Shown: one piece after another, positions 1-64,000 of the stretch
How positions within the stretch are numbered: position 1 is the first letter of the stretch
Layout of the letters: every line of letters begins with the position of its first letter
From: Planctomycetota bacterium
GTDB lineage: Bacteria > Planctomycetota > Planctomycetia > Planctomycetales > Planctomycetaceae
Length of the DNA stretch: 64,000 nt
Direction of reading: 5' to 3'
Assembly: GCA_018242525.1 (NCBI GenBank)
Contig: JAFEBS010000038.1
Span: forward strand, 127,464 to 191,463
The notes under the pieces: model-generated
The model's database searches: none
Told to the model about the DNA's origin: nothing
What the model saw: only the letters and a program-made list of their open reading frames with translations
Position numbers and translations under genes: made by a program

Positions 1-25
1 TCAGACCCCTATTGCCACGGGCTGC
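1..25. repeat. Family A palindromic element, right arm only (cut by window edge)
   Basis: These bases match the right arm of the complete family A element at 51133-51239 in about 22 of 25 positions. The match includes TTGCCAC and the final GGCTGC. The rest of the element lies outside the window. It sits about 60 nt upstream of the first gene. Confidence 0.6.
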
Positions 26-33
26 TATTGGAC

Positions 34-52
34 CCGACGCTGCCAGCGTCGG
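34..52. repeat. Short palindrome CCGACGCTG-c-CAGCGTCGG (family D, copy 1)
   Basis: This is a perfect 9-bp inverted repeat around a single base. The same 19 bases, and two more to the left, recur at 37135-37155. Both copies lie in the 5' regions of genes, here 33 nt before the start codon at 85. It could be a small REP-like repeat or a protein-binding site; the sequence does not decide. Confidence 0.55.
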
Positions 53-84
53 AGTAATTCACAGACCCACAGGAAAGGCTTGCC

Positions 85-1518
85 ATGAACAGATGGAATC
101 GAATCGGCTGGTTCAGCGTTGCAGCGGGCTTAGGGTTGTCCCTGGCCGCATTGTTTCTGGGGGCGTCACGTACCCAGGCCGTGGATCGATCCAAGAGTCC
201 GATCGTGAAGCAGGCTGAGGGAAAATTGATTGTCCACGAATGGGGAACGTTTACGTCATTCTCGGGGTCGAACGGAGTGCAACTCGATTTCCGACCGTTG
301 ATCAATGAAGACTTGCCCAACTTTGTCCTGGACCGCCAGTCACAGTCCGGAATACCAATCTTTTCCAAGGGCCGAATCCGGGCCAGCATCCGCATGGAAA
401 CACCCGTCACCTATTTCTACACAGACGTCGAACGAACCATCCGGGCGAAAGTGGAGTTTTCCAGCGGATTGCTGACGGAGTTTTACCCACCGGTGGTCGG
501 GATGGCACCCGAATATCAGCCGGGGGTTGACGGGACGCGCCCGTTTGGAAAGTCGATGCTGGACTGGGGCGAAATCGATCTGATTCCCGTCGCCAGCCTG
601 ACACCGAATATCAAGGACGCCCAGACGAAAGCGTGGCTTCGCAATCTGATCGAACAGCGCGTGGTGCCGGTGGAGGGTGCTTCCAATCACTACTATCACG
701 CTCGCGAAACCGATTCGGCGTTCGTCCACGTCCGACAACCCGCCTCCACCAGTCAATTTCTGATTCGTCCGTACGGCGATCACCTGGAAAAATTCCTGTT
801 CTATCGCGGAGTCGGCCGGTTCGATCAACCATTGCAAGCGACGATTGCCAACGATGGACGGATTCGAATTTCCAACTCCGGCCAGCAGGAAATCCGCTCA
901 CTCTTCCGAGTGACGGTGGCCAACAAGTTGATCCGTTATTCCGAACTGGCGAGTGTCGCGGCGGGAGCCTCCGCCGAATTCCCGTTGGAAATGCAGCCCA
1001 TCGAACTGGCGGATCTGCAGACTCGCGTGGCGGAGGCACTGGTTCGCGAAGAACTGTATCCCCGTGAAGCCACAGCGATGGTCAAGACCTGGGCGGATTC
1101 CTGGTTTACCGAGGAAGGAACTCGCATCTTCTACATGGTCCCACGCGAAATCACTGACAACGTGTTGCCCCTGACGGTCTCGCCTCCACCGGACGAAACT
1201 GTTCGCGTACTGGTTGGTCGAGTGGAAGTCATGCTGCCCTCCGTGGAAAAGCAACTGCTGACACTGGTCGCCGCCAACGCTATTCGAAGGCAGGAGCGCC
1301 AGGAATTGGAAATGGAGCATGGACCTCAGGATCCGCTACCGATTCCCGCCGAAGTCCTGAAACTGGGACGTCTGGCGGAACCGGCCCTGGTGCGCGTTCG
1401 CGAACTAGCCAAAGACGCCGCAACCAGTTCTGAGGCGATGGTATTGCTGCGTGAAACCCGCCAGGCGCTGGAGACCGCGATCCGGAAAGGCTCGGACCAG
1501 TCTGCTGCGACCGATTGA
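85..1518 (+). CDS. Secreted protein of unknown function (HEWGTFTS family)
   Basis: I do not recognise a characterised family. The 477-residue product starts with a Sec signal peptide: Arg-rich n-region, hydrophobic core at about residues 8-27, likely cleavage after TQA near residue 32. The mature N-terminus carries the phrase LIVHEWGTFTSFSG, which I recall, without being able to check, from exported planctomycete proteins. The rest looks soluble with mixed alpha/beta character and has no membrane segment or Cys cluster. The ATG at 85 has a good ribosome site (AGGAAAGG) 7-8 nt upstream. It stands alone and converges on the aminotransferase gene. It probably acts in the periplasm, activity unknown. 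Confidence 0.8.
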   Translation: MNRWNRIGWFSVAAGLGLSLAALFLGASRTQAVDRSKSPIVKQAEGKLIVHEWGTFTSFSGSNGVQLDFRPLINEDLPNFVLDRQSQSGIPIFSKGRIRASIRMETPVTYFYTDVERTIRAKVEFSSGLLTEFYPPVVGMAPEYQPGVDGTRPFGKSMLDWGEIDLIPVASLTPNIKDAQTKAWLRNLIEQRVVPVEGASNHYYHARETDSAFVHVRQPASTSQFLIRPYGDHLEKFLFYRGVGRFDQPLQATIANDGRIRISNSGQQEIRSLFRVTVANKLIRYSELASVAAGASAEFPLEMQPIELADLQTRVAEALVREELYPREATAMVKTWADSWFTEEGTRIFYMVPREITDNVLPLTVSPPPDETVRVLVGRVEVMLPSVEKQLLTLVAANAIRRQERQELEMEHGPQDPLPIPAEVLKLGRLAEPALVRVRELAKDAATSSEAMVLLRETRQALETAIRKGSDQSAATD

Positions 1519-1582
1519 TTGACACGACTCTGTGCCTGAGACACAGCGTTGCTGGATCCAACACTTTCGGAACAATCCGAGA

Positions 1583-1661
1583 CCCCACCGAGTTTATCTC
1601 GGTGGGGCGAGAAAATAGTGCCGAACAGTGTTGGGTTTGCCCCGTTTGTTGGGCAAACCCA
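1583..1661. terminator. Two tandem hairpins between convergent genes
   Basis: Two inverted repeats fill the gap between the convergent genes ending at 1518 (+) and 1666 (-). The first has arms CCCCACCGAG/CTCGGTGGGG at 1583-1592 and 1598-1607. The second has arms TGGGTTTGCCC/GGGCAAACCCA at 1632-1642 and 1651-1661. Neither has a clear T-tract, so they may be barriers to read-through or repeat-derived stems rather than classical intrinsic terminators. Confidence 0.5.
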
Positions 1662-1665
1662 CGTC

Positions 1666-2874
1666 TCAACCTGCAAGAAACGCTTCGATGCGATCGAGGC
1701 CAACCTGAATGGTTTCCAGGCTGGTGGCAAACGAGAGTCGAACATAACCGGGGGCACCGAAGGCGTCACCGGTTACCAGCGCCACGTGCGACTGTTCCAG
1801 CAGGGCAGTACAGAAATCGGTAGCATTGCTGACGGTCGCACCGCCGGCAAGTGGACGGCCGAAGCAGGCACTGACATTGAAGAACGCGTAGAATGCACCG
1901 CCAGGTTCGGCAAACGTGACACCGAACTTCTGACGCCATGGTCGCATTCGGTCCATCACAAAATTGCGGCGTTTTTCAAACTCGACGCGCATGGCTTCCA
2001 CGCTGGCCTGTGGACCGTTCAAGGCTTCGACCGCAGCATACTGGCTGATGCTGCATGGATTGGAGGTCTCCTGGCTTTGCAGATTGTCCATGGCCTTGAT
2101 GGCATCGACGGGGCCGATGGTCCAACCGATTCGCCAACCAGTCATCGCATAAGCTTTGCTCACGCCGCTGACCAGAATTGTGCGCTGGGCGACTTCGGGG
2201 CCGAATGTGGCAAAGCACCGGAATTCCGCACCGGTGTACAGCAGCTTTTCGTAGATTTCGTCGGACAGGACCAGGATGTTCTTTTCGACAGCGACATCGG
2301 CCAGTGCTTTCAACTTGTCGATCGGATAGGCGGCCCCCGTCGGATTCGAGGGATTATTGAGCATCATCATCCGAGTGCGTGGTGTGATTGCATGGCGGAA
2401 CTGATCCGCCGACATGCAGAACCCACTCTCCTCGGTCGTGTCGACAATGACCGGGGTCGCGCCGGTCAGCTCCACCAAAGCGCTGTAGCTGACCCAGTAG
2501 GGACCGGGAATGATCACTTCGTCGCCGGGTCCGCACAGGGATGCCAGCACATTATGAATCGAGTGCTTTGCACCGTTGGAAATCAGGACCTGCGCCGGAG
2601 TAATTTCCAGCTTGTAGTCCCGCAGGTAAGCCGCACAAACGGCCTTCTTCAATTCGATGATTCCGCCGGATGCAGTGTAGTGCGTGTGCCCCGACTCCAT
2701 TGCGGCAACGGCCGCCTTTCGAATGTTTTCGGGTGTCATAAAATCCGGTTCACCCAGCGTGAAGTCGTAGACCGTGACCCCTTTGGATTTGAGTTCCTTG
2801 GCCTTGGCGGCGGCGGCCAGCGTGGCAGAGGGCTTCAAATGACTCACGGCAGGGGACAAACGGACGCCGGACAT
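1666..2874 (-). CDS. aspC: Class I pyridoxal-phosphate aminotransferase (aspartate aminotransferase type)
   Basis: This enzyme transfers an amino group, most likely between aspartate and 2-oxoglutarate, in the cytoplasm. The 402-residue product has the fold-type I layout. GEPDFMTP near residue 41 is the substrate loop. NNPSNPTGA at 173-181 and the SDEIYE segment at about 204-209 form the cofactor pocket. SGVSKAYAMTGWRIG carries the PLP lysine at K240, and the carboxylate-binding Arg is in RLSFATS (R379). The ATG at 2874 gives the usual family N-terminus and has an AAGAGA-like ribosome site; an upstream in-frame extension to 2991 looks spurious. Family members vary in substrate, so aspartate specificity is inferred. 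It is a single-gene unit. Confidence 0.9.
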   Translation of the reverse strand: MSGVRLSPAVSHLKPSATLAAAAKAKELKSKGVTVYDFTLGEPDFMTPENIRKAAVAAMESGHTHYTASGGIIELKKAVCAAYLRDYKLEITPAQVLISNGAKHSIHNVLASLCGPGDEVIIPGPYWVSYSALVELTGATPVIVDTTEESGFCMSADQFRHAITPRTRMMMLNNPSNPTGAAYPIDKLKALADVAVEKNILVLSDEIYEKLLYTGAEFRCFATFGPEVAQRTILVSGVSKAYAMTGWRIGWTIGPVDAIKAMDNLQSQETSNPCSISQYAAVEALNGPQASVEAMRVEFEKRRNFVMDRMRPWRQKFGVTFAEPGGAFYAFFNVSACFGRPLAGGATVSNATDFCTALLEQSHVALVTGDAFGAPGYVRLSFATSLETIQVGLDRIEAFLAG

Positions 2875-3496
2875 ACGGATCTCTTCATTGAATTCAAGGA
2901 CACGAATCGAAGGCGCACACGTGCAGCGCCGTAGTGAGCGACGAATAGTCGCCAGACGATTGTTCAACACGACCGTGACAACGTCAAGCACGGGTCAACG
3001 GATCGCTAACTTGCGATGACGAGTATCGGCCAGGTCTGCCGGTCGAACGTGCTTCGCCCGATCGTTGCAAGCCATTTTTCTGTTGCCACCGTAATATCTT
3101 GACAATTTGTTGAAACCCCTATTACTTGACTTGCCGATGAATCCTGTGCCTAAGGCGTCATTCCTCTATCCTACGCAAAGTGCGATTACGCGGAGGCGAT
3201 TGCAGAGGCTGTTTTCGAGTGTCGCGATGAGTTACGTCGCCGCGACAGGTCGCGCCATCGGTTGGTTGCGGAATCAACGAATTCGACAATCCGTTGTTCA
3301 GTAAGATTTTCCGCTTGACGCGTTTGTCGAACACACATACGATCGAGTACACGATGGATGCAGTAAGTCAGTATTGGATGTTGACTCCCCTTGTTGGGGT
3401 GTAGCACTTTTGAGTCGCCTCTCCTTTCCGGGTACCAAGAGAGACGACAGTTCAGGACGCACGGTACTCGTGTTTTTTTCCAAAGGAGCCACGGAA
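2875..3496. other. Intergenic region, 622 nt, no protein gene seen
   Basis: I see no convincing protein gene. The last 180 nt hold the promoter and leader of the Lys/Ala-rich small gene at 3497. A second weak promoter-like pair, TTGACA at 3099 and ATTACT at 3121, lies further upstream. No tRNA or known structured RNA was recognised. Confidence 0.5.
3315..3343 (+). promoter_or_regulatory. Sigma-70-type promoter for the small Lys/Ala-rich gene
   Basis: TTGACG at 3315-3320 and TACGAT at 3338-3343 are separated by exactly 17 nt. Transcription would begin near 3350 and give a leader of about 147 nt before the ATG at 3497. The leader contains a small CCCC/GGGG stem around 3388-3400. Confidence 0.5.
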
Positions 3497-3589
3497 ATGG
3501 CTGCGAAAAAAGAAGTTGCTGCTAAGAAGACCGAAGCCAAGAAGCCAGCGAAGTCTGCAAAGGCCAAGCCAGCTGCCAAGAAGAAGTAA
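3497..3589 (+). CDS. 30-residue Lys/Ala-rich histone-like peptide
   Basis: The product has 30 residues, of which 12 are Lys and 11 Ala, in repeated AAKK and KPAKSAKAKPAAKKK patterns like the tail of histone H1 or of bacterial H1-like proteins. Such tails bind DNA or RNA through charge, so nucleoid or nucleic-acid binding is a reasonable inference but is not shown. The gene looks real: strong ribosome site AAAGGAG at 3482-3488, a sigma-70-type promoter 150 nt upstream, and a near-ideal intrinsic terminator 26 nt after the stop codon. It forms a complete one-gene transcription unit. It could be the remnant tail of a longer H1-like protein, but the expression signals argue against decay. Confidence 0.65.
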   Translation: MAAKKEVAAKKTEAKKPAKSAKAKPAAKKK

Positions 3590-3614
3590 ATTTCACTGAG
3601 TGAATAACTCTGTG

Positions 3615-3652
3615 AAAACAGGCTGGATCTCACCATCCAGCCTGTTTTTTTC
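3615..3652 (+). terminator. Intrinsic terminator
   Basis: Perfect stem AACAGGCTGGAT/ATCCAGCCTGTT (3617-3628 and 3635-3646) with a six-base loop, followed by a run of T to about 3651. It ends the transcript of the small gene at 3497-3589. Confidence 0.9.
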
Positions 3653-3833
3653 TTTGTCCCCCGAACAACAGATCAATGCCTTTTCCGTTTCAACACGAAA
3701 ACGTGCCGAACGGTTTTGGGGCCGCTCCTTACTGGGCAAAGCCGAACCGGTTCGAACCAGTTCAGAAAAACATGGAAATTCGCTGCGGTTAGGCGTACCA
3801 TCATGTCTGTCAAGCGCCTCCAGGATTTGGATT

Positions 3834-4382
3834 ATGCGTTACGTCAGCCTGATTGCGATTGCGCTCATCGGATCATCATCGGCCCTGCACGCACAACTCA
3901 CTGTGCAGCAACCGGTGGTGGGTACGACCGGCGTCGCGACCTCAGTTTCAGTGCCTGATCGCGGCAGCACATTCCTGGGAGGTGTCAGTTCTGCTCAGTC
4001 TTTCCGCAATAGCTATGGACCGTTGCGGACCGGAACCGGCCGTGGATATGGTCTGTCGGGGGGATCGATGTCTGCTCATGTGTACATCATCGATCTGCAC
4101 GCCATGGACGAGGCCATACTGAATTCGGTTCCCGATTCGCTGCCTCCCGTTTCCATTCGCAGTCGCTCGGTTTCCACGGAGAGGACCGAGGCACCTCGCG
4201 AAGTCTCGCCGGTTGAAAAGGCGGCCAATTTCGAGCGACTGGCAATTCACGCTGAGGCCGCAGGTAAGACCGGCGTTGCCAGGCTGCATTGGCAGATGGC
4301 GGCAAAGTATGGATCCACTCTGGCCGCACAAAAGCTCGGTCGTCCGGCAGTCGACAATTCCAGGTCAACCGCGCAGAAGTAA
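3834..4382 (+). CDS. Exported protein of unknown function, 182 residues
   Basis: No known family recognised. From the ATG at 3834 the product begins with a short Sec signal peptide (hydrophobic LIAIALIGSSSAL, likely cleavage after LHA near residue 20). The mature part is about 160 residues: a Gly/Ser/Thr-rich stretch, then a Lys/Glu-containing helical segment around residues 125-170 (EKAANFERLAIHAEAAGKTG). That segment resembles a single TPR-like helix pair and may mediate protein contacts. An open frame continues upstream to 3600 but lacks a signal peptide, so I use 3834, which has CAGGA about 10 nt before it. It probably acts in the periplasm. Confidence 0.65.
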   Translation: MRYVSLIAIALIGSSSALHAQLTVQQPVVGTTGVATSVSVPDRGSTFLGGVSSAQSFRNSYGPLRTGTGRGYGLSGGSMSAHVYIIDLHAMDEAILNSVPDSLPPVSIRSRSVSTERTEAPREVSPVEKAANFERLAIHAEAAGKTGVARLHWQMAAKYGSTLAAQKLGRPAVDNSRSTAQK

Positions 4383-4505
4383 GCAGCGCTGATTTGTCGA
4401 GCCCACCTGTAACGGTCGTTCCATCGGCGCAGAATTTGAGCTGTGTGCGGGGGGCAGGACCTGCCGATCTTTTTGAGACGCAAGACTTTTCTGCAGGAGA
4501 TCGCG

Positions 4506-5720
4506 ATGCTGGGGATGCGGCAATGGATTCTCGGAGGCTGGGTAATTCTGACTGTCTTTTCGGGTGTGCAGCAGGCGGGCGCCGTTCCCGGTTGCCCGTT
4601 TTGTGCCCCCAGCGATCCCCCCTTCAGTCAGCGCTTGTCTGAATGCGATGTCGCGCTGGAAGTCAAATGGGTGTCGCTCGACACGGACGAGAAGCTTCAG
4701 CAGGAATCGACGTCGTTTGAGGTGGTGTCCGCGTTTCGTACATCCCGACAGAAGTTCAACGTTGGCGATCGCGTGAAATGGGGCTACGGACGTGACGGAA
4801 AGCCTGGCGATCCGTTCCTGCTGATCGGCAAGGAGGATGGCGAGACGATCACCTGGGAAAGGCCGATCGCGCTGGGGGGCGAGTACCTGTTCCAATACAT
4901 TCGAAAAGTGCCTCCTCCGGAAGCGCCCGATCGACTGTCATTCTTTCTGAAATTCCTCGAATTCCCCGACTCGGAAATCTGCAGTGATGCCTACGCAGAA
5001 GTCAGCCGTGCCAGCTTCAAAGAGGTTGCGGCACTCGCTCCAAAACTGCCTCGGGAGAAGCTGAGGAAGTGGCTGCAGTCGGACGATCCCCAGGTTCAGG
5101 TTCGCCTGGGACTTTACGGAATGATGCTGGGGTTGGCTGGCGACGACAGCGATGCCGAGTTTCTTGAGCAGTTGATCATGAAAACACCCGATCCCGACAG
5201 ACCACGTCTGGGGATCGATGGGATGATGGCTGGATACATCTTGCTTCGTGGCGAGGCCGGTCTCCAGAAATTGCTCGCGGCCAAGATGGATGATCCCAGG
5301 GGAGAGGATGACCTGATCCCGTTGCGAAACACCCTGGTGTTCCTGTGGGACTACAGTCAGGACCGCGTGCCGCCGGAAGCCATCCGGGCTGCCATGCGAC
5401 GATTCCTGGATCATCCCCGAATCGCGGTGAATGTCATCGAGAATCTGTCTCGCTGGAAGGACTGGCAGTCGTTGGACAAGTTGATCATGGCCTACGGAAC
5501 AGCGCCGTTTGATTCCAACCAGTCCCAGCAGAAGATCATCGCTTTCGCCCTGGTTTGCGAACGGGACGGCTTCAATCAGTCTCCGAAGCCAATTCCCGCA
5601 TCGGCCCTCAAAGCCCGACAATTCCTGGATGGACTTGACCCCGAAGTCGTGAAAGCGACGGAACGACGGTTCATGATTTCGCGGCGGCGTAACGACACGA
5701 AGCCTGTCAAAGCGCCGTGA
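4506..5720 (+). CDS. Exported protein of unknown function with helical repeats
   Basis: The 404-residue product has a signal peptide (hydrophobic WILGGWVILTVFSGV, likely cleavage after AGA near residue 26). The mature protein opens with CPFC followed by SECDVALEVKW, suggesting a disulfide or metal-site Cys pair at the start of a beta domain of about 130 residues. From about residue 190 onward it is alpha-helical with HEAT-like spacing. I do not recognise the family. The ATG at 4506 has AGGAGAT about 7 nt upstream; an in-frame extension to 4443 would spoil the signal peptide. It follows another exported unknown on the same strand, with 123 nt between them. Confidence 0.7.
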   Translation: MLGMRQWILGGWVILTVFSGVQQAGAVPGCPFCAPSDPPFSQRLSECDVALEVKWVSLDTDEKLQQESTSFEVVSAFRTSRQKFNVGDRVKWGYGRDGKPGDPFLLIGKEDGETITWERPIALGGEYLFQYIRKVPPPEAPDRLSFFLKFLEFPDSEICSDAYAEVSRASFKEVAALAPKLPREKLRKWLQSDDPQVQVRLGLYGMMLGLAGDDSDAEFLEQLIMKTPDPDRPRLGIDGMMAGYILLRGEAGLQKLLAAKMDDPRGEDDLIPLRNTLVFLWDYSQDRVPPEAIRAAMRRFLDHPRIAVNVIENLSRWKDWQSLDKLIMAYGTAPFDSNQSQQKIIAFALVCERDGFNQSPKPIPASALKARQFLDGLDPEVVKATERRFMISRRRNDTKPVKAP

Positions 5721-5784
5721 ATTCTGGACCGACAGACCGTGGCGTCCGATCGTATTTCAACAGTTGCCGTAGCCGGAATCGCCG

Positions 5785-8205
5785 ATGCAAGACTATGAAA
5801 AGCTGGGGGTATTCTACCTTGGCAAACGCTATGACCTCGAAGGCAAACGCCCCGTCGCGGACGATTTGCTGCTGTACGATGCCAAGGATCTGACAACGCA
5901 CGCGGTCTGCGTGGGGATGACCGGCAGCGGCAAGACGGGACTGTGCCTGGCATTGCTTGAAGAAGCGGCCATTGATGGGATTCCCTCCATCTGCATCGAT
6001 CCCAAGGGGGATTTGGGAAATCTGTTGCTGGCCTTTCCGGAACTGCGTCCGGGCGATTTTGAGCCTTGGATCGAACGGTCTGACGCGGCTCGTTCCGGGA
6101 TGACACCGGACGAATACGCTGCCAGGATGGCCAGCATCTGGAAGGACGGTTTGGCAGCGTGGGGTCAGCCCCCGGAACGGATCGCCCGCTATCGTGATGC
6201 TGTCGACCTGTCGATTTACACCCCGGCCAGTAACGCCGGTTTGCCACTGACAGTCATGCGGTCGTTCGCCCCGCCGGGCGAAGCGACGCTGAATAACTCG
6301 GAAGCGATGCGCGAACGGGTGTCCGCTGCGGCATCGGGACTGCTGGCACTGCTCGGTATCGACTCGGATTCATTGCAAAGCCGCGAGCACATCCTGCTCT
6401 CGACGATCCTGGACCGGAGCTGGCGCGACGGGAATGACGTTGACCTGGGGACGCTGATTCGACTGATTCAGAAACCGGGATTCGACAAGGTCGGGTTCAT
6501 GGACCTGGAAAGCTTCTTTCCGTCCAAGGACCGCTTCGCGTTTGCCATGTCACTGAACAACCTGATCGCCTCACCCGGCTTTCAAGCCTGGATGGAAGGC
6601 GAATCGCTCGACATCCAGCGGCTGTTGTACACCCCTGCCGGGAAACCGCGGCTGTCGATCATTTCGATCGCGCACCTGTCTGACAGCGAGCGCATGTTCT
6701 TCGTCACGATCCTGCTGAACGAAATGATTTCGTGGATGCGGAACCAGTCCGGAACCTCCAGCCTGAGGGCATTGCTCTACATGGACGAGGTCTTCGGCTA
6801 TTTCCCGCCGACTGCCAACCCGCCGTCGAAAACCCCCATGCTGACGCTGATGAAGCAAGCCCGCGCGTTTGGCCTGGGCGTGGTATTGGCGACGCAGAAT
6901 CCTGTCGACATCGATTACAAGGGGCTCTCCAACGCGGGGACATGGTTTCTGGGTCGCCTGCAGACGGAACGGGACAAAGCCCGCGTGCTGGATGGTCTGG
7001 AAGGTGCCTCGGCGGCAGCCGGATCTCGATTTGATCGTGCGAAAATGGAATCGATCCTGTCCGGTCTGGGCAATCGGGTCTTCCTGATGAACAACGTTCA
7101 CGAAGACGAACCGGTGGTCTTTCAGTCCCGCTGGGCCCTGTCATTCCTGCGCGGCCCGATCAACCGTGACCAGATTGCCACCTTGATGGCGGAAAAGAAG
7201 GCCTCACAGCCCGCCGCTGCGGCACCCGTGAAAGCATCACTTCAGGAAACGTCCGTCAGCTCGCAGCCAGTGCTGCCTCCGGGAATCGACCAGACGTTTC
7301 TTGTTCGACGCAGTTCGATGCTGGGGAATACCAAGCTGCTTTATCGACCCGGCCTGCTCGGATCGGCCCGCATTCGATTTGCTTACGCGAGTACCGGGGT
7401 TGACGAACTCCGCGACATCACGATTTTTCTCGCCGCCGCGGCCGAAATCCGCGCAACGGTCTGGGACGATGCCGAAATCTCGACAGACGAATTCGATCAG
7501 CAGTCGGAAGGCGAGGACGAGGGCGGGTTTGCCCCCCTGCCGACCGAACTGAGTCGCGCGAAAACATTCACCGAACTGCAGACTGCACTCAAGGATCACC
7601 TGTATCGAACCCAGAAACTGCAGCTCTGGAAATGTCCCGAGCTGAAACTGGTGTCACAGCCCGGCGAATCGGAAGGGGACTTTCGCGCCCGGATCACGCA
7701 TGGTGTTCGTGAAGGACGTGATCTTCAGGTGGAAAAACTGCGAACCAAGTTCGCTCCCAGGCTGGCTGGATTGCAGGAGCAACTGCGAAAGGCTTATCAG
7801 CGGGTGGAAAAACAGAAAGCTCAGGCCAGTCAGCAAACCTTTACGGCGGCGGTGAACCTGGGGACTTCGATCCTGGGAGCGGTCTTCGGCCGCAAACTGA
7901 CTTCAGCCACCAACATCAGCAAGGCCGCAACCACCATTCGCAGCGCCAGTCGGGTCGCCAGTGAACGCCAGGATGTGGCGCAAGCCGAGGAGACCGTGGA
8001 GGCGATCCAGGAACGGATTGACGCCCTGAACACTCAGTTCCAAGAGGAGGCCAACACCCTGATCGAAGGAGCGAACCCGGACGGTGTACAACTCGAGGAA
8101 ATCAGCGTTGCTCCGAAGAAGTCGGACATCACAGTCGTCAACCTGACGCTTTGCTGGACCCCCTGGACCGTGGATGCCAAGGGGGTGGCTCAACAGGCAT
8201 GGTGA
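5785..8205 (+). CDS. HerA-like P-loop ATPase with C-terminal coiled coil
   Basis: This 806-residue protein belongs to the HerA/FtsK-like ATPases that move DNA or protein. Walker A is GMTGSGKT at residues 44-51, and SICIDPKGDLGNLL follows the first strand. Walker B is ALLYMDEVFGY with D334/E335. VVLATQNPVDIDYKGLSNA at about 366-384 matches the sensor motif of HerA-type proteins. About 260 extra residues follow the ATPase core, including an acidic linker and long charged helices at about 635-690 and 720-775 with an Ala/Gly-rich segment between them. No NurA-type nuclease gene is adjacent, so a role in end resection is not supported. The substrate is unknown; it may be a planctomycete-specific motor. 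Confidence 0.8.
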   Translation: MQDYEKLGVFYLGKRYDLEGKRPVADDLLLYDAKDLTTHAVCVGMTGSGKTGLCLALLEEAAIDGIPSICIDPKGDLGNLLLAFPELRPGDFEPWIERSDAARSGMTPDEYAARMASIWKDGLAAWGQPPERIARYRDAVDLSIYTPASNAGLPLTVMRSFAPPGEATLNNSEAMRERVSAAASGLLALLGIDSDSLQSREHILLSTILDRSWRDGNDVDLGTLIRLIQKPGFDKVGFMDLESFFPSKDRFAFAMSLNNLIASPGFQAWMEGESLDIQRLLYTPAGKPRLSIISIAHLSDSERMFFVTILLNEMISWMRNQSGTSSLRALLYMDEVFGYFPPTANPPSKTPMLTLMKQARAFGLGVVLATQNPVDIDYKGLSNAGTWFLGRLQTERDKARVLDGLEGASAAAGSRFDRAKMESILSGLGNRVFLMNNVHEDEPVVFQSRWALSFLRGPINRDQIATLMAEKKASQPAAAAPVKASLQETSVSSQPVLPPGIDQTFLVRRSSMLGNTKLLYRPGLLGSARIRFAYASTGVDELRDITIFLAAAAEIRATVWDDAEISTDEFDQQSEGEDEGGFAPLPTELSRAKTFTELQTALKDHLYRTQKLQLWKCPELKLVSQPGESEGDFRARITHGVREGRDLQVEKLRTKFAPRLAGLQEQLRKAYQRVEKQKAQASQQTFTAAVNLGTSILGAVFGRKLTSATNISKAATTIRSASRVASERQDVAQAEETVEAIQERIDALNTQFQEEANTLIEGANPDGVQLEEISVAPKKSDITVVNLTLCWTPWTVDAKGVAQQAW

Positions 8206-8216
8206 ATCAAGCTGCA

Positions 8217-9101
8217 TCAGCCACCGTGATCGATGTCGCCTGCATGTCTGCCAAATGGATCTGGCGATCTCGCACGCAGCAAGGCCTGTAGTACGACGAA
8301 TGCGTTCGCTGAGAATGGAGCTTGTGCGAGCTCAAACGTCGTAGGGCAGACAGTGGCCAACGTCAGATCTCGAACCTCGCTTTCAATCGCAGCATCGGCG
8401 TAGCCATCGAAACCGGCGGCGATGCCGTCCGCAAATGCCGACTCCGCGAGGTCGGCGAGACTGGACCAGAGAAGTGCCCGCAAATCATCGGCACGGCGAG
8501 TTGTTGTGGCGAGCGTTGGAAGATGGCGCATGTCGAAATCAATCCAGGTTGCCGTGCCCGTCGCAGGATCGATGATCACATTGCGACTGGTGGCATCGCC
8601 GTGACTCAAGGGCCAGTTTATCAGGCCGCAGCCGTCAATGCATGCTTGATGGAGCCTTCGTAAAGCCGTGGCTGCCGCTTGGATGGCTGCCAGTTTCATT
8701 GGCAGATCAATATTGGACTGCAACAACACGGCCAGGCAGATTCCGGGGTGATCTGCGACCTGGATTCCACGCTGGTCGCCCTCGATGCCGACTGTGCGTC
8801 CCAACGCGCGTCCGACGGCTGTTTCCCACAGAAGCCATTCTGGGAGGGGCAGGGCCGTCGACAATGTTCCCTGAAGTCGAAGCCAGGCATTCCCCAGTGG
8901 AATCAGGATCGCGGACCATCGAGTCCGGCGTTTGATCCGAATCGTGCGACCCACAGATAAATCGAGGTGGGAATGGTGGAGGCGGATCGATGCCAAGTGC
9001 CGCGCGAGGACCAGACGCACACAGTACTTCCAGCGCGACCAGCCTGGCCGTAGAACGGAATTTGTTCCGTTCGCCGCGGCAGATTCCGCCGTGTAATTCA
9101 T
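8217..9101 (-). CDS. Protein-kinase-fold phosphotransferase (LPS kinase/APH type)
   Basis: The 294-residue product has the catalytic signature of the kinase-like fold: LSHGDATSRNVIID at about 165-178, where HGD and N are the catalytic loop, then TWIDFDMRH at 185-193 with D188 or D190 as the metal-binding Asp. The N-lobe is divergent and I cannot place the Gly-rich loop or catalytic Lys. Relatives include lipopolysaccharide core kinases (Kdo/WaaP type) and aminoglycoside phosphotransferase-like enzymes, so a small-molecule or lipid-sugar substrate is more likely than a protein; this is inference. I take the ATG at 9101, with GGAAG upstream. The longer frame to 9149 would overlap the preceding gene. 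It lies 25 nt downstream of the Gfo/Idh gene and may be co-transcribed. Confidence 0.65.
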   Translation of the reverse strand: MNYTAESAAANGTNSVLRPGWSRWKYCVRLVLARHLASIRLHHSHLDLSVGRTIRIKRRTRWSAILIPLGNAWLRLQGTLSTALPLPEWLLWETAVGRALGRTVGIEGDQRGIQVADHPGICLAVLLQSNIDLPMKLAAIQAAATALRRLHQACIDGCGLINWPLSHGDATSRNVIIDPATGTATWIDFDMRHLPTLATTTRRADDLRALLWSSLADLAESAFADGIAAGFDGYADAAIESEVRDLTLATVCPTTFELAQAPFSANAFVVLQALLRARSPDPFGRHAGDIDHGG

Positions 9102-9126
9102 GGCGGCACTTCCAGCGATCAGGCAA

Positions 9127-10464
9127 TCACGTGACGGCTTCCACGGCAAACCCTTCGCGGTACTTCTTCGTCAGCAGACTGTTGGCCTCGGGAAGGTTTG
9201 TGATTTTCAGCGATTTGGCATCCCATGCCAGCGTCTTGCCGGGGTGCCGGGCGGCGATGTTGCCGAGTTGGACAGTCTCGGTCAACGGCCCCGCGTAATG
9301 GAAGCCGTCGCTCGTGCGGGTGTTGCTCAGAACAGCGTCCACCCAGACGTGCCAGTGGCTGAGTCCCTTTTCTGCAGGATTCTTGAAGGCCGCGAATTTG
9401 GCCTGCGGGTAAAGCTGGGGCAGGCCGATATGCGGCAACACCATCGTGCCACCTTCGCCAATGAACAGAGATCCACCGCCCGGCAGATCAACTCCATCAG
9501 GAAGTTGAGCCAATTCACGCGGTGGTTTCATCCCGCCATCGCGCCAGACCACCTTGATCGTGTCGCCAGTAGTGTATTTGGTGGCTGGGAAGACATACGT
9601 GACCGTTTCCGGGCCCGGCCACAATTCCGGATTGAACCCGTGATGTTCTGCGAGGATCGAATTGGGAGCCGTCAATTCGAGGGCGGTGAAAACGGGGTCA
9701 AGGATGTGACAGCCGAAATCTCCCAAGGCTCCGGAACCGAAATCCTGCCAGTCCCGCCACTTGAACGGGTGATAGACATCCAGGGCAAATGGCCGGACCG
9801 GGGCAGCCCCCAGCCAGAGGTTCCAGTTCAATGATGCGGGGACCGGCGCTTCCGGCGGTCGCTGAGTTCCCGAGTAATAATTCTGCCCCTTCACGCCGAC
9901 CCACGAATGAACTTCTTTAACCTTGCCGATCACGCCTTCCTTCAGCAGGCGAGTCCCCAGGCGGTATTCCAGGTTGGAATGAATCTGGTTCCCCATCTGA
10001 GTGATCAACTGGTTCTTGTCGGCAAGCAACCGCATCTGACGGGCTTCCCAGACGGTGTGCGTCAGTGGCTTCTGGCAGTAACAGTGCTTGCCTCGATTCA
10101 TCGCGTACATCGCCGCCGGAGCGTGCATGTGATCCGGAGTCGACACGATGACGGCGTCCAGCTTGTCTCCCAACTGATCGATCATTTCGCGATAGTCGGC
10201 GAAGTGGGCCACGCCGGGGAAACTCTGGTCGACCTTGTCAAAGCGGGCGGAATCGACATCGCAGAACCCGACGAATTTGACTTTTGCATGCGAACCCACC
10301 TGAGACAGGTCGGCCCAGCCCATTCCATTGGCACCGATCGCCGCCACGTGCAATTCCGTCTTCCGCGTCTCGGCGGCAATCACGGCCGGCCCGACAACAG
10401 CGGCGGCTGTTCCCATGGCTGCGGTCTGCAGAAACGTGCGTCGATTAAAAGTCTGGCGTGCCAT
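9127..10464 (-). CDS. Tat-exported Gfo/Idh/MocA-family oxidoreductase
   Basis: The 445-residue product is an NAD(P)-dependent dehydrogenase of the Gfo/Idh/MocA family, which acts on sugars and related polyols. A twin-arginine leader (NRRTFLQTAAMG, residues 7-18) signals folded export. The Rossmann motif is AAIGANGMGW at 41-50. CQKPLTH near residue 125 replaces the classical EKP. WQDFGSGALGDFGCHILD matches the C-terminal domain. The ATG at 10464 has AGGAAG 8 nt upstream. It lies 106 nt after hpt and 25 nt before the kinase-fold gene on the same strand. Planctomycetes carry many such exported paralogs; the substrate cannot be assigned. Confidence 0.88.
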   Translation of the reverse strand: MARQTFNRRTFLQTAAMGTAAAVVGPAVIAAETRKTELHVAAIGANGMGWADLSQVGSHAKVKFVGFCDVDSARFDKVDQSFPGVAHFADYREMIDQLGDKLDAVIVSTPDHMHAPAAMYAMNRGKHCYCQKPLTHTVWEARQMRLLADKNQLITQMGNQIHSNLEYRLGTRLLKEGVIGKVKEVHSWVGVKGQNYYSGTQRPPEAPVPASLNWNLWLGAAPVRPFALDVYHPFKWRDWQDFGSGALGDFGCHILDPVFTALELTAPNSILAEHHGFNPELWPGPETVTYVFPATKYTTGDTIKVVWRDGGMKPPRELAQLPDGVDLPGGGSLFIGEGGTMVLPHIGLPQLYPQAKFAAFKNPAEKGLSHWHVWVDAVLSNTRTSDGFHYAGPLTETVQLGNIAARHPGKTLAWDAKSLKITNLPEANSLLTKKYREGFAVEAVT

Positions 10465-10570
10465 GTGATGCTTCCTGTAACGGCGGAACGAATCGACCAG
10501 GTTGGATTCGTCCCATTGAAAGCGATTTTGTGACTGGAGGCAAGCAAGGCAGAAGATCGAGCGCGCCAGA

Positions 10571-11107
10571 TCACTGACCGAGATCGTGGGGTTCCAGGAC
10601 TCCAATCATTGGCAGGTGTCGGTAATCATCGTCGTAGTCCAGCCCGTAACCAACGACGAATTCGTTGGGGATCCGAAAACCGTGGTAGTCAGGCGTCAGC
10701 GCGACCTGGCTGCGCCCGTCTTTCCAGAGCAGGACCGCAGTTTTCAAACTGGCCGGTCGTGCTTTGTGGATTTCATTCAGCAGCCGTTCCACCGTTCGTC
10801 CAGTGTCGAAGATATCGTCGACGAGCAGCACGTCACGACCGGCAATGTCCGGCATCAAGCCGGTGGCAACAGTCAGTTCGCCTGCGGACGTGGTTTCGCC
10901 GCGATAGCTGGATGCCTGGACGAAACCCACGCGGTGTGGAATTCCAATGGATCGCATCAGGTCCGCCACAAAAATAACGCTCCCATTGAGCACCCCAAGC
11001 ACCGTCAACGGACGGCCTCGATACGCGTCTGAAATGGAAGTTCCCAATTCCGCAATTCGCTGCGCAATCTGACTGGCGGTAATCAACGTATACATGATTT
11101 GTGACAT
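10571..11107 (-). CDS. hpt: Hypoxanthine phosphoribosyltransferase
   Basis: This cytoplasmic purine-salvage enzyme joins hypoxanthine (and usually guanine) to PRPP to make IMP or GMP. The 178-residue product matches the family length. The PRPP-binding loop is LLVDDIFDTGRTV at about 94-106, the early loop VLNGSVIFVADL is at 39-50, and the flexible loop SYRGETTSAGEL is at about 67-78. VVGYGLDYDDDYRHLP near the C-terminus is the purine-contact region. Two close starts are possible (ATG at 11107 or 11095) and neither has a clear ribosome site; I chose the longer. It is transcribed away from the alpha/beta-hydrolase-like gene and may head the unit running to 8217. Confidence 0.92.
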   Translation of the reverse strand: MSQIMYTLITASQIAQRIAELGTSISDAYRGRPLTVLGVLNGSVIFVADLMRSIGIPHRVGFVQASSYRGETTSAGELTVATGLMPDIAGRDVLLVDDIFDTGRTVERLLNEIHKARPASLKTAVLLWKDGRSQVALTPDYHGFRIPNEFVVGYGLDYDDDYRHLPMIGVLEPHDLGQ

Positions 11108-11138
11108 CAACCCGATGTGATTGTACGGACTTTGTCCA

Positions 11139-11163
11139 CCAACTGGGGGCAGGCCCCAGTTGG
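11139..11163. repeat. Perfect hairpin CCAACTGGGG/CCCCAGTTGG
   Basis: Ten-base arms around a five-base loop, in the divergent gap upstream of hpt and of the gene at 11315. It has no T-tract. It could be an operator, a leader stem of either transcript, or a small repeat. Confidence 0.6.
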
Positions 11164-11314
11164 CAGGCAATGCCGATTGAACCAGCCCTGCGACTCGATT
11201 CGGCCGTCAACCTTGGAAATGGCGTGGCCGGACGCGTACCTTACCGAGACAACCGCATGTTTGCAGCCCCTGACCCCTTCCAAGGATTCTGTTGTGGCGT
11301 GGTCCTCCGACATT

Positions 11315-12019
11315 ATGTCCGCCAAACCTGTTGACGTGTTCGAGCCCGACGCGGTAGATCCGTTACGTGGCGTCGTCGCCTTTCTGCATGGATACGATGG
11401 CGTGACGCTGCGAGACAACCCGATCTACACAGCGTTGTTCAACAAGCACCACCTGGCCTGTGTTTGTCCCCTGGGGCCCGGTTGCTGGTGGTCGGACCGC
11501 ATCTTTGCGCCGTTTGACGATCAGCTCAGCCCCATCACCTTTCTCTCGCAGAACCTGCCGGCCTATTGCCACGGCCGTTGGAATGTCGAACCGTCACAGA
11601 TCGGTTTGCTGGGCGTGGAAATGGGCGGACAGGGTGTCTTGCAGTTGGCATATCGGGCAGCTCGTCAGTTGATGGTCGTGGCGGCCATTTCCCCGAAGGT
11701 CGATTTTGAAACGTGGTACGGCCACGGGACCACGCTGGACGAAATCTTTCCCAACCGTGAGGCGGCCCGGCAGGCGACGGCAACGCTGCACATCCATCCA
11801 CTGGACTGGCCGAAGCACCAACTGCTGGTTTGTGACCCGGCCGATCATTACTGCATCGACGGAGTCCAGACTCTGGCCAGCAAGCTGTCGTCAACCGGGA
11901 TTCCGTTCGAATCGGACTTTGTATCGACACATGGTGGATTTGGCTGGGGCTACGCCAATGCCATGGGGCCGCGCGTGATTGAGTATCTTGTGCAAAACCT
12001 GCCAGCTCCTGCCGCTTGA
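11315..12019 (+). CDS. Alpha/beta-hydrolase-fold protein with Glu in place of the nucleophile
   Basis: The 234-residue product looks like an esterase D-type alpha/beta hydrolase: the oxyanion strand GVVAFLHGYDGV is at 19-30, the elbow region IGLLGVEMGGQG at 96-107, an acid candidate D174 in VCDPADHY, and His206 in STHGGFGWGY. The elbow is normally Gly-x-Ser-x-Gly. Here it reads G-V-E-M-G, so the nucleophile Ser is replaced by E102. The protein may be a non-catalytic binder or may use different chemistry. The ATG at 11315 starts where homology begins; no strong ribosome site is visible. The ABC-2 permease gene follows 56 nt downstream on the same strand. Confidence 0.7.
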   Translation: MSAKPVDVFEPDAVDPLRGVVAFLHGYDGVTLRDNPIYTALFNKHHLACVCPLGPGCWWSDRIFAPFDDQLSPITFLSQNLPAYCHGRWNVEPSQIGLLGVEMGGQGVLQLAYRAARQLMVVAAISPKVDFETWYGHGTTLDEIFPNREAARQATATLHIHPLDWPKHQLLVCDPADHYCIDGVQTLASKLSSTGIPFESDFVSTHGGFGWGYANAMGPRVIEYLVQNLPAPAA

Positions 12020-12075
12020 ACAGCGATCGTGGTATCGTCTAACGACGCCTGAAAAAGAGTCTATCGGAGTCCGAA

Positions 12076-13686
12076 ATGGCGGGGTCAGTCTTCAACCAAT
12101 TGCAGGGGATCCTGCCCTTTTGTCGCAGCATCCTGGCGCTATTTTTCCGTTCGTTGCGGACAGAATCCCGCTCGCTGCGGATGCACCTGCTGTGGTTGAT
12201 GCTGATGCTGGTCATCTATGCCACGTTGTGGTTCGCGCGCAAATCAACATCCATGTTTGGCGCCCCGGGTCTGATGTTCTTTCGTTATGTGATGTATATG
12301 AACGCGGCGTTCATCACCATGCTGGGTGTCAGCTTCTTTTCGTCAGCCATTTCGGAAGAAAAAGAGGAGGACACGCTCGGCCTGATGACGATGGCCGGGA
12401 TCAGTCCGTTGGGGATCCTGTTTGGCAAGTCCACCAGCCGGCTGTTTCAGGTTTCGTTGCTGCTCGCGATTCAATATCCATTTACTTTGCTGGCGGTGAC
12501 GATGGGGGGGCTGCTGCCAACTCAAGTCTTTTCCGCCTACGTCTCGCTGCTCGCTTACACGATTCTGCTGGCCAACGTCGGCTTGCTCTGTTCCGTGGCC
12601 TGCCGCACCACTCGCAATGCCTCGGGTTTAACCGCCTTCTGGCTGCTGGGATATTTGACAGGCCCCGCCTTCGCATTTGGCGGCTACATGTATCTGACGC
12701 GGGAACGAGGCTGGGACCATGCCGATTTTCTGCAGAATCTCGTGCTGTCCGTCCTGGACTGGCTCTGGAGAGCCACCGTATTTGTTGACCTTTACTCGGC
12801 CACCGAGACGGGGCATCAGTTTTCGTGGACGCCGCAGATCGTGGGCAATTCGATCGGAGGGCTCGCTTGCTTCCTGCTGGCGTGGTGCCTGTTCGGCATC
12901 GTGGCCAAGGATCCGGCCCCCGAATCATCGTCGCGCGGCACCGTGGCCCAGAAGAACCACCGCTATCTGTACGTGTTCAGCGCGGGTCGCACCTGGGGTG
13001 ACCCGCTGATCTGGAAGGACTTCTTTTTCACAGCGGGGGGGACAGCGGGATTGATGATCCGTGGCCTGCTGTATGGGGGAATGTACCTGCTGTGCATCGC
13101 CGCAAATCGCCCGTGGAACGGTGCCTACGACAATATTCGCTGGGAGGATGTCACCTGGGGCTTTCAGTTCTTCTGCATTCCGTTGCTGGCGGTCGATGTT
13201 GGCTTGTGTGCATCGCGGGTCTTTCAGGAAGAGATCCGCGGGCAAACTCTGTCATCATTGATGATGCTCCCCAAATCGACGATGACAATCGTCTATTCCA
13301 AAGTGTCTGGTTGCGGACTGGCAACACTGCCTGGATTCGCGGCGATCGCCATCAGCATCATGATGCCAGGCGGCTGGCGGAATGCGATGGACGTCATCGA
13401 CCAGGCTGCGTTCTGGTGGTTCATCATGAATCTGCTACTGATCGTCCACCTGGCGGCGCTGTTCTCGTTGTACCTACGCACCGGTGCATTCGTGCTGTCG
13501 CTCGGACTCGTCATCGGCAGTATGATTGTGTCTGGAATCATCATGGAACTTTGGATGTCAGCCTGGCGGCGCCCCTTTGGGTCATGGAATACTCCCGCAC
13601 TTGCGATGTGTATCTTCATTGGCTTCATTTGCCTTGCCTGCCACTTGCTGACTGTACTGCGAATGCCGCAACTGGCAGAAAAATGA
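12076..13686 (+). CDS. ABC-2-type transporter permease
   Basis: This 536-residue integral membrane protein resembles the permease half of ABC-2 exporters. After a short N-terminal amphipathic region, hydrophobic spans appear near residues 38-55, 77-97, 130-152, 155-175, 180-205 and 240-285, with a second set between about 325 and 530. SFFSSAISEEKEEDTLGLMTMAGIS between spans 2 and 3 is the charged coupling segment typical of these permeases (ISEEKEEDTL). The cognate ATPase gene is not within the window on either side, so it must lie elsewhere. The ATG at 12076 has GGAG 6 nt upstream. The exported substrate is unknown. Confidence 0.75.
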   Translation: MAGSVFNQLQGILPFCRSILALFFRSLRTESRSLRMHLLWLMLMLVIYATLWFARKSTSMFGAPGLMFFRYVMYMNAAFITMLGVSFFSSAISEEKEEDTLGLMTMAGISPLGILFGKSTSRLFQVSLLLAIQYPFTLLAVTMGGLLPTQVFSAYVSLLAYTILLANVGLLCSVACRTTRNASGLTAFWLLGYLTGPAFAFGGYMYLTRERGWDHADFLQNLVLSVLDWLWRATVFVDLYSATETGHQFSWTPQIVGNSIGGLACFLLAWCLFGIVAKDPAPESSSRGTVAQKNHRYLYVFSAGRTWGDPLIWKDFFFTAGGTAGLMIRGLLYGGMYLLCIAANRPWNGAYDNIRWEDVTWGFQFFCIPLLAVDVGLCASRVFQEEIRGQTLSSLMMLPKSTMTIVYSKVSGCGLATLPGFAAIAISIMMPGGWRNAMDVIDQAAFWWFIMNLLLIVHLAALFSLYLRTGAFVLSLGLVIGSMIVSGIIMELWMSAWRRPFGSWNTPALAMCIFIGFICLACHLLTVLRMPQLAEK

Positions 13687-13760
13687 CGGCCCCGGACCAG
13701 TCGCTATCTGGTCTGGAATCCGTTCTCTCGACATGCCTTTCATTGTCTTTGGATTTCTTC

Positions 13761-14720
13761 ATGCGCATTGGTCCTGTTGCAGTTGCACATCCCATCACTC
13801 TGGCCCCCATGGAGGAACATACAAGTTTTCCGTTTCGGATCGTGTGCAAGCAACTCGGTGCCAGCCTGGTTTGCGGTGAACGCGTGGATGCGTGTGACGT
13901 GGCCAGGCGAGACCGTCGGGCCTTGAAGTTGCTGCACACGGCCCCGACCGAACGACCGTCCGTGGGTCAGATCAGCGGGAATGATCCCCAGGTGATGGTC
14001 GACGCTGCGCGCGTCGTGGCGGAACAGGGGTTTTCGATCGTCGACTTGAACTTCGAATGTCCCATCCGACGGTTGATCGGCCGGGGCGAAGGCGGGGCGT
14101 TGATGGCCGATCCGTCGGCGATTGCGCGCCTGGTGGAAGCCGTCGTCCGAGCCGTTGATATCCCTGTGACGATCAAGATCCGGTCCGGTCCGGACGCTGA
14201 GCGTGAGACGGCGGTCGAAATTGCACAATTGGCCGAACAGGCCGGAGCCGCCGCCGTGGATGTCCACGCACGCAGCGTGGCCCAGTCCTATGTGGGTGGC
14301 CCCGACTGGTCTGTGGTGGCTCGAGTCAAGCAGGCCGTACGGATTCCAGTCCTGGGAAGCGGCGGTGTCCGGGAAGCTGTCGATGCCGTTCGGTTTTTGA
14401 AGGAAACGGGCGCCGATGGTGTGGCGATTGGTCGCGGGTGCCTGGGAAATCCGTGGATCTTTCAACAGGCTCGATCGCTGGTGACGGGTGGAGCGATGAT
14501 CGCACCACCAAACATCTCTGAGCGTGCCCGAATTCTCTTACAACTGGTGGCTGGCGAATTCGACTTCTACGGCAACCATCTGGCCCTGAGACGACTGCCA
14601 CGCGTGGCCTGCTACTTTGCCAAGGCATTGCCGGACTTTGCCGCGTTTCGCACGGCAGTTCAAAAGATCAAGAACGAGCACGAATTCAAACGACTGGTGC
14701 GGGAGCATTTTGTGGCCTGA
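13761..14720 (+). CDS. dus: tRNA-dihydrouridine synthase
   Basis: This flavoenzyme reduces uridine to dihydrouridine in tRNA D-loops. The 319-residue product has the Dus TIM barrel: ITLAPMEEHTSFPFR at 12-26, the catalytic Cys C100 in LNFECP, KIRSGP for FMN phosphate and substrate near 145, VDVHARS with the conserved His, and GSGGV plus AIGRGCLGNPWIF at about 215-245 as the FMN-binding end of the barrel. A C-terminal helical domain follows. The in-frame region upstream of 13761 belongs to the permease gene in another frame. Which uridine positions it modifies cannot be told. Its last 35 nt overlap the convergent LigD-like gene. Confidence 0.92.
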   Translation: MRIGPVAVAHPITLAPMEEHTSFPFRIVCKQLGASLVCGERVDACDVARRDRRALKLLHTAPTERPSVGQISGNDPQVMVDAARVVAEQGFSIVDLNFECPIRRLIGRGEGGALMADPSAIARLVEAVVRAVDIPVTIKIRSGPDAERETAVEIAQLAEQAGAAAVDVHARSVAQSYVGGPDWSVVARVKQAVRIPVLGSGGVREAVDAVRFLKETGADGVAIGRGCLGNPWIFQQARSLVTGGAMIAPPNISERARILLQLVAGEFDFYGNHLALRRLPRVACYFAKALPDFAAFRTAVQKIKNEHEFKRLVREHFVA

Positions 14721-15072
14721 CCGATTCGAGGTCAGAAATCGACCATTCCCAGTTGCCATCGGTGGTGGCCGTCATTCGAACCAGGCCGCTCAGTTTGCGA
14801 CCTCGTAACTGAATTGCGACTTCGGTCGGCGTTTCGGACTGCCAATCAAAAAGACCTGCATCCCACTGGCTGACGACACCGCGATCTCCGCTCACCGGAC
14901 CTTCGTAGTCCAGATACACCAGCCGATGGTCCGGAAGTGCCTCAGCAACAATCCGATCTGAAGTCAGGGGGGGCTGGGACAACCGCCACGTGCGACACGA
15001 ACCACCGTGCTCCAGGAGAAAATCCCAATGGAGGAACGGCTGATCGTGGGTCAGGATGGCAAATCGCGGCAT
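14686..15072 (-). CDS. Stand-alone LigD-type 3'-phosphoesterase domain protein
   Basis: The 128-residue product matches the phosphoesterase (PE) domain that in LigD trims 3' ends during non-homologous end joining. FAILTHDQPFLHWDFLLEHG (residues 4-23) carries the metal-binding His and Asp of the PE signature, and DYEGPVSGDRGVVSQWDAG (about 55-73) matches the second conserved block ending in the W-D pair. No ligase or polymerase domain is attached and no Ku gene is nearby, so a repair role is inferred. The ATG at 15072 gives the family N-terminus. The gene converges on dus with a 35-nt tail overlap and is divergent from glnA. Confidence 0.78.
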   Translation of the reverse strand: MPRFAILTHDQPFLHWDFLLEHGGSCRTWRLSQPPLTSDRIVAEALPDHRLVYLDYEGPVSGDRGVVSQWDAGLFDWQSETPTEVAIQLRGRKLSGLVRMTATTDGNWEWSISDLESVRPQNAPAPVV

Positions 15073-15283
15073 GTTCAATCGCAGGTGGTTTCAGGTCGAT
15101 CGATTCCGGGTCGAAACCGAGATTACCCGGTTGATTTCCCCTTGAAAAGCGGTTTTGCACTGACCTGTGCCCGTGAACGACAGGAAGAAAGGCGGTCCGG
15201 CTTGCCCGGCGGTATCGTGTTTGCATATCGTGAAGGGATTCCCACCTGTGAATACTGTTGATTGTCCTGCGGAGACCTGGTTC

Positions 15284-16705
15284 GTGCATTCCCCCACCCC
15301 GCGAGAAGTTCTGGCCCTGTGCCGAGAAAAGGAAGTCCGTGCCGTCGATCTACGGTTTATGGACTTTCCGGGCACTCAAAAACATTTCACGATCCCCGTC
15401 ACGGCTCTGATCGAGAAGAGTTTTGAGGACGGATTCGGGTTTGATGGATCGTCCATCCGCGGTTGGCAGGCGATTAATGAAAGCGACATGCTGGTGGTTC
15501 CCGACCCGGGAACAGCATTTGTTGATCCGTTTATGAATCAGACGCTGGTCATGACCTGCAACATCCAGGATCCGATCACGCGTGAAGACTATGCCAAAGA
15601 TCCGCGCAATGTTGCCCGCAAAGCCGAAAACTACATGAAGTCAACCGGCCTGGCGGACAGTGCGCAATTTGGCCCCGAGGCGGAATTCTTCGTATTTGAC
15701 GATGTCCGCTTTGAACAGAACGAGCATGAAGCGTACTACCATCTGGACAGCGTCGAAGGCCAGTGGAACCGCGGGCGCGTGGAATCGCGTGGAAACAACG
15801 GTCAGAAGGTGCGGTACAAGGAGGGCTATTTTCCATTGCCGCCCGTCGACACGTTGCAGGAATTGCGCACGGAAATCATGCTGGCACTGCAGGACAGTGG
15901 AGTTCCCGTCGAAGCACAGCACCACGAGGTTGCCACCGCCGGTCAGTGCGAAGTCGACATGCGTTATGCGTCGTTGGTCAAGACCGCCGACAACCTGCTG
16001 CTGTACAAGTATATCGTCAAGAATGTCGCCGCCCGGCATGGGAAGTCGGCGACGTTCATGCCCAAGCCACTGTGGAATGACAACGGTTCCGGCTTGCATC
16101 TGCATTTCTCGCTGTGGAACGGGTCCACGAACCTGTTCGCCGGATCGGGATACGCGGGGTTGTCGGAAACTGCGATCTTTGCGATTGGCGGGATTCTGCA
16201 GCACGCCGCATCATTGATGGCATTCTGTTGTCCCACAACAAACAGTTACAAGCGGTTGATTCCTGGCTTTGAAGCTCCGATCAACCTGACGTACAGCAGT
16301 CGCAACCGGTCAGCGGCAATCCGGATTCCCGTTCACACACCGCGGCCGGAAAACAAGCGGATTGAATTCCGCTGTCCCGATGCTTCATCGAACGGATACC
16401 TGGCAATGTCGGCCGTGCTGATGGCAGCCATTGATGGAATTCAGCGCCGGATCGACCCGGGTCGCCCCCTGGACAAGGACATCTATGATCTTGCTCCGGA
16501 CGAACTCAAGGATGTTCCCAAAACACCAGCCTCACTGGAGGAATCGTTGGCAGCCCTGCGCCGCGATCATCAATTCCTGCTCCGGGGTGACGTGTTCACC
16601 GAGGACGTGATCGATACCTGGATCTGGTACAAGACCGAAAAGGAAATTGAGGCCTTGCGCCAGCGGCCTCACCCTTACGAATTCGCGATGTACTACGATA
16701 TCTAA
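15284..16705 (+). CDS. glnA: Glutamine synthetase, type I
   Basis: The enzyme makes glutamine from glutamate, ammonia and ATP, the main entry of nitrogen into the cell. The 473-residue product has the full GSI layout: beta-grasp domain with GFGFDGSSIRGW at 51-62, PEAEFFVFD at 131-139, the ATP and glutamate sites through GSGLHLHFSLW, and NRSAAIRIP. IYDLAP with Y401 matches the adenylylated Tyr of GSI-beta enzymes, so control by an adenylyltransferase is likely. No in-frame ATG gives a normal N-terminus; GTG at 15284 with GGAG 9 nt upstream does, and an upstream extension to 15167 looks spurious. It is a single-gene unit, divergent from the LigD-like gene. Confidence 0.95.
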   Translation: MHSPTPREVLALCREKEVRAVDLRFMDFPGTQKHFTIPVTALIEKSFEDGFGFDGSSIRGWQAINESDMLVVPDPGTAFVDPFMNQTLVMTCNIQDPITREDYAKDPRNVARKAENYMKSTGLADSAQFGPEAEFFVFDDVRFEQNEHEAYYHLDSVEGQWNRGRVESRGNNGQKVRYKEGYFPLPPVDTLQELRTEIMLALQDSGVPVEAQHHEVATAGQCEVDMRYASLVKTADNLLLYKYIVKNVAARHGKSATFMPKPLWNDNGSGLHLHFSLWNGSTNLFAGSGYAGLSETAIFAIGGILQHAASLMAFCCPTTNSYKRLIPGFEAPINLTYSSRNRSAAIRIPVHTPRPENKRIEFRCPDASSNGYLAMSAVLMAAIDGIQRRIDPGRPLDKDIYDLAPDELKDVPKTPASLEESLAALRRDHQFLLRGDVFTEDVIDTWIWYKTEKEIEALRQRPHPYEFAMYYDI

Positions 16706-16775
16706 GGCGACTTCCGGGCAGAGGATGCATCCACGCACCATATGCCTCGACCAATAGGCGGGGAGATTACATAAT

Positions 16776-16881
16776 CTAGCCGCCTGTGGTAAAAGGGGGC
16801 TGACCCTTTGGAGGGCGGTCGATTCACTTTGAAAATCGCATGCCCGGAGAGGGCCCGCCCCTTTTGTCACGGGTTGCTCGC
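16776..16881. repeat. Family A palindromic element, degenerate copy
   Basis: About 106 nt, aligning end to end with the copy at 51133-51239: it starts CTAGC, shares the core TGACCCTTTGGAGGGC, then TTGAAAATCGC and CCCGGAGAGGG, and ends in a diverged right arm. The arms no longer pair perfectly. It sits between glnA and the CorC/HlyC gene, ending 26 nt before that gene's start codon and so close to its ribosome site. Confidence 0.85.
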
Positions 16882-16907
16882 TCCAGATTCTTGCGGGAGA
16901 TTCAAAC

Positions 16908-18266
16908 GTGCCGAGTTGGGCGGTCGAGTTGTGTGTGATCGTGCTGATGGGGCTGCTGAATGGATTCTTCGCAGCTGCCGAAATTGCGATCCTCACCGCG
17001 CGCCGGGGCCGACTGGAGCAATGGGCCGAAGAAGGTGACAGTGCCTCGGCCGTGGCACTCGGCCTGGCCCGGGATACAGACCGGTTTCTGCCCACAGTCC
17101 AGGTCGGAATCACCCTGGTCGGCACATGTGCCGCGGTCCTCGCCGGTGCCCGCCTGGCGGTTCCGCTGTCCGAACTGCTGGAACAGTTTCCGCTGGTCTG
17201 GGTCCGGAACCACCGAACCGACGTCGCGGCCGGGCTGGTGGCCTGCGTCACAGGGTTCATGCTGCTGATCATCGGGGAACTGGTTCCCAAGCGGATTGCC
17301 TTCCAGAACGCCGAGCCGATTGCCCGGTTTGTGGCGTATCCCATGCTGATCCTGCAGCGTGCATCGCGTCCTGCGGTGTGGACGCTGCAGGTCACAACGT
17401 CTGTAATGCTCAGGTTGCTTGGACAGAAGATCCTGCCGCAGCGGACCGTCTCGGTGGAAGACATTGAGCATCTGATCGAGTCCGGTTCAGAGACCGGGGT
17501 GTTGGAGGAGTCCGAACACAAGGTGGCGATGGAAGCGCTGCGACTGGGTGATCGAACGGTCGTTGACATCCTGCGACCGCGGATTGACATCGACGCAGTT
17601 GACATCGACACGCCGTCCGCGGAAGTCGTCGGCGCCATCGCGATGTCCGGATTCTCACGCGTTCCGGTTTGTGAAGGGACGATTGATCACATTGTCGGAT
17701 TCGTTTACATCAAGGATGTCTTCCTGCAGCAATACCTGGGTCGGCCGATCGACCTGCGACGCCTGATTCGCCCCCCGCTGTTCATTCCGAAATCTCTGAC
17801 CATCAGCCGCCTGCTGGAACTATTCCAGGAAAACAAAACTCAACTGGCATTTGTCCTGGACGAATACGGCGGCACCCAGGGAATGGTCACGTTGGAAGAC
17901 GTCATGGAAATGCTGGTCGGCGAAATCCACGACGAATTGCGTCACGAGCGAAGTTCCAAGCAGAACGTCGAACAGTCCATCGTGCCACGCGACGACGGCA
18001 GTTGGTCGGTCGATGGAACCGTCAACCTGCACGAACTGGAAGAAGCCCTGGAAATCAGCCGCTGGCCCGAGCCAGTACCCCGCGGAATCGGGACTGTTTC
18101 CGGATTGGTCCTAGCACTGTTGAAGCGCCCACCGGCAATCGGTGACGTGCTGACCTGGAGCGATCTGCGGATCGAAATTGTTGATATGGACGGCCCCAAG
18201 ATCGACCGGTTGCTGATTCAGCAGGAGAACCCGACGAACCCCCGCAACGAAGTGTCTGGTGTTTAA
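16908..18266 (+). CDS. CorC/HlyC-family (CNNM-like) membrane transporter
   Basis: The 452-residue product has the DUF21-CBS-CBS-CorC_HlyC layout of proteins linked to Mg2+ or Co2+ efflux and membrane ion balance. The N-terminal membrane domain (about 1-190) holds four hydrophobic segments and GELVPKRIAF, the hallmark of DUF21. Paired CBS domains occupy about 215-335, including FVLDEYGGTQGMVTLEDVMEMLVGEI, the classic second CBS end. The C-terminal CorC_HlyC domain runs from about 355 to 435. The start is GTG at 16908 with GGGAG upstream. These proteins were once called hemolysins; an ion-transport role fits the family better. Confidence 0.9.
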   Translation: MPSWAVELCVIVLMGLLNGFFAAAEIAILTARRGRLEQWAEEGDSASAVALGLARDTDRFLPTVQVGITLVGTCAAVLAGARLAVPLSELLEQFPLVWVRNHRTDVAAGLVACVTGFMLLIIGELVPKRIAFQNAEPIARFVAYPMLILQRASRPAVWTLQVTTSVMLRLLGQKILPQRTVSVEDIEHLIESGSETGVLEESEHKVAMEALRLGDRTVVDILRPRIDIDAVDIDTPSAEVVGAIAMSGFSRVPVCEGTIDHIVGFVYIKDVFLQQYLGRPIDLRRLIRPPLFIPKSLTISRLLELFQENKTQLAFVLDEYGGTQGMVTLEDVMEMLVGEIHDELRHERSSKQNVEQSIVPRDDGSWSVDGTVNLHELEEALEISRWPEPVPRGIGTVSGLVLALLKRPPAIGDVLTWSDLRIEIVDMDGPKIDRLLIQQENPTNPRNEVSGV

Positions 18267-18293
18267 CCCGCCAGGCCGTTGAATTCGCGCCGG

Positions 18294-19211
18294 TCAGAAC
18301 TTTTCAGTTTGTAAGCGACGTGTCATTCGCCACATGACCACAAAATAAATCGCCAGCGTACTGCAGACTCCATGCAATACGATGCCGATCCGCGTCCTGG
18401 CGTCAGGTTCCACGATCCCCATCCATTCCAGTGCGGCATACCATCGAAACAGGCTGATCCCGAACACAACGGGGATCGCGATCAACCAGATGTAGTGGTA
18501 CATCAGGGCGAATTCCGACCACCGGACTGGCAGCAGCCACTGGCGAACGGTCAAGTGCGCGCCTCCGGTGGCGGCCTTGAAGAACTGCAGTACCGTCGTT
18601 GGACCACTCGCCGCAATCGTGTTGGCGATCGTTCGCCGATGCTTCAGGAAACCGAGCCAGACCCCACAGAACAGCGTGATATAAAGCGATTGCGTGATCA
18701 GTGCATGAGCATAAACAAACATCAGGGAATGTTCAGAGTCGAGCAGGACTCGAACATAGGGATTCCCTTCCAGAGCCAGATCAGGACTGTTGCCGACGGT
18801 GACGGAAATATCCAGCATCGCGCCGCCCACGATGAATGCGAACCCGCACCAGGTCACCAACTGCGGCAATCCCGTTTCCCCCTGACAGACCAGTCGATCC
18901 AGCAGGACCAGCGTCAGGAAGCCAAAGGCTGGCAGCGAGTAGGCCGTATACAGATGCAGTCGCAAGGCGTTGATCGGGAGGTAGTCGAACAGGATTCTGC
19001 GAGCGTCAATTCCGACTGCGCTTTCCAACGTATTCCACAGGCCGTGGCCGACGAGTCTCCCTTCGGTCATGGCCAGCAGTAACAGATCGCAACCGATCCA
19101 GCCTAAACACAGGCTCGACACGATCAGAAACCGTCGCAAGGTGGCATTGTTCTGCCAGTAGACGATGGCATCTTCCGCCGGAATCGTGACACGACTGCAC
19201 GTGGTCTGCAT
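18294..19211 (-). CDS. Multi-pass membrane protein of unknown function
   Basis: The 305-residue product has six to eight hydrophobic spans, near residues 28-48, 84-106, 117-137, 160-190, 240-262 and 275-297. VGNSPDLALEGNPYVR in a loop near 140-155 is its most conserved-looking stretch. I do not recognise a characterised family. The ATG at 19211 has AGGA 4-8 nt upstream. It lies 102 nt downstream of the large PQQ-propeller gene on the same strand, so co-transcription is possible. It converges on the CorC/HlyC gene. Confidence 0.65.
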   Translation of the reverse strand: MQTTCSRVTIPAEDAIVYWQNNATLRRFLIVSSLCLGWIGCDLLLLAMTEGRLVGHGLWNTLESAVGIDARRILFDYLPINALRLHLYTAYSLPAFGFLTLVLLDRLVCQGETGLPQLVTWCGFAFIVGGAMLDISVTVGNSPDLALEGNPYVRVLLDSEHSLMFVYAHALITQSLYITLFCGVWLGFLKHRRTIANTIAASGPTTVLQFFKAATGGAHLTVRQWLLPVRWSEFALMYHYIWLIAIPVVFGISLFRWYAALEWMGIVEPDARTRIGIVLHGVCSTLAIYFVVMWRMTRRLQTEKF

Positions 19212-19313
19212 GGTCCTGTCCCAACAAGGATCGATCGAGTGAATTGTGCGTGATGGTGATCGTCGTGCGAAAGCAATCCCGTCCCTTTCAGGACGGAACA
19301 AATCGGCCTGATC

Positions 19314-22300
19314 CTACCGTGGAGCCGGCCCTGGTTGCCCGGATCTGGAGTTGAACGTCAGTCGAAACATGTCCTGCTCGATGCGAATATCGTACCGATC
19401 CCGATGCTCCGAGGGGAACAACTGATAGTAGGGCTGCAGTGAAGGGGCGCGATGAGTCACGATTTCCTGGCCAGTCCGAGTATCAAGCAATCGCAAGATA
19501 CACAAACTGTTCCCTGGCCCCCCCCCTTCGGATTGTCGCCACATCTGAACGATGACTGGAGCGACACACGATTGGGTCAGCGACAGTGGCTCGGAATCCA
19601 GTTGGCGCTGCCACGTTATTGACGCGGAATGTCGGTCGATGCCGTACAGCAATCCATTCACGAATGCCATCCGCAATCCGCCCCAGGTCTGTTCCCCCAG
19701 CAGGACTGGCAGCCGCGGGACCGGACCCGAGATCGCTACGTACCAGCGATGCGCGTCATGCAGGCAGACAATCCGTTCCACCTTTGCCGGCAGCGCTACG
19801 GTAATTGGCTGACCACGAGTTGCCCCCGTGGAAGCGGACAGTATATGCATCGTTCCAGGGGATTCCAGCACGCCGATCGTGGACTCATCCATGGAAAACG
19901 GTATGGAATCCGCAGCAAACGAACGCCTCCACGCGATTGATCCTGTCCGCAAATCGGTCATTGCGACGCTGGTGGAGGCACCGTCTTCAATCGACCAGAC
20001 GTAGCTTCCGTGGTGACAGAGGATGTCTTCAACCCCCAGGTTCCAGACTCGTTCTTCAACCACGCGTCCATCAATCGCGCTGAGCGTCTGTAGCCATTGC
20101 GAGTCCGTGCGCCACAAATAGACATAGTCATCGTCGCCAAACACCTGGCAATTTGTCGGAAGGTCGATTCGATTCCACAGGCGTCGACCTGTCTGAATGT
20201 CGATTGCCACCAGTCGAGCCTGTGACCTGTAACACAGGTATCCGGCTCGAACCGGTCCCAATCCTCCCAGTGTTCTGCCAAATCCATCAACCAGCCGAGT
20301 CCCCTCATGACGAATCCCGACGCGGGCCGGTACCGGTTCGACATTCCACCAGGTCTCGCCGGGCATTTCCGATCTCGACGACACCATGTCGAATTGCAGT
20401 GACGTCGTTTTGGCATGCGGCTCTCCCCGCTCGTTGAACGGCATCACACCAAAAACTTCGGAACCGATCCGAACAATCAGCAATCGCCCGACTCCGTAGG
20501 CTTCGACTTGATCAATCTGGGCAAACTGCACACGAAACGTATTTGGTGCCCCGGGCAATTCCGATTTCCAGATTCCTGAATGCCCGTCCGCCGAGAACCG
20601 AATCTCGCGCCCGCCGCGATCGATGGCGACATCCAGGCGTGCCAGCAGGCTGTCGGGCTCTCCCTGGATCTGAACGGGGATTTGGTGCAGATGATGGTCA
20701 CGCGGCCGGGATTCCCGCTCGACATTGGGCAGGCCCGGCGGCCAGGTTTCTGGCGGCGCGTCGAGCAGCCGATGTCGCAAGTCAGCCAGTTCCGGCTTTG
20801 ATTGCAGCGATGCTGCCAGCGAGAGTCCGTTCCCCAGCGGCGTCTGGGGGTATTCCGCCAGGATACGACGCTGGATGGCTTCTGATTCACTGCGTCCCGA
20901 CACAGCCAGGGTTTCGCTGAGTTGTGCCAGAGATCGAACTGCGATCGAGGGATCGCGCGACCCGGACGCCGAAAGAAGTTCCAATTCGACCTTGTACTGA
21001 GGCCGCGCATACAAGGCTTCTTTCGGGTGAGCCAACAGCGCGCGACGAGCCCAGTCGAGTGGCAGTAACCGGTCAATCCATTGCTGCGCCGCGAACGGAT
21101 CCTTGCTGTTCTGCGCCATCGCCAGGCGACTCGCCAAGACCTGCTCCAGGTCTGAACTCAGTCTTGAATCGCTCCCGGAATCCGACTGGCGTCGTGCATC
21201 GTCCAGAATCCGCTGAATTGTACCCAGCAGAACCCGGTCTGCCCGGATCGACCGAGTCGAACCATCCGCGCCGGGCCAATAACCAACGTGTCGCAGACCG
21301 ATCGCGTCCACCAATTCCAGTCCATCGAGAAGGTGGGTCATTGCCGCTATCGGCTCACGTCCCTTCCAGGCGGAATCACCGAGGGCCATCCGGGCCGCCA
21401 ATCGCTCGTCGTCGGTGTCGCACAATGCCAGCAAGTCCCGTCCCAATGACTCCCGATCCGCCGCCGCCATGGAGCGAGTTTGCAGATCGGCCCGGATCGC
21501 ATCGCGTCGCAAGCTCCTGGCTTCGACGGACGTCATCCCCGCCAACCGCTGTTGTGCCGCCTGTAAATCGCCGGATTGATATTCCAGTTTCGCGACTTCC
21601 AGAGTGTTGAATTCATCTGGCTGGTCCTTCAACCGGGACTCTGCACGCTGGCGAACTGCTTTGAGCAGTGGCAACCGCATGAGCGCCGTTTCCGTTTGCG
21701 TCAACCAACCGTTTTCACAAGGAATCAGTGCCCCACAGATGGCGTTGGCTGCTGTCAGGCCGTGAAGTGGCGATCCGTCTGCCAGATTGACGACCGCAAC
21801 TCCACCGCCGCGCCGCGGCTGAAAGAACTGTGGTCCGACAATCGATCCGCGCCCGCAGATCTCGCCCGTCTCAGTTCGCCACCGCATTCGACCCGTTTTG
21901 AGATCGTGGGCGCGAATCGCCATCGGTTCGATCAGGACGACGCTGTCCTGAGTTGTCCCGCCAAGATACATGGCTTCGCCGCGCGGAATGCTCCAGAACG
22001 ATGCCCCGTCCGAGAGATGGATCGCGTGAAGTTGATTGGAATCCGGCGACGCAAACACGACACATCCCGGTTGATCGACCGTGCCCCCCGTGATCGAACT
22101 CGATACCTCACGCCATTCATTCCACCAGACATCGGGCAAGACAGCGGTGGAAGATCCGTTCACCGGTCGAACGGGCAGATCATGCTGGATCACCGGGTAT
22201 CGAAACGCCCATTCCATGGCCCGCGTTGTTGGATTAACAGCGGCCAGCAATCCACTGGCGGTGGGGCACAATAACAGTCCATTTGCCAGGGTGACTGGAC

Positions 22301-23801
22301 ACGCCACCCGACGCCGCGAAATGGACTCGGCCAGATGTGGCGCCAGCGTTCCCAACTTCACGGACCAGCGTAAGTGGCCCGTGCCATGGTCCATCGCCAG
22401 CAGGCTCAACTCGTCGTCATGTCGCGCCATGACGAACAGCAGGTCATCGACAAACAACGGAGTCCCCAGGAACGAGATTCCGCCAAACAGATCGGCCGGT
22501 CCTGTCGGAGGCCCGCCCACCTGCCAGCGAAGCTGACCGGAAGCAATCTCGTAACCACAGAGCCTGTTCCAGTGAACGGCCTGAACGGGCCTGGCCGCCC
22601 CTTTGCGTGGCTGAGCATCGGAACCGGGAAGCGGCCCCGTGGCGGATCGAGAAAAATCCAGATTGGGAGGTTCCTGAACAACTACGACGAGCTTTCCGTC
22701 GGTGGCTATGCCGCTGAACACAGAATCGGCCTCGGATCGACGGTGCCACGCTGCAGCCTGGGACGATCGAAACCCACCGCTTTGCTGGTATTCATGGTTT
22801 GGAACAGACCAGATCAATTCGCCCGAATTCAGATCGAATGCCTGCAACTCCTGCATCGTTCGGGTCAGGACAATCGTTCCGGAGACGACGGGGCGAATGG
22901 CAGACGAAGAGACGACTCCTTGCTCGCGATAGTATCGCTGGATCAGTGACAGGGTCTGCTGCAGTTCGGTGACTGGATTTGTGTCTCGCGACCAGACGGA
23001 TTCCATCGAGGGCAACAATGAACCTGTGGCTGATCTGTGAAACGGCTCTGCCTTCCGCGAAGCGCTCAGGCGTTTAGCGATCCAGTCTTCGACGGAGACC
23101 GCTGATCCTGCGATCACGACTGACTGGTTTTCGGTGTCCCGATGAAGGGATCGCCGGGCCTGATCCGCGGCGTCGAGTTGACCAGCGGCAATCAGACACT
23201 CGATGGATGCCACCGTGGCCACGGTTGTCTGCGTGGCAGTCGCACGTGGATGGCTGGCGACTGACCTCCAGGCAATGGCGGCCTGTTCAGGTCGGCCGGA
23301 ATCGCGGTAGGTTGCAGCCAGAAAATGCAGAGCCTCAAATCCCGAGAGAGTCTGTCGAAAACGTCGCACGAATTCCGCGATCGCTTCGGGCGAACTTCGT
23401 TGTTGAATAATCAGCCATCGTTCCCGGGCGACCTGATCCACAGCGTGCTCAAACCGCCCGCGCGGTTCCACGGGTAACTGCGATGCCAATTGCCATGCCA
23501 GCTCACGCGTCGAGAAGTACGTTGAATTGGCCGAATTCGCGGTGAAAGAGTCCTCGGCAGTGATAATCTGCTGTAACAGGACAGCTGCGGCACCGAAGTC
23601 ACCCGCCTCAACGCACTTCTGGGCGGATTCCAGCGATTGATCCAATTGCCGATCCTGAGTCACCAACAAACCGCTGGCGACATCTCGATCATTGTCGGGT
23701 GATGGCGGGGCGGCCCCAAGGTTGATCACCGATACCGATACGGCGACCAGGGCCAACGCGATTAAGCGGCTGGTCGGAGAATTGGTGAACGGGATTCGCA
23801 T
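19314..23801 (-). CDS. Very large exported PQQ-like beta-propeller protein
   Basis: The 1495-residue product starts with a signal peptide (hydrophobic SRLIALALVAVSVSVINL, likely cleavage after GAA near residue 31). Residues about 40-260 are helical with TPR-like spacing (GDFGAAAVLLQQI). A PQQ-like propeller follows: blades with ELIWSVPNH, GQLRWQVGG, GHLRWSVKLG and GRMRWRTETGE between about 320 and 680. A second helical segment lies at about 740-1020, and a second propeller at about 1100-1480 with blades such as GRRLWNRID and ASITWQRQLD. The W-containing GxxxW repeats are typical of BamB-like and dehydrogenase propellers, but no quinoprotein active-site residues can be assigned, so scaffolding or sensing is as likely as catalysis. 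The ATG at 23801 is preceded by GAAGG. Confidence 0.8.
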   Translation of the reverse strand: MRIPFTNSPTSRLIALALVAVSVSVINLGAAPPSPDNDRDVASGLLVTQDRQLDQSLESAQKCVEAGDFGAAAVLLQQIITAEDSFTANSANSTYFSTRELAWQLASQLPVEPRGRFEHAVDQVARERWLIIQQRSSPEAIAEFVRRFRQTLSGFEALHFLAATYRDSGRPEQAAIAWRSVASHPRATATQTTVATVASIECLIAAGQLDAADQARRSLHRDTENQSVVIAGSAVSVEDWIAKRLSASRKAEPFHRSATGSLLPSMESVWSRDTNPVTELQQTLSLIQRYYREQGVVSSSAIRPVVSGTIVLTRTMQELQAFDLNSGELIWSVPNHEYQQSGGFRSSQAAAWHRRSEADSVFSGIATDGKLVVVVQEPPNLDFSRSATGPLPGSDAQPRKGAARPVQAVHWNRLCGYEIASGQLRWQVGGPPTGPADLFGGISFLGTPLFVDDLLFVMARHDDELSLLAMDHGTGHLRWSVKLGTLAPHLAESISRRRVACPVTLANGLLLCPTASGLLAAVNPTTRAMEWAFRYPVIQHDLPVRPVNGSSTAVLPDVWWNEWREVSSSITGGTVDQPGCVVFASPDSNQLHAIHLSDGASFWSIPRGEAMYLGGTTQDSVVLIEPMAIRAHDLKTGRMRWRTETGEICGRGSIVGPQFFQPRRGGGVAVVNLADGSPLHGLTAANAICGALIPCENGWLTQTETALMRLPLLKAVRQRAESRLKDQPDEFNTLEVAKLEYQSGDLQAAQQRLAGMTSVEARSLRRDAIRADLQTRSMAAADRESLGRDLLALCDTDDERLAARMALGDSAWKGREPIAAMTHLLDGLELVDAIGLRHVGYWPGADGSTRSIRADRVLLGTIQRILDDARRQSDSGSDSRLSSDLEQVLASRLAMAQNSKDPFAAQQWIDRLLPLDWARRALLAHPKEALYARPQYKVELELLSASGSRDPSIAVRSLAQLSETLAVSGRSESEAIQRRILAEYPQTPLGNGLSLAASLQSKPELADLRHRLLDAPPETWPPGLPNVERESRPRDHHLHQIPVQIQGEPDSLLARLDVAIDRGGREIRFSADGHSGIWKSELPGAPNTFRVQFAQIDQVEAYGVGRLLIVRIGSEVFGVMPFNERGEPHAKTTSLQFDMVSSRSEMPGETWWNVEPVPARVGIRHEGTRLVDGFGRTLGGLGPVRAGYLCYRSQARLVAIDIQTGRRLWNRIDLPTNCQVFGDDDYVYLWRTDSQWLQTLSAIDGRVVEERVWNLGVEDILCHHGSYVWSIEDGASTSVAMTDLRTGSIAWRRSFAADSIPFSMDESTIGVLESPGTMHILSASTGATRGQPITVALPAKVERIVCLHDAHRWYVAISGPVPRLPVLLGEQTWGGLRMAFVNGLLYGIDRHSASITWQRQLDSEPLSLTQSCVAPVIVQMWRQSEGGGPGNSLCILRLLDTRTGQEIVTHRAPSLQPYYQLFPSEHRDRYDIRIEQDMFRLTFNSRSGQPGPAPR

Positions 23802-23967
23802 GATGCGGCCTTCGGGACGGACGTCAGCGACGATCACGGATTCTCACCAGAAACGAAGCCGGCAGCAATGTGGTTTTCCGGAAATCGTGTCAGCAGACCA
23901 GATTCCGACTTTCTTCCCAAGTTTCTGGCGAACGAGGGTGGCATCGCTGTTCGGCGGTTGTCAGAAC

Positions 23968-23976
23968 TGCTATATT
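23968..23976 (+). promoter_or_regulatory. Extended -10 promoter (TGC-TATATT)
   Basis: TGC followed by TATATT forms an extended -10 element about 60 nt before the small basic gene at 24037. No good -35 box is seen, as is normal for extended -10 promoters. Confidence 0.4.
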
Positions 23977-24036
23977 TTCGACCCTTCGTCCCCGGGTAAT
24001 GGGGCTTGATTGGGTTGAGCAGGAGAAGTTTTCGCC

Positions 24037-24135
24037 ATGGCCAAGACCACACGCAAAGTCAACAAAGCAAACCACGGTCGGCGCCCGGCCAGCTCCAAGG
24101 CCCGCAAAGCCAAACGACGCAAGATGGGCGTCTGA
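24037..24135 (+). CDS. 32-residue strongly basic protein, possible ribosome-associated peptide
   Basis: The product MAKTTRKVNKANHGRRPASS... ends KAKRRKMGV and has 14 Lys/Arg in 32 residues. The size, charge and RRKxG-type ending recall the smallest ribosomal proteins (bTHX, or the bS22/AURKAIP1-COX24 group), but I cannot show homology. The gene is well equipped: AGGAG 11 nt before the ATG, an extended -10 promoter about 60 nt upstream, and a hairpin terminator 54 nt after the stop. It is a single-gene unit divergent from the PQQ gene. Other options are a small nucleoid protein or an rRNA-binding peptide. Confidence 0.6.
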   Translation: MAKTTRKVNKANHGRRPASSKARKAKRRKMGV

Positions 24136-24188
24136 TGCAGGTTGCGCACGCCGAGTGATCTTTGGATCCGAGCGGTTGCTGACAGAAA

Positions 24189-24217
24189 CAAGGCGGGATT
24201 CCCCGCCTTGATTCGTT
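24189..24217 (+). terminator. Hairpin terminator
   Basis: Stem CAAGGCGGG/CCCGCCTTG (24189-24197 and 24202-24210) with loop ATTC, followed by a short T-containing tract (ATTCGTTTTC). It ends the 32-residue gene's transcript. The T-run is imperfect. Confidence 0.65.
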
Positions 24218-24262
24218 TTCTGGCCACGGCCCTGTGGCGGACCGGACTCAGACGAACCGGAC

Positions 24263-24736
24263 TCAGAAGTTCGGCGTCACCTGATGAACCACCAATCCAG
24301 GCACTTGAACGTCATCATTCTGGGCACCGGGCGCGAAACGCTGATCCGTCTCAAACAGGTTGCGCGTGGGGACATCGACAGCCCAAACATCGCCCATTTC
24401 CCGGCGAATTTGAATCGCCGACACGGTCACCATCAACGCGACGGCCATCGCCATCGCCGCAGCGGGAATCCAACCGTTAAAATGGTCACGGCGGCGTGGA
24501 ACCTCTTTCAGGACCATGGCCAGCTTTGGCCACAGGCTGGGTCGTCCGGAGTCGAAAGGAAGTGACGTGGTGGATGCAGACTGCAATGCATCCAAGCTTT
24601 CCTGCAGTCGACTTTGCTGCATGGCACATTCGGGGCAGGCTTTCAGGTGCGACCGTAACTCGGCCGCCTCCGAGGCATCGGCCAAGTCGCGTCCAACCCA
24701 AAGTGGAAGCAGCCGAGAGGCTTGTCGACAGTTCAT
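24263..24736 (-). CDS. Zinc-finger anti-sigma factor, membrane-bound
   Basis: The 157-residue product begins MNCRQASRLL and carries the anti-sigma zinc finger HLKACPEC (H30, C34, C37). One transmembrane helix runs from about residue 88 to 108 (GWIPAAAMAMAVALMVTVSAI), leaving a short exported tail of about 48 residues. Proteins of this type hold an ECF sigma factor at the membrane until a signal arrives. The partner is the sigma factor 72 nt upstream on the same strand. The ATG at 24736 gives the family N-terminus. The tail has no recognisable sensor domain, so the signal is unknown. Confidence 0.8.
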   Translation of the reverse strand: MNCRQASRLLPLWVGRDLADASEAAELRSHLKACPECAMQQSRLQESLDALQSASTTSLPFDSGRPSLWPKLAMVLKEVPRRRDHFNGWIPAAAMAMAVALMVTVSAIQIRREMGDVWAVDVPTRNLFETDQRFAPGAQNDDVQVPGLVVHQVTPNF

Positions 24737-24808
24737 GATCAAAACCCTGAAAACGTGATATCGAATCATCCGGCAACAGTTTCCTGCTGTCCGGGGCGAG
24801 CGCTGGCA

Positions 24809-25459
24809 TCAATCTTCAACCGACCCCACGGTTTTGGGGAGAAGGTTCGGCTTCGAATCCCTTCGCTTGACCCAGATTTCCTGGAACATGCTTCGAGCTT
24901 CCGCCAGCCGCCAACGAATGGTTGCTTCTTTGCGGCCCAGCATCGTGGCGATTTCGGAAGTGGAAAAGTTCTGTAAGTCTCGCAGCATCAACACGATCCG
25001 ATAATTCTCCGGAATCTGATCCAGCACCGCTTCAACTTCCTGCTGCAGATCCATCGCCTGCCGAGGATCAGCAATGGCTGGATCCGGCGATTTTTCGGAA
25101 TTGCGATCCGTAAACAGCAACCACCAGCCCCGTCGCTTGCGACGACGGATATAGTCCAACGTCTGATTGACCCCGATTCGGAACAACCAAGGCCCGAACC
25201 TGCGGGAGGGATCAAACTGATCCAGCCGTTCGTAGACCTTCATAAAGGTTTCTTGAGCCAAGTCTTCCGCCAGTTCAGGGCTTTTGACGAATTGCTGAAT
25301 GACACGAATCAGACGCCGTTCATAACGCATCACCAATTCGCCGAATGCCTGTCGGTTACCACGGCGCGCTTCTTCTACCAGCCGCGCTTCGTTCCTGGCG
25401 CCAGCAAGTTCATCCGATTCGGAGAGTTCCAGATCCGGCTGGGTCATTATGTTGAGCAT
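24809..25459 (-). CDS. ECF-type RNA polymerase sigma factor
   Basis: The 216-residue product has sigma region 2 at about 34-108, including AEDLAQETFMKVYERLDQFDP and FGPWLFRIGVNQTLDYIRRRKR, a linker with a Trp-rich patch, and region 4 at about 140-192 with LRDLQNFSTSEIATMLGRKEATI (helix-turn-helix for the -35 box). It would direct polymerase to a small regulon, and the zinc-finger gene 72 nt downstream is its likely anti-sigma partner. The ATG at 25459 has AGGGTG upstream; ATG 25447 is a close alternative. A longer frame to 25636 looks spurious. The ECF group cannot be settled by eye. Confidence 0.9.
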   Translation of the reverse strand: MLNIMTQPDLELSESDELAGARNEARLVEEARRGNRQAFGELVMRYERRLIRVIQQFVKSPELAEDLAQETFMKVYERLDQFDPSRRFGPWLFRIGVNQTLDYIRRRKRRGWWLLFTDRNSEKSPDPAIADPRQAMDLQQEVEAVLDQIPENYRIVLMLRDLQNFSTSEIATMLGRKEATIRWRLAEARSMFQEIWVKRRDSKPNLLPKTVGSVED

Positions 25460-25870
25460 TGGTGTCACCCTGACAAAACTTACGCTTGTCGGGGTGACAT
25501 CGTTGGAGTGGGAAGTGGATTTTGTGAATTCCGCCACGGTGAAGATTGTATCCATCCTGCCGAAACCGGGAACATCGACCCGCGTTTCGTTTCCGGAATT
25601 CCTGCGACAGGGCAACCTGCCAACAGTCCCCCGCACCTGAAATTCACGACGTAACCATTGATCTTTTCACGACGTGCGCTATCGACACGTCGTTGATCTT
25701 GATACTATCGAACGGTCTGAACTGTCCGCAAAGTTTGGGGCACAGACAAGGGATGCAACCACGCTCGCCCGAAAGTTGAGCTTCCTTGGACGCTCGGCGA
25801 ACGTGATTGTGCTCAGGATGAGGCCGTTTTCCGACGACGCATCAGGACGCACGACGCGGAACCCAATAGC
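25460..25870. other. Intergenic region, 411 nt, divergent promoter space
   Basis: No gene seen. The sequence separates the sigma factor gene (-) from the SDR gene (+), so promoters for both should lie here. I could not pick convincing elements on either strand. Confidence 0.4.
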
Positions 25871-26698
25871 GTGTGGAAACTGCTCGCAAATCAATGGGCA
25901 CTTGTAACTGGCGCCTCTTCAGGCCTCGGCGAAGAATTCGCGCGCCAATTGGCTTCGCGGGGAATGCACCTGGTCCTGGTTGCTCGCCGCCAGGACATGA
26001 TGGAGAAGCTGGCTGCGGAACTGCACTTGCAGCATGGGACACGCTGTCAGGTGATTTCCGCTGACCTGTCCGACCCGGCGGAACCTAAACGGGTGCTGGA
26101 CGAAATCGCCGCGCGCGAAATCACCATCGAATTGCTGGTTAACAATGCTGGATTCGGGATTGTCGGGGAAGTCGGCAACGTTGATCTGGATCGAAGCCTC
26201 GAGATGATCCGCCTGAACGTTTCCGCCCTGACAGAGCTGACATATCGACTGCTGCCCGGGATGCTGGAACGAGGACGTGGTGCGATTCTCAATGTCTCGT
26301 CGCTGTCTGCGTTCCAACCCGTCGCCTATATGGGAGTCTATGCCGCCAGCAAGGCGTTCGTACTTCACTTCAGCGAAGCATTACATTGCGAACTGAAGGA
26401 TCGTGGAATCACGGTGACCGCCGTCTGCCCGGGTGTGACGCGGACCAGTTTCTTCGACATCGCCGGAGCGTCAGGCTGGCTCCAGAAACATGCCTCTCAT
26501 CCGGTGGATTTTGTGGTGAAGCGGGCGTTCAAGGCCCTGTCCCGCCGCCAGCAATACACGGTTCCCGGTTGGCGGAACTATTTGCTGACGCTGCTTGTTC
26601 GAATCGCCAGCCGGCGCCGCGTGGTCAAGGAGTCAACCCGGTTCTTCCGCCCCCGCCGCAAGGAAGATCCCGCGTTGAAAGCGACGAAGCCCCGTTAG
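25871..26698 (+). CDS. Short-chain dehydrogenase/reductase (SDR)
   Basis: The 275-residue product is a classical SDR, an NAD(P)-dependent oxidoreductase. The cofactor loop is [12 protein letters not shown] at 13-24, NNAG at 91-94, the catalytic Ser in NVSSLSAF at 141-148, and YAASK at 157-161 supplies Tyr157 and Lys161. PGVTRTSF after the last strand is the cofactor clamp. VARR after strand 2 suggests NADPH preference. It is closest in style to the DltE/YqjQ-like group of unknown substrates. The start is GTG at 25871 with no strong ribosome site, so the first residues are uncertain. The C-terminal 30 residues are very basic. Confidence 0.88.
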
Positions 26699-27370
26699 TG
26701 ACTTCGCAGGATTCAGTGCCGCATGGCTGCCGGGCTTCGTCATGGGTGATAAAGGTCCATTCTGAGAAACCAACTGTCCTGTGAAAATTCGGACGCCAGC
26801 CGCCTCGCATCGCAAGATCAGGCTCCGCCGGGGATTGCAGGTTTCGGCACACGCTTCGCATCGAAGCGATCCAGCGTTGAATGACGTTTTACGATGGCAG
26901 TGATGTAGCCGAATCCCGCCAAAACGCGGGAACGGGGGACCCACTCAAGGCAGTTCTTTGGAACTCCCTTTGGGGCGCAGATGCGTTCTCCTGTGAACTC
27001 CAACTCTGTTTGTGTTTTCGTTGTCATGAGCAGGGTTGGAGCTCATTGATTTCGCGTCGGGGCACATTCAAGCCCTAGCCCGTCAGCTAACCTCGCAGGC
27101 CGGCCGAAACGCGTTGTTCCGGTTGAGATTTGAATGGGCATCTTCTACGAAAAGGATTGAGCTCCGCTCTCCGTTCTTCCGTTCGATCGTCCGTCGTCGG
27201 CAGTCATTCGTTGCAGTCGTCACGAGATGAGTGTGCGCCTGCGTCCAGAGTCTCGCAGATCGCCACCCCATTTCCCGCTTGTCTGCTGCGCCGAAACTTC
27301 CCGGATGCTCAGATCGTCGTAGTGGACGCCTCCGCCGTCGAGTGCCCGCGCACTTACAGGAGGTTGAATT
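26699..27370. other. Intergenic region, 672 nt, no supported gene
   Basis: No convincing gene. A minus-strand 69-codon frame starting at 27027 lacks a ribosome site. A small palindrome CGCTTCG-cat-CGAAGCG lies at 26852-26868. The last bases (AGGAGG at 27357-27362) form the strong ribosome site of the SPFH gene. Confidence 0.45.
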
Positions 27371-29638
27371 GTGAGACTTCTACTGGGAATCCCTGCGAAG
27401 AAGGTTGTGGATGTTTTTGGAGTCGTGGCCGCGGTGGCCGAAATTGTCTTCAACACAGGTCATGTGCAGACGCTGCTGGTGATCATCCTGATCGCCGTAC
27501 TGCTGCTATCAATGTGCGTGAGATACATACCGCACAATCGCGTCGGTGTGATTGAGAAGTTGTGGTCGAAAAGCGGTTCGCTGTCCGAAGGGCGCATCAT
27601 TTCTCTGTCGGGGGAAGCGGGCTATCAATCACAACTCCTGAGAGGCGGGATCCACACCGGTTACTGGCGCTGGCAGTATCGGATTCACCGGGCTCGCCTG
27701 GTGACGATTCCCCAGGGCGAAATCGGGTATGTCTACGCGCGTGACGGAGAACCACTTTCTCCGGGCCAGACGCTGGGCCGAGTCGTCTCGTGCAACAACT
27801 TCCAGGACTCGGCCGCATTTCTGAACCCGGGTGAAGATCAACCGCGCGGACAGCGAGGTCGACAGCGAGCGATCTTGCGTGAAGGCGTCTATGCCATCAA
27901 CCCCGCATTGTTCGTCGTCATTACCGCCAGCCGGGTCTACGCTTTGCCACAGGTTCAGGAATCGTATGAACGAACTGCGGTCAATCAATGGCAGGAAGAA
28001 CTGCAGGTGGTCAACGGGTTTCAGCCGGTGGTGATCTGCCAGCGCGGTTCGTCGCGGGACGAAATGCCCGCGGAGGGGGCAATCGCCGACGATACGATTG
28101 GGATTGTCACAATTCACGACGGCACGTCGCTGGCCACCGGGGAACTGATCGCTCCACCTGTTGGCAACGACACCCTGGATCACAACAACTTCCAGGATCC
28201 CGAAATCTTTCTGGCCGCCGGGGGCCGTCGCGGCCGTCAGTATCAGACGTTGACCGATGGTACGTACTTCATCAATCGCTGGTTCGGCACAGTGGAAACA
28301 ATCCCAAAGACCGTCGTTCCCATCGGACATGTCGGGGTTGTCGTCAGCTACTACGGACGCACCGGGAACGACCTTTCCGGAACAGCCTTCCGTCACGGGG
28401 AGCAGGTCGCTGAAGGGGAACGGGGTGTCTGGGAGCGTCCGTTGGGGCCGGGCAAGTACGCGTTCAACACTTACGCCGGCAACATTGTCCTCGTCCCGAC
28501 GACGAACTTTGTGCTGCACTGGATCACGGGCCGTTCGGAAACACATCGTTACGATGAAAACCTGCGTTCGATCGACCTGGTCACTCGCGACGCCTATGAA
28601 CCGACACTGCCCCTGTCGGTGGTGGTCCACATCGATTATCAGCGCGCCCCCAGTGTGATTCAGCGATTCGGAGACGTCAAAAAGCTGATTACGCAAACGT
28701 TGGATCCTCTGCTGTCGGCCTATTTCCGGGACATCGCGCACCGCAAGACCATGCTGGAATTGCTGCATGAACGCGATGTGATTCAGCAGGAAGCTCAAGC
28801 AGAGCTTCGCCGGCGATTCCGTGAATTCGACATTGAATGCGTCGACGTCCTGATTGGCAAGCCGGACACGGCCGAAGCCGATGGCAAAATTGAATCGCTG
28901 CTGGAGCAATTGCGATTGCGCCAACTTTCCATCGAACAATTGGAAACGTATGAACGTCAGCGTGAGGCAAACGACAAGCTGCGCACCCTGAATGAAGCCC
29001 GCGCTCAGGCCGAAATGCAGACACAGATGACCAACGCCCGCCTGCAGGTTCAGATCGCCGAAAGCAAAGGGGATGCTGAACTGGCACTGGCTCGACGCCA
29101 GAACGACCGCACGATCATGCAGGCCCAAACTGACCTGACAAACATCCGTCTGAAGGTCCAGATGGCCGAGTGTGAAGGAGATGCGGAGATTGCCCGGGCC
29201 CGGCGACATGCCGAACAGGTCCGACTGCTCGCCGAAGCCGAAAGTCAGAAGAGTCGGCTGGGGGGCCGCGGTGAAGCGCAGCGGATTCTGCAGGTGGGGC
29301 TGGCGGAAGCGAGTGTGTTGCAGCGCAAAATTGCGTCGTACGGCGATCCGCGACTGTTCGCGCTCACGTTTGCATCCCGCGAACTGGCCCAATCCGCTCA
29401 ACCCCTGGTTCCAGAGCGACTGTTCACCACGAGTTGTGGCAGTGAAACCGCGGAACCGATGGGCCAGGGACTGCTGGGGACTCTCTTGAGTCTGCTGGTC
29501 GCTGAAAAGTCCGGCTTTTCTCCGCTGGCGGGTACGGATCAACCAGAGTTGAACGAATTGACTGAGCAACTTGCCCGCGATTCGGTAAGCCTCCTGAGGG
29601 AAACCAACGTTGTGGAACCCGTCGCCGCCGCGTCGTAA
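27371..29638 (+). CDS. Large SPFH/band-7 protein with tandem N-terminal modules
   Basis: The 755-residue product starts with a hydrophobic anchor at about 33-50. Four related modules follow at about 57-113, 117-192, 242-312 and 319-376, each with an opening (I/V)G(V/Y/I)V strand and a closing LxxGxYxIN-type turn (REGVYAINP, TDGTYFINR, GPGKYAFNT). Modules 2 and 3 also share NNFQD. The SPFH domain runs from about 385 to 500 (SIDLVTRDAYEPTLPLSVVV). A long charged helix at about 505-650 contains a tandem duplication of roughly 38 residues (NARLQVQIAESKGDAELALA, then NIRLKVQMAECEGDAEIARA). Such proteins form large membrane-linked oligomers. The GTG start has a perfect AGGAGG 8 nt upstream. The order repeats-SPFH-long helix recalls major vault protein; this is inference. 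Confidence 0.82.
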   Translation: MRLLLGIPAKKVVDVFGVVAAVAEIVFNTGHVQTLLVIILIAVLLLSMCVRYIPHNRVGVIEKLWSKSGSLSEGRIISLSGEAGYQSQLLRGGIHTGYWRWQYRIHRARLVTIPQGEIGYVYARDGEPLSPGQTLGRVVSCNNFQDSAAFLNPGEDQPRGQRGRQRAILREGVYAINPALFVVITASRVYALPQVQESYERTAVNQWQEELQVVNGFQPVVICQRGSSRDEMPAEGAIADDTIGIVTIHDGTSLATGELIAPPVGNDTLDHNNFQDPEIFLAAGGRRGRQYQTLTDGTYFINRWFGTVETIPKTVVPIGHVGVVVSYYGRTGNDLSGTAFRHGEQVAEGERGVWERPLGPGKYAFNTYAGNIVLVPTTNFVLHWITGRSETHRYDENLRSIDLVTRDAYEPTLPLSVVVHIDYQRAPSVIQRFGDVKKLITQTLDPLLSAYFRDIAHRKTMLELLHERDVIQQEAQAELRRRFREFDIECVDVLIGKPDTAEADGKIESLLEQLRLRQLSIEQLETYERQREANDKLRTLNEARAQAEMQTQMTNARLQVQIAESKGDAELALARRQNDRTIMQAQTDLTNIRLKVQMAECEGDAEIARARRHAEQVRLLAEAESQKSRLGGRGEAQRILQVGLAEASVLQRKIASYGDPRLFALTFASRELAQSAQPLVPERLFTTSCGSETAEPMGQGLLGTLLSLLVAEKSGFSPLAGTDQPELNELTEQLARDSVSLLRETNVVEPVAAAS

Positions 29639-29652
29639 CCTGCGATCCAGAG

Positions 29653-30681
29653 TTACTCAACGCTCGAACGCCGCTTCGCAGGAGAGGCCTCCTGCGAAGC
29701 TGGCGTTGATTCCAAATCGGAAATCTCTTCGAATCCCACCAGTCGAACTCCGCTGGAACTGACTCGAATCGCTCCCGGCGGATCGTTCGCGTCGTCAGGT
29801 GGATTCGCCGCCAACTCGTCCGGTGGGAGCGACATTCGTTCTCGCTCGCGATGGGCAATCGTGGTCTGCCCGACGGTATGACCGGCAATCGCGCCCCCGA
29901 CAACGGAGATGGGAATCGTAATCATGGGCATCGCCGCCACATGCGAGATCGCAGACTGCCCCCCGAGCGCTGCGTGGATTCCCATCAGCGGATACACCGT
30001 ACGATACGTTTCCCGCTCCAATTCCCAATCGTCGTCCTTCAGGGCATAACCCAGTGTGTCGTTGACGGCATTGGTATGTCGCCACAGGGTCAATACGGGA
30101 AATTCGTTGATTGCAGCGTACGTCCCGGGCAAACTTCGTGAATGGATGTCCTTTGCATACGCCGCTTCTGTGATCAACATCGCAGCAACATCCGAGTTGA
30201 CGTACAGGCTGTTGGTAAACGGATTGTAGGCATCCCCCCCGAACACTCGACCCGGGATCAGCGTGTAGCCGATCACACTGGCAGTGCCGAAAGTATACCG
30301 CCACCCGGGGGCAATCCGCGTGTTCTGTCGCAGTCGCCGCCATTCCCCGCCTGGATCGTACTGGTTCACTCGAACCAATACGTCGGTAATGTCGTTTTCC
30401 TGAAGGTAGGCCTGCAATTTCTCCGTCGTGTCCGCGGACAGAGTATGACTGTTCACCTTGGGATGTAACTGCAGCAATCGTGTGGGCAGCGCGACGACCC
30501 ATGCCATCCGATCGAGCGTTTTGCTGGGCTGGCCAAACACGAATACGGCCTGGTCCGGCGTCTCGTGAACTCGGTCGCTGTGGAAATGTCCGAACCGATA
30601 CGGCGCAGTCGCACACCCCGCGCCGCACACGGTGCAGGCGAGCAACAGGATCATTTGCAGCGACCAGCGACGCTGTTTCAT
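29653..30681 (-). CDS. Lipoprotein of unknown function
   Basis: The 342-residue product has a lipoprotein signal: n-region MKQRRWSLQ, hydrophobic core MILLLACTVC and a likely lipobox ending GAGC, so Cys near residue 23 would be lipidated. The mature protein has no family I recognise. Residues about 150-180 (GYTLIPGRVFGGDAYNPFTN) and 190-230 read like a folded enzyme or binding domain. ISVVGGAIAGHTVGQTTIAH near 270-290 is Gly-rich, and the last 50 residues are Pro/Ser/acidic and probably disordered. It is convergent with the SPFH gene, 14 nt apart. Its role is unknown. Confidence 0.65.
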   Translation of the reverse strand: MKQRRWSLQMILLLACTVCGAGCATAPYRFGHFHSDRVHETPDQAVFVFGQPSKTLDRMAWVVALPTRLLQLHPKVNSHTLSADTTEKLQAYLQENDITDVLVRVNQYDPGGEWRRLRQNTRIAPGWRYTFGTASVIGYTLIPGRVFGGDAYNPFTNSLYVNSDVAAMLITEAAYAKDIHSRSLPGTYAAINEFPVLTLWRHTNAVNDTLGYALKDDDWELERETYRTVYPLMGIHAALGGQSAISHVAAMPMITIPISVVGGAIAGHTVGQTTIAHRERERMSLPPDELAANPPDDANDPPGAIRVSSSGVRLVGFEEISDLESTPASQEASPAKRRSSVE

Positions 30682-31025
30682 GTTGAGTGCAAGTTTGCGA
30701 GCGCGGACCGTTCACGGAAGCGACCTTCGATCGGCACGGTCATTGACCTGTCTGAAGTCGCCAGGAACTGTCATGGGTGATGTGAAGGGGATACCGTTTG
30801 ATAGTTCTTTTGACTTGATCCCGCAATCCAATCTGAAGTACCAAGGCGAACGGCCCGACTGCGCTGGCAGGCGGGAGATTGGCTTACAGAATGTCGCAAC
30901 TCGTGTCCGTGAAATCGATTCAGCCACAAGCTCGATTCCCTGCGTCACGCCAGAGATGCCGCAATTCAACCCCGGCAGGATCATTACGTTTTCGCAACAA
31001 TTCAAACACCGGCAGGAACCAAGCG
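30682..31025. other. Intergenic region, 344 nt, no gene seen
   Basis: Lies between two minus-strand genes. I see no gene or clear hairpin terminator. It should hold the promoter of the lipoprotein gene. Confidence 0.4.
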
Positions 31026-31955
31026 TTACGTGAGCAACGTCTGCAAATGGCAGGCGACGGATTCCGCGAGTCGCTGGATGTTGTAGCCGCCTTCCAGACA
31101 ACTGACGAGTTTGCCGCCGCAATGCGTGTTGGCGACCTGCTGCACCAGCTTCGTCAAGGATTCAAAGTCCTCCGTCTGCAACCCCAGCGAGCCAATCGGA
31201 TCTTCAGCATGGGCATCGAACCCGGCACTGATCAGGATCAGTTGCGGCCGACATTTTGTGGCGGCGTCAGTCAGCAGGGATTCGAATTGACGCAGGTAGT
31301 CCTTTCGGTCCGTTCCAAACTTGACCGGCAGATTGAACTTCGTTCCCAGGCCTTGCCCTTTCCCGGTTTCGTCCTTGTCACCGGTTCCGGGATAAAACGG
31401 CGACCTGTGCGCCGACAGGAACCACACGTCTTCGCGTTCGTAAAAGATCTCTTGAGTCCCGTTCCCGTGATGAACGTCCCAATCGATGACCAGCACCCGT
31501 TCCAGCTTGTGATGTTTGATCGCATGGTCCGCCGCCAGCGCGATATTGTTGAACAGGCAGAACCCCATGGCATCGTGTGCCAGGGCATGGTGTCCCGGCG
31601 GACGGACCAGGCAAAGTGCGGACTTGTCTGTCCCTTTCATCACGGCATCGACGGCGGCGAGGCCGGTACCGACGGCGCGACAGGCGACGTCATACGACTT
31701 CGGTGACAGAAACGTGTCCTGCTCAATCCACCCACCGCCCGCCCCCGCGTACTCAGCCACACGACCGACGTACATCACTCCGTGAATCCGGGCGATTTCC
31801 TCCACGGTCGCCACCCGAGTCGGTGCCGTCTTACACCTGGCCGACAGCCCGGTCCGAGTTAACTCGGCAGTGATCGACTTCAGCCGTTCCGGACATTCCC
31901 GATGGGGCCCGGTTTCGTGCTGCAGAAAGTGGTCGTCCGTGTACAGGATTGTCAT
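31026..31955 (-). CDS. Histone deacetylase-family deacylase
   Basis: The 309-residue product belongs to the zinc-dependent HDAC/AcuC/acetylpolyamine amidohydrolase fold. RPPGHHAL holds the paired catalytic His (H122, H123). VIDWDVHHGNGT (D160, H162) and SAGFDAH (D247) supply the three zinc ligands. CLVRPPGHH and FCLFNNIALAA match the family closely. It removes acyl groups from Lys side chains, polyamines or other amines; the substrate cannot be chosen by eye. ATG 31955 gives the usual family N-terminus (MTILYTDDHF), although the in-frame start at 31985 cannot be excluded. It lies alone between the lipoprotein gene and the repeat cluster upstream of it. Confidence 0.88.
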   Translation of the reverse strand: MTILYTDDHFLQHETGPHRECPERLKSITAELTRTGLSARCKTAPTRVATVEEIARIHGVMYVGRVAEYAGAGGGWIEQDTFLSPKSYDVACRAVGTGLAAVDAVMKGTDKSALCLVRPPGHHALAHDAMGFCLFNNIALAADHAIKHHKLERVLVIDWDVHHGNGTQEIFYEREDVWFLSAHRSPFYPGTGDKDETGKGQGLGTKFNLPVKFGTDRKDYLRQFESLLTDAATKCRPQLILISAGFDAHAEDPIGSLGLQTEDFESLTKLVQQVANTHCGGKLVSCLEGGYNIQRLAESVACHLQTLLT

Positions 31956-32037
31956 GTCGGAATTCCCGCCTGAAACCCGTCCCAAAATGGCTCTTCAGGC
32001 GTGCAGGTTACACGAAATCCAGGCAGGCGCGAACGTG

Positions 32038-32047
32038 GATCAACGCC
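32038..32047. repeat. 10-bp direct repeat (left), likely target-site duplication
   Basis: GATCAACGCC directly before the left end (CAATGGC) of the family B element. The same ten bases follow its right end at 32306-32315. Confidence 0.75.
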
Positions 32048-32305
32048 CAATGGCACTGACTTTGTAAGCCGCACGGCGCTGAATAGTGTTGCATGAACCT
32101 GGGACATTAGCCCGACGCGCGAGCGAGGGATTCGTCGATGCGTGTCCAACTTGCGGATTCCTCGCTCGCGCGTCGGGCTAGTGTTTCCAGGCTTCCGCGA
32201 TTCCGTCCCAACATTCTGCAACCCCATTTAGCCGCGGGTGCATTCTCACTCGTACCCGAAGAACCCGCGGCTAGCGCCGTGCGGCTCACAAATCAAGCGC
32301 CATTG
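32048..32305. mobile_element. Family B palindromic element, copy 1, split by family C
   Basis: Terminal inverted repeat CAATGGC/GCCATTG at 32048-32054 and 32299-32305, flanked on both sides by the identical 10-bp direct repeat GATCAACGCC. The inner arms read AGCCGCACGGCGCT on the left and the complementary AGCGCCGTGCGGCT on the right. Between left GGCGCT and right AGCCGCGGG lies a 149-nt foreign segment (family C). Removing that segment gives an element of about 109 nt matching copy 2 at 38828-38928. It encodes nothing and would need a transposase in trans. It lies 3' of metH. Confidence 0.75.
32081..32229. mobile_element. Family C palindromic element nested in family B
   Basis: The core is a near-perfect inverted repeat of about 24 bp at 32109-32180, starting TAGCCCGACGCGCGAGCGAGG and ending in its complement. 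Imperfect pairing extends outward (CCTGG...TAGCCC on both arms). It interrupts the family B element at GGCGCT/AGCCGCGGG. No clear target duplication is seen at this junction. Confidence 0.65.
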
Positions 32306-32315
32306 GATCAACGCC
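32306..32315. repeat. 10-bp direct repeat (right), likely target-site duplication
   Basis: GATCAACGCC directly after GCCATTG, identical to 32038-32047. It ends 5 nt before the metH stop codon. Confidence 0.75.
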
Positions 32316-32320
32316 GTCGG

Positions 32321-35300
32321 TCAGTTGTCATACCCAAGATTCGGTGACAACCACCGTTCGATTTCCGCCTGCGGCAGATCCTTGCGGCACGCATAGTCTT
32401 CGACCTGATCACGCAAAATCTTGTCGACACTGAAATACCGTGCGTCTGGATGAGCGAAGTACAGTCCGCTGACACTGGCGGCCGGATGCATCGCGAAGCT
32501 TTCCGTCAAATGAATGCCGGTCAGTGCTTCGGCATCAAGCAATTGGAACAGTTTCGGCTTTTCCGTATGGTCCGGGCAGGCCGGGTAACCGTAGGCTGGA
32601 CGAATCCCACGATACTTCTCGGCAATCAGATCCTCTCGTGTCAAATCCTCGTCCTGTCCATACCCCCATTCCACACGCGCCTGGTGGTGCAGGTATTCGG
32701 CAAAAGCCTCGGCCAGCCGATCGGCCAGAGCCTTGGTCATGATCGACTGGTAGTCGTCGTGCAGTTCGTCCTGGAACTTGTTTGCCAGTTCGTCGCAGCC
32801 GATCCCCGTGGTGACGGCGAACGCTCCCAGGTAATCCTGGCGACCGGATTCGCGCGGAGCGATATAGTCGGCCAGCGAGCGGAAATCGCTTTGACCAGGA
32901 CGTTCCCACTGTTGACGCAACATCGGGAATCGAACGGTCGAACCCGGACTCGCGCCGGCAGGCGGTATCGTCACCACCACATCATCCCCTTCCGAGACAG
33001 CTTCCCAGAAGCCATACACGCCGCGTGCCATCAGCAGCTTTTCGTCGACGATCCGGCGAAGCAGTCCCTGAGCATCTTCAAATACCTTGCGAGCCTGCTC
33101 ACCAACGGTCGGATCTTCAAAAATCTTCGGGTATTTGCCGCGCAACTCCCAAGTCTGGAAAAACGGCGACCAGTCGATGTAGGGAACCAATTCCTTCAAG
33201 TCGGGGGTGACGACGCGGGTCCCCAGGAATGCCGGAGTATCGATGCGCACCTGGGACCAGTCCGTGGGGTACCGCCGTTTCAAGGCGTCGGCATACGGAA
33301 CCAGCGTCCGAGTGGACTGCATCGCTTCGTAGTTCGTTCGATCTCGATTCTGGACCGACCTGTTCTTCGCCGAGAAGTCCGCCTTGCGACTGGGATCCAA
33401 CAGACTTTCGACGGCCGGGACTGACAGGGACGCATCGACCACATGCACGACCGGTTCATCGTAGTGCGGCGAAATCTTGACGGCCGTATGCTTGGCGGAC
33501 GTCGTGGCCCCTCCGATCAGCAGGGGGACGGTAAATCCCTGCCGTTTCATCTCTTTCGCCACATGCGTCATTTCATCCAATGATGGAGTAATCAGGCCGC
33601 TCAGGCCGATAATGTCGGCCCCTTCTGTCCTGGCAACTTCCAGGATTTTGTCGCTGGAAACCATCACTCCCAGGTCAATGACATCAAAGTTGTTGCATCG
33701 CAGGACGACAGCCACGATGTTCTTGCCAATGTCATGAACGTCCCCTTTCACAGTGGCCAGCACGATGCGACCGCGCGACGAGTCTCGTGCCGTCGCCTCG
33801 GCAACGATCTCACCGCGCGCTTCTTTCACCGCATTGGCCGCGGCTTTTTCCGCCTCCATGAACGGTTCCAGGTAGGCCACCGCCTTTTTCATGACGCGGG
33901 CGCTCTTCACCACTTGCGGCAGGAACATTTTCCCTTCACCGAACAGCGCCCCGACGACGCTCATTCCTGCCATCAATGGCCCCTGGATCACCTCCAGCGG
34001 TTTACCGTACTTGATCCGGGCGTCCTCCGTGTCCGCGTCGATGAAGTCGGTGATGCCCTTCAGCAATGAGTGCTTGAGCCGCTCTTCAACGGATTCCAGC
34101 CGCCACGCCTCGACGCCCGCTTCGTCGGTCGCCTCTTTGCCGATCCCCTTGAACTTCTCGGAAAACGTGATCAGGCGTTCGGTGGCGTCCGGTCGCCGGT
34201 TCAGCAGCACGTCCTCCACGTAGACCAGCAGTTCCTTGTCGATTTCGTCGTACACCGCCAGTTGCCCGGCGTTGACAATCCCCATGTCCAGTCCGGCCTG
34301 GATGGCGTGGTACAGGAAGGCGGCATTGATCGCTTCGCGGACCAGATCGTTGCCTCGAAACGAGAACGAAACGTTGCTGACTCCACCCGAGGTCTTCGCA
34401 CCAGGACATTCCCGTTTGATCTGGCGAACGGCGTCAATGAATTCCACCGCATAATTTGAGTGTTCATCCATGCCGGTCCCGACCGTCAGGATGTTGGCGT
34501 CGAAAATGATATCTTCGGCGGGGACGCCGGCCTGCTCTGTCAGGAGTTTGTACGCACGCTTGCAGATCCGCACTTTATCCGCACAGGTGGTCGCCTGACC
34601 CTGTTCGTCGAACGCCATCACCACGATGGCCGCTCCATAACGGCGGATGCGCCGGGCCTGCTCCAGGAATTTCTCCTCGCCTTCCTTCATGCTGATGGAA
34701 TTGACGACTCCCTTGCCGTCCAGGCACTTCAACCCGGCTTCGATGACGCTGAACTTTGAGCTGTCGACCATGACCGGGACTTTGTTGATGTCTGGATCGT
34801 CGCAGATCAGGTTCACGAACTGAGTCATTTCCTTTTCGCTGTCGAGCAAGCCTTCGTCCATGTTGACGTCAACCATGTTCGCTCCACCTTCGACCTGCTG
34901 GCCGGCGATGGCGATGGCTTCGTCATATTTCTCTTCCTTGATCAAGCGGGCAAACTTGCGCGACCCGGTGACATTGGTCCGTTCCCCGATCATCAGGAAG
35001 TTCGAGTCCTGACGCAGTTCGATGCGTTCCTTGCCGCAGTACGCGGACACGCGGGGGATGTCTGGAATCCGACGCGGCGGAATTCCGGCGACCGCTTCCG
35101 CGATCGCCTGGATGTAATCCGGATTGGTGCCACAGCAACCACCGACGACGTTGACCCAGCCGTTCAATGCAAAGTCGCGCAAGTTGGCCGCCACGTCGGC
35201 CGGATTCGAATCGAATCCTCCGAATCCGTCCGGCATCCCCGCATTGGGGTAGCAACTGACGTAGCTGGGAGCGAGATTCGCCAGGCTCTCCACGTACGAT

Positions 35301-36058
35301 CGCATCTGTTTCGGACCGAGGGCGCAATTGAGTCCGATGGTCAGCAGTGGCGCATGTGACACCGACGTCCAGAACGCTTCGACCGATTGTCCTGTCAGAG
35401 TGCGCCCCCCGGTAAAAATCGTTCCGGAAACCATGACCGGCAGACGCACACCAAGTTCTGCAAACACGTCTTCGATGGCGAACAGGCACGCTTTCATGTT
35501 CAGCGTGTCAAACGAAGTTTCGGACAATAGCAGATCAACGCCGCCTTCGATCAGGCCGCGGATCTGTTCCGAATAGGATTCCACCATGCGGTCGAAGGTC
35601 ACCGGGCGGTACCCTGGCTTGTCGGCATTGAACGACAGCATCACTTTCGTCGGGCCAATGCTCCCCGCGACAAATCGCGGCTTGTTGGGAGTCGTGGTCA
35701 GAAACTCATCGCAGACATCCCGCGCCAAGCGGGCGGCAGTGATGTTGATTTCACGAGTTAACTCGGCCAGCCCGAATTCTTCCATCGAAATCAGATTCGC
35801 GTTGAACGTATCTGTTTCAATGATGTCGGCCCCGGCGGCCAGGTATTGTCGGTGAATCTCGGAGATCATCTTTGGCTGGGTCAGGACCAGCACATCACCC
35901 GCGTTTTTCAGGTCGATCGGATGTGACAGGAATCGTGAGCCCCGATAGTCGGCCTCCGTCGGTTGATACCGCTGAATCATCGTTCCCATGGCCCCGTCGA
36001 GGACCAGGATGCGTTCCGACAGCAATTGTTCGAAGTAACCGGCGGGGCGAGTTGGCAT
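32321..36058 (-). CDS. metH: Cobalamin-dependent methionine synthase
   Basis: The enzyme moves a methyl group from 5-methyl-THF to homocysteine through cobalamin. The 1245-residue product has all modules: homocysteine/zinc domain at about 1-330 ([11 protein letters not shown] and GGCCGTNP give the zinc Cys residues), pterin domain at about 350-620, cap domain, cobalamin domain with [13 protein letters not shown] (His ligand in DxHxxG), and a C-terminal reactivation domain ([12 protein letters not shown]). It is full length. The ATG at 36058 opens at [13 protein letters not shown]; no strong ribosome site is visible, and the 86-nt spacing suggests co-transcription after metF. No cobalamin riboswitch was seen upstream. 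The family B element lies just past the stop codon. Confidence 0.95.
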
Positions 36059-36144
36059 ACGTCTTGGCTATTCAAGGAAAGTGACCGTTGCTGCAGCACA
36101 GCAACCGTCTGTTGTTCAAGTGATCGAAGTCGGTCAGTCAGGAA

Positions 36145-37032
36145 TCACAACGCTGTCGTTGGCTGCCCCAGATTGAGGGCTTCGATGATGCGGGTACACG
36201 CGTGGCTCTTGTTCAGACAGTACAGGTGGATTCCGGGAACCCCTTGATCAATCAGTTCGCGGCACTGGGCAATCGCGAACTCGACACCAATTTCATACTG
36301 GGCCGCCTTGTCGTCTTTGACCGCTTCCAGCCGTGCCGCCAGCCCCCGGGGAATTGTGGCTCCGCACATGGCCGTGATCCGCTGGATCCGCGCAAACTCG
36401 GTGATGGGCATGATTCCCGGGATCAGCGGCACTCCCAGGTGTTCCCGTTGAATGAGATCCCGGAAGCGGAAAAAGTTCGCGTTGTCGAAGAACAATTGCG
36501 TGAAGATCGCATCCGCGCCCGCTTTCACCTTGCGGACCAGGTTCTCAAAATCGACTTCAAAACTCGGGGCGGCCGGGTGCTTTTCGGGATATCCGGCGAC
36601 GCCGATCCCGAACTCTGGAAAGTGCTCCCGGATCAGTCCGACCAATTCGTTGGCATACTTCAGACCTCCGTCCACCGGTTTGAATTCGGACTGGCCGGCA
36701 GGGGCATCCCCGCGCAGGGCCATGATGTTGCGGATTCCAGCCGACCAGGCACACATCAGCCATTCCAGCAATTCCGCTTTGGTGCTGCCGACGCAGGTAA
36801 AATGTGCGGTGGCCGGTCGTCCAAACGCGGTTTGAATTTCCTGGCACCACTCGACGGTACGTTTGCTGGTGGAACCTCCGGCCCCATACGTACAGGAGAC
36901 AAACGCAGGTTGAAATGGAACCAGTTCACGCAAGGTCTGCCGTAACGATTCATCCCCTTCCGGTGTTTTGGGGGGAAAGATTTCGATCGACAGGCCAAAT
37001 TGCCTGCCTGCATAAATGTCACGAATACGCAT
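36145..37032 (-). CDS. metF: 5,10-methylenetetrahydrofolate reductase
   Basis: This flavoenzyme makes the 5-methyl-THF that MetH consumes. The 295-residue product has the MetF TIM barrel: FGLSIEIFPPKT at 12-23 with the catalytic Glu, VSCTYGAGGST at 45-55, NIMALRGDAP at about 103-112 for folate and FAD, and FTQLFFDN at about 185-192. The start ATG at 37032 has AAGGA upstream and a promoter-like pair at 37054-37082. It is followed by metH, so the two form a methionine operon. The reductant is probably NADH or NADPH by analogy. Confidence 0.94.
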   Translation of the reverse strand: MRIRDIYAGRQFGLSIEIFPPKTPEGDESLRQTLRELVPFQPAFVSCTYGAGGSTSKRTVEWCQEIQTAFGRPATAHFTCVGSTKAELLEWLMCAWSAGIRNIMALRGDAPAGQSEFKPVDGGLKYANELVGLIREHFPEFGIGVAGYPEKHPAAPSFEVDFENLVRKVKAGADAIFTQLFFDNANFFRFRDLIQREHLGVPLIPGIMPITEFARIQRITAMCGATIPRGLAARLEAVKDDKAAQYEIGVEFAIAQCRELIDQGVPGIHLYCLNKSHACTRIIEALNLGQPTTAL

Positions 37033-37053
37033 CCATCAAGTCCTTGCAACGAC

Positions 37054-37082
37054 ATTGTTTGAGGGAGCAAGAGGATACGCAA
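37054..37082 (-). promoter_or_regulatory. Promoter-like elements for metF
   Basis: On the minus strand TTGCGT (37082-37077) and AACAAT (37059-37054) are 17 nt apart. The start point would fall near 37047, giving a leader of about 15 nt that just holds the AAGGA ribosome site. Confidence 0.4.
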
Positions 37083-37134
37083 TCGCACTGAAATACGCCA
37101 CTTTGAAGGCATGGCTCATGGCACTCGCCACCGT

Positions 37135-37155
37135 ACCCGACGCTGCCAGCGTCGG
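37135..37155. repeat. Short palindrome, family D, copy 2
   Basis: ACCCGACGCTGCCAGCGTCGG without the last base; the 19-bp palindrome CCGACGCTG-c-CAGCGTCGG is identical to that at 34-52. It lies between the metF and ahcY promoters. Confidence 0.6.
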
Positions 37156-37255
37156 CGTCCTTTCCCATAGGTGTGACGAATCGCCGTTTGGCCTGTCGCG
37201 TTCGTTTCGCCGATGCTGGCAGCAGCGGGCACGGGAAAGAAGCGGTTCCGCGAGG

Positions 37256-37284
37256 GCGACATCAGTGGTCGATGACGCTACAAT
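37256..37284 (+). promoter_or_regulatory. Promoter-like elements for ahcY
   Basis: GCGACA (37256-37261) and TACAAT (37279-37284) are 17 nt apart. Transcription would start near 37291, giving a leader of about 109 nt. Confidence 0.4.
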
Positions 37285-37295
37285 GTGGCGACTTT

Positions 37296-37332
37296 CGCGG
37301 AACTGGCTGGCTCAATGGAGTTCCCACCGCGT
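37296..37332 (+). promoter_or_regulatory. Leader hairpin upstream of ahcY
   Basis: CGCGGAACT at 37296-37304 pairs with AGTT and CCGCG further on (to about 37330), with a four-base bulge CCCA and a loop of about 13 nt. It would lie at the very start of the ahcY leader. It does not match the SAH riboswitch consensus I know. Confidence 0.35.
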
Positions 37333-37399
37333 CAAATCGTTGATTTTACAGGAATGATCACGTCGATCGTTCCGTCAAGGCTTCTGGAGGATTTTCGGA

Positions 37400-38767
37400 A
37401 TGGCAACGGCCGCAATGCCCAAGGTTCCCGCTCAGACAAATGATCAGAAACTCCCTTACAAGGTCAAGGACATGTCCCTGGCTGAATGGGGTCGCAAGGA
37501 AATTGACATTGCCGAAAACGAGATGCCCGGATTGATGGCTCTCCGAACCAAGTATGGTCCCTCCAAACCGCTTGCCGGTGCCCGGATCGCCGGTTGCCTG
37601 CACATGACCATTCAGACTGCAGTCCTGATCGAAACTCTGACGGCCCTGGGCGCCGAAGTCACCTGGAGCAGCTGCAATATCTTCTCAACTCAAGACCAGG
37701 CGGCCGCCGCCATTGCGGCGACCGGGGTGCCGGTCTATGCGTGGAAGGGGATGACCAACGAAGAATTCGACTGGTGCATCGAACAGACACTGTTTTTCCC
37801 CGACGGCAAGCCGCTGAACATGATCCTGGACGACGGTGGCGACCTGACTGCCATTGTGCATAACAAGTACCCCGAACTGCTCGCCGGGATTAAGGGGATC
37901 AGCGAAGAAACGACCACCGGTGTCCATCGCCTGGTGCAGATGCATGAACGTGGCGAACTGAAGATTCCGTCGATCAACGTCAATGACTCTGTCACCAAGA
38001 GCAAGTTTGACAATCTGTACGGGTGTCGCGAATCTCTGGCCGACGGGATCAAGCGGGCGACCGACGTGATGATCGCCGGAAAAGTTGTTGTTGTAGCGGG
38101 TTACGGCGACGTCGGCAAAGGCTGCGCGATCTCGATGCAACGCTACGGAGCCCGCGTGATCGTGACGGAAGTCGATCCGATCTGCGCACTGCAGGCGGCG
38201 ATGGAAGGCTTCCAGGTCACGACCATGGAAGAAGCCGTCGAGGAAGGAAACATCTTCGTCACGACCACCGGTTGCTGCGACATCATCCGCGGTGAACACA
38301 TGTCGCAGATGAAGAACGACGCCATCATCTGCAACATCGGTCACTTTGACGTCGAAATCGACGTGGCCTGGCTGGAAAACCAGGTTGCCTCGGGCAAGGC
38401 CAAAAAGATCAACGTCAAGCCAGCCGAAGTTGGTGCGGTCGACAAGTATACGTTTGCAGACACCGGCCGCAGCGTGTTACTGCTCGCCCAGGGTCGCCTG
38501 GTCAACCTGGGCTGTGCGACGGGCCACCCATCATTCGTGATGTCCAACAGCTTCACGAACCAGACAATCGCCCAGATTGCTCTGTGGACCGAACCCGAAA
38601 AGTACCCGCTGGGGGTTCATCGTCTGCCCAAGGCGCTGGACGAAGAAGTGGCCCGGCTGCATCTGGAGACGATTGGCGTCAAGCTGTCGAAGCTGACCCA
38701 GAAGCAGGCTGACTACCTGGGCCTGCCCGTGGCCGGTCCGTTCAAGCCGGAACACTACCGGTACTAA
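37400..38767 (+). CDS. ahcY: Adenosylhomocysteinase
   Basis: The enzyme splits S-adenosylhomocysteine into adenosine and homocysteine, lifting product inhibition of methyltransferases and feeding MetH. The 455-residue product is full length: substrate residues in [15 protein letters not shown] (about 67-81) and [14 protein letters not shown], the NAD-binding loop [12 protein letters not shown] at about 233-244, [21 protein letters not shown], and the C-terminus KPEHYRY that reaches into the partner subunit's NAD site. GGAGG sits 12 nt before the ATG at 37400. It faces away from metF-metH, so the three genes form an activated-methyl-cycle cluster. Confidence 0.96.
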
Positions 38768-38817
38768 GTTCAACTGCCCGCAAATGAGGGGACACTGTTA
38801 AGTGAGGCGCGCCGGGT

Positions 38818-38827
38818 GCCGCCAGGC
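38818..38827. repeat. 10-bp flanking repeat (left)
   Basis: GCCGCCAGGC directly before CAATG of the family B element. It matches GCCGTCAGGC after the right end in nine of ten bases. Confidence 0.65.
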
Positions 38828-38928
38828 CAATGTCTGTGAGCCGCACGGCGCTAGCCGCGGGTGTATTCTCACTCGTATCCGAAGAACCCGCGGCTAGCGC
38901 CGTGCGGCTCACAAAGTCAGTGCCATTG
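38828..38928. mobile_element. Family B palindromic element, copy 2
   Basis: A 101-nt element with ends CAATG/CATTG. Its inner arms are a perfect 24-bp inverted repeat, AGCCGCACGGCGCTAGCC extended by GCGGGT on the left (38840-38863) and the complement on the right (ending 38910), around a 23-nt loop. The left arm lacks about nine bases present in copy 1 (GCACTGACT). It lies 60 nt after ahcY and encodes nothing. Confidence 0.8.
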
Positions 38929-38938
38929 GCCGTCAGGC
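38929..38938. repeat. 10-bp flanking repeat (right)
   Basis: GCCGTCAGGC directly after CATTG, with one mismatch to 38818-38827. Interpreted as the second half of a target-site duplication. Confidence 0.65.
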
Positions 38939-38985
38939 ACCGGACGATTTGTCCGGCGGGTGCTCAGCCGTCGGTCTGGACTTAA

Positions 38986-39026
38986 AAAGCAACCCCGTTC
39001 CAGAACTTCTGGAACGGGGTCTTTTG
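38986..39026. terminator. Bidirectional intrinsic terminator
   Basis: Fourteen-base arms ACCCCGTTCCAGAA/TTCTGGAACGGGGT (38992-39005 and 39007-39020), with A-rich sequence on the left (TTAAAAAG) and CTTTTG on the right. It can stop transcription from ahcY and from the convergent DUF1080 gene. Confidence 0.85.
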
Positions 39027-39070
39027 TTGAAAAAGCTGAGGTTTTCAGCCCTGTTGATCCCCGACCGATC

Positions 39071-39706
39071 TCAGTCCAGTCGCTTGACGCGAATATTCTT
39101 GAAATGAACCCGGCTACCGGGATCGTGGGCTTGCAGAGCAAACGTCCCCTGGTCGATCTTGCGGGTGAAGTCTTCGCCGGCCTTCTTGTCGGCCGGTTCG
39201 TCGTAATCCACAACGATCTTGTCGTTGATCTTGATCTTCACATTCTTCCCCTTCACGATGATCGTTTCGGTGTACCAGACGTTGTCGTCGACGTTCTTGT
39301 CCAGAACTTTCACGACGGCGTACAGGCTACCGGTCTTCTGGGGATCTGAGTTGTAGGAGTTGTTCACCTGGGCCTCGAAACCATACTTGGGCCAGCCTTC
39401 CTTCTGAAACTTCGTATGGAAGTAAATTCCGCCGTTGCTGTTCTTTTCGGTCATGCAGTCCACTCGCAACTCGAAATTGACGAACGGCTTGTCGTCACCC
39501 ACGTAGAACAGATGGCTGCGGTTCCCCTTGGCGACAAATGCACCATCGACGATCGACCAACTTTCCGGGCTCTCATTGATCTTCCAGCCATCGAACGACT
39601 TACCGTCGAACAACTGGACGAATCCTTCTTCTTTGGTGTCGGCCGCATGAGCGAATCCGAAACCAGCCAAACAGACGACAGCCAGGCATTTCAACGCGCG
39701 ATTCAT
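39071..39706 (-). CDS. Exported DUF1080 (3-keto-disaccharide hydrolase-like) protein
   Basis: The 211-residue product has a signal peptide (MNRALKCLAVVCLAGFGFAHA, cleavage after AHA near 21) and one DUF1080 domain from about 28 to 208. FVQLFDGKSFDGWKI at the start, DFELRVD-like strands (FVNFELRVDCMTEKNSNGGI) and the closing RVHFKNIRVKRL match this concanavalin-like beta sandwich. Some DUF1080 proteins hydrolyse 3-keto-glycosides and planctomycetes have many copies, so an extracytoplasmic carbohydrate role is plausible but unproven here. AAGGA precedes ATG 39706; an in-frame extension to 39775 is not needed. Confidence 0.85.
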   Translation of the reverse strand: MNRALKCLAVVCLAGFGFAHAADTKEEGFVQLFDGKSFDGWKINESPESWSIVDGAFVAKGNRSHLFYVGDDKPFVNFELRVDCMTEKNSNGGIYFHTKFQKEGWPKYGFEAQVNNSYNSDPQKTGSLYAVVKVLDKNVDDNVWYTETIIVKGKNVKIKINDKIVVDYDEPADKKAGEDFTRKIDQGTFALQAHDPGSRVHFKNIRVKRLD

Positions 39707-40019
39707 GAATGGTCCTTCAAGGTATGGAAAGGTTCTGGCCATTGCATCCATTTCGACTGATGCAATGGTTCCCAATCAGAGATGTCCCCGCAGTGCGTAG
39801 TGTGCGCAAGTGTGGGACCTGTGTAAATCGTACGACCAAACCTCGACGGATCCCGAGGGGGATCGCTATGGAACCGCCGGAGACCGTTGCATCTTTGGTC
39901 GAGACTGGTAAACTCTGGTCTGTTGTAGAGTGTGATAGAAAGCGGCCGGTGGTCCTGCGGCATGGGGTGTCATCCGCCCAGACGCGACCGTCGACAAGAA
40001 GTTGAAGCTAGGATTTGCG
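39707..40019. other. Intergenic region, 313 nt, rpsO promoter space
   Basis: No gene seen. It separates the DUF1080 gene (-) from rpsO (+). A weak promoter-like pair for rpsO, TTGCAT at 39887 and TAAACT at 39909, is the best candidate. Confidence 0.35.
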
Positions 40020-40289
40020 ATGTCAATTACGAAAGAGCGAAAGACGGAGTTGATTCAGGAGTATCGCCGGGCAGACGTCGATACAGGTTCGCCGGAAGTT
40101 CAGATTGCGGTGCTTTCTTCGCGCATTGCCCAGTTGACGGAACACCTGAAGGGTCACGTCAAGGACCATGCCGGTCGTCGTGGCTTGCTGATGCTGGTGA
40201 GCAAGCGTCGTAAGCTGCTGAACTATCTTGAGAACCACGCCAAGAGCCGGTATACGGAAGTCATCGGCCGCTTGGGCTTGCGTAAGTAG
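40020..40289 (+). CDS. rpsO: 30S ribosomal protein S15
   Basis: S15 binds the central domain of 16S rRNA early in assembly of the small subunit. The 89-residue product has the standard length and motifs: [44 protein letters not shown] with the rRNA-contact His and Arg residues, and the ending IGRLGLRK. The ATG at 40020 has AGGA upstream; an in-frame start at 40002 would add six residues not found in the family. It precedes pnp by 150 nt, the gene order known from many bacteria. Confidence 0.96.
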
Positions 40290-40308
40290 TTGCAGCCCTT
40301 GTGATTGA

Positions 40309-40333
40309 GGCGACGCACTTGAGGTTCGTCGCC
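40309..40333 (+). promoter_or_regulatory. Hairpin between rpsO and pnp
   Basis: Arms GGCGACG/CGTCGCC at 40309-40315 and 40327-40333 around an 11-nt loop. In E. coli a leader stem at this place is cut by RNase III and mediates PNPase autoregulation. A similar role is possible here but the stem is short. Confidence 0.4.
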
Positions 40334-40439
40334 CGCGATGGCCGGTGCAGTTCCAATCATCTCTTCCGGCCAATCAAAACTCTGGTTGCCATTGCAGTCT
40401 GCGGGCAACCCTGAATCCATTCTTTGTAGGAAATCAACA

Positions 40440-42575
40440 GTGAAAGTAATCGTCGAACGTGAATTTGCCGGGCGTACGCTCAGCCTGACGACCGGTGAAA
40501 TGGCCAAGCAGGCCGCCGGTGCCGTCCTGGTTCGTTTCGGAGACACCGTGGTCTTCGTCGCCGCTCAAAATGGACCGTCCCGTCCGGGAACCGACTTTTT
40601 CCCCCTGACATGTGACTACCGCGAACGAACCGCAGCCGCCGGCAAATTCCCGGGAGGCTTCATCAAGCGGGAAGGTCGTCCAACCACCAAGGAAATCCTG
40701 ACGAGTCGGCTGACCGACCGCCCGATCCGCCCGCTGTTTCCGGAAGGGTACATCGAAGAAGTTCAGGTGATGTCCAATGTGCTGGCCGTCGATTCAGAAA
40801 ATGATCCGGACGTGCTGTCGATTATCGGGGCGAGTGCTGCACTGAGCATCGCCCCGGTTCCATTTCAGGGCCCGATCGCAGCGGTGCGAGTCGGGATGAT
40901 CGACGAGCAGTTCATCCTGATGCCAACGCGGACTCAACTGGAAACCAGCAAGCTGGACCTGATCGTCGCCGGCAGCAAGGATTCGGTGCTGATGATCGAA
41001 GGATTCGGCCATCAGTTGCCTGAAGACCAGATGGCAGACGCGATCATGTTCGCTCATCGAGCCGTCGCGGAACTGTGCCAGATGCAGACCGAATTTGTGC
41101 AGAAGGTGGGACGCGAGAAGTTTGTCCAACCGGAACCGGCCGTCAACCCTTTCGATGGCGTGTTGCGCGAAAAGGCTTACGCCCGGATGGAAGAGGCCAA
41201 GGTGCCCGGCATCAAGGCGGAACGTCGAGACGCCCGTGGCGATCTGAAAAAGGAACTTATCGCCGAATACTTCCCGAACGACGCCACGACCACTTCCGAA
41301 GGATGGACGCGTGAACAGTTCGGCGCCGCCTTCTCCAACCTGGAATCCCGCGTTGTCCGCGACTTGATTCTGAATAAGAAGCAGCGACTGGATGGCCGCA
41401 AGCCCGAGGATCTGCGACCGGTATCGTGTGAAGTGGGCGTCCTGCCACGCGTGCATGGCTCGGCTCTTTTCACCCGCGGTGAAACTCAGTCCCTCGCCAC
41501 AATTACGCTGGGGACCGCCCGCGACACTCAACGTGTTGATGGCCTGTTCGACGAATACCAGAAGCGATTCATGTTGGACTACAATTTCCCACCGTACTCG
41601 GTCGGAGAGTGCCGTCCCATCCGTGGCCCTGGACGACGTGAAATCGGTCACGGTGCCCTGGCCGAACGCTCCGTTCAATCGGTCGTCCCGTCTGAAGAAA
41701 AGTTTCCGTACACGATTCGCGTGATTTCCGACATCATGGAATCGAACGGCAGCAGTTCCATGGCTTCAGTCTGCAGTGCCACGCTGTCCCTGATGGACGC
41801 TGGCGTTCCGATCACCCAGCCCGTCGCCGGGATTTCGATCGGCCTGGTCAAGGAACAGGATCGGTTTGAACTGTTGACCGACATCATGGGCGACGAAGAT
41901 CACTTCGGCGACATGGACTTCAAGGTGGCTGGAACCCAGAAGGGTGTCACGGGCATTCAACTGGACCTGAAGATTGCCGGGATCAATGAAGAAATCATCC
42001 GCAAGACACTGGAACAGGCTCGCAAGGCCCGCATCGAACTCTTGAAGACGATGTTGACCGGAATTCGCCGGCCGCGTCCGGAGATTTCGGTCAATGCGCC
42101 GCGCCTGCTGCGGACCAAGATCGACCCCGCCAAGATCGGCCTGCTGATCGGCCCCGGCGGCAAGACCATCCGGGCCATCCAGGAAGAAACCGGTGCCACG
42201 ATCGACATCACGGACGACGGCACGGTGATGATCTCGTGTGAAAAGAGCGAAGGAGCCGAAGACGCCCTGGCCCGTGTGGAAGCAATGACCGAGGAAATCA
42301 AGGTCGGTCGCATCTACAACGGGACGGTCAGTTCGATCAAGGACTTTGGTGCCTTCATTGAAATCGCTCCGGGCAAGGATGGCCTGTGCCACGTCAGTGA
42401 ACTCGACACAGGCTTCGTCAAGTCGGTCGGTGACATCTGCAAGGTGGGTGAGCGGATCCAGGTGAAGGTGATCGCCATCGATGAACAGAACCGGGTCAAG
42501 CTGTCCCGTAAGGCCGTACTGCTCGACCAGCAGGACGGTGCTCCGGCCGCGGACGAAGCCCCTGTGGACGACTGA
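40440..42575 (+). CDS. pnp: Polynucleotide phosphorylase
   Basis: PNPase degrades RNA from the 3' end with phosphate and can add tails in reverse. The 711-residue product has two RNase PH-like domains (the second about 320-540, with GTARDTQRVD and the active-site loop DIMESNGSSSMASVCSATL, then DEDHFGDMDFKVAGT), a KH domain (IGLLIGPGGKTIRAIQEET at about 560-580) and an S1 domain at about 620-690 (GTVSSIKDFGAFIEIAPG). The start is GTG at 40440 with AGGAAA 7 nt upstream; in-frame sequence before it lacks homology. It follows rpsO, and a perfect terminator ends the unit. Confidence 0.96.
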   Translation: MKVIVEREFAGRTLSLTTGEMAKQAAGAVLVRFGDTVVFVAAQNGPSRPGTDFFPLTCDYRERTAAAGKFPGGFIKREGRPTTKEILTSRLTDRPIRPLFPEGYIEEVQVMSNVLAVDSENDPDVLSIIGASAALSIAPVPFQGPIAAVRVGMIDEQFILMPTRTQLETSKLDLIVAGSKDSVLMIEGFGHQLPEDQMADAIMFAHRAVAELCQMQTEFVQKVGREKFVQPEPAVNPFDGVLREKAYARMEEAKVPGIKAERRDARGDLKKELIAEYFPNDATTTSEGWTREQFGAAFSNLESRVVRDLILNKKQRLDGRKPEDLRPVSCEVGVLPRVHGSALFTRGETQSLATITLGTARDTQRVDGLFDEYQKRFMLDYNFPPYSVGECRPIRGPGRREIGHGALAERSVQSVVPSEEKFPYTIRVISDIMESNGSSSMASVCSATLSLMDAGVPITQPVAGISIGLVKEQDRFELLTDIMGDEDHFGDMDFKVAGTQKGVTGIQLDLKIAGINEEIIRKTLEQARKARIELLKTMLTGIRRPRPEISVNAPRLLRTKIDPAKIGLLIGPGGKTIRAIQEETGATIDITDDGTVMISCEKSEGAEDALARVEAMTEEIKVGRIYNGTVSSIKDFGAFIEIAPGKDGLCHVSELDTGFVKSVGDICKVGERIQVKVIAIDEQNRVKLSRKAVLLDQQDGAPAADEAPVDD

Positions 42576-42622
42576 CGCCGGAGGCATGACCTCAATCGTC
42601 GTGCCAATCGATTTGTCGTAAC

Positions 42623-42658
42623 AATCAGCCCGGCATTACCAATGCCGGGCTGATTTTG
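42623..42658 (+). terminator. Intrinsic terminator of rpsO-pnp
   Basis: Perfect 15-bp arms AATCAGCCCGGCATT/AATGCCGGGCTGATT (42623-42637 and 42641-42655) with a three-base loop, then TTT. Confidence 0.9.
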
Positions 42659-42684
42659 CAGATCTGACGCCCTCCACGTGTCCC

Positions 42685-43419
42685 ATGACCGACAATTCCC
42701 AGCCGAACAGCCTGGCGGACGATCACGAGCGACTGCAAGCCCAGTACGCCGAGATCGCCACATTGGCAGGTGGCCTGGCCCACGAGATTCGGAATCCATT
42801 ATCGACGATTGGCTTGAATCTCGATTTGCTCAGCGAAGAATTGGGCGAATGCGATTCACCGCGTGACCGCCGGATCTTGAACAAGCTGACCGTCGTCAAA
42901 CGCCAATGCCAGCAACTGAATCGGATCCTGGACGACTTCCTGCAGTTTGCCCGTGTCGGCACGTTGACGCTGGTCCCGACCGATTTGAATCAGACGGTTG
43001 TCGAGTTCATCGAATTCTATGCCTCGCAGGCGGCCGAACAGGGAATCGACATCAGTCCGCACCTGGCGGCAAACCTGCCGCCGGTCAAACTGGACGTTAA
43101 TCTCTGGCGGCAGGTGCTGATGAATCTGTGCCGGAATGCCCAGCAGGCGATGCCCAATGGCGGGGTGCTGGAACTGCAATCGTATTCGCGCGAAGGTCGG
43201 GTGATGATGGACATCATCGACAATGGCGGCGGGATGAGTGCCGAGACAAAGCACAAGATGTTTGACGCGTTTTATTCCACCAAGCGCGATGGCAGCGGCC
43301 TGGGTTTGCCGACCGTTCGCAAGATCGTCGAAGCACACGGTGGGACGATGTCCTGCGAAAGCGAAATCGGGCGTGGAACGCGTTTCAGTATCTCACTGCC
43401 GGCTGTTGAGGGCTGCTGA
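42685..43419 (+). CDS. Soluble sensor histidine kinase
   Basis: The 244-residue product has no membrane span or sensor domain: a short coiled N-terminus is followed at once by the HisKA dimerisation helix LAGGLAHEIRNPLSTI with the phospho-acceptor His33, then the ATPase domain with N-box LMNLCRNAQQAM, G1 box DIIDNGGGMS, F-box FDAFYSTK and G2 box GSGLGLPTV. It resembles the NtrB/AtoS-type cytoplasmic kinase cores. No response-regulator gene is adjacent, so it is an orphan. Its 3' end overlaps the convergent COX3-like gene by 27 nt. The ATG at 42685 lies just after the pnp terminator. Confidence 0.88.
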   Translation: MTDNSQPNSLADDHERLQAQYAEIATLAGGLAHEIRNPLSTIGLNLDLLSEELGECDSPRDRRILNKLTVVKRQCQQLNRILDDFLQFARVGTLTLVPTDLNQTVVEFIEFYASQAAEQGIDISPHLAANLPPVKLDVNLWRQVLMNLCRNAQQAMPNGGVLELQSYSREGRVMMDIIDNGGGMSAETKHKMFDAFYSTKRDGSGLGLPTVRKIVEAHGGTMSCESEIGRGTRFSISLPAVEGC

Positions 43420-43968
43420 AAACGACGTGATGATGATCACGCACAGGACCATCAGCCAGACGATCCCCAGGATGTGCCAGAACCAGGCACAGACGGTGAC
43501 TCCCCAATAGTATTCGTGGTCGTATCGGTCGGCGAAGGCGTTCACGGTGATGTAGGCCAGGCACATCAATGCCACGATGAAGTGCATCGCGTGCAACGTG
43601 GCCAGCACCGCGACAAACGCTCCCTCGCTGACCTGGACTTCGGCCGGAGGCTGCTGTCGGATCAGGCATGCTAATGCATACGACTGAGTCGCCACGAACA
43701 AAGTCCCGGCCGCCAGTCCGATGATCAGGTTTTGCCGAAAGGGGATCTGCCGCTCGCGGCGAACGAACGCCCGGGCCCGTGCGAGTGAAACGCTGCCGAT
43801 CAGCAGAAGCGTCGTACTGACCAGGAATGCTTCTGGAAAGTGTGTTCCCGGGCGATTCGCGGGAATGGGGAAGAACCGTAACAGCCCTGCCGCAAGAGTT
43901 CCCGCCAGGATCAGCAGCAGGGCCGCCAGAAATCCAAAGCGAACTGCGAACTCACTGCGACTTGGCAC
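43393..43968 (-). CDS. Cytochrome c oxidase subunit III-like protein
   Basis: The 191-residue product is a heme-copper oxidase subunit III of the short, five-helix kind. ATLHAMHFIVALMCLAYITV with its conserved HxxH-type histidines and YYWGVTVCAWFWHILGIVWL match the two C-terminal helices of the family; spans lie near 12-33, 47-62, 80-100, 112-135 and 155-180. Subunit III stabilises the oxidase and helps proton uptake. Subunits I and II are not in the window, so it is an orphan or a relative serving another oxidase or nitric oxide reductase. No ATG fits; GTG 43968 has AGGGCGG at good spacing. It is convergent and overlaps the kinase gene by 27 nt. Confidence 0.8.
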   Translation of the reverse strand: MPSRSEFAVRFGFLAALLLILAGTLAAGLLRFFPIPANRPGTHFPEAFLVSTTLLLIGSVSLARARAFVRRERQIPFRQNLIIGLAAGTLFVATQSYALACLIRQQPPAEVQVSEGAFVAVLATLHAMHFIVALMCLAYITVNAFADRYDHEYYWGVTVCAWFWHILGIVWLMVLCVIIITSFSAALNSRQ

Positions 43969-44081
43969 GATCAACCGCCCTGTCCATGTAATTCGTCCGA
44001 CGAGCGATCAAGAATCTCAAAGTGAACGCACCCGGTGTGATTCCTCGCTAGCGCCCCTGCAGTTCAAGCGGGATGTTTCAA

Positions 44082-44753
44082 TCATGCAGGCAACGGTTCC
44101 ACCAGGATTTGTCCGGCCGCAGGGTGCCCCAGGGAAATGGGTTGCCCTTCAAATTCCGTGGTCACGATGCCCGCTTCTGAACTGTTGTGTCGGACGACGC
44201 CCTGTTTTTGAAGCGTGACTCCCGAGTCGCTCAAAAACCGCAGGAATTCTCCTCCCTGATCGACGACGCGAACGATTCGCACTCGGGTCCCGGCTGCGAC
44301 GGTGGACAGCGGCACGGCATGCTCGCCGTTGACCCGCATTTTTCCGTCGGCCGTGGGAATGGGGTCGCCATGCGGATCCACCTTGGGACGCTGCAGGTAT
44401 TCGTCGATGCGGTCGATCAACCGGTCGCTGACGGCGTGTTCCATCTGCTCGGCCTCTTCGTGAACCTGATCCCACGTCAGATCCAGGGTCTTGGCCAGGA
44501 ACAGTTCGATCAGTCGATGCCGACGCAGCATTCGCATCGCGACGGACCGCCCCGTGGGTGTCAGGCGTACGCCTTCGTACGGGCGGTATTCCGCATGGCC
44601 GGCTTCGGCGAGGGATTTCATCATGCTGGTCACGGTGCCCGGCGAAACCGACATCGAGGCCGCCAGTTGTCCCGTGGTCACCCAGTCAACGCCCGTCCGC
44701 AGCGTCGTCTGAAGCACGGCCTTCAAATAGTTCTCGACCGTCTGCGTGGTCAT
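44082..44753 (-). CDS. DtxR/MntR-family metal-dependent repressor
   Basis: The 223-residue product has a winged helix N-terminus (TVENYLKAVLQTTLRTGVDWVTTGQLAASMSV) with the recognition helix SPGTVTSMMKSLAEAG, a dimerisation/metal domain (LRRHRLIELFLAKTLDLTWDQVHEEAEQMEHAVSD with the usual Glu/His metal ligands) and a C-terminal FeoA/SH3-like domain from about 145. Such proteins repress metal uptake genes when Fe2+ or Mn2+ is bound. No transporter gene lies next to it; which metal it senses is unknown. I use ATG 44753, at the family's usual N-terminus. ATG 44807 and a longer frame to 45383 are less likely. Confidence 0.87.
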   Translation of the reverse strand: MTTQTVENYLKAVLQTTLRTGVDWVTTGQLAASMSVSPGTVTSMMKSLAEAGHAEYRPYEGVRLTPTGRSVAMRMLRRHRLIELFLAKTLDLTWDQVHEEAEQMEHAVSDRLIDRIDEYLQRPKVDPHGDPIPTADGKMRVNGEHAVPLSTVAAGTRVRIVRVVDQGGEFLRFLSDSGVTLQKQGVVRHNSSEAGIVTTEFEGQPISLGHPAAGQILVEPLPA

Positions 44754-45547
44754 GAGCGTCTGCGAATCCTGAATCGGAGGACAGGAGAAATGAAACTTGA
44801 GGCCCATCCTATTCTTACGAAGTCGGCCCGCCTCGCCAACCGCGAACCGGTCGAACCGCGTGAACTCTTCCGATTTCCGCAACTGGCGGACGTGCCAAAC
44901 AGTCACCGCTGGCTGTTGAGTTGCACGTTCGTGGCAACGTGTTACGATGCGGAAGTTATCTGTGGGGCGTTTTTCTCGAAAATCATCCCGGAGATTGCCG
45001 AGTCGATCATGACTCGGAGACGAACGGTCTTTCGAACGCGGGCCCTGTGATGATGCACAGACCTGCCTCGCAAGTTGTTTTCTGATGATTGGTTGCGTAA
45101 AGGTGCCAGGATGTTTTCTTTCCTTGGCGAATTGATCGTACTGGTGGCCTGGCTGTTTCAGCGGGAATGCCGGAGTTTGAGTGACGTGATGGGACGCGTT
45201 CCAGCCGGGCTGGAAATGCTGACCGTGGCGTGGCTTGGGACAATCAATTCGTGCAATTCCTCTTGGCCGGCCAACGCCGCGCACAGGTTGGCGATCGGTC
45301 CTCCGTGGGACCGGTTTTCCCCCCTGCTGGGCGGAAATGTCTGGTCCGGTCAATGGGTGGCAGTTTCCATCCCATCGCGACATTCCATTCGCGGCTGATC
45401 ATTTCGAATTCACAATCTGTTCGGACTCCACCCGACTGCTGGCCGCTGGCTGGCAGCACAGGGTCGTTATGTTCGTACCAGGACTGTATGCGACCGCATC
45501 ACAGCCAACAGGCATCTCCGGCAAACTGCGACCGGAGGACGGGCATC
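44754..45547. other. Intergenic region, 794 nt, no supported gene
   Basis: A divergent gap between the repressor (-) and rny (+). No gene seen. A palindrome CCGAGTC-gatcat-GACTCGG lies at 44998-45017. A frame starting at 45111 begins like a membrane peptide (MFSFLGELIVLVAWLFQR) but loses any pattern soon after, so I do not call it. Confidence 0.45.
44998..45017. repeat. 20-bp palindrome upstream of the repressor gene
   Basis: CCGAGTC/GACTCGG around GATCAT, about 245 nt upstream of the repressor start. It has the size of an operator for a dimeric regulator, but no copy was seen elsewhere. Confidence 0.4.
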
Positions 45548-47089
45548 GTGGAATACTTGCTGGTGGGAGTGGTGGCATTAGTAGCGGGCGCAGCTGTCGG
45601 GTATTTTGCCGAGCGTCTGATTCGCGGCGGGGCGTATAAGACCCGCGACGAAATCGTCCAGCAGGCACAGCGTGAAGCGGACAACATCGCCAAGTCCGCG
45701 GAACTGGCTGCCAAGGAAGAAGGCTTCCGCCGGCGCGAAGCCATCGACAAGGAGTTGAACGCCGCCAAGGATGAGTTGCGGAACCAGGAACGCGCACTGG
45801 ACAAGCGGGAATCCGGCATCAAAGAGCAACACGACGATATCGCCCGCAAGGAACGGATGCTGGAAGCCACGCATCAGAAGCTGGCCGAGCGTAACAAATC
45901 GATCGACGCCAAGGAGAAGGAACTCGACCGCGTGATGAAACAGGCCCAGGAACAGCTCTACAAGATCAGCGGACTGGATGCGAAGGCCGCCACTGACATG
46001 CTCCTGACTCAACTCGAACGCGAACTGAAAAACGAAACCGGTGCCCTGATCCTGAAACAGGAAGCCGAACTGAAGCAGCAGTCCGAACGGATGGCTCGCG
46101 AAATCATCGGGATGTCCATCCAACGCTATGCGTCGGCTCATACCTCTGAATCGACCGTCTCCACGATCGACATTCCCAGCGATGAAATGAAGGGACGCAT
46201 CATCGGTCGGGAAGGGCGCAATATCCGCGCCTTCGAAAAGGCGACCGGTGTCGATGTCATCGTCGACGACACGCCCGGCGTGGTGGTGGTCTCGGCATTC
46301 GACAGTGTCCGTCGTGAAACAGCCAAGCAGGCCCTGGTGAAGCTGATCCAGGACGGACGTATTCACCCGACACGGATCGACGAAATCGTCCTGGAAACGC
46401 AGAAGGAAATGGAAGCCTTCATTCGTCGGCAGGGAAGCGAAGCGGCTCAAGAGGCGGGCGTTCCCAACCTGCATGAAAAGCTGCTGGACCTGATGGGTCG
46501 CCTGCATTTCCGAACCAGTTACAGCCAGAACGTCCTGCGCCACTCGATCGAAGTGTCGCACCTGACCGGCTTGATGGCCGAGCAGTTGGGCCTGAACGGC
46601 AACCTGGGTCGACGCTGCGGATTTCTGCACGACATTGGCAAGGCGGCGGATCACGAGATGGAAGGGGGGCACCCGGCTGTCGGTGCCGAATTGTTGAAGC
46701 GCTACGGGGAAAAGGGCGAAGTCGTCCACGCCGCTCTGGGTCACCACGACGACATTCGTCCCGAGTACATTTATACGGTCCTCGTTGCCGCGGCCGATGC
46801 CTGCTCCGCGTCCCGTCCGGGTGCCCGTCGTGAAACGCTGGAAAAATACGTCCGACGACTGGAAGAGCTGGAATCGCTGGCCTGCGGATTCCCTGGAGTC
46901 GAACAGGCGTTCGCAGTCCAGGCCGGTCGCGAAGTCCGGGTCATTGTCAACCCGCAGGACGTCAGTGACCGCGAGGCCGCCCGGTTGTGCCGGGACCTGG
47001 CGGCAGCCATCGAACAGTCGTTGACCTACCCTGGCGAAGTCAAAGTCACCGTCCTGCGCGAGACCCGGGTCGTCGAATACGCCAAGTAG
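45548..47089 (+). CDS. rny: Ribonuclease Y
   Basis: RNase Y is a membrane-anchored endonuclease that starts mRNA decay in many bacteria without RNase E. The 513-residue product has an N-terminal anchor (residues 2-19), a coiled coil of about 170 residues ([19 protein letters not shown] onward), a KH domain at about 215-275 ([20 protein letters not shown]) and an HD domain at about 330-430 ([16 protein letters not shown] and AALGHHDDI). The start is GTG 45548 with GGAGGA 8 nt upstream; a 106-codon in-frame extension lacks family features. It converges on the glucan phosphorylase gene, 14 nt apart. Together with PNPase it covers bulk RNA decay. Confidence 0.95.
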
Positions 47090-47103
47090 ATCCAGGATCG
47101 TCT

Positions 47104-49620
47104 TCACCGCCGCCAGCGGATCAGGGACAATTCCAGCGGCTGCAGCACATCGGGGTGATACGGCATCACTCGCGGCGTGAAATGCGAGGCCGGCCGGTTG
47201 CCTGGGGCCTCCGCGAAATACCGGTGCCCGTTCAATGTGCCGGGAATCTCGCCGTCGCAGGTCATCTCGATCCGGATCGGATCTCCGCCCGGTTGCAGAT
47301 TCTCGGCATACAGTTCGACGCGAACCTGACTGGGATCCAGTTCAGCCAGGTACAGCATCACGTCGAAGTGCCACTGAGTCTCCTGGGACGTGACACGCAC
47401 ATCTCCAAAATGAACATGATTCCAGGTTTGATGGATCTTGTCATTCCACTCCAATAGTTCCGCCGCAATCAGCCCATTGTCCGCTGCGCGGCGTCGGAAC
47501 GCCCGGGCATTGGGCAGATAGGCTTGCTCGAGGTATTCTCGCATCATGCGGTTACAACTGAAGCGTGGCGTCAGTTGTGACATGCTGGTCCGAACGCGAA
47601 CGATCCAGTCCTTGGGTATGCCCGTTTCATCCCGACGGTAAAACTCAGGAATGATGGATTCTTCGAGCAGTTGATACAACTGGTCTGCTTCCACCATGTC
47701 CCAGCGTCCTTCAGGGTGTTCGCGACCGTCGCCCAGCGCCCAACCGACTTCGGGCGAGTAGGCTTCCGCCCACCAGCCATCGAGTTCCGAGAGATTGATC
47801 CCACCGTTCACGAGGACTTTCATACCGCTGGTTCCGCACGCCTCCCATGGACGACGCGGGGTATTCAGCCAGACGTCGATCCCAGCGGCTAATCGCTTCG
47901 ACAACGCCATATCGTAGTCTTCCAGGAAGATGACTCGATCGAGCAATGATTCGCGACCGGCGAACTGAGCCATCATCTGCACGAGATGTTTTCCCTCTTC
48001 ATCGGCCGGGTGAGCCTTGCCGGCGACGATCAACTGCACCGGATGTTCGATGTTTTTCAGGATCTTTTCCAACCGGTCCAGGTCGTTCAGGATCAGGTTC
48101 GGACGCTTGTATGCGGTGAATCGTCGGGCGAAGCCCAGGGTCAGTGCATTGGGATCCAGTGCGTGGTTGGCACGCTCGATCTGCGGAACCGACGCGCCAT
48201 GCTGACGCAACTGTCGAGCCAGACGCCATCGCACATAGGCAATCAGCGAGCGCCGGGATTCCGCTCGGAAGTTCCACAAGTCGACGTCTGTGACCTGGCA
48301 GAAACTGGCGCACAGATGATCAACGTCTCCATACCACCGATCTTCCCCGCAGGCTCCCGTCCACAGCTTCTCTGCAAGCTGGGAATCCCACGACGGGACA
48401 TGCACGCCATTGGTGACGTGATTCACCGGCACTTCCACGGCGGGCCATTCGGGAAACAGCGGCTGAAAGATCTGGCGACTGACCTGGCCATGCAACTGGC
48501 TGACACCGTTCACATAGCCGGACCCGCGAATCGCCAGGTAGGCCATGTTGAATGGCTCCTGCGCATTGTCCGGATCGCGTCGTCCCAGAGCCAGCAAGTC
48601 GTGCATGGAAGCCCCCATGCGTTCCACGATCGGTCCCGCGAATTGCTCGATCAATGCTGGATCAAATCGATCAAACGCGGCTTCGACGGGCGTATGTGTC
48701 GTGAACACGTTCCCGGGACGCGTCGCCCACACCGCCGTAGGCATCGAACAGTTGTGACGTCGCCCGAAACTGTGTGCCCGCGCCAGGATCGCGAATGCGG
48801 CGTGCCCCTCATTCAGATGACAGATGTCAACATCCATCCCCAGTTCTTCCAGCACGCGCCAGCCACCGATCCCCAGAACCACCTCCTGCAGAAACCGTCG
48901 TTCCTGGCCCGGAGCATACAGGGTGGAGGTGATCGCGCGGTCCCAGGGACTGTTTGTTGGATCATTACTGTCAAGCAAATACAGCGGCACCTTGCCGACC
49001 GTGGCGCGCCAGACGCGCAGGTTCATTCGCCGGCCCGGCAGGTCAATGCGGATGTGCAACCGCCCGCCGTCCCTGTCCCGCACCGGCGTCAGCGGCAGGT
49101 CCGTCGGATCGTTGTACGGAAAGGCTTCCAATTGACGTCCGTCCGAGGAGAGGATCTGCCGGAAGTATCCCTGCTGATACAGCAGGCCGATCCCGCACAC
49201 CGGCAACCCCATGTCACTGGCGGTCTTCAAATAATCTCCCGCCAGGATCCCCAGGCCGCCGGAGTAGATCGGCAACGATTCCGCCAGCCCGAATTCCATG
49301 CTGAAGTAAGCGATCGACTTCAGCAGACTGTCGGGAAATGATCGCCGGAACCAGCCGGGATCATTGAGGTATTCCTGACGTTGCTTCAATTCCCACTGCA
49401 ACTGTGCTATCAAATCCGGATCCCGTGCGGCTGCCTCAAGCCGTGCCTCGGACATCTCACCCAGAATCAGGTGCGGGTTGCTCGTCAGCTCAAACGTTTC
49501 GGGGTCCAGTCGCTCCCACAATTGGTCACTTCCATGACTCCAGTTCCACCGAATATCGAGCGCAAAATCAAGCAGCCCCTGCAAAGCCGGCGGGAGCGGT
49601 CGATCGCGGAATCCTGACAT
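47104..49620 (-). CDS. glgP: Alpha-glucan (glycogen) phosphorylase
   Basis: The enzyme releases glucose 1-phosphate from glycogen or maltodextrins. The 838-residue product is the bacterial/archaeal form with a DUF3417 N-terminal domain (about 1-110, opening ALQGLLDFALDIRWNW) and a GT35 core: FSMEFGLAESLPIYSGGLG at about 110-128, CHLNEGHAAF near 270, GKAHPADEEGK, and EACGTSGMKVLVNGGINLS, which carries the PLP lysine at about 605. An extra C-terminal region of about 120 residues follows. No other glycogen gene is nearby. The ATG at 49620 starts the standard N-terminus. Confidence 0.93.
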   Translation of the reverse strand: MSGFRDRPLPPALQGLLDFALDIRWNWSHGSDQLWERLDPETFELTSNPHLILGEMSEARLEAAARDPDLIAQLQWELKQRQEYLNDPGWFRRSFPDSLLKSIAYFSMEFGLAESLPIYSGGLGILAGDYLKTASDMGLPVCGIGLLYQQGYFRQILSSDGRQLEAFPYNDPTDLPLTPVRDRDGGRLHIRIDLPGRRMNLRVWRATVGKVPLYLLDSNDPTNSPWDRAITSTLYAPGQERRFLQEVVLGIGGWRVLEELGMDVDICHLNEGHAAFAILARAHSFGRRHNCSMPTAVWATRPGNVFTTHTPVEAAFDRFDPALIEQFAGPIVERMGASMHDLLALGRRDPDNAQEPFNMAYLAIRGSGYVNGVSQLHGQVSRQIFQPLFPEWPAVEVPVNHVTNGVHVPSWDSQLAEKLWTGACGEDRWYGDVDHLCASFCQVTDVDLWNFRAESRRSLIAYVRWRLARQLRQHGASVPQIERANHALDPNALTLGFARRFTAYKRPNLILNDLDRLEKILKNIEHPVQLIVAGKAHPADEEGKHLVQMMAQFAGRESLLDRVIFLEDYDMALSKRLAAGIDVWLNTPRRPWEACGTSGMKVLVNGGINLSELDGWWAEAYSPEVGWALGDGREHPEGRWDMVEADQLYQLLEESIIPEFYRRDETGIPKDWIVRVRTSMSQLTPRFSCNRMMREYLEQAYLPNARAFRRRAADNGLIAAELLEWNDKIHQTWNHVHFGDVRVTSQETQWHFDVMLYLAELDPSQVRVELYAENLQPGGDPIRIEMTCDGEIPGTLNGHRYFAEAPGNRPASHFTPRVMPYHPDVLQPLELSLIRWRR

Positions 49621-49802
49621 GGCATCCGAGCCTCACTGTGAATTCGGGGAATGATCTACGTCCGTGTTCTACCACAGACACGTTGCTTCAACACTTGTCC
49701 CGGGGCAAATTCTATCGGACATTTTATCATACGGCGTCTCGCTACCATGACGCACAAATCGATGACTCTTGCGACAGATGTGACCCAGTTCGGAAGGGAT
49801 GT

Positions 49803-50462
49803 ATGAACGCCTGGCTCGACCGGATCATGGCACGCCGCGCCCGCAAGTTGACCGAGCGTCTGCGTCCCTGGATTTCCGCCGGGACCCGCGTTGCAGACGT
49901 CGGATCCGGGACCGGCCACAATGCGATGGCATGGCGTCTGGAACTGGGTGTCGCCGTCGACGAGTTTGACGTGGCAGATTTGCATTGGGTGGGCGGTGGC
50001 CCCATCATCTTCGACGGACTGAGGTTGCCCGCGGCAGAGTCTGATTATCACGTCGTGACTGTTTTGTTTGCCTTGCACTTTTCCCCGCATCCCAGCGACC
50101 TGTTGCAGGAAATCCGCCGAATCGCTGCCGACCGGGTCATTGTGATTCAATCGACGTATCGAGGCCGCTGGGGACAAATGTGGTTGAACATCCGTGGCTT
50201 CCTGTGGGGGCCTGTCGCCTGGACGGTGGCGCGGCTGGCGGGGGCCGTGCAGGGGAATCCGATTTCGCTGGTTTCGCAGCGTCTGTATTCACGGGACGAT
50301 TTGAGGCAACTCTTTCAAAACGCCGGACTGACAATCCGGCATTGGGAACCTGAAGAATGGTGGGGATTTCGGATCAGCCGCGACTTGATCGTACTGGATG
50401 CGAACCGTCTCACCCCCACGTCTCACTCATCATCCCAGCCCGCAATGAAGAGCATTGGCTGA
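49803..50462 (+). CDS. SAM-dependent methyltransferase (class I)
   Basis: The 219-residue product has the class I motif I VADVGSGTGHNA at 30-41, an acidic turn after strand 2 (VDEFDVADL), and the motif IV region YHVVTVLFALHFSPHPSDLLQEI at about 83-105. This is the arrangement of UbiE/biotin-type small-molecule methyltransferases. GGAAGGG precedes the ATG at 49803; a longer frame to 49404 lacks homology. Its last 106 nt overlap, in another frame, the glycosyltransferase gene, so the two are surely translated from one mRNA. With that partner it may modify a lipid, quinone or glycan; this is inference. Confidence 0.82.
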   Translation: MNAWLDRIMARRARKLTERLRPWISAGTRVADVGSGTGHNAMAWRLELGVAVDEFDVADLHWVGGGPIIFDGLRLPAAESDYHVVTVLFALHFSPHPSDLLQEIRRIAADRVIVIQSTYRGRWGQMWLNIRGFLWGPVAWTVARLAGAVQGNPISLVSQRLYSRDDLRQLFQNAGLTIRHWEPEEWWGFRISRDLIVLDANRLTPTSHSSSQPAMKSIG

Positions 50463-51136
50463 CCGAGACTCTGCAGGCGGCGCTCAGCGCCGTCGAGTAT
50501 GCGCAGTCTCAGGCCGTGCCTGTGGAAATCCTTGTCGTCGACAATCAAAGTACTGACCAGACTTGGAGCCTGCTGCAGCAGTTCGCCTCTGAGCACGGGA
50601 TTCGTCCAATACAACTTCCAACGCTGGGCGCGGCCCGCGCACGCAACCATGGCCGTCGTCATTCCCGGGGGCGGATCCTGGTGTTCGTTGATGCGGATAC
50701 GCATCTGCCGTTTGACGCGCTGGTGCGCATCAAGCACTGGTGTGATCACATGGGAAAAGAAGCGGGAATCACCCGCCTGTCCGGTCTGGACGGCGGCTGG
50801 AAAGCTTGCCTCTGGTGGACGTTCTGGGAACATGTTCGACGGCTGCCGCTTTCCCGCGCGAAGGCAATGCCCGCGATCATGTTTTGCACGGCAGCCGTGT
50901 TTGATGAATTCGGGCCGTTTGACGAAGAAGTCGCGATCGGCGAAGAATGGCCAATCCTCGCAAGTCTCTACCGCCACCGGCCCTGGAACTTTGTGTACGA
51001 TCGCACTCTGACGGGACTGACCTCCAGTCGACGGATGGAACGACAACCGTTTGGATACCTGCGAACCTTTTTCAAATACGTCTGGGCCATCCTTCAAAAG
51101 CGGGGACGGATCCATTACACCGACCGCATCCGCTAG
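50357..51136 (+). CDS. Family 2 glycosyltransferase
   Basis: The 259-residue product is a GT-A fold transferase: HVSLIIPARNEEHWL at 21-35, EILVVDNQSTDQTW at 57-70 for nucleotide binding, and DAD at 112-114 in LVFVDADTHLP as the metal-binding DxD. FGPFDEEVAIGEEW near 192-205 holds the likely catalytic acid. The C-terminus is basic and may sit on the membrane. The catalytic domain begins only about 63 nt after the ATG at 50357, and no later start fits, so the 106-nt overlap with the methyltransferase gene is real. The TAG stop falls at the left end of a family A palindrome. The acceptor is unknown. Confidence 0.85.
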   Translation: MVGISDQPRLDRTGCEPSHPHVSLIIPARNEEHWLTETLQAALSAVEYAQSQAVPVEILVVDNQSTDQTWSLLQQFASEHGIRPIQLPTLGAARARNHGRRHSRGRILVFVDADTHLPFDALVRIKHWCDHMGKEAGITRLSGLDGGWKACLWWTFWEHVRRLPLSRAKAMPAIMFCTAAVFDEFGPFDEEVAIGEEWPILASLYRHRPWNFVYDRTLTGLTSSRRMERQPFGYLRTFFKYVWAILQKRGRIHYTDRIR

Positions 51137-51239
51137 CAGCCTGTGGCAAAAGGTGTCTGACCCTTTGGAGGGCACTGAATTCACCTTGAAAATCGCGTGC
51201 CCGGAGAGGGTCAGACACCTTTTGCCACAGGCTGCCAGC
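51133..51239. repeat. Family A palindromic element, intact copy
   Basis: Perfect 28-bp inverted repeat: the left arm 51136-51163 starts GCAGCCTGTGGCAAAAGG and the right arm 51208-51235 is its exact complement. One mismatch then extends the arms to CTAGC/GCCAG. The centre carries CTTTGGAGGGC, TTGAAAATCGCG and CCCGGAGAG. The glycosyltransferase stop codon TAG (51134-51136) lies in its left edge. It encodes nothing, and transcripts could fold into a very long stem. Confidence 0.9.
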
Positions 51240-51323
51240 ATGCCCGCAACTTCAAAACGCGACAGCGAGGGATTAGTCTGCACGCATTCTTCGTGCCACC
51301 GCCCTCCCGTGAAGTGAATCTCA

Positions 51324-52196
51324 ATGACCGAATCGAACGAGTCAGCGAATGCCAGTCCCCTGCGAGTTTTGAGCCTGGAAAGCCGCCGGGCGGACGAAAT
51401 GAAATCTCTGATTGAGCGGCACGGAGGAATCCCCACGGTCGCCCCGTCCATGCGTGAGATTCCGCTCGACGAAAACACCGCCGCTCTGCAGTTCGGAACT
51501 GAACTGTTCGCGGGCCGGATCGATGTCGTGGTCTTCATGACCGGAGTCGGTGCGACCGCGCTCCTGGAAACGCTTTCACTGCGCTGGCCACGAGCGGAGA
51601 TTCTGACAGCCTTGTCGCAGGCGGTCATTGTCGTTCGCGGTCCTAAGCCGACGGCGGTCTTGCGAGACTGGGGACTTCGAATCGATCACCGGGCTCCCGA
51701 ACCCAACACGTGGCACGAATTGCTGGCGACAATGGTGGCCGGGATCCCACTCGCCGGGAAAACGATTGCCATCCAGGAATACGGGAAACCCAGTGATGAC
51801 TTCTATCAGGAGCTCCGTCAGCACGGAGCGACCGTGCAGGCGGTTCCGGTCTATCGCTGGGATTTGCCGTCAGACACGCAGCCTCTACGCACGGCGATCG
51901 CACAAACAATCGCAGGTGATTTCGATGTGATCCTGTTTACCAGCGCCCAGCAATTTCACAACGTCCTGCAGGTTGCCGCCGAATCCGGCCCGAAGGATCC
52001 GTGGCTGCAGGCCGCCAATCGATGCGTGGTCGCTTCCATCGGCCCGACCGCGACGGAAACGCTGGTTGAAGGGGGCCTGCTCGTTGATTGCCAGCCGTCA
52101 CACCCCAAAATGGGACCGCTGGTCAGGGAATCATTGCTGGCCGCGCCCGAGATTCTGGCGAGAAAGCGGTCGCCGCCCGTGGTCAAAGGGGGCTGA
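51324..52196 (+). CDS. hemD: Uroporphyrinogen-III synthase
   Basis: HemD closes hydroxymethylbilane with inversion of ring D, the branch point to heme and cobalamin. The 290-residue product has the two-domain HemD fold: SLESRRADEMKSLIERHGG at 17-35 and VVVFMTGVGATALLETL at about 67-83 in the first domain, GKTIAIQEYGKPSDDFYQEL and VPVYRWDLP in the second, then VILFTSAQQFHNVL and VASIGPTATETL. Sequence conservation is low in this family but these landmarks are clear. The last eight codons (PPVVKGG and stop) lie inside the family A element that follows. Other heme genes are not near. Confidence 0.87.
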   Translation: MTESNESANASPLRVLSLESRRADEMKSLIERHGGIPTVAPSMREIPLDENTAALQFGTELFAGRIDVVVFMTGVGATALLETLSLRWPRAEILTALSQAVIVVRGPKPTAVLRDWGLRIDHRAPEPNTWHELLATMVAGIPLAGKTIAIQEYGKPSDDFYQELRQHGATVQAVPVYRWDLPSDTQPLRTAIAQTIAGDFDVILFTSAQQFHNVLQVAAESGPKDPWLQAANRCVVASIGPTATETLVEGGLLVDCQPSHPKMGPLVRESLLAAPEILARKRSPPVVKGG

Positions 52197-52270
52197 CAGG
52201 GCTGACCCTTTGGAGGGCAATTAATTCACCTTGAAAACAGCGTGCCCGGAGAGGGTCTGACCTTCTTCCC
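52172..52270. repeat. Family A palindromic element, third complete copy, diverged
   Basis: Starts GCCGCCCGTGGTCAAAGGGGGCTGA, close to the copy at 16776, then repeats GGGCTGA, adding nine bases, before CCCTTTGGAGGGC, TTGAAAACAGCG and CCCGGAGAGGGTCTGACC. The right arm decays after that. It supplies the hemD stop codon (TGA at 52194-52196), and hemD is thus bracketed by two family A elements in the same orientation. Confidence 0.85.
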
Positions 52271-52309
52271 TTCGTGGATCATGCCTCTTGGGTCCTGCGT
52301 CGCCCAGGA

Positions 52310-54400
52310 CTACGGTTTCAATCCCGCGTGTTTGAGCAACGCATCGACCTGAGGTTCCCGTCCGCGGAAGGCTCGGAAGACGTCCATCGGGTGTTGTCCG
52401 CCACCCAGGGCCAGTACAGTATCGCGGAACCGTCGGCCGGTCGCCGCCACCTTTTCTACGTTGTCCAAACCCACGTCTTCAAACGCGCCGAACGCGTCGG
52501 CACTCAGGATCTCCGCCCATTTGTAACTGTAATAGCCAGCCGCATAGCCGCCGCTGAAAATGTGCTGGAATGAACAGAGCGACCGATCTTCCGGAAGCAG
52601 CGGCAGCACGCTGGTCTGCTGGCTCAGGCGGCGATTCAAATCGTGCGGTGTCTCGCTGCCCGACGGGTCGAAGTCCGAGTGCAGGGTGAGATCGGTCATC
52701 CCGAACAGCAACTGACGCAGCATCATCGATCCGGCCCGATAGTTCTTGGCGGCCCGGATCTTTTCAAACAGGGCATCCGGCAGCGGGGCACCCGTTTGGT
52801 AATGACCGGTCAGACTCATCAGGGTCGGTCGGTGGTAACACCAGTTTTCCATGAACTGGCTCGGCAGTTCCACCGCGTCCCACTCAATTCCATTGATCCC
52901 CGCTGCGTCCGCGAAATCGACCCTGGTCAGCATGTGCTGAAGTCCATGGCCCATTTCGTGGAACAAGGTTTCGACTTCACGAAACGACATCAAACTGGGG
53001 GTGTCGCCATGGGGCGGGGTCTGATTGCAAACAAGGTGGGCCACAGGCAACTGAAGATGTTCGCCGATCCAGCGACGACCGAGACAATCATCCATCCATG
53101 CCCCACCTCGCTTATTCTCCGGCCGTGAAAAGGGGTCAAGGAAGAACGATGCGATCTGGGCCCCGGACTCGTCGAAGACCTGGTAGAAGCGGACGTCAGG
53201 GTGCCAGACGCTGATCCCCCTGGTCACCTGGCGGACCGTGATCCCGAACAGGCGAGTCAGCAGTTTGAACAGGCCATCCAAAACTTTTTCAAACGAGAAA
53301 TACGGCCGCAGTTCGTCGTCTGTATACGCGTAGCGTTCCTCACGCAGTCGTTCTGCCCAGAACCCGACGTCCCAGACATTCAGTTCCGATGTATCGCCGC
53401 GTGAGGTCTTCAGCGTTTTGATGTCTTCCAGGTCCTGAACGGCGGCCTGCCACGACGCATCCCTCAGTTGACGAAACATCGTGCGGACCGCGTCGACATT
53501 CGGAGCCATCTTGCGAGCCAGGCTGACTTCCGCAAAGTTGTGATATCCGAGCAGGTGCGACTTCTCCTGACGCAGGGCCAGGATCCGGTTGATCAGTGGT
53601 CCGTTGTCCAGGGGGCCCGAAGATGCCCGAGTGACGAACGCGCGGTACAACTGTTCGCGCAGGTCGCGGTTTCGACAGTGTTCCATGAACGGCGTGAACA
53701 GCGGTGCCTCCAGTGTGATTCGCCAGGGGCCGGCCTCCGGCGTCGCCTTGTCGGTCGCGTCGGCATGGGCGGCGTTCCAGGATCGGGATGCCAGGTTTCG
53801 CAGGTTGCTGGGCCAACCGTCGGTGTCCGCGGGATTCGTGATTTCCAGTCCGAACGCCTTGGTGGCATCGAGGACGTGGTTGGAGAATTCCGTGGCGAGT
53901 TGTGACAGTTCCTGCTCGATCGCGTTGAATCGTTCCCGCTGGTCCCCCGTCAGGGCAATCCCGGACAACTCGGCCCCCTTGATTCGATCGGTGATAATTC
54001 TCTGCTGCGGCGGACTCAATGACGCCCATTCGCTGCTGTCGCGCAGTTGTTTCAAGGTCCGATAGATCGGCTCGCTCTGGCTGGCCCGCAGCCCGAATTC
54101 GACGACTTCCGGCAGGACGGTTTCGTAGGCGGTTCGCAAGGCGTCTGAGTTGACGACTCCGAACAGGTGGCCGACCGGCTTCCACCCATATTCAAAGGGC
54201 GGGTCCAACTCTTCCAGCCGCCCGATGGTTCCCTGCCAGGTCGGTTTCAGTTCGCGTTCAATCGCCGTCAGTCTCGCCGAAACGTCGGCCAGCAGGTGAC
54301 GGACGGCCGGAACAATCTGCTCAGGCTGAATGGCTGCAAAATCGGGCAGGCCCGTCGTTGCCAGCAGCGGATTGTTGATCAATTGTCGTTCGTCAGTCAT
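52310..54400 (-). CDS. prlC: M3-family oligopeptidase (oligopeptidase A type)
   Basis: This zinc metallopeptidase cleaves short peptides in the cytoplasm, including degraded signal peptides. The 696-residue product is full length: a long helical N-domain, then the catalytic core with HEMGHG at 481-486 (zinc His481/His485, catalytic Glu482) and the third ligand Glu in GINGIEWDAVELPSQFMENW about 25 residues later. QHIFSGGYAAGYYSYKWAE near 630-648 is the substrate-binding loop of M3 enzymes. The ATG at 54400 has AGGA about 12 nt upstream; an extension to 54577 is unlikely. It is a single-gene unit, convergent with hemD. Confidence 0.92.
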   Translation of the reverse strand: MTDERQLINNPLLATTGLPDFAAIQPEQIVPAVRHLLADVSARLTAIERELKPTWQGTIGRLEELDPPFEYGWKPVGHLFGVVNSDALRTAYETVLPEVVEFGLRASQSEPIYRTLKQLRDSSEWASLSPPQQRIITDRIKGAELSGIALTGDQRERFNAIEQELSQLATEFSNHVLDATKAFGLEITNPADTDGWPSNLRNLASRSWNAAHADATDKATPEAGPWRITLEAPLFTPFMEHCRNRDLREQLYRAFVTRASSGPLDNGPLINRILALRQEKSHLLGYHNFAEVSLARKMAPNVDAVRTMFRQLRDASWQAAVQDLEDIKTLKTSRGDTSELNVWDVGFWAERLREERYAYTDDELRPYFSFEKVLDGLFKLLTRLFGITVRQVTRGISVWHPDVRFYQVFDESGAQIASFFLDPFSRPENKRGGAWMDDCLGRRWIGEHLQLPVAHLVCNQTPPHGDTPSLMSFREVETLFHEMGHGLQHMLTRVDFADAAGINGIEWDAVELPSQFMENWCYHRPTLMSLTGHYQTGAPLPDALFEKIRAAKNYRAGSMMLRQLLFGMTDLTLHSDFDPSGSETPHDLNRRLSQQTSVLPLLPEDRSLCSFQHIFSGGYAAGYYSYKWAEILSADAFGAFEDVGLDNVEKVAATGRRFRDTVLALGGGQHPMDVFRAFRGREPQVDALLKHAGLKP

Positions 54401-54732
54401 GCATCGAATTCCTGGCAGTTCCGAATGCGGGTTGTCCGGTATTTCGGCGAAGTCTCTTCTGGATGGGTCCGACGGGGCATTGCCCGGAGTGTAGACGGAA
54501 ATCCAAGCCGTTGCATCCCTGCAAAATCGGGAAAACCGCGCCAACCGGCGACGGGTGGCAACCGGAAATCGGGTCAAATCAGGCCCTTCGGAATTCGAGG
54601 GAAAACGCCCGCGTCAAACCGAAGAACTTCATCAACCGCTGGCGAAACGGCATTGCAACAAGGTATGTTGATCATGGGTTTGTGGATTGCCCACACTCTT
54701 TCCCAATTTCTCCCTCCATTGCGGAGCTTGCG

Positions 54733-55911
54733 ATGAATCATCCGTTGACGCGTCGCGCTGTCCTTCAGCCCGTTGCCATCATCATCAGTGCAGTCATGCT
54801 TTTTGGACTGACGTCCTGTTCTTCGTCGGTGGCACCCAAGGTCGCCCGCGCCGATGAATCCGGGAATGTTGAGACCGATCCCGATTATATTGTTCCCGAG
54901 GGAACCAACGCCGAAATCCTCGCGTTCGTCGAAACACTGAAGAAACGCCAGCCGAAAATCAATTCGCAGGCGGAGTACGTTGAATTCATCATCAAGTCGA
55001 ACCGGGCTCTGGTCACGGCCGGTGATCGAATCCTCAAGCAGGACCCTGATGAGCCGACGGCCGCCAAGGGAGCGACCATCAAGCTGACTGCGCTCACGAT
55101 CCTGGCCGCAAACAATGTCGAGGGGGCGGGCAAGCAGGCACTGGAACTGGCTGCCGAATTCAAAGCGGACAAGCGCGAAGGCGTCGCCAAGGTTGGCGAG
55201 GAGTTGTGGACGCCGATCCGCATCATCAACAGTCCCTCGGGCACGGAAGCCGAACGAAAAGCGCTGGCCGATGAACTGGTCGCCGAACTGGACAAATCCA
55301 AGTTCTCGGCAAAGGCCTATGGTGCGATTTCCCACTTTACACAGATCCTGTCTGAAAATGGGAAAGGAAACGAAGCCGCCGATCTGTATGATCGTCTCGA
55401 AGTTCTGGCACGTGATTCTGAACCCAAGTTTCAGCCCAACGCGGACCGGTTTGCCGCCATCGCCCGAAGGTTGCGTCTGCCGGGAAACCTGCTCTCGCTG
55501 GAAGGGAAGGCGCTGACTGGAAAGTTCGACTGGGATTCTTACCGCGGGAAAGTGGTGCTGGTGGACTTCTGGGCCACCTGGTGCGGGCCGTGTATTGGCG
55601 AACTTCCCAACGTCAAGGCGAACTACGAGAAGTACCACGACAAGGGGTTTGACGTGGTCGGAATCAGTCTCGACAAGTCGCGTGCCTCGCTGGAGGTGTT
55701 TGTGAAGTCCGAAGAGATCCCCTGGATGCAATTGTTTGACGAGGACGTTCAGAAGGGGAAGGGATGGAACCATCCCATGGCCGTTCATTATGGCGTGAAT
55801 GCAGTTCCGCTGGCGATCCTGGTCGACAAGGAAGGCAAGGTCGTCTCGATGAACGCCCGCGGCGAAGAGTTGACCAAGTTGCTGGAAAAGCTGCTCGGCG
55901 ATGCCAAGTGA
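54733..55911 (+). CDS. TlpA-like thioredoxin-fold lipoprotein
   Basis: The 392-residue product is a lipoprotein: hydrophobic AIIISAVMLFG, lipobox LTSC with Cys29. Residues about 40-245 form an all-helical domain, and a thioredoxin domain of the TlpA/ResA kind fills 255-390. FWATWCGPCIGELP (C284, C287) is the redox site and NAVPL (P359) the cis-Pro loop. Such proteins reduce disulfides outside the cytoplasm, for instance in cytochrome c or copper-site assembly. The ATG at 54733 has GGAG upstream. The next gene, another redoxin fusion, follows after 36 nt, so the two are probably an operon. Confidence 0.87.
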   Translation: MNHPLTRRAVLQPVAIIISAVMLFGLTSCSSSVAPKVARADESGNVETDPDYIVPEGTNAEILAFVETLKKRQPKINSQAEYVEFIIKSNRALVTAGDRILKQDPDEPTAAKGATIKLTALTILAANNVEGAGKQALELAAEFKADKREGVAKVGEELWTPIRIINSPSGTEAERKALADELVAELDKSKFSAKAYGAISHFTQILSENGKGNEAADLYDRLEVLARDSEPKFQPNADRFAAIARRLRLPGNLLSLEGKALTGKFDWDSYRGKVVLVDFWATWCGPCIGELPNVKANYEKYHDKGFDVVGISLDKSRASLEVFVKSEEIPWMQLFDEDVQKGKGWNHPMAVHYGVNAVPLAILVDKEGKVVSMNARGEELTKLLEKLLGDAK

Positions 55912-55947
55912 CGAATACAATGTGTCCGGGATAACGGAGGGTTTGTC

Positions 55948-58368
55948 ATGGTACGCGGGATGATCGCAGTGGCTGTCTGCCTGTCGGGTGCTGCAGCGTG
56001 GTCTGCGGAAGAGGCTCTGCCAAGTGCCGCCAGCCCCGAGAATGTCGTCAAAGCGGGGCATTCGTATCACGGTGAAGCCTTCAATGAAGGACCACGGCAG
56101 GCCGCGTACCTGATGGGAACAACGGGCAACGTTTCGCTCGCGATCACCACCAAAGATCCCCTGGCCCAGGCGTTTTTCAATCAGGGGGTCGGTCAACTGC
56201 ATGGCTTCTGGTACTTTGAAGCCGAACGATCCTTTCGTCAGGTTTCGCTGCTGGATCACGACTGTGCCATGGCCTACTGGGGGATGGCCCTGGCCAACGT
56301 CAACAATGAAAAGCGAGCCAAGTCGTTCATTGCCGAGGCCGCGAAACGCAAAGGGACCGCCAGCGAGCGGGAAAAAATCTACATCGACGCCCTGGAAGCG
56401 TGGTACAAGGCGGAAACTGGCGACGAAAAGAAACGCAAGTCGCGCGTCCAGAACTATGTCAATGCCCTGGAAAACATTGTTCATAAGTTCCCCGAAGATA
56501 CTGAGGCGAGGGCGCTGCTCAGCCTGACGTTGTGGCAGGGACGATCCGACCTGGCGATCCCCGGTTACTTTGCGATCGACGCCCTGATGAACAGCGTGCT
56601 GGCCGTCAATCCACGGCACCCGGTCCATCACTATCGCATTCACCTGTGGGACAACGACAAAGCGTCCGAGGCCGTGAATTCGGCCGAAAAGTGCGGACTG
56701 TCCGCTCCGGGAATTGCTCACATGTGGCACATGTCGGGGCATACCTATTCGGACTTGAAACAATACTTCGATGCTGCATGGCACCAGGAGGCATCCGCCC
56801 GGACCGATCATGCATACATGATGCGTGACGGGATTCTGCCGGATGCCATTCACAATTTTGCCCACAACAATGAATGGCTGGTTCGCAACCTGCAGCACCT
56901 GGGACGGGCTCACGATGCCGTAGCGCTGTCACGGAATACCATCGAGTTGCCCCGCCATCCCAGGTACAACAATCTGCCGGGTGGCAAGAGCGCCCATTAT
57001 GGCCGGCTGCGGCTGTACGAAAGTTACAGCATGTTCGAGATGTGGGATGCACTGATTGCCGATGCACAGACACAGTACCTGGGACCCGTTGAGGAACACC
57101 CGGAACTGGTCAAGCGGATTCGCCTGCTGGGGCGCGCCTACTTTCGGAAGGGCGACGTCGTCAACGGCAGGGTTCAATTGACGTCGCTCGAAAACCGCCT
57201 GAAGCGGATTCAGCAGGATACAGCCGCGGCCGTTGATCTCGCCGTGGCCAAGGCACGGTTTGAAGGTAAGGATGCGAAGGCGGTCGAAGCGGCTGAAAGT
57301 CAGGCGAAGCAGCCGACCAATGACAAGATTCGCGTCCTGGAACGGGCGATCGACGAACTGCAGGGGTATGTCCTGCTGCAGGAGGGAAAGCCCGGTGAAG
57401 CTCTGGATCGCCTGAAGAAGGCGACCGGATTGTCGGACGAATACCTGGCCGAAATCGAGTTCCAGGCGGGCAAGAAGGACGAGGCCCTGAAGTCCGCTCA
57501 AAACCTCGTCAACAATAACAAGAACAAGGTTCTTCCCCTGGCCAACCTGATCCAGCTCCAGTGGCAGTACGGCAAGAAGGATGAAGCGAAGCAAACGTTC
57601 GAGACGCTGCGTGAGATTTCCGGCAGCATCGACCTGGACGTGGGTCCCTTCGCCCGGTTGACTCCGATTGCCGTGGAGCTGGGCTTCGGTGCGGACTGGC
57701 GCAAGCCGAAGCCGACGGCCAAAAACGCCGCGGATCTTCCCGATCTGGCGTCCCTGGGGCCAATCCACTGGACTCCATCACCCGCAAAGGAATGGTCTCT
57801 GCCGAATGCCGAAGGGCAGTTGCAAACGCTGGCACAGTTTCACGGTCGTCCCGTCGTGGTGATCTTCTACCTGGGGTATGGCTGCCTGCACTGCATCGAG
57901 CAACTTCAGGCCTTCGCTCCAAAAACGGCCGAATTTGAGCAGGCGGGGATCTCGTTGATCGCCATTAGTACCGACAGTCTGGAAGACTTGAAGAAGTCTC
58001 ACGAACGATACAAGAAGGAGGGCGTCTTCCCGTTTCCGCTGGTCAGCGACGAGAGCCTGGTCACCTTCAAGCAGTACCATGCGTTCGATGATTTCGAGAA
58101 AGTTCCGCTGCACGGGACCTTCCTGATCGATGGAGAAGGCAAGATCCGCTGGCAAGACATCGGTGCCGAACCGTTCATGGATGCCAGCTTTGTCCTGAAA
58201 GAAGCGAATCGTCAATTGCATCCCAACACGATTCCGACAATCGAGGAACCTGTGCCACTGGACGACAATCGTCCGGCCAACGCCGACGAACCTCGGAACG
58301 TCTTTCCAAAGCCAGCACCAACCCCCGCCCCGATGCCGACTGAAAAGCCCATGGTTACGGCAGGCTGA
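55948..58368 (+). CDS. Exported TPR protein with C-terminal peroxiredoxin-like domain
   Basis: The 806-residue product has a signal peptide (MIAVAVCLSGAAAW, cleavage after WSA near 20). Residues about 60-600 are helical with TPR-like units (AFFNQGVGQLHGFWYFEAERSFRQ, LDRLKKATGLSDEYLAEIEF), including His-rich stretches such as HMWHMSGHTYSD. A redoxin (AhpC/TSA-like) domain spans about 615-750, with FYLGYGCLHCIEQL holding C646 and C649. The tail is Pro-rich. It may couple peptide or protein binding to thiol redox reactions outside the cytoplasm. GGAGG sits well before the ATG. It lies 36 nt after the TlpA-like gene. Confidence 0.85.
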   Translation: MVRGMIAVAVCLSGAAAWSAEEALPSAASPENVVKAGHSYHGEAFNEGPRQAAYLMGTTGNVSLAITTKDPLAQAFFNQGVGQLHGFWYFEAERSFRQVSLLDHDCAMAYWGMALANVNNEKRAKSFIAEAAKRKGTASEREKIYIDALEAWYKAETGDEKKRKSRVQNYVNALENIVHKFPEDTEARALLSLTLWQGRSDLAIPGYFAIDALMNSVLAVNPRHPVHHYRIHLWDNDKASEAVNSAEKCGLSAPGIAHMWHMSGHTYSDLKQYFDAAWHQEASARTDHAYMMRDGILPDAIHNFAHNNEWLVRNLQHLGRAHDAVALSRNTIELPRHPRYNNLPGGKSAHYGRLRLYESYSMFEMWDALIADAQTQYLGPVEEHPELVKRIRLLGRAYFRKGDVVNGRVQLTSLENRLKRIQQDTAAAVDLAVAKARFEGKDAKAVEAAESQAKQPTNDKIRVLERAIDELQGYVLLQEGKPGEALDRLKKATGLSDEYLAEIEFQAGKKDEALKSAQNLVNNNKNKVLPLANLIQLQWQYGKKDEAKQTFETLREISGSIDLDVGPFARLTPIAVELGFGADWRKPKPTAKNAADLPDLASLGPIHWTPSPAKEWSLPNAEGQLQTLAQFHGRPVVVIFYLGYGCLHCIEQLQAFAPKTAEFEQAGISLIAISTDSLEDLKKSHERYKKEGVFPFPLVSDESLVTFKQYHAFDDFEKVPLHGTFLIDGEGKIRWQDIGAEPFMDASFVLKEANRQLHPNTIPTIEEPVPLDDNRPANADEPRNVFPKPAPTPAPMPTEKPMVTAG

Positions 58369-58378
58369 CAAACTGGCT

Positions 58379-60016
58379 TCAATCCATGGCGAGCTTGTTC
58401 AGAATCGCTGCCAGGGCTTTACCTGCCATTGCCTGCGGACCTGGATTCGCATCAATTGTGATCAACGCTCGTTGCGTGACCACCCCGGGTTTCTGCCAGA
58501 CTGCAGCCGCTTTCTGGTAAATCGACCAGTCCGCATCCGAGACATCGTTACGGCGTGCTTCCAGCCGAACCCGAACAACATCCGGGCTCGCTTCGCACAC
58601 CAGCCAGAACGCCGTGACTCCCAACTCCACCGCCGCTGTCAGAAATCGAATTCGACGTGACTCTTCGAGGAATGTTGCGTCGACGATCACTCGTTGACCG
58701 TTCCAGAGTGCGCTCTGCGCCCGGCGAAGGCATTCGGCATACGTACGATCGGTCCATTCGGGAGTGTAGATTCCCGACAGATAGTCGCCCCTGTTTGTGG
58801 TTGGCGTGACACCCGCCGATGCTGCCAATTCCTTGCGGACTTCATCGCTGCGGATCCAGACCCAGGAACCGTCTGCAACCAGTTCTCTCGCCAGGGTGGA
58901 TTTCCCGGTTCCAGGCAGGCCGGAGACCAGAAGCAGCAGAGGACGATTGTCCGGCGGAGCCAGTTCCCCCAGCGCCAGCAGCCAATGTGCGGTCGATCGT
59001 TGAGTGGCGGCATCACGTTGCGACTGAGGAATCTCGGGTTCGGCGGCGGTGATCCCGTCCACCTTGGCGCGCACGGCCGCGCGATAGGCCGTATAGAATG
59101 GCAGTAGCTCGCGACCTTCCGTATCTGCGGTGGCGGCGAAGTATGTTTGCGAAAAGCGCCGAGCCAGGTCCCGGCGGCCATGAAACAGGAAATCCATCGT
59201 ACAAAACGCAATGTCCGCCACGACATCGATGAACCGAAACGATTCATTGAATTCGATGCAGTCGATCACCACCAGGTCGGATGGCGGGGGACGGTCGTCA
59301 AACAGATAGACATGATCCAGGTGCAGATCCCCGTGCAGATCCCGGATCATTCGTTCGGTTACCCGCCGTTCGATGAGTGGTCTCAGCTGATCGAGTGATA
59401 GTTCGGTTGCATCCTTTAATCGCTGATAATTCACGGCAGATATCGTGTGGCCAACCTGTTTGTGAGCGAACTGCAGATTGTCGCGCACGGCGGTTGTGAT
59501 CCGGTCAAAGGTCCCGCCCGCCGAAACTTTTGCACTGATTGCAGGATCAGTCATTGGAATCAATGCCGCACGATGGAAATCGGCGATTCGTTGTGCGAGT
59601 TGTTCGACCTGGGCTTCGCTCAGTGATTCGCATTCCAGCCGCGACAAAAACGTCGCCTCCTCAGGCAACCGCACCATCTGAACAGCCCACTCGACGATGG
59701 GGCCGTCTCCGTCTCCAATTCGCAATCCGGCCGCCGTGGCGTGGATCGGGACGACTCCGCGGTATACATCCGGCGCCAGGCGACGATTCAGGCGAACTTC
59801 TTCTTCGCAGTAGAACTTGCGGAGTTCCAGCGTGCTGAAATCCAGAAATGGCAGTCGAACCGGCTTTTTCACTTTGAAGACATGGTCGCCCGCCAGAAAC
59901 ACGGCGGAAATGTGAGTCTGCCGGATTTCCACCTCATCTACGGGGAATGGATAAGCGGCTGGCCGGGACAATTCCGCAATCAGGTCGGACAGGGTGTACG
60001 TCGGTCGATCGTTCAT
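58379..60016 (-). CDS. APH-like kinase fused to an AAA-type P-loop kinase
   Basis: The 545-residue product joins two phosphotransferase modules. The N-terminal APH-like domain (about 30-330) has HVFKVKKPV near 45-53 with the ATP-binding Lys, the catalytic loop LHGDLHLDHVYL at 227-238 and IDCIEF with the metal-binding Asp at 251-256. The C-terminal part (about 358-545) is a P-loop kinase of the AAA_33/gluconate-kinase type with SGLPGTGKST at 365-374 and IRSDEVRKEL. Similar fusions are widespread and uncharacterised. ATG 60016 has GGAA upstream; a frame to 60097 is less likely. It converges on the TPR-redoxin gene, 10 nt apart. Confidence 0.85.
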   Translation of the reverse strand: MNDRPTYTLSDLIAELSRPAAYPFPVDEVEIRQTHISAVFLAGDHVFKVKKPVRLPFLDFSTLELRKFYCEEEVRLNRRLAPDVYRGVVPIHATAAGLRIGDGDGPIVEWAVQMVRLPEEATFLSRLECESLSEAQVEQLAQRIADFHRAALIPMTDPAISAKVSAGGTFDRITTAVRDNLQFAHKQVGHTISAVNYQRLKDATELSLDQLRPLIERRVTERMIRDLHGDLHLDHVYLFDDRPPPSDLVVIDCIEFNESFRFIDVVADIAFCTMDFLFHGRRDLARRFSQTYFAATADTEGRELLPFYTAYRAAVRAKVDGITAAEPEIPQSQRDAATQRSTAHWLLALGELAPPDNRPLLLLVSGLPGTGKSTLARELVADGSWVWIRSDEVRKELAASAGVTPTTNRGDYLSGIYTPEWTDRTYAECLRRAQSALWNGQRVIVDATFLEESRRIRFLTAAVELGVTAFWLVCEASPDVVRVRLEARRNDVSDADWSIYQKAAAVWQKPGVVTQRALITIDANPGPQAMAGKALAAILNKLAMD

Positions 60017-60207
60017 TTCGCGTTCCGGAACCGTGTTTCCGCGGCAAACAGGGCGTGATCGTCGTTTTGATCCGATCACCATGATATCGCGTTTCAACGG
60101 TCAGGAAGACCAACTTCCTGACAGTTCTGGATGTCGATCGAATCCATTAGACTGCAATGACTGAAAAAGCCGAGCAGCCATGAAAATGGAAAGGATCAAC
60201 ACGTACC

Positions 60208-60822
60208 GTGAACAGCGAATTTGAAGGATCTCCCCGCAGTTGGCCGCCGCTGGGATTGCCCATCGGCAGTGTGCGAGCCCTGCTGACGATCATCGTGATG
60301 GGGGTGGTGATTACCCGGCTGGCGCGTGGCCTGGCCGTGGAAGCCCTGTGGATCCAGACATTGCTGATCGCCCTGGCCCACTATTTCACGACGCGACGGT
60401 TTGTGTCCCTGCCGCCCGATGTCATGGCCCGCCTGGAACAGGAAGGGGTGATCGAACACGAACGACATCCGTTGTTTCTGCCCAGGAATTCGATCCGGAC
60501 CCTGATCATTCTCGCGTTTGCCGGACTGACGGTGTTCCTCTATCAAGAGGGGCGACTGTGGAAGGAAGCTCAGGCGCGGGCGCTGCTGGGAGTTGTGTTT
60601 GCGTACCTGCTGGGAGCGTTTGCGCGAAACGTGAACGGCTGGTTCATTCGACGCCGGGTGACTCCGCCGACAGGGACATGGGGCGACATCAAGGCACTGA
60701 CGGTCTTGATTGTCCTGATTCTCGCTGCGATTCCTCAGTTCTTCGACAACAACCTCGGATTACCACCGGAGTTTCACCAGATCGCCCTGGGGATGATGCT
60801 GTTCTATTATGGTTCTCGTTAG
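60208..60822 (+). CDS. Small multi-pass membrane protein of unknown function
   Basis: The 204-residue product has five or six hydrophobic spans, near residues 22-36, 45-60, 97-112, 124-140, 162-178 and 190-201. The N-terminus is preceded by SWPPLGLPIGSVRALLT, and a cytoplasmic-looking charged loop (VMARLEQEGVIEHERHPLFL) lies between spans 2 and 3. No family recognised. The start is GTG at 60208 with AAAGGA 13 nt before it, so a slightly different start is possible. Its stop is 2 nt from the convergent MOSC gene's end. Confidence 0.65.
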   Translation: MNSEFEGSPRSWPPLGLPIGSVRALLTIIVMGVVITRLARGLAVEALWIQTLLIALAHYFTTRRFVSLPPDVMARLEQEGVIEHERHPLFLPRNSIRTLIILAFAGLTVFLYQEGRLWKEAQARALLGVVFAYLLGAFARNVNGWFIRRRVTPPTGTWGDIKALTVLIVLILAAIPQFFDNNLGLPPEFHQIALGMMLFYYGSR

Positions 60823-60824
60823 CG

Positions 60825-61610
60825 TCAGGTGGTAACGAGCTGAATATCATCACCCAGTTGAAGGAAACCTCCTGTGGATCCCAGCGGTCGCGTGTTGACG
60901 GTCAGTCTGTAGAAATGATCGAACCTCTGTCTGGGAGCCCAGTCCGGCAGAGTGGACTCGCGCGCGGTCGCGAATTTCTTCGCAAACTCAGGCCACACGG
61001 CACCTGTGGCGGGATCGCGACTGGGAACCACGCACCGCTGGCAGGGATTCGTCCCGGCCAATCGAACTTCGCCAATTCGAAACGCCCGCGCCACACCGTC
61101 CGCTTCACCAAATAATCGGTCCTCCCAGAACGGTTCGGTCTCGGCGATTTCCAGGTTGGCCCGGAATCTCAAACGGACCTGATCCACGGTCAGCCCCGGG
61201 AACCAGTCCGCGACCGTTTGGAGAGTACTGGTCCCCACAACCGTCGGGCCTGGTGCTTCGCTGTCATCCGGGAATCCGCCAGAATCGTGTTCGAGCAGGC
61301 TGAGATTCAGGGCGAAGTACTGACTGAACCACTTCTCAATTTCAGCCCGGTCCGCATCGATCTGCCAGCGTTGAATCACGTCGCTGTGATGCGGCTTTGC
61401 GGTGAAGGTTCGAGCGATCGGATCGACGTGAACCTGCAGCGTATGGACCGCCGCCGTCCGCTTCGCATTCAAGAGCCTGCCTGACGGATCTGCAAACGCA
61501 AACTGCCGGTCGTATAGCAGCGCCCCGCTGGCCAGGATCTGCGCGTGTGAGACGATGATCGGATCAAACGACTTCAGGGGATAAATGGCAATTCGATTGA
61601 GCTTTGGCAT
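60825..61610 (-). CDS. MOSC-domain protein (molybdenum-cofactor sulfurase-like)
   Basis: The 261-residue product has an N-terminal MOSC_N beta-barrel domain (about 1-110, opening LNRIAIYPLKS) and a C-terminal MOSC domain with GTNPCQRCVVPSRDPATG near 205-222, where the conserved Cys that may carry a persulfide lies. MOSC proteins bind molybdenum cofactor and reduce N-hydroxylated compounds or move sulfur; the exact activity is unknown. This two-domain form matches the YcbX/mARC group, without an added ferredoxin domain. ATG 61610 begins at MPKLNRIAIYP. It stands alone. Confidence 0.87.
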   Translation of the reverse strand: MPKLNRIAIYPLKSFDPIIVSHAQILASGALLYDRQFAFADPSGRLLNAKRTAAVHTLQVHVDPIARTFTAKPHHSDVIQRWQIDADRAEIEKWFSQYFALNLSLLEHDSGGFPDDSEAPGPTVVGTSTLQTVADWFPGLTVDQVRLRFRANLEIAETEPFWEDRLFGEADGVARAFRIGEVRLAGTNPCQRCVVPSRDPATGAVWPEFAKKFATARESTLPDWAPRQRFDHFYRLTVNTRPLGSTGGFLQLGDDIQLVTT

Positions 61611-61882
61611 GAGATCGCTTCCCCGCTGCGACTTCCTGGGAGATCTGAATCCAGCATAACCTGTCGTTATCGGCTGAACACTCAGCCAGGCAGACTTCCA
61701 ATCTCCACATTGTGACGAATCTGTGATTCTGGGCTCCCCGTCAGCGCGCAGAATTGGTCGTTTTGCGTCGTTTTTGATTCAGGTGAACGAAATTCCAGGC
61801 GCTTCAGATGCCACCGATTTGAAGTTCGAATAGAATGCTACGATGTTCGCAGAATGATCGGCTTGAATGTCAGGGGTTGGAA

Positions 61883-62710
61883 ATGGTCGGAAGCATCTCG
61901 CCTACTCAGTCAGCCCCCGCTCCGCGCACATTGGCAGTGGATGTCGGTGGAACCGGCATCAAGGCACTCGTTCTCGATGAAGCGGGGATGCCGCTGGGAG
62001 ATCGGACTCGAGCACTGACGCCTCGACCCGCTGTTCCTGAGTCGGTCATCGGGACGATTGTTGGCCTGGCGGCGGGCCATGATTACGATCGAGTTGCAGT
62101 CGGTTTTCCAGGAGTCGTGCGCCAGGGAGTGACCATCACGGCGCCGAATCTGCACCCGGACTGGTGCGGATTCGCGTTTGCGACCGTTCTGCAGGACCGC
62201 TTGCAGAAACCGGTCCGCGTGGCCAACGATGCCGATGTCCAGGGGTTCGGCGCGATCGTGGGCGAGGGCCTGGAAATGGTCCTCACGCTGGGAACCGGAA
62301 TGGGATCGGCGTTGTTCGTGGATGGGATCCTGGTCCCCAATCTGGAACTGGCTCATCACCCGTTCGCCGAGAACAAGACGTACGAACAACTGCTGGGCCA
62401 GGTGTCTCTGGAAGCCATTGGCACAGACAAATGGCTGGGCTGGCTTCAGGCAGCAATTGTCCAGATTCGGCACACGTTCAATTTCGACGTCTTGTACCTG
62501 GGCGGCGGCAACGCCCGCTTTCTGAACTCCGAAACAATGCCGCCCGACGTGAAGGTTGTCCAGAATATCGCGGGGCTGCTGGGGGGCATCGCGCTGTGGA
62601 CGGACATGCACAGCACCAAGCTGGTGCGTGCCCCGCATTCCGAGGGGGCCTACTGCGTTCTGGTACTGCCAGGAACGGCCAGTTCCACCGCTGCTGAACG
62701 AGGGATGTGA
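61883..62710 (+). CDS. ROK-family kinase, possible polyphosphate glucokinase
   Basis: The 275-residue product is a ROK (sugar kinase) protein: phosphate loop LAVDVGGTGIKALV at 17-30, AVGFPGVV near 86-93, NDADVQGFGA at about 126-135 with the catalytic Asp, and LTLGTGMGSALFVDG at about 147-161. Its short length, missing CXCGXXGC-type zinc motif and the spacing after GTGMG fit the polyphosphate/ATP glucokinase subgroup, so glucose is a likely substrate but polyphosphate use is inferred. ATG 61883 has GGTTGGAA upstream; the frame to 61835 is less likely. It stands alone. Confidence 0.83.
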   Translation: MVGSISPTQSAPAPRTLAVDVGGTGIKALVLDEAGMPLGDRTRALTPRPAVPESVIGTIVGLAAGHDYDRVAVGFPGVVRQGVTITAPNLHPDWCGFAFATVLQDRLQKPVRVANDADVQGFGAIVGEGLEMVLTLGTGMGSALFVDGILVPNLELAHHPFAENKTYEQLLGQVSLEAIGTDKWLGWLQAAIVQIRHTFNFDVLYLGGGNARFLNSETMPPDVKVVQNIAGLLGGIALWTDMHSTKLVRAPHSEGAYCVLVLPGTASSTAAERGM

Positions 62711-63036
62711 CGGTCAAAAACCCGAGGATCCAGACCCGGTCTGAAGATGACATCCATTGCCTTCGTTCGAGTCCCGGTCATCATCAGGCCCCGGCGATCG
62801 GTCGGTCTCTGTCATGCACGACGCGATTTCCCGAAGCGAATGTGAACAATCAAGTTGCGGCAATTGCATCACAGGGCGAAATCAGCGGCAATCCGACAGG
62901 TCGATCTTTTCGAGATTCGGTCGGCCTGATAAAACCCCGCCCTCCCGAACTTAACCCGGATTTCGTTTGTCTCAACGTGACGAAGCCATCCTGCCAGCGA
63001 CTCGAACTGCGCCATCTGCCGTGAAATGAGAATACC
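62711..63036. other. Intergenic region, 326 nt, no gene seen
   Basis: Between the ROK gene and the MFS gene on the same strand. I see no gene, hairpin terminator or repeat. Confidence 0.4.
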
Positions 63037-64000
63037 GTGTGGTCCTTATCCGGTGCCAAGCGAGCGATCATCATCGCGGGCTGCCTGGCTGCCGCTTATA
63101 CGCAACTGACGACGTCCCCCGCCACGATCCGCTACGCCCGGTCCATCGGGGCGACCGAGTTTCATATCGGTATCCTGGGGGCCTTCCCCACGCTGATGCT
63201 GTTTATGCAATTCGTGTCGGGGGTCGTCGTGAATCACCTTCACTTTCGTCGGCGATTGTGGTTCTGGACGGCGATGGCGCATCGGCTGTTGTTGCTCCCC
63301 ACGGCGCTGGGGCCGTTTCTGATTCCCGGGATGTCGACGCAGTTCTGGGTCCTGATGCTGCTGGCCACGACCGCATTGAATCAGGCTCTGCTCCATTTCA
63401 GTTCGCCCCTGTGGCTCAGTTGGATGGGAGACTACCTGCCTCACCAGGGACTCAATCAATATTGGGGCAGCCGACAATTCTGGATGCAGATCACGGCCGC
63501 CAGTTCCCTCGCGGCAGCGGCGTTTCTGGTCCTGAAAAGCGGCCTGGACATCGAAGCCGGTTACGCGGTGTTGATCTGCCTCGGAACGCTTTGCGGCGTG
63601 ATCGACCTGTTGTTGTTTTACCGGATTGCGGAACCGCCCGTGACTCGCGCTCCCAGCCCGCGGCTGAGGCAGGTGCTGGGGGCCCCGTTTCGAAACAAGG
63701 ATTTTCGTCGCTACATCCGGTTTATGTGCTACTGGAACTTTGCCGCCATGGCGGGAGCTCCCTTCATCAGCCTGTATCTGATGGAAGTGGTCGGGATGGA
63801 TCTGTTCCGGGTGCTGCTGCTGTGGACCATCTCATGGGTCGGCGGCGCGATGTTCTCGCGGACGTTGGGACGCTGGGCAGATCATTACGGCTCGCGGCCC
63901 GTGCTGGTGGTGTGCGTCGCCTCCAAATCGGCGAACATGCTGGCGCTGTTGTTTGTCCCGCACAATCCGGTGCTCGCCTTCTGGATCCTGGCCCCGATCT
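63037..64000 (+). CDS. Major facilitator superfamily (MFS) protein, 3' end outside window
   Basis: The open frame from GTG 63037 runs off the window after 321 residues. It is strongly hydrophobic with about eight membrane spans so far, and contains loops in MFS style: SWVGGAMFSRTLGRWADHYGSRPVLVV near 270-300 is a good match to the motif A loop (G-x-x-x-D-x-x-G-x-R-P). FLVLKSGLDIEAGYAVLICLG separates the halves. The substrate is unknown. The ribosome site is weak (GAGA), so the start is uncertain; an ATG at 63026 is in another frame. Confidence 0.75.
   Translation, partial: MWSLSGAKRAIIIAGCLAAAYTQLTTSPATIRYARSIGATEFHIGILGAFPTLMLFMQFVSGVVVNHLHFRRRLWFWTAMAHRLLLLPTALGPFLIPGMSTQFWVLMLLATTALNQALLHFSSPLWLSWMGDYLPHQGLNQYWGSRQFWMQITAASSLAAAAFLVLKSGLDIEAGYAVLICLGTLCGVIDLLLFYRIAEPPVTRAPSPRLRQVLGAPFRNKDFRRYIRFMCYWNFAAMAGAPFISLYLMEVVGMDLFRVLLLWTISWVGGAMFSRTLGRWADHYGSRPVLVVCVASKSANMLALLFVPHNPVLAFWILAPI

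Follow-up and report, generated by a model that had tools for sequence, protein, structure and literature searches.

Positions 32048–32305 of the window (the whole 64,000-nucleotide stretch of planctomycete DNA analysed here) very probably represent a non-autonomous, MITE-type derivative of an insertion sequence of the IS4 family, IS4 subgroup, which is nested with a second element. The kind is already known, as an IS4-subgroup MITE; the layered build is unusual and makes the case more than routine. The segment begins with CAATGGC at 32048 and ends with GCCATTG at 32305, and the ten bases GATCAACGCC directly adjoin both ends (32038–32047 and 32306–32315), as the initial annotation had stated. 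The identical stretch is actually 12 bp long (TGGATCAACGCC), since the first TG of the right copy doubles as the tip of that side's inverted repeat. The inverted termini are borne out by arms at 32047–32080 and 32273–32306 that pair over 34 nt; these are only 85% complementary, which implies that the insertion event was not recent. Direct repeats of 10 bp surround a segment of exactly 258 bp at 3 of 63,550 positions in the window and, over all spacings of 100–399, adjoin 71 of 19 million segments, so that such a repeat is very unlikely to fall together with a 34-nt inverted repeat by chance.

The segment carries no gene, in agreement with the earlier description: the sole crossing ORF of at least 80 residues (31952–32227, 91 amino acids) runs through the repeats and exits the element. 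This frame crosses the hairpin of element B (see below) and includes the residues SPTRERG; spurious small annotated proteins may stem from such palindromes. An Rfam scan of the 258 bp gave sub-threshold matches only, with no family at threshold, and a comparison of the element with plasmids gave no match.

Nested build of the element

Two nested elements, rather than the single one of 258 bp first described, make up the segment. A whole-genome search with the element returned separate repeat families for different parts of it, and alignment showed that 32080–32228 is an insertion missing from the second copy in the window and from full-length copies. Uninterrupted copies read GGCGC-TA-GCCGC, and the copy at 32048–32305 reads GGCGC-TG-(147 bp)-TA-GCCGC, the interior being a composite with an insertion at 32082–32228 (element B). 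Without element B, the outer element is a 109-bp unit in which a 27-bp REP-like palindrome, present as an inverted pair, is enclosed by 16-bp ends CAATGGCACTKACTTT. In a longer class of the outer element (∼184 bp), one REP pair is accompanied by a further hairpin. The features are as follows.

32038–32047, plus strand: left target-site duplication GATCAACGCC, identical to 32306–32315; its 10-bp length is backed by 72 end-pairs
32048–32305, no strand: composite element (109-bp REP-carrying IS4-type MITE and 149-bp insertion) with ends CAATGGC/GCCATTG, from alignment to uninterrupted copies
32048–32063, plus strand: left terminal inverted repeat CAATGGCACTGACTTT, an IS4-subgroup type end (-AATR--------WTW), from genome copies and the Singulisphaera match
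32064–32079, plus strand: left half of the first REP (GTAAGCCGCACGGCGC), broken at its CTAG, from genome copies of the REP GTGAGCSGCAMGGCGCTAGCCGCSGGT
32080–32081, plus strand: left-hand copy of the TA duplicated by the inner insertion, now TG, from the uninterrupted copies and other copies of element B (CTAAATAG)
32082–32228, no strand: inserted element B, 147 bp, ends AATAGTGTTGCATG and CTGCAACCCCATT, with many genome copies up to 97% identical
32104–32184, no strand: hairpin of element B with 31-nt arms that are 90% complementary
32229–32230, plus strand: right TA duplication of element B
32231–32289, minus strand: remainder (right half) of the first REP, a spacer and the second REP, which is inverted (GTGAGCCGCACGGCGCTAGCCGCGGGT on the minus strand)
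32290–32305, minus strand: right terminal inverted repeat (AAATCAAGCGCCATTG), decayed, with 3 mismatches to the consensus end
32306–32315, plus strand: right target-site duplication GATCAACGCC, a few bp beyond the metH stop codon
38818–38827, plus strand: left duplication GCCGCCAGGC of the second window copy, 9/10 identical to 38929–38938
38828–38928, no strand: second window copy, without element B and with a shortened left arm, just beyond the ahcY-like gene
38929–38938, plus strand: right duplication GCCGTCAGGC of the second window copy

The second REP (32263–32289) is an exact minus-strand match, located at G000:C31:159726–159752 in the assembly. Element B has the consensus CTA-AATAGCGTTGCA...TGCAACGCTATT-TAG over its other copies (also given as CTA-AATAG...TATT-TAG) and repeatedly sits in the CTAG of other palindromes elsewhere in the genome. 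Its empty site (GGCGCTAGCCGC) is present in dozens of copies, every B-free copy being such a site. The TA of CTAG is a known target of IS630/Tc1-mariner elements (Tenzen and Ohtsubo 1991, as cited in PMC2170065), and element B shares with them both this target and an apparent TA duplication, which points to an IS630-like agent. It differs in that no transposase with its ends was found: a search of the element's own genome revealed no autonomous element with the ends of element B, and the one IS630-type (DDE_3) gene of the genome was rejected as its mover because the ends of that gene (GAGCGTTTCCACG) are different. This single gene (L382, G000:C74) lies between inverted GAGCGTTTCCACG ends with CTA on one side and TAG on the other, the arrangement that insertion at TA in CTAG should give. 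Another palindromic repeat family, CTAGCAGCCTGTGGTAAAAGGGG...GGTCTGACC, also has CTAG ends and occurs in the window at 16776–16865, 51133–51222 and 52178–52267; elsewhere in the genome element B is inserted in the CTAG of this family (L002, L006, L007 and L352).

The two copies of the outer element (32038–38938) bracket a methionine-cycle cluster, each directly beyond a stop codon. The cluster consists of metH (32321–36058), a methylenetetrahydrofolate-reductase-like gene (36145–37032) and an ahcY-like gene (37400–38767). The 258 bp are strongly palindromic, with a DNA fold of −90.7 kcal/mol (z of −10.5 against dinucleotide shuffles). Whatever its origin, the palindrome might be kept for a function between metH and the following gene, either as a transcription terminator or as a hairpin at the mRNA end, and this very stable fold, the location directly beyond metH and that of the second copy directly beyond the ahcY-like gene would suit such a role. 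We regard it as unlikely, since the metH strand contains no strong G+C hairpin with a T run but just a stem of 7 pairs whose tail is weak, and since transposition alone explains the ends, the duplication and the copy number. A terminator would in any case be a use rather than an origin and is compatible with descent from an IS4-type MITE.

Genomic copies and the target-site duplication

The 22-nt arm (terminal repeat and next six bases) has 88 copies in the genome at up to three mismatches, compared with none for the reversed pattern, and the terminal repeat CAATGGCACTKACTTT is also widespread in other planctomycetes. Left and right ends were paired within 60–2500 bp and the adjoining flanks were compared, with shuffled pairings as control. 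A duplication of length 10 with at least 9/10 identical bases was found at 22 of 72 end-pairs (shuffled mean 2.06, maximum 6), and 14 of the 72 show an exact 10/10 duplication (0.81 shuffled). Among the same pairs, other lengths yield two cases at 11 and none at 6–9 or 12–14; in the element's own genome alone, 9 of 32 pairs reach 9/10 (0.97 shuffled). The proposal of transposition made in the initial annotation is thus upheld by ends that recur about 90 times and by a duplication that is statistically specific to 10 bp. The target consensus is palindromic, roughly GGCKNNMGCC.

An 8-bp duplication (ATCAACGC) produced by the same mechanism, with CCAATGG as the tip, scores equally well at that boundary (28/66 compared with 3.4 shuffled) because most targets start with G and end with C. 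We reject this reading as very unlikely. The IS4-subgroup end rule -AATR--------WTW and duplications of 10–13 bp (PMC2266710) fit the tip CAATGG. At one locus (L293) both flanks are AGCGTTGGCC, and the base following CATTG is A instead of the G that the longer tip requires; this A consequently belongs to the duplication and not to the element. Furthermore, the outermost two of the ten duplicated positions are constrained (G in 21/22, C in 20/22), and the bases beyond them are not.

The initial annotation had named a lack of abutting 10-bp repeats at most copies as grounds against transposition, and formally such a lack is observed, with at least 9/10 identity in only 9 of 53 own-genome candidate pairs; the survivors nevertheless lie far above the shuffled expectation. 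The ∼184-bp full-length copies in the own genome retain a duplication of at least 9/10 in 8 of 19 cases. In the 105–114-bp size class, to which the composite element belongs once element B is removed, none of the 13 other pairs has a clear duplication, and many short relatives in other planctomycetes retain theirs. We read copies without a duplication as decayed or recombined; recombination among near-identical palindromes, one-sided loss and, for some copies, RAYT-type movement that makes no duplication could all contribute. A related short copy (L376:1920–2035) has IS4 ends around the second hairpin only, with no REP pair and with 8/10 flanking bases in common, and is possibly a form that preceded capture of the REP pair.

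An orthologous empty site was sought at 14 metH loci of congeners and none was found, since past the stop codon each of these loci is either rearranged or too diverged (the congeners' metH genes are about 71–77% identical to that of the window and the spacers do not align). For other copies, repeats supplied empty sites instead: a host repeat GGTGAGCCGGGT-GCCGTCAGGC-CCCGGACG is intact in some copies and in others is interrupted with GCCGTCAGGC duplicated. The repeat GGTGAGCCGGGTGCCGTCAGGCCCCGGACG is a frequent insertion target of the outer element and was found both intact and interrupted, with GCCGTCAGGC on both sides (L035, L046, L057, L063, L064 and L154).

IS4-type ends and an autonomous relative

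The initial annotation had linked the 10-bp duplication to IS4-type DDE transposases and had called for a full-length insertion sequence with the same ends. An intact element of this description occurs twice in Singulisphaera acidiphila DSM 18658, at loci L311 and L316. It has the exact ends CAATGGCACTTACTTT, which the left end of the window element, CAATGGCACTGACTTT, matches except at the variable base K, measures 1444 bp from tip to tip and is flanked by an 11-bp duplication counted from the tip CAATGG. Its one gene (L311:2568–3911) encodes a 447-residue DDE transposase that scores 142 bits against the NCBIfam IS4-family model (cutoff 115) and matches Pfam DDE_Tnp_1. The protein contains a Y(2)R(3)E(6)K motif (YGQRQNIETDLRDLK), with D–D and D–E spacings of about 80 and 105. 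The element thus shows the YREK and D(60–110)D(100–150)E signatures of the IS4 subgroup together with ends of the form -AATR--------WTW, a duplication within 10–13 bp and a length within 1400–1650 bp.

In a scan of public genomes for the ends, the matches listed are mostly from planctomycetes, with scattered single matches in other phyla that look like chance. We searched 1.5 kb on each side of 117 exact ends from public genomes with pieces of the IS4 transposase, and matches lay inside the ends in 31 of 117 cases and outside in one, which was the query's own flank. This inside-only distribution supports the IS4 link. In one congener (G002) the end is followed by a broken IS4 transposase. At least ten interior families, mutually unrelated by blastn, have the same ends in common, a pattern typical of non-autonomous derivatives that are mobilised in trans. 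The earlier suggestion of a MITE-like element moved by a transposase in trans is therefore supported, since an intact IS4-family element with the same ends exists elsewhere; we infer the trans action itself, as the element's own assembly contains no intact cognate gene. The only candidate there is a distant transposase fragment with other ends on contig C79. Orphan or one-sided ends in the own genome were rejected as a source, nine such places having no transposase remnant and the tenth region containing the C79 fragment. The cognate partner may have been lost or may be unassembled (the assembly consists of 99 contigs). A sequence search of solved structures returned chance matches only and no transposase.

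Short length, absence of coding sequence, terminal inverted repeats, an adjoining 10/10 duplication and the occurrence of the same ends on an autonomous element are all as expected of a MITE; a cognate transposase in the same genome, which is usual but not strictly defining, is absent from this assembly. MIC231 and other IS4-family MITEs are short and non-autonomous, carry the ends of an IS4-family element and are mobilised in trans. The present element resembles MITEs of the MIC231 type in its short non-autonomous build with IS4-family ends, but its ends and target are those of the IS4 subgroup and not of IS231, and its interior is a REP-like palindrome. MIC231 is cited in PMC2266710. In the IS4 subgroup, ends of the form -AATR--------WTW are accompanied by duplications of 10–13 bp (De Palmenaer et al. 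2008, PMC2266710). The likeness to this subgroup comprises the ends, duplications of 10–11 bp, a ∼1.44-kb autonomous relative of DDE/YREK type and a strong target preference; the difference lies in a 109-bp unit without a transposase gene that carries a REP-like pair.

These comparisons suggest a course of events. A transposase acting in trans would recognise the 16-bp ends CAATGGCACTKACTTT and mobilise the 109-bp unit, presumably by cut-and-paste chemistry. The unit would be inserted at GATCAACGCC, shortly beyond the metH stop codon, where the strands are cut with a 10-bp stagger, and repair would copy the ten bases to give the target duplication. Later, the 147-bp element B, with inverted ends AATAGYGTTGCA, entered the first REP at the TA of its CTAG, much as IS630/Tc1-mariner elements do. 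The nesting and its order can be read from the sequence itself, as can the ends, the 10-bp duplication, the IS4 link and the target preference.

The REP-like core

The statement in the initial annotation that the element is not a simple REP palindrome holds for the outer layer, where IS4 ends wrap the core, and fails for the core, which is itself a REP-like inverted pair. The REP GTGAGCSGCAMGGCGCTAGCCGCSGGT has 225 copies in the genome, compared with none for the reversed pattern and more than twice as many as the IS4 end. Among 52 pairs examined, the REPs form inverted pairs of a high-copy short palindrome, as REPINs do. Pairs without IS4 ends exist, in a sample weighted towards end-bearing copies, since the IS4 ends had served to retrieve most of the loci. 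The genome contains 18 Y1 matches, and one Y1_Tnp (IS200/RAYT-like) ORF, at L105:940–2032 (G000:C71, about 4004–5096), has four inverted REP pairs around it, none of them with IS4 ends. Its protein narrowly passes the Pfam cutoff and falls below that of the NCBIfam RAYT model. We regard this gene as a candidate RAYT for the REP of the core. Enclosed by IS4 ends, the core is thus similar to a REPIN that possibly has its own RAYT.

These observations, together with the other copies of the 105–114-bp class that have no duplication, speak for a rival reading, in which a Y1 tyrosine transposase (RAYT) spread a REP or REPIN palindrome without duplicating its target and the 10-bp repeat at the flanks is due to chance or recombination. 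As an explanation for 32048–32305 this is most improbable. In this copy the REP pair is bounded by IS4 ends and the 10-bp duplication is perfect, and across many copies the duplication shows specificity for a length of 10. In other planctomycetes, about nine unrelated interiors lie between the same ends, as does an intact IS4 element. The C71 protein lies under the curated cutoff for REP-associated transposases. The likeness to REPIN/RAYT systems (PMC3116915, PMC2817692 and PMC3733652) consists of inverted REP pairs, more than 200 REP copies and a flanked Y1 transposase gene in the same genome. The difference is that this copy is wrapped in DDE-type ends and has a target duplication, a product not expected from RAYT movement.

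With an IS4-type MITE as the preferred reading, the core has a further property, in that it contains the preferred target (GGCGCTAGCC). Copies of ISRm22, an IS4-family element of Sinorhizobium meliloti, lie in REP palindromes and have a palindromic, GC-bounded target (PMC1525189); ISRm22 differs in being autonomous and of the IS4Sa subgroup, and here the core of the element also bears the preferred target. Tentatively, planctomycete repeats of this kind might have two engines, with REP pairs spread by a RAYT-like enzyme being captured between IS4 ends and then also moved by a DDE transposase that targets GGCKNNMGCC in the REP (GGCGCTAGCC). If this were true, each insertion would bring a new preferred target and so build nested palindrome mosaics.

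We found no earlier report of such elements in planctomycetes in the literature open to search. A single 16-bp end and a palindromic 10-bp target are common to an intact IS4 element and to about ten unrelated hairpin MITEs across planctomycetes, and this common end provides a handle on the origin of the dense palindrome mosaics in planctomycete intergenic DNA. It also helps annotators to spot spurious small ORFs made by such palindromes, and the intact element in the cultured S. acidiphila offers a system for testing transposition and REP-type targeting.
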